A stretch of 42,318 bases of DNA from Granulosicoccaceae bacterium (GTDB taxonomy: Bacteria; Pseudomonadota; Gammaproteobacteria; Granulosicoccales; Granulosicoccaceae). Under the pieces are notes generated by a model. That model saw only the letters and a list, made by a program, of their open reading frames with translations, did not search any database and had not been told where the DNA came from. The position numbers and the translations under genes are program-made. Location: NCBI GenBank assembly GCA_020629835.1, contig JAHDCO010000025.1, positions 1 through 42,318 of the forward strand. The letters run 5' to 3'. This document shows, piece by piece, positions 1-42,318 of the stretch. How positions within the stretch are numbered: position 1 is the stretch's first letter; every line of letters begins with the position of its first letter.

Positions 1-1529
1 GTGTCAAGTTGTTCTGCAGCTCGCTCCCGCTTTAGCGTCGCCACGATTTCATCACGCACATCGTCTATCGTTTTCGGCCGGGGTCCTTCGCTGTCGAGAA
101 CGCGCAATGTCACCACATGACGGGGTGCTATCTCAATTACCTCAGAGTTCAAACCGTCTAGCAACACTTCATCACTGAATACCACTTGTAACAAAGCAGG
201 GTTAGATAGTAACGGGCCGTTATCTGACTCAACGTCCACCCAATCGGTAGTTACAACTTCCAATCCAGTTTCAGCGGCTACTGTGTCTAACTCATCCGAG
301 AAATCAAACGCAGTCTCTTCCATGATTGTTCTGAGCGTATTGAATTCCGAATCCGCTTGGCTTTGCTGCATCGTAGCGACAATTTCTTCTTTTACTTCCT
401 CGAAGGGTTTACCTGATTCTGGTGTTATATCGTCAAGTTTGATGAGGTGCACACCGAACTGAGTAATCACCGGATCACTGACAGCCCCTACTTCACTGAG
501 TGCGTTAACCGCAGCCTCAAATTCGGGCACCATTTGACCCGGCAAAATGGGGCCCAAACTTCCGCCAACATCAGCAGAACCCAGATCATCTGAAAACTCA
601 CTGGCTAAGTCCGCAAACGTTTCACCCGCGTCAATGCGTTGCTTAATCTCTTCAGCAAGCGTTGTCTTTTCAGCAACTTCACTATCACCATCAGCGGCTA
701 ACAGGATATGAGAGGCAGAGCGCTGCTCCGGCGTGATGTAACTGCGCTTGTTGGATTCATAATAAGCGAGTGCGTCTTCATCAAGAATGTCGATGCTTTC
801 CGCTTGTGCGCTAGCGTTTAACTCAACATATTGAACCTTGGCACGATCTGGAAATTCAAACGTGTCTGCGTTTTCGTCAAAGTAAGCCTGAACATCTTCA
901 TCACTTACTTCGAGCGTATCTTGCAAACTCGATAGGCTCAGGGTGAGTAAATCAACCGTACGTGTCTGGTTTTGCAGCGCTTCGAGTCGAGCGGCCTCAC
1001 TGGGTAAAGTGAATGCCGATTCAACGAGGCCTTCGCTAAACTGACTCAGCGCTGTCTGCGCTCTAAGTGATTCCTCGAAGGCCGCCGCTGACCCGCTTCT
1101 TACGCTTGCCGTTCTTAAGTAGGTATCCTGATCAAACTGGCCATCTAATTGAAAAGCGGGGTTACTTTGAATCGCGCGGCCCAGTGTCTCATCACCAACT
1201 GCGAACCCTGCTGATTCTGCGGCTGCTTGCACGATTTGCTGATCAATGAGCTGGTCTCGTGCCTGCTCACGCAGCAACTGTTCGTTACCCAAACCTTCAG
1301 GTAACTGCCCACCAAACATGCGCGCAAGCTGGGAACGCTGAAAACGATAGGCTTGCTCCAGTGCGCCCTGAGAGATTTCCACACCGTCCACCTCAGCTAC
1401 CGGAGGCGCGCCTCCACCACTAAGGTAAGAACCTATACCAACAAGGGCAAAAGGAATACTGATGACAGTAATCAAGGTGTACTTGATCGGTTTGGAGTTA
1501 CGAACTTTTTCGCGAAGATCGAGCAGCAT
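1..1529 (-). CDS. ppiD: Peptidyl-prolyl isomerase PpiD, C-terminus cut by the window edge
   Basis: Periplasmic, inner-membrane-anchored folding chaperone that helps outer-membrane and secreted proteins leave the Sec translocon. About 509 codons are visible, open at the left edge. The N-terminus (MLLDLREKVRNSKPIKYT) is a short cytoplasmic segment followed by one membrane anchor at about residues 18-38. A SurA/PpiD N-domain follows, then a parvulin domain (about 264-355) with the typical SASHILLA and FGVHLIKLDD strands. The ATG at 1529 is chosen because it gives the family's standard N-terminus. It lies downstream of hupB and two tRNA genes on the same strand, as in the common lon-hupB-ppiD order. 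A terminator separates it from the tRNAs, so it probably has its own promoter. Confidence 0.95.
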   Translation of the reverse strand, partial: MLLDLREKVRNSKPIKYTLITVISIPFALVGIGSYLSGGGAPPVAEVDGVEISQGALEQAYRFQRSQLARMFGGQLPEGLGNEQLLREQARDQLIDQQIVQAAAESAGFAVGDETLGRAIQSNPAFQLDGQFDQDTYLRTASVRSGSAAAFEESLRAQTALSQFSEGLVESAFTLPSEAARLEALQNQTRTVDLLTLSLSSLQDTLEVSDEDVQAYFDENADTFEFPDRAKVQYVELNASAQAESIDILDEDALAYYESNKRSYITPEQRSASHILLAADGDSEVAEKTTLAEEIKQRIDAGETFADLASEFSDDLGSADVGGSLGPILPGQMVPEFEAAVNALSEVGAVSDPVITQFGVHLIKLDDITPESGKPFEEVKEEIVATMQQSQADSEFNTLRTIMEETAFDFSDELDTVAAETGLEVVTTDWVDVESDNGPLLSNPALLQVVFSDEVLLDGLNSEVIEIAPRHVVTLRVLDSEGPRPKTIDDVRDEIVATLKRERAAEQLD

Positions 1530-1576
1530 GTCGTATCGATTCCGAGCCAGCTAATGAATAGTGGTTAAGACAATGA

Positions 1577-1602
1577 AAAAAGGGTGCCTAAGCACCCTTT
1601 TC
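1577..1602 (-). terminator. Rho-independent terminator after the hupB/tRNA unit
   Basis: A 10-bp stem (aaaagggtgc / gcaccctttt) with a 4-nt loop is flanked by an A tract on the plus strand, which gives a U-rich run on the minus transcript. It sits just downstream of tRNA-Asp and just upstream of ppiD, so it most likely ends the tRNA transcript. Confidence 0.75.
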
Positions 1603-1613
1603 TCTCAAAATGT

Positions 1614-1690
1614 TGGCGGAGCGGACGGGACTCGAACCCGCGACCCCCGGCGTGACAGGCCGGTATTCTAACCAACTGAACTACCGCTCC
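1614..1690 (-). tRNA. tRNA-Asp (anticodon GTC)
   Basis: The reverse complement folds as a 77-nt cloverleaf starting GGAGCGGTAGTTCAG, with anticodon loop CTGTCAC, T-loop GGTTCGAGTCC and an encoded CCA end. It lies 6 nt downstream of tRNA-Val, so the two are surely cotranscribed. Confidence 0.97.
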
Positions 1691-1696
1691 ACTAAG

Positions 1697-1772
1697 TGGT
1701 GGGTGCTGAGGGGATCGAACCCCCGACCCTCGCCTTGTAAGGGCGATGCTCTACCAGCTGAGCTAAGCACCC
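1697..1772 (-). tRNA. tRNA-Val (anticodon TAC)
   Basis: A 76-nt cloverleaf on the minus strand with a GGGTGCT/AGCACCC acceptor stem, anticodon loop CTTACAA, discriminator A and an encoded CCA. It begins only 12 nt after the hupB stop codon, so it is probably processed from the hupB transcript. Confidence 0.97.
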
Positions 1773-1784
1773 CAACTGAACTCC

Positions 1785-2057
1785 CTAGTTTACAGCATCT
1801 TTTAACGCTTTGCCAGCTTTGAATGAAGGTGCGTTTGATGCTGGGATGTTTATTGTTTCACCCGACTGAGGATTTCTTCCCTGGCGTGCTTTGCGAGGAC
1901 GTACAAGAAAAGTGCCAAAGCCAACTAACGTTACCTGGTCACCGTTAGCCATTGCTTCTGTTAATGAATCTAGCACTGCGTTAACAGCAGTTTCGGCATC
2001 AGTTTTTGAAAGATCACCCTTTGATGCCACTGCATCAATGAACTCAGCTTTGTTCAT
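1785..2057 (-). CDS. hupB: DNA-binding protein HU-beta
   Basis: Nucleoid-associated protein of 90 residues, the standard HU length. It has the MNKAEFIDAVA start and the DNA-binding arm around GFGTFLVRPRKARQGRNPQSGE (cited as a region), ending in FKAGKALKDAVN. HU bends and wraps DNA without strict sequence preference. The start is supported by an AAGGAAAC Shine-Dalgarno about 7 nt upstream. It lies between lon and tRNA-Val, matching lon-hupB order in many gammaproteobacteria. Two stem-loops occupy its leader. Confidence 0.97.
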   Translation of the reverse strand: MNKAEFIDAVASKGDLSKTDAETAVNAVLDSLTEAMANGDQVTLVGFGTFLVRPRKARQGRNPQSGETINIPASNAPSFKAGKALKDAVN

Positions 2058-2088
2058 TTTCTTGTTTCCTTAAAGATTACGTATGGAC

Positions 2089-2149
2089 GGTGCACGTCTG
2101 TCGAACACAACGTGCACCTTTTCCCCAAGATTGTAGGTTAAAAACCCAC
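2089..2149 (-). promoter_or_regulatory. Two inverted repeats in the hupB leader/promoter region
   Basis: The first is a perfect 9-bp inverted repeat, GGTGCACGT / ACGTGCACC, with a 12-nt spacer (2089-2097 and 2110-2118), ending about 30 nt before the hupB start. The second is a 7-bp stem (GTGGGTT / AACCTAC, one G-U) with a 3-nt loop at 2133-2149. They may be RNA leader hairpins or, for the GTGCAC-containing one, a protein operator. The sequence alone does not decide. Confidence 0.45.
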
Positions 2150-2236
2150 GCTCTATCGCGATTCGGTGTGTATATAAACGTTATTTACACAGAAATTTGG
2201 CGTTTATTGCGTAATATTTGATCACACACCGCCCTT

Positions 2237-4699
2237 TCAATGATGCTGAAGCCCAGATCCGGATGAACGCGACTCACCTTCGTCCGAACCCGATTTCACT
2301 GGATCCTCAGAAATAGCTGCGTTATCACCAGGGGAACTTGCCAGCGCAACTTCCAAAACTTCGTCAATCCAACGGACCGGTTTTATAGTTAAACCCGATG
2401 TAATTTCGTCAGAAATTTCACTCAAATCCTTTTCGTTTTCGATCGGGATCAGAACGGTTTTAATTCCACCTCTTTGAGCGGCCAGGAGTTTTTCTTTCAA
2501 ACCACCTATCGGAAGTACCTCACCACGCAGAGTAATCTCACCGGTCATGGCTACGTCCGCTCGCACCGGCACATGAGTGAGTGCACTAACGAGGGCTGTG
2601 CACATACCGATACCGGCACTTGGCCCGTCTTTTGGTGTGGCGCCCTCTGGCACGTGAATGTGTAAGTCCGTGTTCTCATGGAAATCAGGCTTTATGCCTA
2701 AGGCTTCCGCTCGGCTTCGCACCACCATAAGAGCGGCTTGAATGGACTCTTTCATAACGTCACCCAATTGCCCTGTATTCGAAAACTTACCCTTACCAGG
2801 AACCACCGATGTTTCGATCGTGAGCAGCTCACCACCCACCTGAGTCCACGCAAGACCGGTTACCTGACCAATCTGATCGTCCTTGTCGGCGCGGCCCCAG
2901 CGGAATCGCGTGACGCCCAGGTAGTCACTGAGATTTTCTTCAGTCACGACAACTTGGTCAGCCGATTCAACATCCATCACCTCACGCACTACCTTGCGAC
3001 ATATTTTGCTGATCTCGCGTTCGAGGTTACGAACGCCCGCTTCCCGGGTATAGCTTCGAATGGTCTCTAGAATGGCGTCATCTTTAACCGCCAACTCTTC
3101 TTCTTTCAAACCATTGTCTTTCATCTTTCTAGGCAGCAGATATCGCTTGGCAATCGCCGCCTTTTCTTGTTCGGTGTACCCTGGAATTCGAATCACTTCC
3201 ATGCGGTCGAGTAACGGCTCTGGGATGTTCATGGTATTGGCCGTGGCCACAAACATGACTTCGGAGAGATCGTATTCCACTTCAAGATAGTGGTCAGTGA
3301 ACGTGTGGTTTTGTTCAGGGTCCAGCACCTCGAGCAGTGCCGAAGACGGATCGCCTCTGAAATCCATAGACATTTTGTCAATCTCATCCAGCAGGATCAG
3401 TGGATTACGCTTGCCTACCTTAGTTAGGCTCTGAATGATCTTGCCAGGCATGGAACCTATGTAGGTGCGACGATGCCCGCGGATTTCCGCTTCATCGCGG
3501 ACGCCACCGAGCGCCATGCGTGAGAATTTACGACCGGTTGCCCGAGCGATTGAGCGACCCAAGGACGTCTTACCGACCCCCGGAGGCCCAACGAGACAAA
3601 GGATTGGCCCCTTTGCTTTTTTCACGCGTTTTTGTACAGCCAGATATTCAAGAATGCGCTCTTTGACTTTATCCAGGCCGTGGTGATCACCTTCAAGAAT
3701 GGCTTCAGCGTCGGCCATCGTCTTTTTCAGCTTGGACTTTTTCTTCCAGGGAAGTCCAACCATAGCGTCAATGTAGTTGCGTACTACCGTCGCTTCCGCC
3801 GACATCGGGGACATCATTTTTAGCTTGTTAAGTTCAGCGCTTGCTTTCTTATGAGCTTCTTTAGATAACCCAACCTTCTCTATTTTCTTGGCAAGTTCTT
3901 CAACCTCGTTAGGCACATCATCCATCTCGCCTAACTCTTTCTGAATAGCCTTCATCTGCTCATTCAGATAATACTCGCGCTGACTTTTTTCCATTTGTTG
4001 CTTCACGCGTCCACGTACTCGCTTCTCGACCTGTAATAGATCAAGCTCGGATTCCATGAGGTTTAACAAATGTTCCAGGCGCTCGCGAGCAGAGAAAATT
4101 TCCAGAATGGATTGTTTTTCATCGATACGCAGCGACATCTGTGCTGCAATCATGTCAGCTAATCGATCAGGGTCATCCACACCGGCAAGCGTGCTCAACA
4201 CTTCAGGTGGCACTTTCTTGTTCATCTTGACGTATTGATCAAACATGTTCGTAACTGAACGAACCAATACATCCAGTTCTTTATCGTCTTCATGGTCTGC
4301 AACGGGTGGCGATGCATGGCAATCGGCAGTGAAGTATCCGTCTGCGTCGCTGTTGTGTATGGCATCAATCTTTACGCGCTCTTGTCCCTCAACAAGAACT
4401 TTTATGGTTCCGTCGGGAAGCTTTAGCAGCTGCAAGATACTGGCGATTGTGCCAACGTTATGTATGTCGTCTGCACCAGGCTCATCGACTTGTGCGCTGG
4501 TTTGTGCAGCTAGCAGAATTCGCTTATCGGCTGCGGAAGCTGCGTCTAATGCTTCGATGGATTTTTCTCGCCCAACAAACAGCGGAATAACCATGTGGGG
4601 GTACACCACGACGTCACGCAGTGGCAATACCGGAAGATGGTGGCTGGAGCTTTCACTCTCAGCGTTTTCGTTCGCTTCGTTCGGTTCGTGATCAGTCAC
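2237..4699 (-). CDS. lon: ATP-dependent protease Lon
   Basis: Cytosolic hexameric AAA+ protease that degrades misfolded and regulatory proteins. At 820 residues it is slightly longer than the roughly 784 of E. coli. The LonN substrate-binding domain begins at [16 protein letters not shown], the coiled-coil helical region runs to about residue 340, Walker A is GPPGVGKT at 371-378 and Walker B is ILLDEIDK. The protease domain has the catalytic serine in [11 protein letters not shown] and the lysine in [10 protein letters not shown]. The extra length is a hydrophilic, Ser/Asp/Glu-rich N-terminal leader and C-terminal tail. It lies between clpX and hupB, behind the clpX terminator and with its own candidate heat-shock promoter. 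Confidence 0.98.
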
Positions 4700-4748
4700 G
4701 TTTTAACACCTCGGGCGTTATGCGGTTTCGCTAGATTCAGGATACACG

Positions 4749-4777
4749 ACATGGTATCCAGCCAAGGTGAATTCAAG
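4749..4777 (-). promoter_or_regulatory. Candidate sigma-32 heat-shock promoter for lon
   Basis: On the minus strand a CTTGAAT element (4771-4777) is followed 14 nt later by TACCATGT (4749-4756). This compares with the known sigma-32 pattern CTTGAAA, 13-15 nt, CCCCATNT. The distance to the lon start is about 50 nt. Lon is a classic heat-shock gene. The match is by eye, and an overlapping sigma-70 promoter is possible. Confidence 0.45.
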
Positions 4778-4787
4778 TGGAGCAACG

Positions 4788-4814
4788 AAAAAAGGCCCGA
4801 TATACGGGCCTTTT
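4788..4814 (-). terminator. Rho-independent terminator after clpX
   Basis: A 10-bp stem (aaaaggcccg / cgggcctttt) with a 5-nt loop, flanked by an A tract on the plus strand that becomes a U run on the minus transcript. It lies about 30 nt beyond the clpX stop and separates clpX from lon. Confidence 0.8.
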
Positions 4815-4842
4815 ACGGTGATAAGCAGTTAAGTCGACAGTA

Positions 4843-6135
4843 TCAGTCGTCTGATGCCGCCTTCCTATACTTCTCCTCTTCCATCACCTTCTCTTGACCT
4901 TCTAACAAAAGATACGGTTTAGATTCGCCGCGGACCACCGCGCCGTCGAGGATAACTTTCTTGACGTTCTCTATTCTGGGCAATTCGTACATGGTATCCA
5001 GCAGAACGTTTTCCAAAATAGTGCGTAATCCACGCGCACCAGTTTTACGCTGCAAAGAGTTCTGTGCAACCGCATGCAAAGCATCTTTGCGGAATTCGAT
5101 GTCCACATCTTCCATGGACAACAGGCGCTCGTACTGTTTGGTAATTGCATTCTTAGGCTCAACAAGGATTCTTACCAACGCTTCCTCGTCAAGCTCTTCC
5201 AAAGTCGCAACAACCGGTAGTCGGCCGACAAATTCAGGGATCAGACCAAAGCTGATCAGATCCTGAGCCTCTACTTCATGCAGTAGATCGCCGATGTTCT
5301 TGCTGTCGTCTTTTGATTTGACTTCAGCACCAAAACCAATCCCACCTTTCTCGGAGCGATCCTGGATGATCTTCTCCAGGCCAGCAAATGCGCCACCACA
5401 GATGAACAGGATGTTCGACGTATCCACTTGCAGGAATTCCTGCTGCGGGTGTTTACGTCCGCCTTGCGGCGGTACGGAGGCAACCGTGCCTTCAATCAAT
5501 TTTAATAAAGCCTGCTGCACGCCCTCACCCGAGACATCGCGGGTGATGGAAGGATTGTCAGACTTTCGGGAAATCTTATCGATCTCATCGATGTATACGA
5601 TGCCTGTCTGGGCCTTCTCAACATCGTAATCGCATTTCTGAAGCAGCTTTTGAATGATGTTTTCGACGTCTTCGCCCACGTAACCCGCTTCGGTTAGTGT
5701 GGTAGCGTCCGCGATGGTAAACGGTACATTAAGCGTGCGTGCCAACGTTTCCGCGAGCAGGGTCTTGCCTGAGCCCGTTGGACCAATGAGCAAAATATTA
5801 CTCTTTGCGAGCTCAACATCGCCCTTCTTGTCCTTGTACTCAAGGCGTTTGTAATGGTTATAAACCGCTACCGCCAGGATTTTCTTCGCTGTGCCCTGGC
5901 CAATGACGTAGGAATCAAGCAAATCATTGATTTCGTGCGGCTTGGGCAGCTCGCTGTCGCCGGTGTCTGCGGTTTCCTGCATCTCCTCGGTAATGATGTC
6001 ATTACACAAATCGACGCATTCATCACAAATAAAAACCGACGGGCCGGCAATTAGCTTGCGAACCTCGTGCTGGCTTTTTCCACAAAACGAGCAGTAGAGC
6101 AATTTACCGTCGTCTTTTTTTTCTTCGTCAGTCAT
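4843..6135 (-). CDS. clpX: ATP-dependent Clp protease ATP-binding subunit ClpX
   Basis: AAA+ unfoldase that feeds substrates, including ssrA-tagged proteins, into ClpP. It has 430 residues, close to the E. coli length. The N-terminal zinc-binding domain has ligands C15, C18, C37 and C40. Walker A is GPTGSGKT at 118-125, Walker B is IVYIDEIDK, the pore loop is GYVGEDVE, and an IGF-type ClpP contact loop is present as GGIGFGAEV. It lies downstream of clpP on the same strand with a 116-nt gap that holds a strong hairpin, so it may be partly uncoupled from clpP. Confidence 0.98.
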
Positions 6136-6217
6136 AAACCGCGCTCTTTACCTTAACTATCACCTTGCCGTGTTTCTCAGGACATTTCAAGCGCCCATGA
6201 GCCCTGTACAACAGGAC

Positions 6218-6242
6218 TGCCGCGACCGTCACAGTCGCGGCA
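6218..6242 (-). other. Strong hairpin between clpP and clpX
   Basis: A perfect 9-bp GC-rich stem (tgccgcgac / gtcgcggca) with a 7-nt loop lies 10 nt after the clpP stop. A weaker CCTGT/ACAGG hairpin lies immediately beyond it. There is no U tract, so a partial attenuator or mRNA-stabilising structure is more likely than a full terminator. Confidence 0.5.
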
Positions 6243-6251
6243 GGACACAAG

Positions 6252-6980
6252 TCACGCCTCGCTTCCGTCTCCGGAAGCGTCGTCATCCTGAGCACCGCCA
6301 ATGGCCGCAGGGGCACCGCTGCTAGCAACGTTTACCTCTTCCAGCCGAGACTCTACGATACGGTCAACGATGCCATATGCCAAGGCGTCTTTTGCCGTCA
6401 TAAAATTGTCACGCTCAGTATCCGCTGTGACAGTTTCCACCGACTGTCCGGTGTGATGCGCCATCAACTGATTCATACGTTCTTTCATCGACAAAATCTC
6501 TCTGGCATGAATGTCGATGTCCGTGGCCTGCCCCTGAAAACCAGCAGAAGGCTGATGAATCATCACACGAGAGTTCGGGAGTGTGAAGCGCTTACCTTTT
6601 TCACCTGCAGTGAGTAGGAAGGCCCCCATGCTGGCAGCCTGGCCCACGCAGAGCGTACTGACGCTCGGTTTGATGAACTGCATGGTGTCGTAGATCGCCA
6701 TTCCAGCGGTTACAGAGCCGCCGGGCGAATTGATGTACAGACTGATGTCTTTGTCTGGGTTTTCAGACTCTAGAAATAGCAATTGCGCCACAATCAGGTT
6801 GGCCATGTGGTCTTCCACTTGGCCAACCAGGAAAATGACGCGCTCTTTCAGCAGCCGCGAATAGATGTCGAAGGAGCGCTCGCCACGAGGGGTTTGCTCA
6901 ATAACCATGGGCACAAGGCCCGTCGCGGATACTTCGGGGGCTTGTCCGTTCAAACCAGGCTGCGTGAAGCCAAAACTCAT
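6252..6980 (-). CDS. clpP: ATP-dependent Clp protease proteolytic subunit ClpP
   Basis: Serine protease that forms the tetradecameric chamber used with ClpX or ClpA. The catalytic triad is visible as S117 (GQAASMGA), H142 (MIHQPSAG) and D191 (TERDNFM). The [20 protein letters not shown] motif marks the mature N-terminus. At 242 residues it is about 35 longer than E. coli ClpP. The excess includes a Gly/Ser/Ala/Asp-rich tail after residue 213 ([19 protein letters not shown] onward) that looks disordered and acidic. It lies 17 nt downstream of tig, and tig-clpP-clpX is the usual order. Confidence 0.97.
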
Positions 6981-6997
6981 GTTGTTACTTTCCGTTA

Positions 6998-8347
6998 TTA
7001 GGTGTTTTCAGCAGTGTCCTCCTCTGCTGAATCAGATTCGGGCGCTGTCGGGTTCATTACTTCTGAAAATGCGCGCGGCTCTTCCGTGACAGAGGACTTA
7101 TCGACCACTGCCTGGGTAACCGTATCTTCTAGTACTAATCCTTCGATGTTCTGCAACATTTCAGCGTTACTGTAATAGTAGTCGATGACCTGTTGCGGGT
7201 CCTGATACGAGCCTGCGAGGTGCTCAACGTGCTCTCTGACCTTGCCAGCGTCAGCTTTGATGCTGTCTCTACGAACTATTTCTCCAACAATCAGGCCAAG
7301 TCGGACCCGGCGCTTGGCTTGTTCTTCAAAAAGTTCGTCCGCCAACATCGAGGTGTCCATATCGGCCGGCATCTGCTGTTGCTGCATAAACTGCTCCCGC
7401 TGACGCCCAATTTCCTCCTTAACCAGTGCCGCTGGCACGTCGATAGGATTCAGGGTCAACAGACCATCCATAACTTGGGACTTAATTTCATTATCTAAAC
7501 GGGCTTTGAGCTCTCGCTGCATATTTTTTTCAATATCTGCGCGAAGGGTGTCGATGTTGCCGTCTTCAATACCGAAGCTTTTCACCAATTCTTCATTGAG
7601 TTCAGGCACTGCCGATTCCTTGACTTCATGGACGACAATATCGAACTCGCATTCTTTACCCGCCAGATTCTCTGCCTGGTACTGTTCTGGAAAAGTTACG
7701 GTGATGGTTTTTTCATCGCCTGCGCTTAAGCCAAGCAATTGCTCTTCAAAACCCGGGATCATTTGCTTTGAACCCAAAACCAATGGCGCTTTCTCAGCTT
7801 TGCCACCTTCAAACTCTTCCCCGTCCAATCGCCCGGTAAAGTCGATAACAATCTGATCGCCATCTTCAGACGCCCGATCTACTGCGTTGTATTCGGTGCG
7901 TTGCTCAAGCAGTTTATTCACCATGTCATCCACGTCCGATGATTGAATCTCCACGATCGGTTTGGTGATCTTTAAAGACTCATCGAACTTAGGATCGAAC
8001 TCGGGATAAACCTCAAAAGTGGCTTCGTAGCTGAAGCCTTCATCGGCTTCTTCCGATCCTTCCACGGGGCTGATCTGGGGCTGCCCTGCCGGACGCAGTG
8101 ATTCCTGTTGCACCGCCTTGTAAAAAGAGTCATTGATCAGGTCACCCAAGACCTCACTCTTGACTTGCGGTTCAAAACGCTTTTTGACAACGTTCATCGG
8201 CACTTTGCCAGGACGAAAGCCATTTATTCGAGCGGTTTTACTGATCGACTTGAGCCGTTCGGCTACTTTTGAGTCAATATCAGTTTGAGGCAGCTCGATG
8301 GTCATTTTCCGACCCAGGCCTTCAATGGTTTCCACAGATACTTGCAT
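6998..8347 (-). CDS. tig: Trigger factor, ribosome-associated chaperone
   Basis: Binds nascent chains at the ribosome exit tunnel through protein L23 and has prolyl isomerase activity. The product is 449 residues from the ATG at 8347 ([20 protein letters not shown]). A longer open frame reaching upstream runs into the tRNA-Leu gene and is not credible. Visible are the ribosome-binding tail ([16 protein letters not shown]), the FKBP-type PPIase domain ([20 protein letters not shown]) and the C-terminal helical arms. The end is acidic ([11 protein letters not shown]). It follows tRNA-Leu by 21 nt and leads the tig-clpP-clpX group, probably sharing the tRNA operon promoter in part. Confidence 0.97.
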
Positions 8348-8368
8348 GATTAGTTCGTCGTATTTAGA

Positions 8369-8454
<86 letters not shown>

Positions 8455-8562
8455 AAAGGCTTTTGATGTAACCGACAAATTATACCGAAAAGCAGCCCAA
8501 GCTGTGTCAATGACAGCAGCTGAGCGAGGGCACCACTTGAGCTATACACCGGAAGGGAATAT

Positions 8563-8638
8563 TGGGGTGGACGATGGGGATCGAACCCACGACCACAGGA
8601 ATCACAATCCTGCGCTCTACCAACTGAGCTACGCCCAC
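8563..8638 (-). tRNA. tRNA-His (anticodon GTG), no G at -1 in the gene
   Basis: A 76-nt cloverleaf on the minus strand: acceptor GTGGGCG/CGTCCAC, D arm GCTCAGTTGGTAGAGC, anticodon loop TTGTGAT, discriminator C73 and encoded CCA. The base before position 1 (plus-strand a at 8639) reads T, whereas bacterial tRNA-His genes usually encode the G-1 that pairs with C73 and is read by HisRS. Confidence 0.93.
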
Positions 8639-8864
8639 ACCTTGAATGAGATTTTAGCGCAAACTCACCGCTCTGTGTGGTCTGCACTTTAACGATAGGC
8701 AATCTTTCTCAGCTTGAAGGCGCAATGCTGATCGCACGATCGAAGGATGATCTTGAGATATTTGAACAAGCCACAGAAAACCTATCGGGTGCAGCGCGCT
8801 AATGGGCTTGTTTGGGTTAGCTTGTATGGGTTCGTAGGAAGCGACTATCTGGCACGCTGCTGAG

Positions 8865-8941
8865 TGGCGCGCCTGGCAGGACTCGAACCTGCTACCCTCG
8901 GCTTAGAAGGCCGATGCTCTATCCGGATGAGCTACAGGCGC
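8865..8941 (-). tRNA. tRNA-Arg (anticodon TCT)
   Basis: A 77-nt cloverleaf with GCGCCTG/CAGGCGC acceptor stem, anticodon arm CGGCCTTCTAAGCCG, T arm AGCAGGTTCGAGTCCTGC and encoded CCA. The 226 nt between it and tRNA-His hold no further RNA gene or ORF that I can support. Confidence 0.96.
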
Positions 8942-8986
8942 TTCGCGGTCTGTCGCTCCGACGATGTGACGCCGGGTCATTGAAAG

Positions 8987-9063
<77 letters not shown>

Positions 9064-9082
9064 ATCGCTCTCAAGACTCTAT

Positions 9083-9111
9083 TGTATAGGATTTTTATTT
9101 GGTTTCGTCAA
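9083..9111 (-). promoter_or_regulatory. Sigma-70 promoter of the Pro-Arg-His-Leu tRNA operon
   Basis: On the minus strand TTGACG (9106-9111) and TATACA (9083-9088) are separated by exactly 17 nt. The -35 box lies inside the last codons of iscX, and the spacer covers the iscX stop. The tRNA-Pro gene begins 20 nt after the -10 box. Confidence 0.75.
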
Positions 9112-9289
9112 TCCACGCCATCTGAATTGCTTCTAATATTCGCTCATTTGAGTTTTCAGGGTTGTCGTCAAAGTCCTCCAAAGCAACAACCCACGCATGC
9201 ATATCGGTGTAGCGCACGTACTGTGGGTCAACATCTGGATGATTTTCATACAACTCAATGGCAATATCGAGTGTGTCGGTCCATTTCAT
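9095..9289 (-). CDS. iscX: Iron-sulfur cluster assembly protein IscX
   Basis: Small acidic partner of IscS that binds iron and modulates cysteine desulfurase activity. It has 64 residues, close to the E. coli protein. It begins [21 protein letters not shown] and has the family's [14 protein letters not shown] and FDDNP segments. It is the last gene of the isc operon, 20 nt after fdx. Its 3' end also carries the -35 box of the downstream tRNA operon. Confidence 0.95.
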
Positions 9290-9309
9290 GATTGCGCCCT
9301 GAAGCCGGT

Positions 9310-9648
9310 TTAGTGATTTTCTTTCACCATGTTTATGGTGTAGCGAGGAATCTCAATTTCCAAATCTGCATCGGCGACGATGGCCTGGCAGCTCAATCTG
9401 GAGTCCGGGTCTAGTCCCCACGCTTTGTCGAGAAAATCTTCTTCCAACTCATCGGCCTCTTCGATGCTGTTAGCACCTTCTCTTATGTGCACATGACAGG
9501 TAGTGCAAGCACAAGATTTCTCGCATGCGTGTTCAATAGAAACACCGTTTCTAAGCATGGCATCGCAAACGGATATGCCAGGGTCTACTTCGAAGCTTGC
9601 ACCGTCGGGGCAGTACTCTGGGTGCGGCTGAACTTTAATCGTTGGCAT
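9310..9648 (-). CDS. fdx: 2Fe-2S ferredoxin of the Isc system
   Basis: Adrenodoxin-type ferredoxin that supplies electrons during Fe-S cluster assembly. From the ATG at 9648 ([16 protein letters not shown]) it has 112 residues. The ligands C42, C48 and C51 lie in [13 protein letters not shown], and C87 in RLSCQA. An upstream in-frame ATG at 9684 would add 12 residues but lies deep in hscA and departs from the family N-terminus. The chosen start overlaps the hscA 3' end by 14 nt, indicating translational coupling. Confidence 0.95.
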
Positions 9649-11551
9649 CTTGAGGTTTTTCCGATTCTTCAAGTTGGGCGGCAACAGCGTCTACGTGCTG
9701 ACCGGCCATAAGATGTTTAACACTGGCATTCATACGACGCTCAACGAAGTTTGAACTGCCCTTCTCCAATGATTCCTGAGCCAATTTAATGGCTGCGGAG
9801 TCATCCCCTTTTACCGAGTTTTTAAGGTTATCGATCAATTCATCAATTGCGGCGCGCTCCTCACTGGAAAGATGAATATCGCCATCGGCCCTTAAGGCGC
9901 TGTCGATCGCTTCGATAACACGCTGCGCATCTACCTTTTGTTCCTGAAGTAAGCGCTGTTGCATATCGCCAGCCGCGTTATCCATAGAGGCTTGCAACAT
10001 GGATTCAATTTCACCATCACTCAAACCATAACTCGGCTTGACGTCGATGCTGGCTAAATTGCCACTGTCTTTTTCCAAAGCGCTGACGGTCAGCAAACCA
10101 TCGGCATCAACCTGAAATAGAACCTGCACACGAACCGCGCCCGCAACCCGTGGCGGTAGCCCCGTTAACTCAAATCGGGCCAGTGATCGACAGTCAGCCA
10201 CAAGTTCACGCTCACCTTGCACCACATGAAGAGCAAGAGCGGTTTGGGAATCCTTGTAAGTCGTAAATTCCTGCGCGCGAGCAATCGGGATAGTCGTGTT
10301 GCGAGGAATGATTTTCTCTGCCAAACCACCCATCGTTTCCAAGCCTAGCGACAGCGGGATAACGTCCAGCAGCAGCAGGTCGTTGTCAGGTTTATTGCCG
10401 GCAAGAACATCGGCCTGGATTGCGGCCCCGATGGCAACCACTTCATCTGGGTTGATGCTGGTTAATACGGGTTGCTCGAAAAACTCACTGACTCGATCAC
10501 GCACCAACGGAACCCGTGTGGATCCCCCGACCATAACCACCGCTCGAATATCTGATTTTTCAATATCCGCATCGCGCAGCACACGTCTACAGGGTGTGAG
10601 CGTTTGATCCACCAAAGCGGAAATCGCGTTGTTCAACTGCTCACGGGTGATCGTGCCAGACCAATGTGTTTCGGCTTCGATGTGCCAATCTACCGAAACG
10701 CTTTCCTGCTCGGATAGTGTTTCTTTTACCTGCCGAGCAGTCTGAAGTGCCCGACGCTGGGCTCCCGAACTTAATTCCCCTGAGAACGATGCGAGTTCAC
10801 AGAGCATAGAGACTATAGCTTCGTCGAAATCATCGCCACCCAAAGCGGTGTTGCCAGCCGTGGCCAAAACCTCAAAGAGCCCCCGCTGCATTTTAAGAAC
10901 TGAAATATCAAACGTGCCACCGCCTAAGTCATAAACAACGACGGTACCCGAATCGTTTGCATCCAAGCCGTAGGCTAAAGCAGCAGCCGTCGGTTCGTTG
11001 ATTAATCTAAGAACAGATAACCCGGCTAATGATGCGGCATCTTTAGTGGCCTGACGCTGCGCGTCATCGAAGTAAGCTGGCACCGTGATCACAGCGCCCA
11101 CCAACTCCCCGCTAACGGACTTTTCAGCGATCGCTTTGAGTTCCTTTAGGAGAGCTGCCGACACATCAATTGCGGTCTTCGGCCCCGCATTGGTGGCAAA
11201 GGCTGGCATGGGCCCGGAAGTTAAATCGAAGTTATAGTGATCAGATAACCACGTTCCTGGCAAATCGTCGGCTCCCTTGCCCATTAGCCGCTTGGCAGAA
11301 CGAATGGTGCTCATTGGGTCTGTTACTGCATATTCCTGAGCGGCGTGCCCAACAGTGATGGAATCGTCCTCACCGTAATGGACTACTGAAGGCAATGACC
11401 CTTCACCTGCCTCATTGACCAACACGGTCGGCGTGCCACTGCGTAGTGTGGCAACCAACGAATTAGTGGTACCCAAGTCGATACCCACCGCGTCGCGGCG
11501 CTGGTGGGGGGCTGGCGCTTGTCCAGGTTCTGAAATTTGCAGCAATGCCAC
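9635..11551 (-). CDS. hscA: Fe-S protein assembly chaperone HscA (Hsp70 family)
   Basis: Specialised Hsp70 that, with HscB, acts on IscU by binding its LPPVK motif and promotes cluster transfer. It is 638 residues and starts [20 protein letters not shown], very like E. coli. ATPase motifs are [40 protein letters not shown] and [12 protein letters not shown]. The C-terminal substrate-binding half follows. The start codon is GTG at 11551, chosen from the conserved N-terminus. It lies 36 nt after hscB and overlaps fdx. Confidence 0.97.
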
Positions 11552-11587
11552 GTTAGGGGCTCTTCTATCGTTTAACGTCTGTGGGGC

Positions 11588-12121
11588 TTAGTAATCAAGC
11601 CGTGACTCAATCGCTTTTACTTCTCGTTTGAGTTTGTCGAAAAATTGCCACTCGCGAACGGTAGCTCTGGCCGCTGCCCAGTCACCGCCCTCGGCAGCGT
11701 CGGCGAACTTTGTCTGGCAATTCCGTACACCTGATGAAAGCTCTGACGCTATGGAATCGAGCGCTTTCAGCGGATCGGGAGTCGCTTCCGCATCACCCAA
11801 TGCTTCACGCAATTCCATTTGCTGCATCAAAAACATCGGGTCCATCTGCGTATCGGTTTCTTCGTCAACGCTGACCCCGTTAAGGCCGAGCAGATAAGTG
11901 GCCCGATTCAAGGGGTGTTTTAGAGTCTGATAAGCCTCATTCACAAGACTGGCCGCCTGAAGAGACCAGCGCTTTTCAGCGTCAGTCGCGGCAGCAAATC
12001 GGTCGGGATGTAGCTCACGCTGCAAAGTTTGGTACTTGCTGGTGAGCTGGGTCTCATCCAGCTCGTAGCGCTGTGCAAGATCGAACAAATCAAAATGATT
12101 CTTCGAAAAATCCACAATCAT
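11588..12121 (-). CDS. hscB: Fe-S protein assembly co-chaperone HscB
   Basis: J-domain protein that delivers IscU to HscA and stimulates its ATPase. It has 177 residues. The J domain occupies the first 75 or so residues with the HPD motif at 38-40 (ELHPDRFA), followed by the three-helix domain that binds IscU. It lies between iscA and hscA with gaps of about 30 nt, as expected for this operon. Confidence 0.96.
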   Translation of the reverse strand: MIVDFSKNHFDLFDLAQRYELDETQLTSKYQTLQRELHPDRFAAATDAEKRWSLQAASLVNEAYQTLKHPLNRATYLLGLNGVSVDEETDTQMDPMFLMQQMELREALGDAEATPDPLKALDSIASELSSGVRNCQTKFADAAEGGDWAAARATVREWQFFDKLKREVKAIESRLDY

Positions 12122-12150
12122 TGATGTCTGAACCTATCGGCGTATTTGGT

Positions 12151-12474
12151 TCAGATAGTAAATGATTCGCCGCAGCCGCACTCGTCTTTAACGTTGGGAT
12201 TTCGGAATAAGAAGCCCTCGTTCAAACCTTCTTTTTGAAAGTCGAGCTCCGTACCGCTCAGGTAAACCAGACTCTTCTTATCAACGATGACTTTGATGTC
12301 GTGATCTTCGAATACCTCGTCGTTAGCTGCAACTTCGTCAGCAAACTCAAGAACGTACGCCAAGCCAGAACATCCTGTGGTTCGAACGGCCAGACGCAGC
12401 CCGACACCTTTGCCGCGCTGTTCAAGGTGCCGCCGCACGTGAGCGGCGGCACTGTCAGTCATGGTGATACTCAT
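12151..12474 (-). CDS. iscA: Iron-sulfur cluster assembly protein IscA
   Basis: A-type carrier that passes Fe-S clusters to target proteins. It has 107 residues with the three conserved cysteines C35 (TTGCSGLAY), C99 and C101 (DECGCGESF). It matches the E. coli length and lies 27 nt after iscU in the isc operon. Confidence 0.96.
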
Positions 12475-12501
12475 AAGATCGCTCCTTCGTTAGAAGGTGA
12501 C

Positions 12502-12894
12502 TTAGCTCGCTTTGGCTTGTTGCTTTGACTTAAGGTCAGCGATTGCAGCTGCGATAGCATCTTCTGCTAACACTGAGCAGTGAATTTTGACCGGTGGTAG
12601 CGCAAGCTCATCAGAGATATCTCGGTTCTTAATGGCCTCAACTTCTTCCAACGTCTTACCTTTCACCATCTCGGTTACCAGTGAAGATGACGCAATAGCC
12701 GAACCACAGCCGTAGGTCTTGAACTTCGCATCTTCAATGCGGCCATCGTCACCGACTTTAATTTGCAGACGCATGACGTCACCACAAGCCGGTGCGCCTA
12801 CCATGCCCGTACCAACGCTTGGGTCATCTTTATCCAAAACGCCAACGTTCCGGGGGTTTTCGTAGTGGTCTAGGACCTTATCGCTGTATGCCAT
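12502..12894 (-). CDS. iscU: Fe-S cluster scaffold protein IscU
   Basis: Scaffold on which IscS-derived sulfur and iron are built into clusters. It has 130 residues. Cluster-binding cysteines are C37 (GAPACGDV), C63 (YGCGSAIASS) and C106 (KIHCSVLA), and the LPPVK chaperone-recognition motif lies at 99-103. It begins MAYSDKVLDHYENPRNVG, standard for the family. It follows iscS by 48 nt. Confidence 0.98.
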   Translation of the reverse strand: MAYSDKVLDHYENPRNVGVLDKDDPSVGTGMVGAPACGDVMRLQIKVGDDGRIEDAKFKTYGCGSAIASSSLVTEMVKGKTLEEVEAIKNRDISDELALPPVKIHCSVLAEDAIAAAIADLKSKQQAKAS

Positions 12895-12942
12895 ATCTGT
12901 TTTCTCCGAAGAACAAGAAATTCGCTTAGGAATTCCAGTTGA

Positions 12943-14175
12943 TTAGTGATGAGCCCATTCGACCGTGTCGAGATCAATGCCTTCTTTGTACATATCCCAT
13001 AATGGGGACAGTTCGCGCAGTTTCGACACTGCATTCTTGATTAAGTCGACAGTGTAATCCACTTCTTCTTCCGTGCTGTATCGACCCATTGTAAATCGAA
13101 TCGAGCTGCTAGCCAATTCGTCGGCTCGACCCAGAGCGCGCAGAACGTATGAAGGCTCCAAGCTGGCGCTGGTGCACGCAGAACCAGAAGAAACCGCGAT
13201 ATCTTTAAGCGACATGATCAAGCTTTCGCCTTCAACATAGCTGAAGCTGATATTCAGGTTGCCTGGAATTCTCTGCTCCATATCACCGTTGATGTAGATC
13301 TCTTCCAGATCCTTGATGCCGTCTAGCAAACGGTCGCGGAGCTTTGACAAGCGCTCGTTTTCAGCTTCCATCTCTTCGTGCGCGATCCGGAACGCTTCGC
13401 CCATGCCCACGATTTGATGGGTGGGGAGTGTGCCAGAGCGAAAACCTCTCTCGTGCCCGCCGCCGTGCATTTGCGCTTCCAGTCGGATTCGGGGCTTGCG
13501 GCGCACATAGAGCGCACCGATACCTTTCGGCCCGTAGGCTTTGTGGGCGCACAGTGACATCAAATCTACATTCATGTCTTCGACATCGATAGCCACTTTG
13601 CCCGGGCTTTGCGCTGCGTCGACATGAAATACAACGCCTTTCTCTCGACAAATAGCACCAAGCGCTTTCAGGTCCTGAATAACACCGATTTCGTTATTCA
13701 CGTGCATGACGGATGCAACCGTTGTGTCATCACGCAGCGCCGCACGGAACTGGTCGTGATCGACCAGGCCATTTTCCATCGGGTCGAGGTAGGTAACTTC
13801 GAATCCCTCGCGTTCCAATTGACGGCAAGTATCCAGCACAGCTTTATGCTCGGTTTTCACCGTGACAATGTGCTTACCGCGTTTGACATTGAAATGCGCC
13901 GCCCCTTTGATCGCAAGGTTGTCTGACTCGGTCGCACCGGATGTCCAGATAATTTCGCGAGGATCTGCGCCCAGTAACGCTGCTACGTGTTGACGAGCTT
14001 CTTCCACCAACTCTTCAGCTTGCCAACCGAAGCTGTGTGAGCGTGACGCCGGGTTCCCGAAGTAGCCCTGCTGGGTTAAGCACTCGCCCATTTTCTTAGC
14101 CACACGCTCATCAACGGGTGTGGTGGACGAATAGTCCATGTAAATTGGGATGTTCAATGAACTCACTGTTTGCAA
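12943..14175 (-). CDS. iscS: Cysteine desulfurase IscS
   Basis: Pyridoxal-phosphate enzyme that takes sulfur from cysteine for Fe-S clusters, tRNA thiolation and other pathways. It has 410 residues. The PLP lysine is K212 ([17 protein letters not shown]), H110 is the active-site histidine (KTEHKAVLD), and the persulfide cysteine C334 lies in [21 protein letters not shown]. The C-terminus ([18 protein letters not shown]) is the conserved IscU-docking end. The N-terminus carries about five residues more than E. coli. It is 19 nt after iscR. Confidence 0.98.
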
Positions 14176-14194
14176 ACCTCAAATTTGACTGTGT

Positions 14195-14680
14195 TTAAGC
14201 TCGCGACGCCGCCCCAGCGGCCACTGGTACAGGGCTCTGGATAGTGTCTCGGAGTTGGCGTACGGATATAGTCTGTACGTTATCTTGGTGAATCAGATCT
14301 TGTAATGATACGCCACTGAGAAATTCCTCGATTTGAGCACTTAACCCTTCCCAAAGGTCGTGTGTTAAGCACCGCCCTGGCCCATTACAATTCTCTCTGC
14401 CACCGCATTGCGTAGCGTCTACTGATTCATTTACCGCGGTGATTATTTCAGAAATAACCACGTCAGACAGGTCTCTGGCTACCCGGTACCCGCCACCGGG
14501 CCCGCGGGTGCTGGAAACCAACTGGTGCTTCCTGAGCCTTGCAAACAACTGCTCCAGATAAGACAGTGAGATTCCCTGGCGAGCCGATATCTCAGCAAGG
14601 GAAACAGGCCCATCCTGGCCGTGGAGCGCCAGATCTAACATGGCGGTTACTGCATACCGGCCTTTGGTTGTTAACTTCAT
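14195..14680 (-). CDS. iscR: Fe-S cluster-dependent transcriptional regulator IscR
   Basis: Rrf2-family regulator that binds a 2Fe-2S cluster and, in that form, represses its own operon. It has 161 residues, with a winged-helix domain in the first 70 ([20 protein letters not shown]) and cluster ligands C92, C98, C104 and H107 within [20 protein letters not shown], the same positions as in E. coli. It leads the isc operon, with a good type 1 operator over its promoter. Confidence 0.98.
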
Positions 14681-14707
14681 ACATAGCCCCTACCGTCCAA
14701 GGCCAGT

Positions 14708-14740
14708 AATGTCACATTTCCGACTAATTTAGTCAAGTAT
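14708..14740 (-). promoter_or_regulatory. iscR promoter with an IscR type 1 operator
   Basis: The minus strand of 14716-14740 reads ATACTTGACT, then AAATT, then AGTCGGAAAT. This matches the known type 1 IscR site (ATASYYGACTRWWWYAGTCRRSTAT) at almost every position. The -35 box TTGACT (14731-14736) is inside it and an extended -10, TG-T-GACATT, follows with 17-nt spacing. Occupancy would block RNA polymerase, giving autorepression when Fe-S clusters are plentiful. Confidence 0.85.
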
Positions 14741-14776
14741 TAATTCAGGCATAAGTGATTCAGCGTAGAGGTTCAG

Positions 14777-15499
14777 TCACCCGCAGCGGCTATCGCGATT
14801 TTCCTGCGCATCTCGCAAGGCCGCCAATTCTTGACGGAGCTCAAGAATTTCAGCCCGCAAGGCTTCAACCGGATCTTCCTCAGGTTCTGCAGTGGTATCA
14901 ACGCCATAGGCAGCAAACGCACGTGATGCCTCTTTAACCTCACTCGATGAACCATCCACAAGCTCCAGGCAACGTTCGTTAGCGTCTCTGCATCGAACCA
15001 CGCGACCCGGAATGCCTACAACCGTCGCTCCTGACGGTACGGCCTCCAGAACAACGGCATTGGAGCCAATCTTTGCCCCTTCCCCGACGGTGAAAGGCCC
15101 AAGTATTTTGGCCCCAGCACCGATGACGACATTGTCTTCAACGGTTGGGTGCCGCTTACCGGCGTTAGTAGAACGCCCGCCCAGCGTCACACCCTGGTAC
15201 AGCGTCACATCATTGCCAACCTCTGCGGTTTCACCGATGACTACACCCGTTCCATGGTCGACAAAAAAACGCCTGCCGATTACCGCACCAGGGTGGATCT
15301 CGATGCCCGTAAGCCAACGAGCCACGTTACCCATGAAACGAGCAGGCCATCGCGCCCCTTTGTTCCATAACCAATGGTTCACACGGTGCATCAATATCGC
15401 ATGGACCCCCGAGTAGCTCGTTAGCACCTCGAAGCTGTTCCTCGCGGCCGGGTCACGTTCAAAAATGCACGTGACGTCCTCTTTCATTAATGTCCACAT
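14777..15499 (-). CDS. cysE: Serine O-acetyltransferase
   Basis: Transfers acetyl from acetyl-CoA to serine, the first committed step of cysteine synthesis. It has 240 residues of the shorter EpsC/NifP-like type. The helical N-domain ends near residue 65, and the left-handed beta-helix carries hexapeptide repeats ([40 protein letters not shown]). The catalytic Asp/His region is VDHGTG. The tail is acidic and predicted disordered. It lies upstream of iscR on the same strand with a 96-nt gap containing the isc promoter, so its cysteine product and IscS use of cysteine are neighbours in both map and metabolism. Confidence 0.95.
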
Positions 15500-15538
15500 A
15501 GCCAGTATCTTTTACTCTGCTCGCGATCAGCGTGATTG

Positions 15539-15620
15539 TGCGGTTGCAAATGCGGTTGCAAATGCGGTTGCAAATGCGGGTGCAAGTGCATGCGCAAGTG
15601 CGGTTACAAACGCCGGTGCA
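15539..15620. repeat. Six-copy 12-bp tandem repeat between trmJ and cysE
   Basis: Three exact copies of tgcggttgcaaa (15539-15574) are followed by three diverged copies (tgcgggtgcaag, tgcatgcgcaag, tgcggttacaaa) and part of another. It begins 40 nt after the trmJ stop, in the 160-nt gap before cysE. On the minus strand one frame reads as four-residue repeats (AFAT, ALAP and similar) with no start codon. The plus-strand Cys-Gly-Cys-Lys reading is an unlikely protein. Confidence 0.9.
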
Positions 15621-15659
15621 CCATCATAGACCCATACGATGGGCGTGCCTACCAACGCT

Positions 15660-16412
15660 TCATTCGGGTTTGGACGATATGGCGCTTTCTACCGAACTCA
15701 ACAGCCCGCGGAAGACATTCATTTCGGTTTCATCGGGGCGGTTTCGTTCAAAGTAGTGGCGAAACCGACGTAACAGGTGCTTAGGGTTCTCAGGGTCTAA
15801 AAATCCCGTCTTGCTGCAAACCGATTCGATATGCGCGAAGAGTCTTTCCATGGCAGCACTATCGGCAATCGCCGTTGCTTTTGTGACGTCTGTTGTTGAA
15901 CGGATTGCATGGATTCCGGTGGAACACTCGTAGGCAAGTACTTGCACAGCACTTCCCAGATTCAGCGAACTAAACTCCGGATTCACGGGTATTTGCACTA
16001 AATGCGTACAGCGATCGAGTTCATGATTGTTCAACCCCGAACGCTCCCGGCCAAAAACTAAGGCGACTTTCACTGTTTGATTCGTGCTGTAAGCAGTTTG
16101 CTGCAAAGTTGCGAGTGTAGCGGGTAAATCCCGGCTGCTGAGCATCGGTACCGACTGATTTCTTGGCCGCGCACTAGTGCCAATTACAGCTTGGCAGTCT
16201 GCAACGGCAGATTCAATCGTGTCGAATTTTTCGGCCGACAAAAGAACATCGTTTGCGCCAGATGCGCGGGCAATCGCTTCATCCGTTCTGTTTGAACAGG
16301 CATCCACTAATCGAAGCTGTGAGTAACCCATGGTTTTCATAGCGCGTGCAGCGGCACCCACATTTCCGGTGTGCGTGGTGCCCACCAGAACGAATACAAT
16401 TTCTAATTCCAT
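15660..16412 (-). CDS. trmJ: tRNA (cytidine/uridine-2'-O)-methyltransferase TrmJ
   Basis: SPOUT-family enzyme that methylates the ribose of position 32 in certain tRNAs, using S-adenosylmethionine. It has 250 residues, matching E. coli. The N-terminus is VFVLVGTTHTGNVGAAARAMKTMG, and the knotted SAM-binding region includes ALVFGRERSGLNNHEL and IPVNPEFSSLNLGSAVQVLAYE. It is divergent from suhB with a shared 96-nt promoter region. In many gammaproteobacteria trmJ and suhB flank the cysE/isc genes as here. Confidence 0.95.
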   Translation of the reverse strand: MELEIVFVLVGTTHTGNVGAAARAMKTMGYSQLRLVDACSNRTDEAIARASGANDVLLSAEKFDTIESAVADCQAVIGTSARPRNQSVPMLSSRDLPATLATLQQTAYSTNQTVKVALVFGRERSGLNNHELDRCTHLVQIPVNPEFSSLNLGSAVQVLAYECSTGIHAIRSTTDVTKATAIADSAAMERLFAHIESVCSKTGFLDPENPKHLLRRFRHYFERNRPDETEMNVFRGLLSSVESAISSKPE

Positions 16413-16508
16413 AGGGTGAAAGTGTAAATCACCTCTCGCACGTCGATGGCGAATAAAGACTACAATTCGCGATTGCTTTCGCTCTTTAACTTGGATAAAC
16501 AGACCGCC

Positions 16509-17306
16509 ATGAATCCGATGCTGAACATCGGTGTTCGCGCCGCACGCGCTGCCGGCCGAGTAATCACCAAAAACATGGGGCGACTAGACGCCATTCGTGT
16601 AGAAAAAAAAGGCCATAACGATTTCGCAACCGAAGTCGACAAAGAGGCCGAAGCGGAGATCGCTCAAACGCTACTCAAAGCCTATCCGGACCACGGCATC
16701 ATGGCCGAAGAAAACGGTCAACTTGGCAATGCGGATTCTGAATTTCAGTGGATTGTGGATCCACTGGACGGCACCATGAACTTCATGCACGGCTTTCCGC
16801 ACTTCAGCGTATCAATCGCGCTCTATCAAGCCGGCCGCCCTTTCCAGGCAATTATTTACGACCCGGTTCGGCAAGAACTCTTCACCGGCGGCAAAGGTGA
16901 TGGGGCCTATTTAGATGGTCGCCGTATTCGAGTCAGCGGCGCAGCCGCACTCGACCAGGCACTTATCGCTACCGGGTTTCCAGTATCGCAAGATAAGGAT
17001 TTAGCTTTTGATATGGCAGTCTACGAAGGCTTCAGCCGACGTTGTTCAGGCACACGACGCTCGGGTTCAGCCGCGCTGGATCTGGCCTACATTGCTGCTG
17101 GCAGGTTGGATGGTGCGTGGCTGAGTGGTTTGCAATCCTGGGATTTTGCGGCAGGCGCTTTGTTGGTCAGAGAAGCAGGCGGCTTGGTTAACGACTATCG
17201 CGGTGGCGATAGCTGGGCTGACTCAGGCAACTTGATCGCGGGCACTCCGAAAGTACATCACGGGATGCTGCAAACTATGGGTGCATTGCTGCGGGAACAC
17301 ACCTAG
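16509..17306 (+). CDS. suhB: Inositol-1-monophosphatase family protein SuhB
   Basis: Mg-dependent inositol monophosphatase. The E. coli homologue also joins the rRNA transcription antitermination complex. The ATG at 16509 (MNPMLNIGVRAARAAGRVI) gives 265 residues and the standard start. An in-frame ATG at 16446 would add 21 untypical residues. Metal and substrate motifs are AEENG, WIVDPLDGTMNF and the C-terminal GAWLSGLQSWDFAAGALLVREAGG. It is the only plus-strand gene in the first 22 kb and is convergent with secF. Confidence 0.95.
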   Translation: MNPMLNIGVRAARAAGRVITKNMGRLDAIRVEKKGHNDFATEVDKEAEAEIAQTLLKAYPDHGIMAEENGQLGNADSEFQWIVDPLDGTMNFMHGFPHFSVSIALYQAGRPFQAIIYDPVRQELFTGGKGDGAYLDGRRIRVSGAAALDQALIATGFPVSQDKDLAFDMAVYEGFSRRCSGTRRSGSAALDLAYIAAGRLDGAWLSGLQSWDFAAGALLVREAGGLVNDYRGGDSWADSGNLIAGTPKVHHGMLQTMGALLREHT

Positions 17307-17334
17307 CACTGACCACAACGCACAGCGAATAGCT

Positions 17335-17355
17335 AAAAGCGAAAAGCGAAAAGCG
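17335..17355. repeat. Three 7-bp direct repeats between suhB and secF
   Basis: The unit aaaagcg occurs three times in a row, in the 54-nt gap between the convergent suhB and secF stops. On the minus strand it reads CGCTTTT repeats and may help end secDF transcription, but no clear hairpin is visible. Confidence 0.6.
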
Positions 17356-17360
17356 CTGAC

Positions 17361-18299
17361 TTACGGAGTGGACTCCAGGTCAGCGCCCTCTTTCTCAACC
17401 GGCATTAGCTCTTCTTTGGTAATTCCCAAAGAAAGTACCACGGTACTTGCCACATAGATGGAAGAGTAGGTTCCGACAACCACGCCGATGATTAGTGCAA
17501 GGGCAAATCCATTGATGATTTTGCCACCAAAAATGAACAACGAAAAAAGCACCAGCAACGTGGTAAGCGATGTCACCAAGGTACGCGATAACGTTTGATT
17601 AATGGAAGCGTTCATTACTTGCGCCGGGGTACCCGAGCGCATGGTGCGAAAGTTCTCTCTAATGCGGTCGAACACAACGATCGTATCGTTCAACGAATAG
17701 CCAATCACCGCCAGGATAGCGGCCAGAATGGTCAAGTCAAATTCCACCTGGAATAGAGCAAATACGCCGAGGGTTAAAATGACATCGTGCACAAGCGCAG
17801 CCACTGAGCCCACTGAGAATTTCTTTTCGAAACGAAACCAGATGTAAATCACGATTCCAAAGAGTGCCATCAATACCGCCAAGCCACCTTTTTCTCTAAG
17901 CTCCTCACCAACCTGAGGCCCGACAAACTCAACACGCTGCATTGAAATCCCGGCATCACTGGAGGGCTGCAACGCGGCTTCAACCTGGTTGCTGACTTCG
18001 ACATTTGAGGCACCCGGCTGCGGCGCCATGCGTATCAATATCTCTGTACTAGAACCGAAGTTTTGCACCACGGCCTCTTCAAAACCGGCATCGACCAAGC
18101 TGCTGCGCACCAGATTCAAATCCGGCGCCTTTTCATAGGCCGCTTGTATGGTGTATCCGCCGGTAAAATCCACACCAAGGTTCAAACCACGAATAGCGAT
18201 GGATGCAATGGCGACCGTGATAAGTACACCTGAAATAATCCAGGCGAGCTTTTTACCACCCATGAAGTCGAATTTAGATTCGGTTACAAATTGACGCAT
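17361..18299 (-). CDS. secF: Protein translocase subunit SecF
   Basis: Inner-membrane partner of SecD that uses the proton gradient to complete export through SecYEG. It has 312 residues. The first membrane helix is followed by GLNLGVDFTGGYTIQ, then a periplasmic domain of about 100 residues and five further helices. The conserved DTIVVFDRIRENF motif is in helix 4-5. It lies 12 nt after secD. Confidence 0.97.
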   Translation of the reverse strand: MRQFVTESKFDFMGGKKLAWIISGVLITVAIASIAIRGLNLGVDFTGGYTIQAAYEKAPDLNLVRSSLVDAGFEEAVVQNFGSSTEILIRMAPQPGASNVEVSNQVEAALQPSSDAGISMQRVEFVGPQVGEELREKGGLAVLMALFGIVIYIWFRFEKKFSVGSVAALVHDVILTLGVFALFQVEFDLTILAAILAVIGYSLNDTIVVFDRIRENFRTMRSGTPAQVMNASINQTLSRTLVTSLTTLLVLFSLFIFGGKIINGFALALIIGVVVGTYSSIYVASTVVLSLGITKEELMPVEKEGADLESTP

Positions 18300-18311
18300 G
18301 CTGACAATCTC

Positions 18312-20177
18312 TTAGATGGGCAAAGTCTTTAATCGGCGTTTGCCGAAAAGCGCATTGACAATGACCCGAGAGCCAAAAATCGCGGTAAACATTGAGGTTA
18401 GGATGCCTATGCACAATGTGATTGCAAAACCTTTGATAGACCCCGTACCCATACTGAACAAGACCACCGCGGCGATGAGCGTTGTGATGTTGGCGTCGGC
18501 AATGGTAATAAACGCCTTGTCGTAGCCAGCGTTTATGGCAGCCTGCACGCCGGCCCCCGCTCTCAACTCCTCACGTATTCGTTCAAATATCAATACATTG
18601 GCATCCACCGCCATACCGGTGGTGAGCACGATGCCTGCTATACCAGGCAGCGTTAACGTAGCCTGAAGCCCAGGCGCTGATAGCACGGCTACGATCAAAA
18701 CCACGTTGATGACCAACGCAGCCCCCGCAATCATGCCGAACACCCGGTAGTAAAAACTCATGAAAACGATCACAACAGCCAAACCAACAATCGCTGATAA
18801 AAAGCCCTGACGGATGTTGTCTTTACCGAGGTTGGGACCAACGGTTCGTTCTTCCACAATCTGGATAGGTGCACGCAAAGCGCCAGACCTTAAAAGCAGC
18901 GATATGTCGGCAGCTTCTTTCGCAGTCAAACCGGTGGTTTGAAAACGGTGGCTGAGCACGTCGTTGATGGTTGCAATGCTGATGACCTCTTCGATATCGC
19001 GGGTCTCTTCTACCTCTACACCGTTGACAAGGTTGGTGAATGTCTTCTTCTCGATGTACACAACGGCCATCGGGTTACCGACGTTCTCCTGCGTTACCTC
19101 CAGCATGCTTCGCGCGCCGACGCTGTCGAGATTTACGAATACGGCTGGACCACCGCTCTGCTGATCAATACCGGCTGACGCGCCCTTTATTTGGTCCCCG
19201 GTAACGATGATGTCTCGCTGCAGCAATACCGGTGCTCCTGACCCACGCTGCCGATACAAACGTGCATCTGGTGGTACGGGGCCGCCATTGCCTGCGCTCG
19301 CCCAGTCAGTTTCACTGCCATAAACCAAGCGATATTCCAGGGTTGCTGTCGCACCCAATATTTCCCGAGCTTTCGCAGGGTCCTGCACGCCGGGTAACTG
19401 CACGACGATACGATCCAGGCCTTGTTGCTGAATTACAGGTTCGGCAACACCCAGTTCATTAATTCGGTTGCGCAGTGTGACGATGTTCTGTTGCAGCGCA
19501 CCGGTTCTTTCTTCGCGCTCTGCAGCCTCTGACAAGTTGGCGTCAATAAAGAAGAATTCGTCCTCATCACGCGGGGTAAAAAAGAGTTCGGGACCGGCTG
19601 CGCTAAAGTTCTGCAGCATGTTGTCTCGGTCTTCAGCGTTACGGAATCTGGCGGTTATTTTTCCGTCACGGTACTGAATGTTCGTGCCACGAATTCGGGC
19701 CTGGCGAACCTCCCGTTTCCAATCCGACACGTAGCCCTGCTCTGTGGAGGCAATTGCAGCATCCATATCAACGTCCATGAGAAAATGCACGCCCCCGCGT
19801 AGATCCAAACCGAGGTACATCGGCTCGGCAAAGCTTCTCAGCCAGGCCGGGCTTGCCGAAACAAGGTTCAGTGCTACGTTTGTTACGGCAGCATCAGTTA
19901 CCTCTCTAATGGCATCCCGCCCACGAAGCTGGTCGTCTTCGTTCGCAAACAACGCCAGCAGTCGATCCGGTTCTTCCCGGTATTCGATATCCGTAAAGCC
20001 AGCATTACTGAGTGCATTTTTAACGGTGTTGGTTAATTCGGCCGGCATATCGCCTTGTGAAGAGGACACTTGAACGGCCGGGTCACTACCGAAAACATTG
20101 GGTAGCGCGAACAAAGCGCCGATAACGAGTGCCCCAGCCAATAGCAGCACTTTCCAGAGCGGGTTGGTGTTAGTCAT
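18312..20177 (-). CDS. secD: Protein translocase subunit SecD
   Basis: Large RND-like membrane protein that pulls translocating chains from the periplasmic side. It has 621 residues. The first helix (about 8-28) precedes the periplasmic P1 domain, with the conserved YLGLDLRGGVHFLMDVD segment. Five C-terminal helices carry GMAVDANVLIFERIREEL. It is downstream of yajC, from which a short hairpin separates it. Confidence 0.97.
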   Translation of the reverse strand: MTNTNPLWKVLLLAGALVIGALFALPNVFGSDPAVQVSSSQGDMPAELTNTVKNALSNAGFTDIEYREEPDRLLALFANEDDQLRGRDAIREVTDAAVTNVALNLVSASPAWLRSFAEPMYLGLDLRGGVHFLMDVDMDAAIASTEQGYVSDWKREVRQARIRGTNIQYRDGKITARFRNAEDRDNMLQNFSAAGPELFFTPRDEDEFFFIDANLSEAAEREERTGALQQNIVTLRNRINELGVAEPVIQQQGLDRIVVQLPGVQDPAKAREILGATATLEYRLVYGSETDWASAGNGGPVPPDARLYRQRGSGAPVLLQRDIIVTGDQIKGASAGIDQQSGGPAVFVNLDSVGARSMLEVTQENVGNPMAVVYIEKKTFTNLVNGVEVEETRDIEEVISIATINDVLSHRFQTTGLTAKEAADISLLLRSGALRAPIQIVEERTVGPNLGKDNIRQGFLSAIVGLAVVIVFMSFYYRVFGMIAGAALVINVVLIVAVLSAPGLQATLTLPGIAGIVLTTGMAVDANVLIFERIREELRAGAGVQAAINAGYDKAFITIADANITTLIAAVVLFSMGTGSIKGFAITLCIGILTSMFTAIFGSRVIVNALFGKRRLKTLPI

Positions 20178-20197
20178 GGTTGCCTATAACAGCGAAA

Positions 20198-20215
20198 GCC
20201 CCGAGGGTACGGGGC
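20198..20215 (-). other. Hairpin between yajC and secD
   Basis: On the minus strand GCCCCG / CGGGGC form a 6-bp stem with a 6-nt loop followed by only TTT. It lies about 30 nt after the yajC stop. It looks like a weak or partial terminator that would lower secDF expression relative to yajC. Confidence 0.5.
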
Positions 20216-20244
20216 AATAACGAATAAGTTTAGCTGGTGATTGG

Positions 20245-20583
20245 CTAAGAATTTTTCAAGGTGCCTTTTGGCAGCAGAGCAGCAATGGACTGGCGCTGCA
20301 CTTTTACTTCGACTCCGTCTGAAATCTTCATGCTGAGGTATGCATCGTCCTCTGCCTTGGTTAGCGTGCCGCCTAAGCCGCCGTTGGTAACCACTTCGTC
20401 ACCCTTTTTTAGCGCTGCGACCATCGCTTTGTGTTCTTTCATGCGCTTCTGCTGGGGACGGATCATCAGGAAATAGAAGATGATCAACATGAACACGATG
20501 GGTAAAAATTGGATCAAACCGCTAGGTTGACCACCCGCAGCTTGGGCGTAGGCTGGGCTAACAAAGAAATCCAGAAGGCTCAT
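20245..20583 (-). CDS. yajC: Preprotein translocase accessory subunit YajC
   Basis: Small inner-membrane protein that associates with SecDF. It has 112 residues: a short N-terminal segment, one membrane helix (GLIQFLPIVFMLIIFYFLMI), then the RPQQKRMKEHKAM motif and a basic cytosolic domain (LKKGDEVVTNGGLGGTLTK). It lies between tgt and secD, as usual. Confidence 0.97.
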   Translation of the reverse strand: MSLLDFFVSPAYAQAAGGQPSGLIQFLPIVFMLIIFYFLMIRPQQKRMKEHKAMVAALKKGDEVVTNGGLGGTLTKAEDDAYLSMKISDGVEVKVQRQSIAALLPKGTLKNS

Positions 20584-20639
20584 TGGAGGGACTCGTGATG
20601 GGATGAATTAGCAAGCCTTCAATTATGCCACAGGCCCGA

Positions 20640-21758
<1,119 letters not shown>

Positions 21759-22814
21759 TCACTGCTCATCATTCGTGGGCCACACCAGCATGGCATCGCC
21801 GTAACTGAAAAAACGATACCGCTCGTTGATTGCTTCCTGATAGGCGGCTAATACCTGTTTGGTACCCGCCATGGCAGCGACCAGCATAACCAATGTGGAT
21901 TCAGGCAGATGGAAGTTCGTGAGCAGACCATCCACCACAGCAAAACGCTTTCCGGGGTAAATAAATATATCGGTGTCCCCGTCATACGCTTGCAAATACC
22001 CCGTCGCAAGCGCTGCGCTCTCCAGCGAACGAACAGACGTCGTGCCCACCGCAATCACTCGATTCCCTGCACGTTTAGTGGCTTCTACAGCAGACACGGT
22101 ATCTTCATCAACAATCACACGCTCCGCGTGCATTTGGTGTTCTTGAATATCGTCAGCACGAACCGGCTGATACGTACCCGCACCCACATGCAACGTAATT
22201 TCAGTAGTTTTAACACCACGCTCGTTCAAGGCGTCAAACAGTGGTTGATCAAAATGCAGGCCTGCTGTTGGTGCTGCCACTGCCCCTTTTTTTGAGGCGT
22301 AGATGGTTTGGTACCGATCCAGATCGCTCTCATCGGGTGTGCGGGTGATGTAGGGGGGTAATGGCAGTTCGCCATGGTTGTCCAACCACTGGGCTATGGT
22401 GGCGACTTGGTGCCGAGCGAGGTCCTCAGTCGTGGCCTTCAACTCAAAGAGATCCTGCTGACGTCCTGTAACCCGCAGGTTTAAACCAAAAAAATTGACA
22501 TAACTGTCGGGTTTTGGCGATTTACTCGCCTTTAGTTTCACGAGCAACTGTGTATCTGATAGAACCCGCTCCACCAGCATTTCAACCTTTCCCCCGGTTG
22601 CCTTCTGCCCAAACAGCCTAGCCGGGATAACCTCGGTGTTGTTGAACACCAGTAGGTCGCCGGGTTGCAGCAGGGCCGGAAGGTCCCGAATTACGTGATG
22701 GGTGACCGAGGAGTTGACGTCCAGCTGTAACAATCGGCTGTCACTTCGCGAAGCCAGTGGGGATTGGGCTATTAATTCGTCGGGTAAATCGAAATAGAAG
22801 TCACTTGTTTGCAT
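21759..22814 (-). CDS. queA: S-adenosylmethionine:tRNA ribosyltransferase-isomerase
   Basis: Transfers a ribosyl unit from SAM to preQ1-tRNA to form epoxyqueuosine. From the ATG at 22814 (MQTSDFYFDLPDELIAQSPL) it has 351 residues, close to the family norm. A further upstream in-frame ATG adds 17 residues and runs into the tRNA promoter region, so it is not chosen. Motifs include LVFNNTEVIPARLFG, PTAGLHFDQPLF, HVGAGTYQPVR and TNFHLPESTL. It precedes tgt directly and the two act in sequence. Confidence 0.97.
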   Translation of the reverse strand: MQTSDFYFDLPDELIAQSPLASRSDSRLLQLDVNSSVTHHVIRDLPALLQPGDLLVFNNTEVIPARLFGQKATGGKVEMLVERVLSDTQLLVKLKASKSPKPDSYVNFFGLNLRVTGRQQDLFELKATTEDLARHQVATIAQWLDNHGELPLPPYITRTPDESDLDRYQTIYASKKGAVAAPTAGLHFDQPLFDALNERGVKTTEITLHVGAGTYQPVRADDIQEHQMHAERVIVDEDTVSAVEATKRAGNRVIAVGTTSVRSLESAALATGYLQAYDGDTDIFIYPGKRFAVVDGLLTNFHLPESTLVMLVAAMAGTKQVLAAYQEAINERYRFFSYGDAMLVWPTNDEQ

Positions 22815-22844
22815 CCCGGTCAGTTTAATAGAATCGCAGCCTGT

Positions 22845-22850
22845 TATACT
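22845..22850 (+). promoter_or_regulatory. Probable -10 box for tRNA-Leu(CAA)
   Basis: TATACT lies 33 nt upstream of the tRNA. The -35 region is weak (AGTTTA-like at 17 nt), and the GC-rich stretch after the -10 is typical of growth-rate-controlled stable RNA promoters. It is divergent from queA. Confidence 0.45.
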
Positions 22851-22883
22851 ATGCGCCTGCACCACAGGTGCTGCCCCCTTCGT

Positions 22884-22970
22884 GCCGAAGTGGCGGAATC
22901 GGTAGACGCGCCGGATTCAAAATCCGGTTCTGGCAACAGAGTGAGAGTTCAAGTCTCTCCTTCGGCACCA
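22884..22970 (+). tRNA. tRNA-Leu (anticodon CAA)
   Basis: An 87-nt cloverleaf with GCCGAAG/CTTCGGC acceptor stem, anticodon loop TTCAAAA, long variable arm and encoded CCA. It stands between queA and the dab genes. No second copy of its 3' end is visible downstream in this window, so there is no sign that it served as an integration site. Confidence 0.96.
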
Positions 22971-23015
22971 CTTCACCAGCGTCCCTGCGGGTGAGGCTCC
23001 ACTCACTCGTCTGCG

Positions 23016-25484
23016 TTAGGCAGGAACAGCTGCCTCGCTAACGTAGTTACTGGTAGATTCAATGACGGGCTCCCAATTCAAGTTGCCGACGTAACGCGCC
23101 ATGGCACGCCCATCATCGTCCAGGGCGAATAGATGCAACCAACGGTTGTCGAATAAGTCACGTACGGCCGCATGCTTTTTAAGAATGGCGGTCATCGCAT
23201 CTTTTGGCGCAGCAATGAAAACCGACAAGCGCACCGGTTCATGAACGAGTGTGTGTCCGTTGTGTACCGATTGCCATGGCAGCCCGACGCGTAGGGTCCC
23301 GCCATTGCCTTCGACCACACCAAATCCTCCAACAACATTGTGCAAGAGTTTGTTACCAGAGCCAAAGAGCTTAGGCGCAACACTCGATCCGTAGTACTGA
23401 AGACTTATCCAACTGGCGACTACCACAGGGGCTGTCATGATTAACTCCAGCGTGGCGAAATTGTTTGCTTTATCAAGCGTCCAATCGTAGTCATGTAAAA
23501 AAGCCCGACCCTGTAGGTTTTTATTCGCCGTTCTTGTTCGTGGCGCAGCAATAAAGGCTTGGCATCCAGCTAAGCCCCACTCAGGCCTTACCTCCGCCCA
23601 GTTGCGGGCTCTTGTTAGTACATCGTTTGCGCTGTTCGCGCCGGGCAACTTTGCGCAACGCTCCGCCCGACATAGTACGGTGGCCTCATCAAGCCACCTT
23701 CTCACTTGCACTAACGCATTTTTATGTTCATCAGCGTTTATGTCTTGATCAAATACCGTGATGGTGTCAGTGGTTGTGTCGTGCAGCGCTGCCACAAAAA
23801 GTGTCTGCTCTGGAATCACAATATCGCGTTCTTTTAAACCCGCACGAACGTCGCTGTGGTTGAGTAGTTGGGTAAGTAGTCTTGCGTTGACATCACCTGC
23901 ATATCCCCCGCAAGCACCACAGTGCAACCCGCTGGCAAACGGATTATTAACCACGTTAGCACCATGACCAGTAATCAGCACAATGTGGCCAAAGCCAGTC
24001 GTTAGTGACATCGCTTTGAGAATAGTTTCCGCTGCATCAATGGATGCAGCTGAATCAAGCCCAGTGATTAGTTCGGGAGTATGTGCATCAATTGCTGTCA
24101 TCTTCTGCATGCCAAACGCATTACGCAAAAGCTTCACAACATACGCAGGGCCCATGGCCTCAACAAATGCGAAAGATGAGACTGCCGCCAGTTTGAATCG
24201 GCCCCAAGCTCGATGAGCACGCTCTTTGTAACGTTGTGATAATTCCCCATCACACTTGTTGTCGTAAGGTTTTTTGGTACCTGACGTTAGTGTAGCGCCG
24301 AGCAGTACCGGGAAACGGTTTTCTTCCACATCCGAGGCATAGCGTTTGTGCTTTGTAAACAAACCGAAGAAACCGGCAAACCCTTTGGTTTCGATAGAAC
24401 TGTCAACGGATTCTAATGCTCGACGAAAAACTTCAGAACGTACATCAATACAAAAAGCTGCTTGAAGTTTTGGTGCTGCACGTTCTGTGTTATCCAAGGT
24501 TTCTTTGGTTACCACGTCTTGCGTAGAACAGGTCGACATCAAGGCTTCATAAAGCACTCTCTGATGGGCTCGTTCAGCAGCTTCTTGTAAAATCTCATCG
24601 ATGATGTGATCTTTATTGGGTACAAGTGGCTCAGCATGTTGACGAAGCGTCCCAGCCCAAGCTGCACCTATAACACCATGGTACGTACGGTATAACTCGT
24701 GCTCCCAGAACAAGCGAACAGCGAGCAATTCGATCATGATGGGGTTGGATACGCCAGCAAGTTCTGACTGCCACAGCTTATGCCGCGCGTATTGTGCCCA
24801 GCCACCTAACGACAAATACAGTTGATGCATGTACGTATCGATAGCCTCTGCCGGCACATCCAGCTCCTGCATAAAATGGGTGATAGCGTCCATCGCGGAC
24901 TCAGGTAATTCATCGGCTCGATAACAGAAATCGTTTAAACCCAACAGTTGCGGGGACACGTCATGTGTTGCCCACGAACGCCACGACATCCATACACCCA
25001 TTTCGTTAGATGTTGACCATAACGCCTGGCCTTGATCAAAAAAACCACTCGCCCACAGTCCAATGCGTTCCTGTACAAACCGGTTCCAATCAACTTGAGT
25101 ATACCGAGCACTCAGCTCTGCAATCGTACTTAACGCGCGTGGTGCACGAGCGCTCTTCGATGCAGCGGCTTTCAGTTGTAACGTGTTACCTGGTTTCTCG
25201 TTATAGGCAGATACATCTAAAGCTTCCTGCAAATCATCATCTGTAATATCTCCTGAAGTTATTTTCGCGAGGTACCACTCACGCGGCATTACCACGCTTG
25301 TACCCGCGATGCGTTCATACCGAGCAGCAACATTTGCCAGGGTATCTTGATTCTCACCAAGAAACGGATTCACAGCAACCGACGCATCTAGCGGCCAAGC
25401 CGGTGGCACTCGATTAGCTGCATTGTTCACCGCAGTTACTAAATGCATTCCCAGTCCCATCGTAGAAAAAGTTCCGTCCTTCAT
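23016..25484 (-). CDS. dabA: Inorganic carbon uptake protein DabA (DUF2309)
   Basis: Peripheral zinc protein of the DAB transporter, which works with a membrane subunit to accumulate bicarbonate in the cytoplasm. It is related to beta-carbonic anhydrases. It has 822 residues, the usual length. The putative zinc and active-site residues are C345 and D347 (FCIDVRSE), H507 (ITGHGANV) and C522 (GLHCGACGG). The C-x-D and 15-residue H-to-C spacing matches what I recall for the Halothiobacillus protein. Its ATG overlaps the dabB stop (ATGA) and its AAGGAG ribosome site lies within dabB, so the pair is translationally coupled. Confidence 0.93.
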   Translation of the reverse strand: MKDGTFSTMGLGMHLVTAVNNAANRVPPAWPLDASVAVNPFLGENQDTLANVAARYERIAGTSVVMPREWYLAKITSGDITDDDLQEALDVSAYNEKPGNTLQLKAAASKSARAPRALSTIAELSARYTQVDWNRFVQERIGLWASGFFDQGQALWSTSNEMGVWMSWRSWATHDVSPQLLGLNDFCYRADELPESAMDAITHFMQELDVPAEAIDTYMHQLYLSLGGWAQYARHKLWQSELAGVSNPIMIELLAVRLFWEHELYRTYHGVIGAAWAGTLRQHAEPLVPNKDHIIDEILQEAAERAHQRVLYEALMSTCSTQDVVTKETLDNTERAAPKLQAAFCIDVRSEVFRRALESVDSSIETKGFAGFFGLFTKHKRYASDVEENRFPVLLGATLTSGTKKPYDNKCDGELSQRYKERAHRAWGRFKLAAVSSFAFVEAMGPAYVVKLLRNAFGMQKMTAIDAHTPELITGLDSAASIDAAETILKAMSLTTGFGHIVLITGHGANVVNNPFASGLHCGACGGYAGDVNARLLTQLLNHSDVRAGLKERDIVIPEQTLFVAALHDTTTDTITVFDQDINADEHKNALVQVRRWLDEATVLCRAERCAKLPGANSANDVLTRARNWAEVRPEWGLAGCQAFIAAPRTRTANKNLQGRAFLHDYDWTLDKANNFATLELIMTAPVVVASWISLQYYGSSVAPKLFGSGNKLLHNVVGGFGVVEGNGGTLRVGLPWQSVHNGHTLVHEPVRLSVFIAAPKDAMTAILKKHAAVRDLFDNRWLHLFALDDDGRAMARYVGNLNWEPVIESTSNYVSEAAVPA

Positions 25485-27100
25485 GGTGAAAGCTCCTTAT
25501 GTTTGTTTCGCGTGTTGTGGCGCACTGTAGCCGCCGCATTTGTCTGATCAATAACAGTCCAACTACCGACTAACCGGTCGCTTAGCGCGTTAATGTAAAA
25601 ACCATTGGCAAGATGCACTCGCAAACCAGCCATGGCAGGATGGTGCGACCAATTCGGAAACATCGCTTGGGCAAGTGCAACTAAAGCGAAGCTGATTAAC
25701 GCGACGGTTATAAGCGCCCATTCAAGCGGACCTGGTGCCGGTACACTTGGCAATACGTTGGCAGTGATAAGTTCAGCCAGCCGTTGAATAAGAAAATAAC
25801 TAATACTGGCCGCTACTGCGTAAAGGCACACGCGAACGGTCAAACCTTTAGGGGCGTCTTCAGCAAACCCTTGTGCGATTAAGTACGCCACACCAAAAAT
25901 TAAAATGGCACCTAAGGCAATAGCTTGTGGGGATTTATCATCGAAACCAATTCCGAAGCCGATCGCGGCGTAGATCATCAAAGCAACAACGAATGATCGA
26001 ATAACCGCTCTAATAGTTGGCGTAGCTACTGGACCCGGCCTACGGTTGTTATTCACCGCGACTACCGCCGTGCCCGAATTTAAAAACGCATAAGCCTTAT
26101 AGAGCGAGTGAGCAACAATATGAAGTAGCGCTAACGGGAACAGTGCCAATCCACACTGCATCATCATGAATCCCATTTGACTCACCGTTGACCATGCCAG
26201 AGACGTTTTAATCGCAGACTGCGCCAACATCACAGCGCCTGCAAAAATCGCAGTAAACCCGCCCACTATGACCAAGATAGCAAGCACACCTGGCACAAGC
26301 AGCATGACATCCGCGAATCGAATAAGTAGAAATCCTCCCGCATTAATCACCCCCGCATGCAACAACGCTGATACGGGCGTCGGCGTTTCCATCACCTCAG
26401 TAAGCCAGCCATGCGTCGGAAATTGAGCGGACTTAAGCACCGCAGCAACGGCAAGCAACGCGGTGGCATAGAAAGCCAGCGAGGTCGCGCTACCCGCCTT
26501 CGCCAAACTCAATAGTGTTGCAATATCCGTGGTGTTAAAACTCGTGGCAAGCAGTACCGCTGCGACAACCAATGCAGCGTCGGCCAAACGCGCCACCATA
26601 AATTTCTTTCGAGCGGCCCGCACCGCCGACAGCCGATTCGGATAGAACAACAGCAACTTATGTAGACAGAGGCTGGTCGCTATCCAGAACACCACGAGTT
26701 GTACAAGGTTACCGCTGGAAACCAGCATCACCACGCTCGCAAGTGTTGCGGCCATCCAGCCGACAAAATAGTCCGAGCGTTGTTCGCCGACGAGATAGGA
26801 GCGTGAATACCGTAACGTTATCCAGCCAATAAACGTCACCAAACAAAACATTACGGCGCTCACTGCATCCAAGCGCGTACTGAGGCCAACACCCCCTGCA
26901 CCAAGCAGAGCACTGGTGCCAGGGCCGTATACCACCATGACGAATGCAGCTAGGCAGGACAGCAAAAAAGCAAGTAAAGCGATGCTTTCGGCAATCAGAC
27001 CGAAGTTCTGAGCTTGCTGAAATTTACCCGCCAGCGCTAGTGCTGCAACGGCGGCCAAGAGAACCGAAGCAGCTAGCGGGAGTAGTAGCAGAAATGTCAT
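25481..27100 (-). CDS. dabB: Inorganic carbon uptake membrane subunit DabB (NuoL-like)
   Basis: Member of the proton-conducting membrane transporter family (NuoL/MrpA type), thought to couple cation flow to DabA. It has 539 residues and about 13-14 hydrophobic helices. NuoL-like signatures are visible: STRLDAVSAVMFCLVTFIGW, FPTHGWLTEVMETPTPVSAL with conserved charged residues, LLHAGVINAGGFLLIRF, and LAWSTVSQMGFMMMQCGL followed by HSLYKAYAFLNSG. The pairing with dabA rules out a respiratory complex I gene. It is divergent from a LysR gene across about 100 nt. Confidence 0.92.
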   Translation of the reverse strand: MTFLLLLPLAASVLLAAVAALALAGKFQQAQNFGLIAESIALLAFLLSCLAAFVMVVYGPGTSALLGAGGVGLSTRLDAVSAVMFCLVTFIGWITLRYSRSYLVGEQRSDYFVGWMAATLASVVMLVSSGNLVQLVVFWIATSLCLHKLLLFYPNRLSAVRAARKKFMVARLADAALVVAAVLLATSFNTTDIATLLSLAKAGSATSLAFYATALLAVAAVLKSAQFPTHGWLTEVMETPTPVSALLHAGVINAGGFLLIRFADVMLLVPGVLAILVIVGGFTAIFAGAVMLAQSAIKTSLAWSTVSQMGFMMMQCGLALFPLALLHIVAHSLYKAYAFLNSGTAVVAVNNNRRPGPVATPTIRAVIRSFVVALMIYAAIGFGIGFDDKSPQAIALGAILIFGVAYLIAQGFAEDAPKGLTVRVCLYAVAASISYFLIQRLAELITANVLPSVPAPGPLEWALITVALISFALVALAQAMFPNWSHHPAMAGLRVHLANGFYINALSDRLVGSWTVIDQTNAAATVRHNTRNKHKELSP

Positions 27101-27175
27101 CGAACTGGACCTCTTTCAAAAGTGCCTGGGACGATAACGAAGTCTTATAAATAATAAAAATACATATTTAAGTCT

Positions 27176-27202
27176 ATATCGTTCTGTTAAAGTGAACGAT
27201 AT
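27176..27202. promoter_or_regulatory. Perfect palindrome overlapping the lysR start
   Basis: ATATCGTTC and GAACGATAT form perfect 9-bp arms separated by 9 nt (27176-27184, 27194-27202). The right arm includes the first bases of the lysR ATG. A related half-site, acgataacga, lies at 27131-27140. The position between the divergent dabB and lysR genes suggests a binding site for the LysR protein itself. Confidence 0.6.
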
Positions 27203-28136
27203 GCCAGATGTTAATTACCACCACCTCTATTACTTCTATGCCGTAGCTCGCGAGGGACATTTGACGCGGGCGGCCGAACAGCTGAACATCTCGCAATCAG
27301 CGCTGTCTGCTCAGATCCGGCAATTAGAGGAGCGACTTGGGCAAACGTTATTTGAACGACGCGCCCGCGCCCTGCATCTGACCGAAGCGGGGCGTATCGC
27401 CTTGGAGTATTCGGAAACCATATTCACCACTGGCAGTGAATTGGTGTCAACATTAAAGCGCGAAGGCCTTCAGCGTCAGGCGTTGCGGGTAGGAGCGATT
27501 GCCACGCTTTCACGTAATTTCCAATTAACGTTTCTGAGGCCTTTGCTCGGCCGATCGGATATTGAGATTATTCTTCGGTCGGGAAGTGCAGCAGAGCTGT
27601 GGGATGCGCTGATTGCGATGCAGTTAGATTTGGTTTTAACCAATCAAGCGCCCGAAACAGACGCACTGCACAACTTTATAACGCATACCGTAGACGAACA
27701 ACCGGTGAGCTTAATTGGTGTTCCTGAGATGCTTGGCGAGGCAACGACCCTAGCCAAACGGCTAAGAACTCAACCACTCGTCTTACCGACTCGATCAAGT
27801 GGACTGCGTCGTGGCTTTGATGCACTGACTCACCGCTTAGGGGTTGTGCCTCAAATCGCAGCGGAAATTGATGACATGGCGATGATGCGACTCATGGCCC
27901 GGGAAGGTGTTGGGCTGGCAGTGATACCACCCATCGTTGTGAAAGACGAGTTGCAAAACGGGAAACTGATTGAAGTCGAGCAGTTACCAGGTATCTCAGA
28001 AATTTTTTACGCCGTAACTATAAAAAGACGTTTTCAAAATGAGCTGCTGGATACCTTATTCACGCATAAGTTAACCGAAGCAATCAACCAAGTGCGCCAA
28101 ATAGACTGCATTTACGACAAACAGATGAATTCTTAA
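27201..28136 (+). CDS. LysR-family transcriptional regulator, NhaR-like, beside dabAB
   Basis: DNA-binding regulator. The N-terminal winged helix-turn-helix covers about residues 5-65 (NYHHLYYFYAVAREGHLTRA, then LNISQSALSAQIRQLEERLG), followed by a periplasmic-binding-like effector domain. From the ATG at 27201 it is 311 residues, and the short lead before NYHHLYYF resembles NhaR. A GTG at 27192 would add three residues. It is divergent from dabB, the usual layout for a LysR regulator and its target, so it likely controls dabAB in response to inorganic carbon. That role is inferred from position. Confidence 0.88.
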   Translation: MPDVNYHHLYYFYAVAREGHLTRAAEQLNISQSALSAQIRQLEERLGQTLFERRARALHLTEAGRIALEYSETIFTTGSELVSTLKREGLQRQALRVGAIATLSRNFQLTFLRPLLGRSDIEIILRSGSAAELWDALIAMQLDLVLTNQAPETDALHNFITHTVDEQPVSLIGVPEMLGEATTLAKRLRTQPLVLPTRSSGLRRGFDALTHRLGVVPQIAAEIDDMAMMRLMAREGVGLAVIPPIVVKDELQNGKLIEVEQLPGISEIFYAVTIKRRFQNELLDTLFTHKLTEAINQVRQIDCIYDKQMNS

Positions 28137-28438
28137 CTTCAAATCACAGATCTACTGTCTTAAGCGTTCATTAGGCTGACACACTGACGTTTTATTTTCT
28201 GATTCGCGTGAATTCGGGTACCGTAACCTTGGGACGTTTGACACACAGCGTTCAGTTGGCCATCAGGAATCGCAATCGAGTAAGCATGTAAGCTCTGTGA
28301 CAGCACCGGTAACGTGTTTAAACGCACGCCATTTTATCGTCCAGGCTTTTTACTTATTCGATAAGACAACAATTTTGCAAACAATGCGGTTACCTGAATT
28401 TTCACTTCACCCATATCACTGTTTGGAGAAAATGAAGT
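28137..28438. other. 302-nt gap between lysR and ugpB
   Basis: No ORF or RNA gene is supported. It holds a TTGACA hexamer at 28238-28243 without a good -10, the repeated string TGACACAC (near 28178 and 28239), a CTGTGACAG palindrome near 28296, and the palindrome gtttaaac at 28316-28323. These are candidate operators for ugp control. I do not see a convincing Pho box. A GGAGAA ribosome site precedes ugpB at 28425-28430. Confidence 0.4.
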
Positions 28439-29755
28439 ATGAAATTCCGTAAGTCGTTTTTAGCATCAACCATTGCAGCAGCCACACTATGGGGTAACCA
28501 AGCGCTTGCTGCGACAGATGTTCAGTTCTGGCATGCCTTCACGGGTCGTTTGGGCGAGTTAGTGGCTGAACAAATCTCAACCTTCAATGCATCGCAAGAC
28601 GACTATGAAGTGGTTGGGACACATAAGGGCAACTACTCAGAAACTCTGAACGCAGGAATAGCGGCATTTCGTGCTCAGGAACAACCTCACTTATTAATGG
28701 TGTTCGAGGTGGGTACCGCCACGATGATGGGTGCTAAAGGTGCAATCGTACCCGTGCATCAATTAATGGAAGATGCTGGCGCTGACTTTGATCCTGATGC
28801 GTATATTGGTTCGGTAAAGGGCTATTACACCACTACCGACGGGGAGATGCTCTCACTACCGTTTAACTCGTCCACTCCCGTGTTATGGGTAAACAACGAT
28901 GCATTAAGCGAGGCGGGAATTGACCCATCGGTTGATTTATCTACCTGGCAACAAGTGGATGAGGTTCTTGGCAAGTTAAAAGAAGCCGGAAGTGAATGCC
29001 CGTTAACCACAGCATGGCAAAGTTGGATTCACCTGGAAAATTTATCGGCGTACCACAACACACCGTTCGCCACACAAGACAACGGTTTTGCAGGCGCCGA
29101 TACCGAACTTGCCCTGAACGGGCCCGTTCAAGTTCAACACATTCAAGCGATGGGCGATTGGGCGCAAGACGGCAAATTCTTCTATGCTGGCCGCCGCAAC
29201 GAAGGTGGAGCAAATTTCCGCTCGGGCGAATGTGCACTGTTCACTGAAAGCTCTGCCGGATATGCAGGCATAAAGGCCGAAGCGCAGTTCGACTTCTCAG
29301 TGCGCCCACTTCCCTACTGGGATGGTGTGGACGGTGCACCGCAGAACACCATCATTGGTGGTGCGTCTCTATGGGCTATGGCCGGACATGAAGCGGACGA
29401 ATACAAAGGTGTTGCTGCGTTCCTTAACTTCCTATCTTCACCGGATGTACAGGCTAAGTGGCACCAGGACACTGGGTACTTGCCGATTACTAAAGCCGCT
29501 GGCGACAAAACTCGCGCTGATGGTTTTTATGAAGCCAACCCAGGCACTGACGTTGCGGTAATCCAAATGACTGCCAACGAACCAACGGCCAATTCTAAAG
29601 GTCTGAGGTTGGGTTCATTTGACCAGATTCGAGGCATCATAGATGAAGAGCTGGAAGCCGTCTGGTCTGGCGATAAATCTGCACAAGAAGCGTTAGACAG
29701 TGCCGCAGAACGTGGTGACAAACTGTTGCGGCGTTTCGAACAAGCAAGCCGTTAA
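28439..29755 (+). CDS. ugpB: sn-Glycerol-3-phosphate ABC transporter, substrate-binding protein
   Basis: Periplasmic binding protein for glycerol-3-phosphate and glycerophosphodiesters. It has 438 residues, the same as E. coli UgpB, with close resemblance along the whole length: KGNYSETLNAGIAAFRAQ, VFEVGTATMMGAKGAI, LPFNSSTPVLWVNNDAL, NTIIGGASLWAM, WHQDTGYLPITKAA and LRLGSFDQIRGIIDEELEAV. A signal peptide ends at about residue 24 (QALA). It is the first gene of ugpBAEC, separated from ugpA by a 103-nt gap with a strong stem-loop. Confidence 0.93.
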   Translation: MKFRKSFLASTIAAATLWGNQALAATDVQFWHAFTGRLGELVAEQISTFNASQDDYEVVGTHKGNYSETLNAGIAAFRAQEQPHLLMVFEVGTATMMGAKGAIVPVHQLMEDAGADFDPDAYIGSVKGYYTTTDGEMLSLPFNSSTPVLWVNNDALSEAGIDPSVDLSTWQQVDEVLGKLKEAGSECPLTTAWQSWIHLENLSAYHNTPFATQDNGFAGADTELALNGPVQVQHIQAMGDWAQDGKFFYAGRRNEGGANFRSGECALFTESSAGYAGIKAEAQFDFSVRPLPYWDGVDGAPQNTIIGGASLWAMAGHEADEYKGVAAFLNFLSSPDVQAKWHQDTGYLPITKAAGDKTRADGFYEANPGTDVAVIQMTANEPTANSKGLRLGSFDQIRGIIDEELEAVWSGDKSAQEALDSAAERGDKLLRRFEQASR

Positions 29756-29800
29756 ACGAAACCGTTCGTTTTGCTCCTTGCGTTGTTGAACGCCTATTCG

Positions 29801-29836
29801 CCCTGACTCAACTGGTACTACACGGTTGAGTTAGGG
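29801..29836 (+). other. Intercistronic stem-loop after ugpB
   Basis: A 12-bp stem (ccctgactcaac / gttgagttaggg, one G-U) with a 12-nt loop, 45 nt after the ugpB stop, and no T tract. Such structures after the binding-protein gene commonly protect its mRNA and keep the binding protein in excess over the membrane subunits. Confidence 0.65.
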
Positions 29837-29858
29837 CTTAACCGCTTGTAAGCATCTT

Positions 29859-30740
29859 ATGCAAAAACGTGTCACGTTCAACGGCTGGCTATTACCCATG
29901 TTGTTGGTATTGCCACAACTGCTCATATCAGCCGTATTCTTTTTTTACCCTGCCGGACAAGCGCTATACCAATCATTGTTTATCCCTGACCCATTCGGCT
30001 TGTCCTCTCAATTTGTAGGCTTGGGTAACTTTGAGTACCTCTTCAGCGACCCTTATTACCGCGCCTCTTTTTTCACCACCGCTGTTTTTTCAACCCTCGT
30101 CACCGTGGTTTCCATGGTGCCTGCGTTACTTCTCGCAGTACTTGCTGATCGCTTGATCAAAGGCGCTGGTACTTACCGAACGTTACTGATTTGGCCATAC
30201 GCCGTTGCACCAGCGGTAGCCGGCGTGTTGTGGCTATTTATGTTTAATACTCGCGTGGGTGTTGTGTCCTGGTACCTGGGTCAACTCGGGTATGACTGGA
30301 ACCATGTACTTAATGAAGGCGAAGCAATGGGTTTAGTGGTTGTGGCTTCAGCCTGGGGCAGGATCAGTTACAACTTCCTGTTCTTTTTTGCTGCACTACA
30401 AGCGGTACCTCGTTCAGTGATTGAAGCAGCCGCGATTGATGGTGCACGATTTTGGCGACGTTTCTTCACCATCGTGTTACCCCTTTTATCACCCACGACG
30501 TTCTTCTTATTGGTGGTCAATATCGTTTACGCCTTTTTTGAAACCTTTGGCGTGATACACACCATCACCTCGGGTGGGCCGCAGCAGGCAACGACAATCC
30601 TCGTCTACAAAGTTTTTTCCGACGGTTTCGTCGGGCAAGACCTGGGATCTTCAGCAGCTCAATCTGTCGTGCTGTTAGTAGTCGTGGGTGCGCTAACCGT
30701 ATTTCAATTCAAATTCATTGAGAAGCGGGTGCATTACTGA
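29859..30740 (+). CDS. ugpA: sn-Glycerol-3-phosphate ABC transporter, permease UgpA
   Basis: Inner-membrane permease subunit. It has 293 residues (295 in E. coli) and six predicted helices, starting [20 protein letters not shown]. The ATPase-contacting EAA loop is [20 protein letters not shown]. It is followed directly by ugpE with a 1-nt overlap (TGATG), so the two permeases are coupled. Confidence 0.93.
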
Positions 30741-31600
30741 TGGCCACTAAAGAATCTACGGGTATGGTGGAAAAGCGCGGGCGAAGCCTATGGCTTACCC
30801 ATGCGTTGATGATTTTTGGCGTACTGATCGTCTTCTTTCCAATCTGGCTGGCATTTGTCGCGTCTACCGTAACGCAACAGGAAATTACCCAGCCACCCAT
30901 GCCTTTGCTGCCAGGTGGCGAGTTCTTCGCCAACTACAGTAAAGCACTAACCTCAGGCGTAAACGTGCCTGTTCTAACGATGTTAATCAACTCTCTGATC
31001 ATGGCGATTGGCATTGCCGTTGGAAAGATCATCATTTCGTTGCTGTCGGCCTTTGCCATCGTGTATTTCAAGTTTCCAGGTCGTACGGTATTTTTCTGGC
31101 TGATATTTATTACGCTGATGCTGCCTGTTGAAGTGCGTATCGTACCTACATATGAAGTTATAGCCGGGTTTGGCCTGCTTAATACTTACTCAGGTTTGAT
31201 ATTTCCGCTCATTGCTTCGGCAACCGCTACATTCTTATTTCGTCAGTTTTTCATGACCATTCCAGATGAACTTACTGAGGCGGCACGATTGGATGGGGCA
31301 CGCCCCATGCGCTTTTTTATAGACATTGTCGTCCCCATGAGCCGAACCAACATTGCCGCGTTATTTGTCATCCTGTTCATCTACGGCTGGAATCAATACT
31401 TATGGCCATTGCTGATTACGACAGACCCAGAAATGAACACAATCGTTATGGGTATAAAGCAAATGTTTCCCTCGGGCGACGATGTTGCCGATTGGCCAGT
31501 CATCATGGCTACCTCCATCCTGGCAATGGTGCCGCCGGTCGTGATTGTCGTCTCCATGCAGAAACTGTTCATCCGCGGTTTGGTTGATAGCGAAAAATAA
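30740..31600 (+). CDS. ugpE: sn-Glycerol-3-phosphate ABC transporter, permease UgpE
   Basis: Second permease subunit of the importer, 286 residues with six helices. The N-terminal tail is longer than the first helix requires ([18 protein letters not shown]). The EAA loop is EAARLDGARPMRFFIDIVVP. The C-terminus MQKLFIRGLVDSEK resembles the family end. ugpC begins 1 nt after its stop codon. Confidence 0.93.
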   Translation: MATKESTGMVEKRGRSLWLTHALMIFGVLIVFFPIWLAFVASTVTQQEITQPPMPLLPGGEFFANYSKALTSGVNVPVLTMLINSLIMAIGIAVGKIIISLLSAFAIVYFKFPGRTVFFWLIFITLMLPVEVRIVPTYEVIAGFGLLNTYSGLIFPLIASATATFLFRQFFMTIPDELTEAARLDGARPMRFFIDIVVPMSRTNIAALFVILFIYGWNQYLWPLLITTDPEMNTIVMGIKQMFPSGDDVADWPVIMATSILAMVPPVVIVVSMQKLFIRGLVDSEK

Positions 31601-31601
31601 T

Positions 31602-32657
31602 ATGGCAACTCTCAGCATCAAACAGGTCAAGAAAAGCTTTGGCAAAACCGACGTCATTCATGGCGTATCTGTAGAGATAAGCGACGGTGAATTCATCGTT
31701 ATCGTTGGTCCATCGGGCTGCGGTAAGTCCACGCTACTGCGAATGGTGGCCGGATTAGAAACCGTGTCCGATGGGGAAATTGCTATCGATGGAAAAGTCG
31801 TGAACGATCTTGAACCTATGGATCGTGACATTGCTATGGTGTTCCAGAATTACGCACTGTATCCGCACATGAACGTGCGGGAAAATATGGCTTACGGGTT
31901 GAAAGTGGCCAAAGTACCTGCTGCCGTTCGGGCAGAGAAAGTAAACGCAGCCGCTGAGCGATTACAGTTAACCGACTATCTGGATAGAAAACCCAGAGAG
32001 CTTTCTGGCGGTCAGCGTCAGCGGGTTGCTATGGGCCGAGCCATTGTGCGTGAGCCGTCTGTTTTCTTATTTGATGAACCGCTATCAAACCTGGATGCCA
32101 AGCTGCGCGTGCAAATGCGTTTGGAAATTAAGGAGCTACAGTCCAGTTTAGGTGTAACGTCGCTGTACGTTACACACGATCAGGTAGAAGCCATGACCAT
32201 GGCCGACCGAATGATTGTAATGAACGGCGGCCGCGCCGAGCAAATCGGCACCCCACTGGAGGTTTACGAAAAACCAGCTTCACTGTTCGCCGCTCAATTC
32301 ATTGGTAGCCCGGCCATGAATTTATTTCGTGGTTACATCGAAAATCAAACCTTGAGGTTAGACAACGGAGCAACACTACCCGTCAGCACGGAACATTCGG
32401 GACCGGTGCAAGCGGGTGTTCGTCCTGAACACCTCTATCCTGCCGATCAAGGGCCCCTTGACATGGCTGTTGGTTATATTGAGCCGTTGGGGGCAACCAC
32501 ATTGCAGCACGGTAAACTCCAGGGCACCGATGTGGCATTCACCGTTTGTTTACCGGGAATTGTCGATCCAAACAGCCCGGGTGCTAAACGCTTTGATTTC
32601 GATAACCATCATTTGCATCTTTTCGATGCCGATACCGGTGCTGCTCTTAGCCGCTAA
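31602..32657 (+). CDS. ugpC: sn-Glycerol-3-phosphate ABC transporter, ATPase UgpC
   Basis: ATPase that powers the importer, 351 residues from the ATG at 31602 (MATLSIKQVKKSFGKTDVIH). A longer frame starting in ugpE is not credible. Walker A is GPSGCGKST (36-44), the signature is LSGGQ (134-138), Walker B is VFLFDEP (154-160), and a C-terminal TOBE regulatory domain follows. MalK/UgpC-type ATPases are near-interchangeable, so the sugar versus glycerol-phosphate assignment rests on ugpB. No ugpQ phosphodiesterase is present in the window. Confidence 0.92.
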   Translation: MATLSIKQVKKSFGKTDVIHGVSVEISDGEFIVIVGPSGCGKSTLLRMVAGLETVSDGEIAIDGKVVNDLEPMDRDIAMVFQNYALYPHMNVRENMAYGLKVAKVPAAVRAEKVNAAAERLQLTDYLDRKPRELSGGQRQRVAMGRAIVREPSVFLFDEPLSNLDAKLRVQMRLEIKELQSSLGVTSLYVTHDQVEAMTMADRMIVMNGGRAEQIGTPLEVYEKPASLFAAQFIGSPAMNLFRGYIENQTLRLDNGATLPVSTEHSGPVQAGVRPEHLYPADQGPLDMAVGYIEPLGATTLQHGKLQGTDVAFTVCLPGIVDPNSPGAKRFDFDNHHLHLFDADTGAALSR

Positions 32658-32658
32658 T

Positions 32659-32670
32659 TGGCAATTGCCA
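32659..32670. repeat. 12-bp perfect palindrome after ugpC
   Basis: TGGCAATTGCCA begins 2 nt after the ugpC stop. It has no loop and no following T tract, so it is more like a protein-binding site than a terminator. Confidence 0.4.
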
Positions 32671-32717
32671 CACGTATAAAAAAGCTAACCATTTCAAGTT
32701 TTGCGTAAAGCTTAATC

Positions 32718-32753
32718 TGACCATCGGTCAAAGTGTGTGGGTAATAACGTTAT
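32718..32753 (+). promoter_or_regulatory. Two palindromes upstream of the orphan exported protein
   Basis: TGACC-ATC-GGTCA (32718-32730) and ATAACGTTAT (32744-32753) are perfect inverted repeats within the 195-nt gap before the orphan gene at 32853. They are about 100-135 nt upstream of its start, a plausible operator position. No known regulator motif is recognised with confidence. Confidence 0.4.
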
Positions 32754-32852
32754 CGCACTGTCGATTGGTCCACCCTACGCTATTCGAAAGTACTAGCAGC
32801 GAGCCATTCGTTGGCGAGTACTTGATGCGAACAGTTAACGGGTTACGCTCAA

Positions 32853-33695
32853 ATGACCAAGTACGTCAGTGCAATCTTGATGGTGTTGCTCATAGGTGGC
32901 GAGGCTCACGCTAACACCGCCAATGAGTGCGGTATCACAGGTGGCAACTTAGCCGAAGCTAAAGCGTTGTACGCGGAAAGCTGTCCGAACATACCACGAG
33001 CTGATTGCGATCCTGTCGCGGGTAGCAGTGATTGGTATTGTTCCAGTGAACAAGTGGGTGTTAATGCTCCAGGGATTGGAGGTAACAGTACGACCACATC
33101 AACCACGGCTGCGAATGGAACAACCACTACGGTGCCTTTACCTGACCCTGCTCCCGTTCCTGTGCTCCCTGAATCCAGTACCAGTGAGTGTTACGCCACC
33201 GGGGCGAATCTGGCTGACGCCATCGAGGCTTACGACGCCTCCTGTCTGGCACCACGAGTGGATTGCGATCCACTTGGCGGTGCTTGGTCATGCAGTTCTG
33301 GTGTTATCGGGCAAGGTGCCCCAAATGCAAACAGTGTATCCACTCAAACCAGCAGTACACCTCAGACTACCTCTGTTTACACCGGCCCCATACCCAAAGA
33401 ATCGTGGGCCGACTCATACGCGTACAACGGTGTTTGCTATATGCAGACCAACGGTGATCATGGGGTATGGGAGAAAACCACGCGCACACCAACCGGACAG
33501 TTAGTTACCGTAAGACAGGTTGCCAATTTAATTGAAACAGGCCCAGGTCAGCAATTTGCCGACGCTCTGTACAACGACGTACAATGCGGCAACGGCCCCG
33601 CTAATTCAGCCTACGATGAAGTGGAATGCCCGGCACGAGTCGACCAAGGCCGCGCGGGTTGCCATAGAACTGGTCCGAAGTGGAAGTTTAAGTAA
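32853..33695 (+). CDS. Orphan exported protein with twin cysteine repeats
   Basis: No family is recognised. The 280-residue product has a signal peptide (cleavage near residue 20, GEAHA). Two similar cysteine modules follow, at 26-74 (C26, C44, C52, C63) and 113-158 (C113, C131, C138, C147). They share GxNLAxAxxxY, PRxDCDP and a CSS ending. Linkers rich in Thr/Ser/Pro (79-110, 160-180) separate the modules and a C-terminal domain of about 95 residues with four more cysteines (C195, C245, C259, C270). Twelve cysteines fit six disulfides, implying periplasmic or secreted location. It stands alone between ugpC and a convergent gene. Confidence 0.85.
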   Translation: MTKYVSAILMVLLIGGEAHANTANECGITGGNLAEAKALYAESCPNIPRADCDPVAGSSDWYCSSEQVGVNAPGIGGNSTTTSTTAANGTTTTVPLPDPAPVPVLPESSTSECYATGANLADAIEAYDASCLAPRVDCDPLGGAWSCSSGVIGQGAPNANSVSTQTSSTPQTTSVYTGPIPKESWADSYAYNGVCYMQTNGDHGVWEKTTRTPTGQLVTVRQVANLIETGPGQQFADALYNDVQCGNGPANSAYDEVECPARVDQGRAGCHRTGPKWKFK

Positions 33696-33781
33696 AAAAC
33701 CTCACACCAAAGTTTCGCCAATCCAAACGAGCGCTAACCGCTTTCCGCCGCTTCCCGAAGCTATGTGTGATTGACTACCAC

Positions 33782-34381
33782 TCACTCGCCATTCGCCATT
33801 TTAGTTGGCGATAGCTTGCCATCAAGCGCATTAATAACCTTATCAAGATACGGCTTATGCGCTCGGATCTCATCCCGGGTTAAGCCATCCACCTCGTGCG
33901 GAAACACCAACCATTCAGGTGTTTCGTGCACGTAAAAATCAGGCAGCATGTCGGTCTTATTTTTTGTCGGCTTAAAGTAGGCTGTTGCAACTTTGATTCG
34001 TTCAGGCGAATTTCTTCTGGCGCGGCCGTGAATCTTTTCGACGATTGCCTGCACACTTAAGCCCGTATCGAATACATCATCCACAATCAACAGTGAATCT
34101 TCTGCGTTCAGTTGTTTGGTCAAATAAGACAAGCCATGTACGCGCACTCGGGATCGTTGCTTTTCAATGCCTCGGTAGCTGGATGTTCGAATCGAAATAT
34201 GATCAGTTTCAATTCCAAAAAAATCCAACGTTTCTTGAACCGCGATGCCTACTGGAGTACCCCCACGCCACACGCCGACAATGTAATTCGGTCGGAAATC
34301 ACTTTCCAGGATTTGTTGGGCCAATTCAACCGAGTCCTGCATCAGCTGCTCGGCTGAAATAAACACTTTGTGACTTGCCAT
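33782..34381 (-). CDS. Phosphoribosyltransferase family protein
   Basis: Type I PRTase-fold protein of 199 residues. The PRPP-binding motif is LLIVDDVFDTGLS (97-109). The N-terminal YIVGVWRGGTPVG corresponds to the flexible-loop region. It resembles the hypoxanthine phosphoribosyltransferase-like group (COG2236), but the base it uses, if any, cannot be told from sequence. The C-terminus carries ETPEWLVFPHEVD, a motif typical of that group. It lies 12 nt after pyrF, so it is probably cotranscribed with a pyrimidine gene. Confidence 0.85.
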   Translation of the reverse strand: MASHKVFISAEQLMQDSVELAQQILESDFRPNYIVGVWRGGTPVGIAVQETLDFFGIETDHISIRTSSYRGIEKQRSRVRVHGLSYLTKQLNAEDSLLIVDDVFDTGLSVQAIVEKIHGRARRNSPERIKVATAYFKPTKNKTDMLPDFYVHETPEWLVFPHEVDGLTRDEIRAHKPYLDKVINALDGKLSPTKMANGE

Positions 34382-34393
34382 AAGTAAAGCCTG

Positions 34394-35119
34394 TTAATCG
34401 CTCGTGTGAGCGTCGGTTAAGTCGTTATAAATAGAGGTTAGTGTTTGATTGGGCTCAGCGGACTGTGTTATCGGGCGCCCTATCACCAGGTAATCGCTAC
34501 CGTTATCAACGGCTTGGCGTGGCGTCATCGTACGACGTTGATCATCACTTTCACCCAGGCTTTGTGGCCTGACACCCGGTGTCACCGAAAGGAAATCGGT
34601 TTCTGCCGTAGCGCTTACAGCGCGTTGAATAGCAGGCACTTCGTGGGCAGAGCAAACCACACCGTCTAAGCCGGCTTGCTGTGTAAGCTGTGCGAGCATC
34701 AGCACTTGTTCTGCTGCCGTGTTTTGCACACCAATACTACGTACATCGTCGTCCGTCATACTGGTTAAAACAGTCACACCTATCAACAGCGTATCGGCAG
34801 CAGCTTTCTCTCTAGCTGTCACCGCTGCTTCCATCATGCGCGCGCCGCCAGATGCGTGCACGTTAACCATCCAAACACCTAAATCACAGGCCGCTGCTAT
34901 CGCACCTGCAACCGTATTAGGAATATCGTGGAATTTCAAATCCAGAAATACATCGAATCCCCGGCTGTGCAGAGCGTTAACGACTTCTGGGCCTGCGCGC
35001 GTGAATAGCTCTTTACCAACTTTTACGCGAGACAAGGTTGGATCAATAGAGTCCACAAAAGCCAGTGCGTCTTCGGCTCTCACGAAATCCAACGCCGTTA
35101 TAATTCTGCTGCCTTGCAT
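34394..35119 (-). CDS. pyrF: Orotidine-5'-phosphate decarboxylase
   Basis: Last step of de novo UMP synthesis. From the ATG at 35119 ([19 protein letters not shown]) it has 241 residues, a normal length. The catalytic Lys-Asp region is [13 protein letters not shown], with SVTPGVRP and YLVIGRPI at the phosphate-binding end. A longer frame reaching to 35170 lies in lapB. The start shares one base with the lapB stop (TAATG), indicating coupling. Confidence 0.96.
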
Positions 35120-36321
35120 TATTCGCCTTCTGCTCCAATGATGGTTTGCACGGTATCCCAGGAACCACAACTTGGGCAGCGCCAGTGCAACTGGTTGCCT
35201 TTAAATCCGCAGGATGTGCATTGATACTGCGCCTTGTCTTCAATCACCTCATCCAACAGCGTTCGAATGACCTGTACTTTTTCACGTTCAGAACTCGGGG
35301 CAATTTCGATTTGATCCGATACCCAATCACGCAGCCCTTTTAGCGACGGACGCTGCAAAATTTGATCTTTAAAAAAGCGGTTGGCAGCGTCTTGTCCCTT
35401 ACGCTGTGCAATGACTTGCCGCGTAGCACGGATAACTGAATAGGCGTTGCGTCTCGCAGCTATCTTTTCAATGAAACCTTCTAAAGCAGGATTGTCTTCA
35501 TCGGCTGGCTGCAATTCACTGAGCGCTTTCAACCAGGGCTCGATAATATCCGGGAGCAATTTGGGTTGCGCATTTTCAACCTGTTCGAAATGCTCAACGG
35601 CCTTTTCCCACTGGCCTAAATCGCAGGCAAATTGTGCCAATTGCAGTTGCGCTCGAGCACCGCCGGGGTAAGTGTCATTAGCTTGCACCAGCAAATGCTG
35701 AGCTTCATCCGCATAGCCCGTTTGACGGGCCTCTTCGGCTAGCTCACATTGGTAATGCGCCATGCGGTAGCGCAATTGATCAGCGCGCTCTGCGTCTCCG
35801 GCCGAAGTGGCCAAAGTCAGCGCTTGCTGGGCAATCTTTCCAGCTTGTTCCCAGTCACGGCCCCGCTCATACAACTGCATTAGACTCCTGCACGCATCTT
35901 CGGCGCGTAAGCCGGAGTCAAGTAAAGCTTGAAAGGTTTCTTCAGAACGGTCCAGTAACCCAGCCGACTCGTAGTCTCTTGCCAATTCATAGCGCGCGGC
36001 AGCTTGAATGGCTTCACCGAGCTCCTTCTTTTCCATCAACTGCTGGTGCAAATGAATCGCGCGGTTGACCTCACCCCGGCGACGAAAGAAGTTACCCAAC
36101 GCCAAATGCGTTTCGGCAGTGTCACGATTAAGGTCGCCTAAATTTGCAAACAAAACCTCATCGGTTTTATCGGTTTGTTCGTTTAGTAGAACGTTCAGGC
36201 CTTTATGGAAATTCTGGGCATGATCCCAGAAAGCATCATGTGATTTAGCGGCGCTGCGTCGAGCCCCAAACCAACCACCCGCTGCTGCAACGGGTAGCAA
36301 GAACCACAAAAGGTCTAGCAC
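35119..36321 (-). CDS. lapB: Lipopolysaccharide assembly protein LapB
   Basis: Inner-membrane adaptor that guides FtsH to degrade LpxC and so balances LPS synthesis. It has 400 residues. One N-terminal helix ([20 protein letters not shown]) is followed by TPR repeats and a C-terminal rubredoxin-like zinc/iron domain with C368, C371, C382 and C385 (QCTSCGF, RCPSCGS). It lies between ihfB and pyrF, as in E. coli. Confidence 0.96.
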
Positions 36322-36339
36322 GTATACGCCAGTCGCGAT

Positions 36340-36675
36340 CTAGTGATCGTCATCATTGTTTGAGCCTGCAGAATCAACACGCTCTCTGAGTTCTTTACCC
36401 GGTTTAAAGTGCGGAACGTGTTTACCGGCAAGGGCCACAGCATCACCGGATTTAGGGTTTCGGCCTATTCGCGCCGCCCGAAAATGCAGACTGAAGCTGC
36501 CGAACCCGCGGATCTCTATTCGATTTCCACTGGCGAGTTCGGCACTCATTTTCTCCAGTATCCCTTTCACTGCCAATTCAACATCCCGACGTTCAAGATG
36601 GCCTTGGCTGTTAGCAAGCTTCTCGATCAAGTCTGACTTGGTCAAGCTTGTGTCGTTTGTGTTGTCGTCACTCAT
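36340..36675 (-). CDS. ihfB: Integration host factor beta subunit
   Basis: DNA-bending heterodimer partner with IhfA. It has 111 residues versus 94 in E. coli. The extra residues are an acidic N-terminal leader ([20 protein letters not shown]) and an acidic tail ending NNDDDH. Core motifs are [20 protein letters not shown] and [16 protein letters not shown] at the TKSDL position could be an alternative start, but GAGAG upstream of the ATG supports the longer form. It follows rpsA. Confidence 0.93.
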
Positions 36676-36756
36676 GCGATGCGTTCTCTCATGGGCGAAC
36701 TGACAGGCCCTCCATGGCCGTCGTCAGGGATTCAATCTCAAATGTTAACGCGCTTA

Positions 36757-38457
36757 TTAAGCGTCGTTGCCACCGTCGGTACCGCGATCACCTAACTGTT
36801 CTTTCAGCAGGTCACCCAAGGTACCAGCACTACCCGACTCACCTTGTGAGCTGGAGTAATCACTCATTGCTTCGGCTTCTTCTTCGTAGTCCTTGGCTTT
36901 GATCGATAAGCTCAGCATACGAGACTTACGATCAGTACCCGTGAACTTCGCTTCAACCGTATCGCCTTCTTTGAAGTGATGACGCACGTCTTCAACACGA
37001 TCTCGCGAAATTTCGCTGGCACGCAGAACACCCTCTACACCTTCACCTAAATCGATGACGGCATGTTTTGTGTCCACTTCACGTACGGTACCCGAGACGA
37101 TGCTGCCCTTAGGGTTATCTGCAATGAACTGACCAAACGGGTCACGTTCAATCTGCTTAACACCTAGCGAGATACGCTCACGCTCTGGGTCAACCGCCAA
37201 GACAACGGCTTCGAGCTCATCACCTTTCTTGTAGTTATGAACCGCATTTTCGCCGGTGTCATTCCAAGATAAGTCAGACAGGTGAATCAAACCGTCGATG
37301 CCACCGTCCAGGCCGATGAAGATACCGAAGTCTGTAATGGACTTGATGGTACCGGCAACCTTGTCACCCTTGTTGAAGGATTCGCTGAACTCTTCCCATG
37401 GGTTTTGCTTGCACTGCTTAATACCCAGAGATATTCGACGACGTTCTTGATCAATGTCCAGGATCATGACTTCAACTTCGTCGCCTAGCGCAACCACCTT
37501 GTTCGGGTTAACGTTGCGGTTAGTCCAGTCCATTTCAGACACGTGCACTAAACCTTCAACGCCTTCTTCGATTTCAACAAAACAACCGTAGTCGGCAATG
37601 TTCGTTACCTTACCGAACAGACGTGTGTTCTCAGGATAACGGCGAGTCAAATCTACCCAAGGATCTTCACCCAGTTGCTTTAAGCCAAGCGATACACGAT
37701 TACGTTCGCGATCAAACTTAAGTACTTTAACTTGCATTTCCTGGCCAACTTCAACCACCTCGGATGGATGCTTCACACGCTTCCAAGCCATATCGGTGAT
37801 GTGCAACAAGCCATCGATGCCGCCGAGGTCCAGGAACGCACCATAATCGGTGAGGTTCTTGACGATACCCACGATCTCTTGACCTTCTTGCAAGTTCTCA
37901 AGTAACGCTTCGCGCTCTGCGCTGTATTCACTTTCAACTACGGCACGGCGAGATACAACGACGTTGTTGCGACGCTGATCCAACTTGATAACTTTGAATT
38001 CCAGTTCCTTGCCTTCTAAGTAGCTGGTGTCACGTACGGGACGGACATCAACCAGTGAGCCAGGCAGGAATGCGCGGATGTCACACACTTCAACCGTGAA
38101 TCCACCTTTAACTTTTCCGGTGATGTTGCCTTTGATGATTTCATCATTGGCTTGTGCTTTTTCAAGGATGGTCCAGGAACGAGCACGACGTGCTTTTTCA
38201 TGAGACAACTTCGTTTCACCAAAGCCATCTTCAATAGAGTCGAGTGCAACTTCAACGGTGTCGCCAATGGCGATGTTCATCTCACCATTTTCAGCAGCAA
38301 ATTCCTCAATAGGAACTGCGCCTTCTGACTTCAGGCCAGCATTGACGATAACGTAACTGCCAGTTACATCAACAACGGTTCCCAAAAGAATGGAACCGGT
38401 TTTCATTTCAGTGTTGGAGATACTCTCTTCAAAGAGTTCTGCGAAAGATTCAGACAT
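36757..38457 (-). CDS. rpsA: 30S ribosomal protein S1
   Basis: Six S1/OB-fold repeats in 566 residues (557 in E. coli), which hold mRNA on the 30S subunit. It begins [23 protein letters not shown] (region). Repeats are marked by [51 protein letters not shown] and [20 protein letters not shown]. The ribosome site is weak (AGG about 14 nt before the ATG), like the E. coli rpsA start, which depends on S1-regulated leader structure. Confidence 0.98.
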
Positions 38458-38490
38458 TAAGTTAATAACCTAGGAGGGTATACAGTCACG

Positions 38491-38511
38491 CAGTTCAGAT
38501 CCGATGAACTG
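38491..38511 (-). promoter_or_regulatory. Stem-loop in the rpsA leader
   Basis: CAGTTCA and TGAACTG form a 7-bp stem with a 7-nt loop about 35 nt before the rpsA start. Leader hairpins are known to support S1 autoregulation in E. coli, so the same role is likely here. Confidence 0.55.
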
Positions 38512-38524
38512 GGTGGTTTTTAAG

Positions 38525-38548
38525 TAAAACCAACGCATCCAGCGTTGG
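38525..38548 (-). terminator. Rho-independent terminator between cmk and rpsA
   Basis: On the minus strand CCAACGC / GCGTTGG form a 7-bp stem with a 5-nt loop followed by TTTTA. It lies about 115 nt after the cmk stop and upstream of rpsA, so rpsA probably also has a promoter below it. Confidence 0.7.
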
Positions 38549-38579
38549 CGTGTTGATAAAAGCAATATGCAAATGTGGG

Positions 38580-38627
38580 CCCGTGCATTTACCCGAGCTT
38601 TCAGCCGAGCTTCCACCCATGCTTTCA
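38580..38627. repeat. Degenerate 12-bp tandem repeat downstream of cmk
   Basis: Four units in a row on the plus strand: cccgtgcattta, cccgagctttca, gccgagcttcca and cccatgctttca. It lies 37 nt after the cmk stop. On the plus strand a short frame (38572-38667) reads MWARAFTRAFSRASTHAFT, but it has no credible ribosome site. Confidence 0.75.
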
Positions 38628-38664
38628 CTTGCAGCCGTACCGACTTAATTTTCCGGCAAACGGT

Positions 38665-39360
38665 TTAGGAGACTTGACGCCATGCCTCAAGAATACGGGC
38701 GATCACCTCATCAGCGTTCAAATCGCTGGATTCGATCACGATTGCATCCTTAGCAGGAATGAGTGGCGAGTGGGTGCGAGACGCGTCTCGCTGATCCCTT
38801 TCACTTATCTCATCTACTAACCCCGCTATGTTAGCGGTAATTCCTTTGTCTTTCAACTGCTTAGCTCGTCGAGAAGCTCTTTGTTCCGGCGAGGCGGTTA
38901 AAAACACTTTGAGCTGAGCGTCCGGAAAGACCACCGTTCCCATATCCCGACCATCGGCAACGAGCCCTGGGGCTTGCCGAAACGCTCGTTGTTCGTCCAA
39001 TAGCTCAGAGCGCACAGCCGGCATGACTGCGACTTGAGAGGCCGCGTTGCCCGCTTTTTCGGTACGAATTTCCTGACTGACGTTTTCGTCCGAAAGGAAC
39101 ACGTCAACCCCGTCTAATCCGCGTGGTTTAAATTGCGCGTGCATTGTTCGCAGCGCCGCCAGAACCGATGCCTCATCGGTCAGATCAGCTTTGCAACGGA
39201 CCGCGTGCAGCGCTGCTACACGGTAGACCGCACCACTGTCGAGCAAATGAAAGGACAGAGCTTCCGCCAGCGCAGCCGCCGCGGTTCCTTTTCCCGCACC
39301 GGATGGACCGTCGATCGTAATTACGGGATGCTGCTCAGGCTGGCCTGCTGGGCCTGTCAT
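38665..39360 (-). CDS. cmk: Cytidylate kinase
   Basis: Phosphorylates CMP and dCMP. From the ATG at 39360 it has 231 residues, the usual length. The Walker A is IDGPSGAGKGTAA, followed by LLDSGAVYRVAALHA and VADGRDMGTVVFPDA. The LID region with arginines is ASPEQRASRRAKQL. A longer frame up to 39474 overlaps aroA and is rejected. The start overlaps the aroA stop as ATGA. It precedes rpsA, the standard cmk-rpsA order. Confidence 0.96.
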   Translation of the reverse strand: MTGPAGQPEQHPVITIDGPSGAGKGTAAAALAEALSFHLLDSGAVYRVAALHAVRCKADLTDEASVLAALRTMHAQFKPRGLDGVDVFLSDENVSQEIRTEKAGNAASQVAVMPAVRSELLDEQRAFRQAPGLVADGRDMGTVVFPDAQLKVFLTASPEQRASRRAKQLKDKGITANIAGLVDEISERDQRDASRTHSPLIPAKDAIVIESSDLNADEVIARILEAWRQVS

Positions 39361-40727
39361 TGCGCAGCGCCCTGGGTAGCACCTGGGGCAACACCTCGGG
39401 CAGCGGACACTTTCAAGCCGGCTTTTGAAGCGATTCCCACGTAATCCGGGAATGAGGTATTCACATTCGCACAATCTTTGATAGTGATAGTGCCCTCAGC
39501 ACGAAGTGCCGCCATGGAAAACGCCATGGCTGTGCGGTGATCACCCACACTATCGACGACTCCGCCTTGCAGTGTTCCACCGACGATTTTTGCACCATCT
39601 TCTGTGGGTGTGATGTCCACACCCAGGATTTTGAGGCCATCTGCCATAACAGCGATGCGGTCAGTTTCTTTTACTCGCAGCTCCTCTGCACCCGTGACCA
39701 CGGTGGTTCCAGTGGCACAAGCTGCCGCCACAAACAGCGCTGGGAATTCATCAATCGCTAAAGACACAAGCGATTCTGGCACGCTGATGCCTTGAAGCTG
39801 AGAACCTTTCACGACCAAATCAGCAATGGGCTCACCACCGGACTCCCTGGGATTTTCCAGTTCGATGCTCGCCCCCATCAAGCGAAGGATGTCAATGACC
39901 CCGGTACGCGTTGGATTAACCCCAACATTTTTTAAGACAACGTTTGAGCCGGGAGTCATAGCCGCACCAACCAGGAAAAATGCACTCGATGAAATGTCGG
40001 CAGGTACATCAACCTTCGTCGCTTTGAGTGTCTGCCCACCCTCAATCGATGCAACCAAATCCTTGGAGACAACCTCTACTCCGAAGCCATTAAGCATCCG
40101 TTCTGTATGGTCGCGAGTAACGCCGGGCTCAGTGACTCGGGTGGTGCCCTTTGCATGAAGGCCTGCCAGCAGGACAGCGGATTTAACTTGTGCGCTGGCC
40201 ATCGGGCAGACATAGTCCATACCCGTCAGCGCATGCCCACCCGCAATTTGAATGGGTGGTGTGCCACCTGGCTCGGTAGCTATCTTCGCACCCATGGCCG
40301 ACAAGGGGTCTGTGATTCGACGCATCGGTCGAACGCTTAATGATGAATCGCCTGTCAACGTGGCTGGCACGCCAATGCCGGCAAGCAATCCAGCCAGTAA
40401 TCGCATGCCGGTGCCGGAATTACCCAGATCAATGGCCGCCTTGGCTGGCGTCAATGCAGAGGATCCTTGGCCGTGAATGATGACATCGCCGTCACTGGAA
40501 TCTTCGGTCCGAACGCCCATGGCTTCAAAGGCCGCCCGGGTTCTCAGGCAGTCCTCACCATTCAGGAAGCCGCTAACCTCAGTGACACCCTCGGCGATGC
40601 TGCCAAACATAATGGCGCGATGCGACATGGATTTATCACCCGGGACAAACACGGGGCCGTTCAGCGTGCCGCCAGGTTCTACTGTGAAAGTAACGGTATC
40701 TTCGGGCCGTTGATCTGCATTGCTCAT
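39357..40727 (-). CDS. aroA: 3-Phosphoshikimate 1-carboxyvinyltransferase (EPSP synthase)
   Basis: Sixth step of the shikimate pathway. It has 456 residues. Signatures are VPGDKSMSHRA, LGNSGTGMRLLAGLLAG, SSLSVRPMRRI, PMASAQVKSAVLLAGL, GVTRDHTERML and ELRVKETDRIAVMADGL. By eye it is closer to the CP4-type branch than to the E. coli type. The residue corresponding to CP4 Ala100 reads glycine (NSGTGMR), so nothing is claimed about inhibitor sensitivity. The C-terminus is a low-complexity tail (ARGVAPGATQGAAQ) made by 12-nt repeats. It overlaps tyrA and cmk by ATGA. Confidence 0.96.
   Translation of the reverse strand: MSNADQRPEDTVTFTVEPGGTLNGPVFVPGDKSMSHRAIMFGSIAEGVTEVSGFLNGEDCLRTRAAFEAMGVRTEDSSDGDVIIHGQGSSALTPAKAAIDLGNSGTGMRLLAGLLAGIGVPATLTGDSSLSVRPMRRITDPLSAMGAKIATEPGGTPPIQIAGGHALTGMDYVCPMASAQVKSAVLLAGLHAKGTTRVTEPGVTRDHTERMLNGFGVEVVSKDLVASIEGGQTLKATKVDVPADISSSAFFLVGAAMTPGSNVVLKNVGVNPTRTGVIDILRLMGASIELENPRESGGEPIADLVVKGSQLQGISVPESLVSLAIDEFPALFVAAACATGTTVVTGAEELRVKETDRIAVMADGLKILGVDITPTEDGAKIVGGTLQGGVVDSVGDHRTAMAFSMAALRAEGTITIKDCANVNTSFPDYVGIASKAGLKVSAARGVAPGATQGAAQ
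39363..39398 (-). repeat. Three degenerate 12-bp repeats at the aroA 3' end
   Basis: On the minus strand CGAGGTGTTGCC, CCAGGTGCTACC and CAGGGCGCTGCG run in tandem and in frame, encoding RGVA-PGAT-QGAA just before the stop. A weaker fourth unit lies at 39399-39410. Confidence 0.65.
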
Positions 40728-41587
40728 GATTGAACGTCGGAGTAAGTGTTGCGCGCTGTTCGAGCGCGTTCAAAAGTGCGTTCCAGTGTATCGCCATCGC
40801 CTGTTTCTATGGCAGACCGAATCTGCTGAAGGTGGTGACTAAACTGATCGAGCGACTCTAATATAGCGGTAGGGTTAGTGCGGCAAATATCACTCCACAT
40901 CACCGGATCGCTGGAGGCTATGCGACTGAAGTCACGAAAACCGCCGGCAGCATAGCGAAAGATTTCCTCCACCTCCTGCTGCTTAGCTAAGGCGTCCACC
41001 AAAGCAAACGCAAGAACATGTGGCACGTGGCTGGTATGAGCCAACACTCGGTCGTGGTGATCAATCGCCAGCTCTTCAACAACGGCACCTACCTTTTCCC
41101 ACAAAGCCTTAACAGTGGCTATGTGCCGATCGGCGGATTGTTCAAGTGGCGTGACGATCACCCGACGATTTTCGAACAATGCACTGTTGGCAGCCCGCAT
41201 ACCCGACTTTTCACTTCCAGCGATCGGATGTGCTGGAACGATGCGCTCAGGATGACTTAACGCTGCCAACGCTTGCTCAGCAAACGGCTGTTTAACACTG
41301 CCAACATCAGTCACAATGGCGGTATCGGGCAACGTGGCGGCCATGGCGTTGAGTTGTTGCTCCATAGCTAACATCGGTACCGCCAACATCACCACATCGG
41401 CCGTCTGGACGGCCGAAGCAACATCCGTTGAGTAGGTGTCAACCAAGCCGAGATCGACAGCTTCCTGGCCGGTGGCAGCATTTCTTACCACGGCGGTTAT
41501 GTGGCCAGAGAAATCCGTTTTTTTTAAGGCTGATGTGAACGACGCGCCGATAAGCCCAAGGCCTACCGTGACAATACGCTGAGTCAT
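40724..41587 (-). CDS. tyrA: Prephenate dehydrogenase
   Basis: Oxidises prephenate (or arogenate) toward tyrosine, using NAD(P)+. It has 287 residues and is monofunctional, with no chorismate mutase domain. The Rossmann motif is VGLGLIGASFTSALKK, with VMLAVPMLAME, VTDVGSVKQPF and VPAHPIAGSEKSGM. The end is FERARTARNTYSDVQS. It overlaps pheA and aroA by 4 nt each (ATGA), so pheA-tyrA-aroA-cmk is one coupled operon. No hisC gene lies between pheA and tyrA, unlike in Pseudomonas. Confidence 0.95.
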   Translation of the reverse strand: MTQRIVTVGLGLIGASFTSALKKTDFSGHITAVVRNAATGQEAVDLGLVDTYSTDVASAVQTADVVMLAVPMLAMEQQLNAMAATLPDTAIVTDVGSVKQPFAEQALAALSHPERIVPAHPIAGSEKSGMRAANSALFENRRVIVTPLEQSADRHIATVKALWEKVGAVVEELAIDHHDRVLAHTSHVPHVLAFALVDALAKQQEVEEIFRYAAGGFRDFSRIASSDPVMWSDICRTNPTAILESLDQFSHHLQQIRSAIETGDGDTLERTFERARTARNTYSDVQS

Positions 41588-42318
41588 CGCGCAGCCCGTG
41601 GGTAGGAACCCAACACACGCACCAGCGGCGTCTCCTCTTTAAGCCGAGTTAATACGTCAGCTAATTCCGGGTCCTGGCAATGACCGGTGACATCAATAAA
41701 GAACAGGTATTCCCAAAGTTGCGTGCGCGCGGGACGCGACTCAATGCGTGTCATGCTGACCCCGGCATCCTCGAGTGGTTGAAGCATTCGACGTAAGCCG
41801 CCCGGCTTATGCGGAGCACTGATCAGCAGCGAGGTCGCATCGTGCCCGGTGGGCGCTGGTTGGTGACGGCCAAGGACAACAAATCGCGTAGTGTTGTTGG
41901 CAATGTCTTCAATACCCTGAGCCAAAGAACAGAGCTCGAAACGATCCGCTGCAGATGCACTCGCTATGGCGGCGATACCCTCTTCTGGTGACGATTGCTT
42001 TGCCAACACTGCAGCTGCGGCGTTACTGGACTCACTGACCGTCACGGCATTAGGTACGTTCTGCTGCAACCACTGACGACATTGCGCTAAGGATTGAGGA
42101 TGCGCATGGACTGCGCGAATAGAAGAGAGTGTCTCGCATTGGCTCATCAAGCTATGACGAATGCGCAAACGCACTTCCCCGCAGATTTGCAAATCGTTAT
42201 CCACCAACAAATCGTGAGTTTGATTTACGGCACCTTCGGTTGAATTTTCAATGGGTGCAACACCGTAGTCAGCCGTACCGTTGTCTATCGCGGAAAAAAT
42301 TTCGGCAAATGTTGGAAC
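41584..42318 (-). CDS. pheA: Prephenate dehydratase (P-protein), N-terminus outside the window
   Basis: Converts prephenate to phenylpyruvate. The frame is open at the right edge, and 244 residues are visible. The catalytic domain has DYGVAPIENSTEGAVNQTHD, SAADRFELCSLAQGIEDIAN and the NTTRFVVLG motif. A C-terminal ACT regulatory domain follows (SLLISAPHKPGGLRRMLQPL, then ESRPARTQLWEYLFFIDV), which binds phenylalanine for feedback inhibition. The chorismate mutase part, if present, lies beyond the edge. An internal ATG at 42210 is not the start. Confidence 0.96.
   Translation of the reverse strand, partial: VPTFAEIFSAIDNGTADYGVAPIENSTEGAVNQTHDLLVDNDLQICGEVRLRIRHSLMSQCETLSSIRAVHAHPQSLAQCRQWLQQNVPNAVTVSESSNAAAAVLAKQSSPEEGIAAIASASAADRFELCSLAQGIEDIANNTTRFVVLGRHQPAPTGHDATSLLISAPHKPGGLRRMLQPLEDAGVSMTRIESRPARTQLWEYLFFIDVTGHCQDPELADVLTRLKEETPLVRVLGSYPRAAR

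What the first reader, a model, noticed from the sequence alone, without database searches (positions are those of the whole stretch)
32853..33695. Orphan exported protein with two cysteine modules on Thr/Ser linkers
The 280-residue product has a signal peptide, two homologous four-cysteine modules (26-74 and 113-158), low-complexity linkers and a third cysteine domain. The module pattern C-x17-C-x7-C-x10-C, then C-x17-C-x6-C-x8-C, with shared GxNLAxAxxxY and PRxDCDP, does not match a family I know. Twelve cysteines fit six disulfides. It lies alone beside a glycerol-phosphate importer.
Basis: partly seen in the sequence, partly recalled or inferred. Interest (0 to 1): 0.55.

Follow-up and report, generated by a model that had tools for sequence, protein, structure and literature searches.

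The report
Secreted protein with unnamed cysteine domains
A seaweed-associated marine bacterium appears to export a small protein built from two kinds of cysteine-rich domain that have no name in the domain libraries searched, that sit next to sugar-degrading and sugar-binding domains in other proteins, and that probably help the cell hold on to seaweed or slime polysaccharides.

Summary
It is not an orphan. It has two copies of a ~50-residue four-cysteine module (A) and one ~100-residue domain (B). The protein matches nothing in Pfam, NCBIfam or PDB sequences. A recurs in Granulosicoccaceae and a few other bacteria, on GH16, GH12, carbohydrate-esterase, BNR_4 and haloperoxidase-type proteins and on an unnamed hydrolase-like domain. 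B occurs in seven phylum-level lineages, joined to F5/8 type C, CBM6, CBM10, CBM60, CBM96, lectin-like and Ig domains, and in three phage contigs. AlphaFold models B with high confidence (pLDDT 95.9, pTM 0.86); no similar solved structure was found. In one study whose MAG names give the source, the 27 B-carrying MAGs found all bear seaweed codes. B's usual second and third of six cysteines are jointly absent here, suggesting they pair. Best reading: an enzyme-free, secreted glycan-binding protein of an algal epiphyte, built of two undescribed domain families. Binding is inferred, not shown. The glycerol-phosphate importer beside it looks incidental.

The parts
32853..33695 (+). whole gene: A-A-B protein, 280 aa, probably secreted
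32853..32912 (+). putative Sec signal peptide, residues 1-20, A-x-A at the end
   Evidence: inspection; no predictor run
32919..33080 (+). module A copy 1 (residues 23-76; Cys 26, 44, 52, 63)
   Evidence: alignment A2; matches to A regions of other proteins with P0001 alone as query; AlphaFold model pLDDT 86.2, pTM 0.68
33081..33179 (+). Thr/Ser/Pro linker 1
33180..33332 (+). module A copy 2 (residues 110-160; Cys 113, 131, 138, 147)
   Evidence: alignment A2
33333..33392 (+). Thr/Ser linker 2
33393..33692 (+). domain B (residues 181-280; Cys 195, 245, 259, 270; four-Cys subtype)
   Evidence: matches in other proteins with P0001 alone as query; alignments A1 and A3; AlphaFold model pLDDT 95.9, pTM 0.86

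Best explanation
The gene makes a Sec-exported, enzyme-free, multi-module polysaccharide-binding protein of a macroalga-associated Granulosicoccus. Two small disulfide-rich A modules and one B domain sit on flexible Thr/Ser/Pro linkers. Shown: the modules are real, belong to two sequence families unnamed in Pfam and NCBIfam, and recur next to carbohydrate-active, carbohydrate-binding and surface domains in many bacteria. Inferred: the mature protein is secreted or surface-held, each module binds a glycan (algal wall polysaccharide or the bacterium's own exopolysaccharide), and three modules on one chain give avidity, for adhesion or for holding partner enzymes and glycans near the cell.
For: Module A in Granulosicoccaceae is fused to GH16, SASA carbohydrate esterase (2 proteins), BNR_4, right-handed beta helix, GH12 with CBM10, a second BNR_4, a VCPO-type haloperoxidase and DUF1800. 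On 21 of 34 contigs with an A match there is also a match to an unnamed hydrolase-like domain. Of 65 B proteins scanned, F5/8 type C is on 12, T9SS tail 13, FRG1-type 10, Big_7 9, CBM6 2, CBM10 2, RicinB lectin 2, DUF5060 2, CBM60 1, CBM96 1. B sits on a GSDH-PKD-CBM6-CBM60 protein and on DUF5060 proteins of Microbulbifer and Arenicella. One A-A-B homolog that also has the hydrolase-like domain (L045) lies among capsule-export and glycosyltransferase-like genes (my reading). Habitat: the 27 distinct MAGs among the loci whose names follow the scheme of PMC10233909 all bear macroalgal sample codes, including 12 not titled Granulosicoccaceae or Granulosicoccus.
Against: No binding data exist for either module; guilt by association only. 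B's many invariant polar residues (D7, S8, N61, Q64, N71, D75, E76; D22, H23, D62 nearly so) could be a catalytic or metal site instead. Some partners are not glycan-related (cytochrome c in L042; DUF1800), and some B proteins have no other Pfam domain (L026, L029, L036). In a group of Granulosicoccus proteins a divergent B sits N-terminal to an outer-membrane-barrel-like region (Pfam scores below cut-off), which fits anchoring as well as binding. The habitat test assumes that seawater and sediment MAGs are as well represented in the collection, which I could not check, and the rows are related.
Confidence: 0.6

Rival explanations
1. A and B are protein-protein or cell-surface attachment modules (dockerin-like or matrix-scaffold), not glycan binders: they dock enzymes and adhesins to the surface or to each other.
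For: A divergent B precedes a low-complexity middle and an outer-membrane-barrel-like region in a group of Granulosicoccus proteins. The partners are diverse, including cytochrome c and haloperoxidase-type domains. CBM10, a partner, is itself described in Pfam as 'cellulose or protein binding'.
Against: Many partners are carbohydrate-active or lectin-like. No cognate receptor domain was looked for.
Confidence: 0.22
2. B is a small secreted hydrolase or other enzyme, its conserved D/H/N/E residues forming an active or calcium site.
For: Of 67 B rows, D7, S8, N61, Q64, N71, D75 and E76 are invariant and D22, H23, Y60 and D62 nearly so, more than a pure disulfide scaffold seems to need. Some proteins have B and no other Pfam match (L026, L029, L036).
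Against: B is appended at either end of multi-domain proteins, several with catalytic or binding domains of their own. The fold searches showed no similar solved enzyme, which is weak evidence.
Confidence: 0.13
3. The protein is a secreted effector or antimicrobial of unknown target, its modules being toxin-like cysteine knots.
For: Small, probably secreted, acidic (pI 4.4), cysteine-rich.
Against: The neighbours read as importer and housekeeping genes; homologous modules often sit on carbohydrate-active proteins. Not tested directly.
Confidence: 0.04

Closest known systems
Carbohydrate-binding modules (CAZy sense), e.g. CBM6, CBM10, CBM60, CBM96
   Same: discrete modules on linker-rich, multi-domain enzymes and enzyme-free proteins; A and B occur in proteins with these families
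   Different: no Pfam match of the window protein, and the best CBM stretches in homologs lie outside A and B; binding untested; predicted A fold (one helix, three short strands) is not a beta-sandwich
F5/8 type C (discoidin) surface proteins
   Same: the commonest partner of B apart from the sorting tail (12 of 65 proteins)
   Different: no sequence relation found; B normally has six conserved cysteines (four here)
FlhF FliG-interacting domain and RcsF (fold level only)
   Same: similar arrangement to module A: 9en1_A Z 4.8, rmsd 2.0 over 42; RcsF 2y1b Z 3.5, rmsd 2.1 over 44
   Different: 7% and 11% identity, best Foldseek E 0.59; a common arrangement, no kinship shown
Nucleoside hydrolase / Sde182-type NH-like domains (recalled, for the partner domain of A)
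   Same: invariant D-x5-DD near the start and a late Asp resemble the calcium motif as I recall it
   Different: no convincing Pfam or PDB profile match; no match in the window's genome

Membership tests
Carbohydrate-binding module (functional class) | discrete module joined to carbohydrate-active or binding domains | tested here: met
   for the families, not for this protein, which has no such domain: A on GH16, GH12, SASA, BNR_4; B with F5/8C, CBM6, CBM10, CBM60, CBM96
Carbohydrate-binding module (functional class) | demonstrated carbohydrate binding | not testable with these tools
   needs purified protein and binding assays
Any existing Pfam CBM family | profile match to the A or B region | tested here: not met
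   0 Pfam families for P0001 at E up to 10; in homologs the best CBM stretches lie outside A and B
CBM10 (PF02013), small Cys module | profile match | tested here: not met
   no match in P0001; the best CBM10 stretches in L021, L048, L103 and L166 fall outside A and B; further stretches are not listed by the tool
FlhF FID fold | same fold as module A | tested here: inconclusive
   Z 4.8 over 42 residues, not significant in Foldseek
Module A family (named here) | C, C, DCD, W-x-C with the spacing of alignment A2 | tested here: met
   both copies. The profile E-values are circular, as the window rows are in the alignment; with P0001 alone as query, A regions of other proteins match, e.g. G004:C86 over residues 22-184, E 6.8e-22
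Domain B family (named here) | core DS......C......YND.QCG.GP.N...DE..CP..........C | tested here: met
   the 16 invariant columns of A3 include the window row; with P0001 alone as query, e.g. G027:C15 over residues 163-278, E 5.5e-30
Domain B family (named here) | six cysteines (usual form) | tested here: not met
   second and third absent together in the window and 7 other rows; present together in 74; single loss 0 of 82

The most novel reading that the evidence does not exclude
Domain B is the founding case of an undescribed fold: a small, disulfide-rich glycan-binding domain spread across at least seven phylum-level lineages of bacteria, many of them seaweed-associated, and carried by phages. 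It would be a shared molecular tool for living on macroalgae, with this protein as an enzyme-free binder that combines B with a second undescribed CAZyme-associated module.
Probability: 0.4. Interest if true: 0.8.

Novelty: new variant of a known kind. Interest (0 to 1): 0.58.

Why it matters
Granulosicoccus is named as a common alga-associated symbiont (PMC9238374, passages only), yet my searches of the held papers for Granulosicoccus with 'carbohydrate-binding' or 'adhesin' returned only 1 and 2 papers (listings). Two undescribed, mobile, CAZyme-linked modules would mark candidate polysaccharide enzymes and adhesins in these bacteria that the domain libraries searched here miss, and B gives a crisp structural target: a confident model with no solved relative found.

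Tried and rejected
Pfam, NCBIfam and PDB sequence search of the protein: nothing. PADLOC on the protein and on one NH-like partner domain: nothing. tblastn of one B sequence (L022) in plasmid and phage records: nothing, although IMG/VR held three contigs with B. PDB profile searches: best E 8.1 for B, none for A. Foldseek for B: best E 1.9 in PDB and 0.62 in BFVD; VIA-align 2: none of 245 chains with Z 2 or more. This does not show that the fold is new. Foldseek for A: best E 0.59. Tree of 82 B rows: few columns, many forks open; the eight four-Cys rows hang on an unresolved fork (four alone, four in one group), I ran no test of a single clade, and one origin is possible, so the joint Cys absence may be one event. 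The glycerol-phosphate importer as a functional partner: not conserved in the one close ortholog compared. Disulfide pairing in A: of 74 distinct hits 65 keep all four Cys, 7 partial ones were dropped, one lacks the first two together, one lacks only the first: too few to decide. Papers with the motif letters: none; searches returned no paper, one search listed 8 of 13 papers, none opened. The printout was cut, so many homologs between L041 and L066 were seen only through Pfam and pattern scans. Two of the 13 A contigs without the NH-like domain (G004:C85, G016:C55) were fetched, but my pattern did not pick out their frames, so their partners are unread.

Full report
What is there. Codon usage fits the neighbouring genes and no other frame (the nine neighbours also made the table). 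The mature protein is about 26.8 kDa, pI 4.4 if cut after residue 20.

Where it comes from. The window lies on contig C36 of a 4.34 Mb, 149-contig genome.

Not an orphan. With the whole protein as query, 34 of 57 genomes (own included) match at E <= 0.01, all in the same family. The closest syntenic ortholog (54% and 50% identical over two pieces) shares the 3' gene order (phosphoribosyltransferase, pyrF, yciM, ihfB, rpsA, cmk) but not the upstream importer. By profile, B is in 32 of 57 genomes: the own genome, 24 of 26 others of the genus, 7 of 9 of other genera of the family, 0 of 21 from other families. Module A is in 21 of 57: own, 15 of 26, 5 of 9, 0 of 21. In an even sample of the class, B matched 4 of 369 genomes and A 4 of 369, own included in both. 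Both profiles contain window rows, so their scores on the window itself are circular.

Domain B. A scan of genome contigs with B found 102 pattern matches, 67 confirmed. The scan demanded QCG[NH]GP[AP]N, so divergent members are missed. Titles and tree labels name Pseudomonadota (Granulosicoccus, Arenicella, Microbulbifer variabilis, Marinagarivorans and others), Bacteroidota (many Aquimarina, Tenacibaculum), Actinomycetota (Acidimicrobiales), Myxococcota, Verrucomicrobiota, Bdellovibrionota and Gracilibacteria. The Gracilibacteria copy is open only with TGA read as Gly, at eight positions, which argues against a mis-binned contig there. Several other hosts are named strains (Microbulbifer variabilis ATCC 700307, Aquimarina species), so this is not only MAG noise; for the phyla known only from MAGs mis-binning is not excluded.

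Partners of B. Pfam over 65 proteins (P0001 plus 64 of the 67; L047, L087 and L088 left out as broken or partial, and several of the rest cut by contig ends) gives Por_Secre_tail 13, F5_F8_type_C 12, FRG1 10, DUF7910 10, Big_7 9, CBM6 2, CBM10 2, RicinB 2, DUF5060 2, Collagen_bind_2 2, GSDH 1, CBM60 1, CBM96 1 and others (25 of 32 families shown). Single cases: GSDH-PKD-CBM6-CBM60-B (L041), DUF5060-Collagen_bind_2-B (L039, L040), cytochrome c-B (L042). L026, L029, L032 and L036 gave no Pfam match at all, and I saw no Pfam family placed on a B region. A divergent B heads a group of Granulosicoccus proteins with a low-complexity middle and a C-terminal region weakly matching outer-membrane barrels (below cut-off); the own genome has a cut-off relative at C133.

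Structure of B. AlphaFold on the window's own B with 66 relatives gives mean pLDDT 95.9 and pTM 0.86. Foldseek finds nothing similar in PDB (best E 1.9, probability 0.02) or BFVD (best E 0.62), and VIA-align 2 finds no chain with Z 2 or more among the 245 it compared. So no similar solved structure was found; that does not prove a new fold.

Cysteines of B. The usual form has six. In 67 rows cysteines 2 and 3 are both present in 62 and both absent in 5, never singly; in 82 distinct domains 74, 8 and 0. The window is one of the eight, and so are all three phage copies. This fits a Cys2-Cys3 disulfide, but the tree allows one event.

Module A. 24 rows share C, C, DCD and W-x-C. The model (pLDDT 86.2, pTM 0.68) is strand-helix-strand-strand; PDB similarities are weak and common. 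Partners in Granulosicoccaceae: on 21 of 34 contigs with an A match there is a match to a 225-residue unnamed domain with invariant D-x5-DD, H, N and late D. On the other 13: the window and its ortholog (A-A-B), GH16 (L104), SASA esterase (L103, L106), BNR_4 (L107, L164), beta helix (L109), GH12 with CBM10 (L166), VCPO-type (L161), DUF1800 (L162), and two unread. Presence of A and of the hydrolase-like domain go together across 36 family genomes (18 both, 3 A only, 2 that domain only, 13 neither; Fisher p 2.2e-5, not tree-corrected, and partly the same proteins). The window's genome is one of the three with A alone. A and B also occur together with the hydrolase-like domain in an Acidimicrobiales MAG (L032).

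Phages. Three IMG/VR contigs encode B. L154 carries it in a 767-residue frame with a signal-peptide-like start and the hydrolase-like domain, directly after a holin match and a virion structural protein match; L155 lies near phage helicase and endonuclease matches; L156 joins fasciclin, Kelch, an A-like stretch and B in one frame. Six viral loci carry the hydrolase-like domain, two of them on contigs already found with B (the others not followed up).

Habitat. PMC10233909 (passages) explains that its MAG names start with B, L, H or R for Saccharina, Ulva, Grateloupia and Gelidium, S for seawater and N for sediment, with 936 of 1,619 MAGs from macroalgae. I matched records by this name format, not by accession. 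The 31 loci so named come from 27 MAGs: R 16, L 7, H 3, B 1, S 0, N 0. Drawing 27 of 1,619 at random would give this with p 3.2e-7, and the 12 MAGs not titled Granulosicoccaceae or Granulosicoccus (two of them only 'uncultured bacterium') with p 0.0014. Caveats: the collection holds one genome per species, the share of seawater and sediment MAGs in it is unknown, and rows are related. I did not check the habitat of the other hits; several come from MAGs of other projects (Oxalobacteraceae, Burkholderiales, Myxococcota), so B is not shown to be confined to seaweeds.

Interpretation. The anatomy (export-like start, small cysteine-rich modules, low-complexity linkers, modules otherwise appended to polysaccharide-active and surface proteins, algal link) fits an enzyme-free glycan-binding protein. 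Gene existence, domain families, partners and the B model are shown; export, disulfides, glycan binding and adhesion are inferred. I score it as a new variant of a known kind: it would work like a carbohydrate-binding modular protein, but it is not filed in any existing CBM family.

Noticed in passing
L032:7191-7877, L019:1305-1967, L154:6447-7196 and others (alignment A4): An unnamed ~225-residue domain with nucleoside-hydrolase-like invariant residues (resemblance recalled), no convincing Pfam or PDB profile match, in 20 of 57 genomes and on six viral loci; often preceded by module A.
   Followed up: partly
L154, L155, L156: Phage contigs encoding B (with the hydrolase-like domain, or with fasciclin, Kelch and an A-like stretch) in large modular proteins, one with a signal-peptide-like start right after a holin: possible surface-modifying cargo genes.
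   Followed up: partly
L091, L092, L142-L149; L093 in the own genome: Group of Granulosicoccus proteins with divergent N-terminal B, low-complexity middle and C-terminal outer-membrane-barrel-like region.
   Followed up: partly
L047:8001-8300: Gracilibacteria copy of B that is open only with TGA read as glycine, at eight positions.
   Followed up: yes
L161:1759-3501: A modules fused to a VCPO-type (vanadium haloperoxidase-like) protein in a genome of the same genus.
   Followed up: partly
L045:7374-9179: A gene with A, A, B and the hydrolase-like domain sits among capsule-export and glycosyltransferase-like genes.
   Followed up: no
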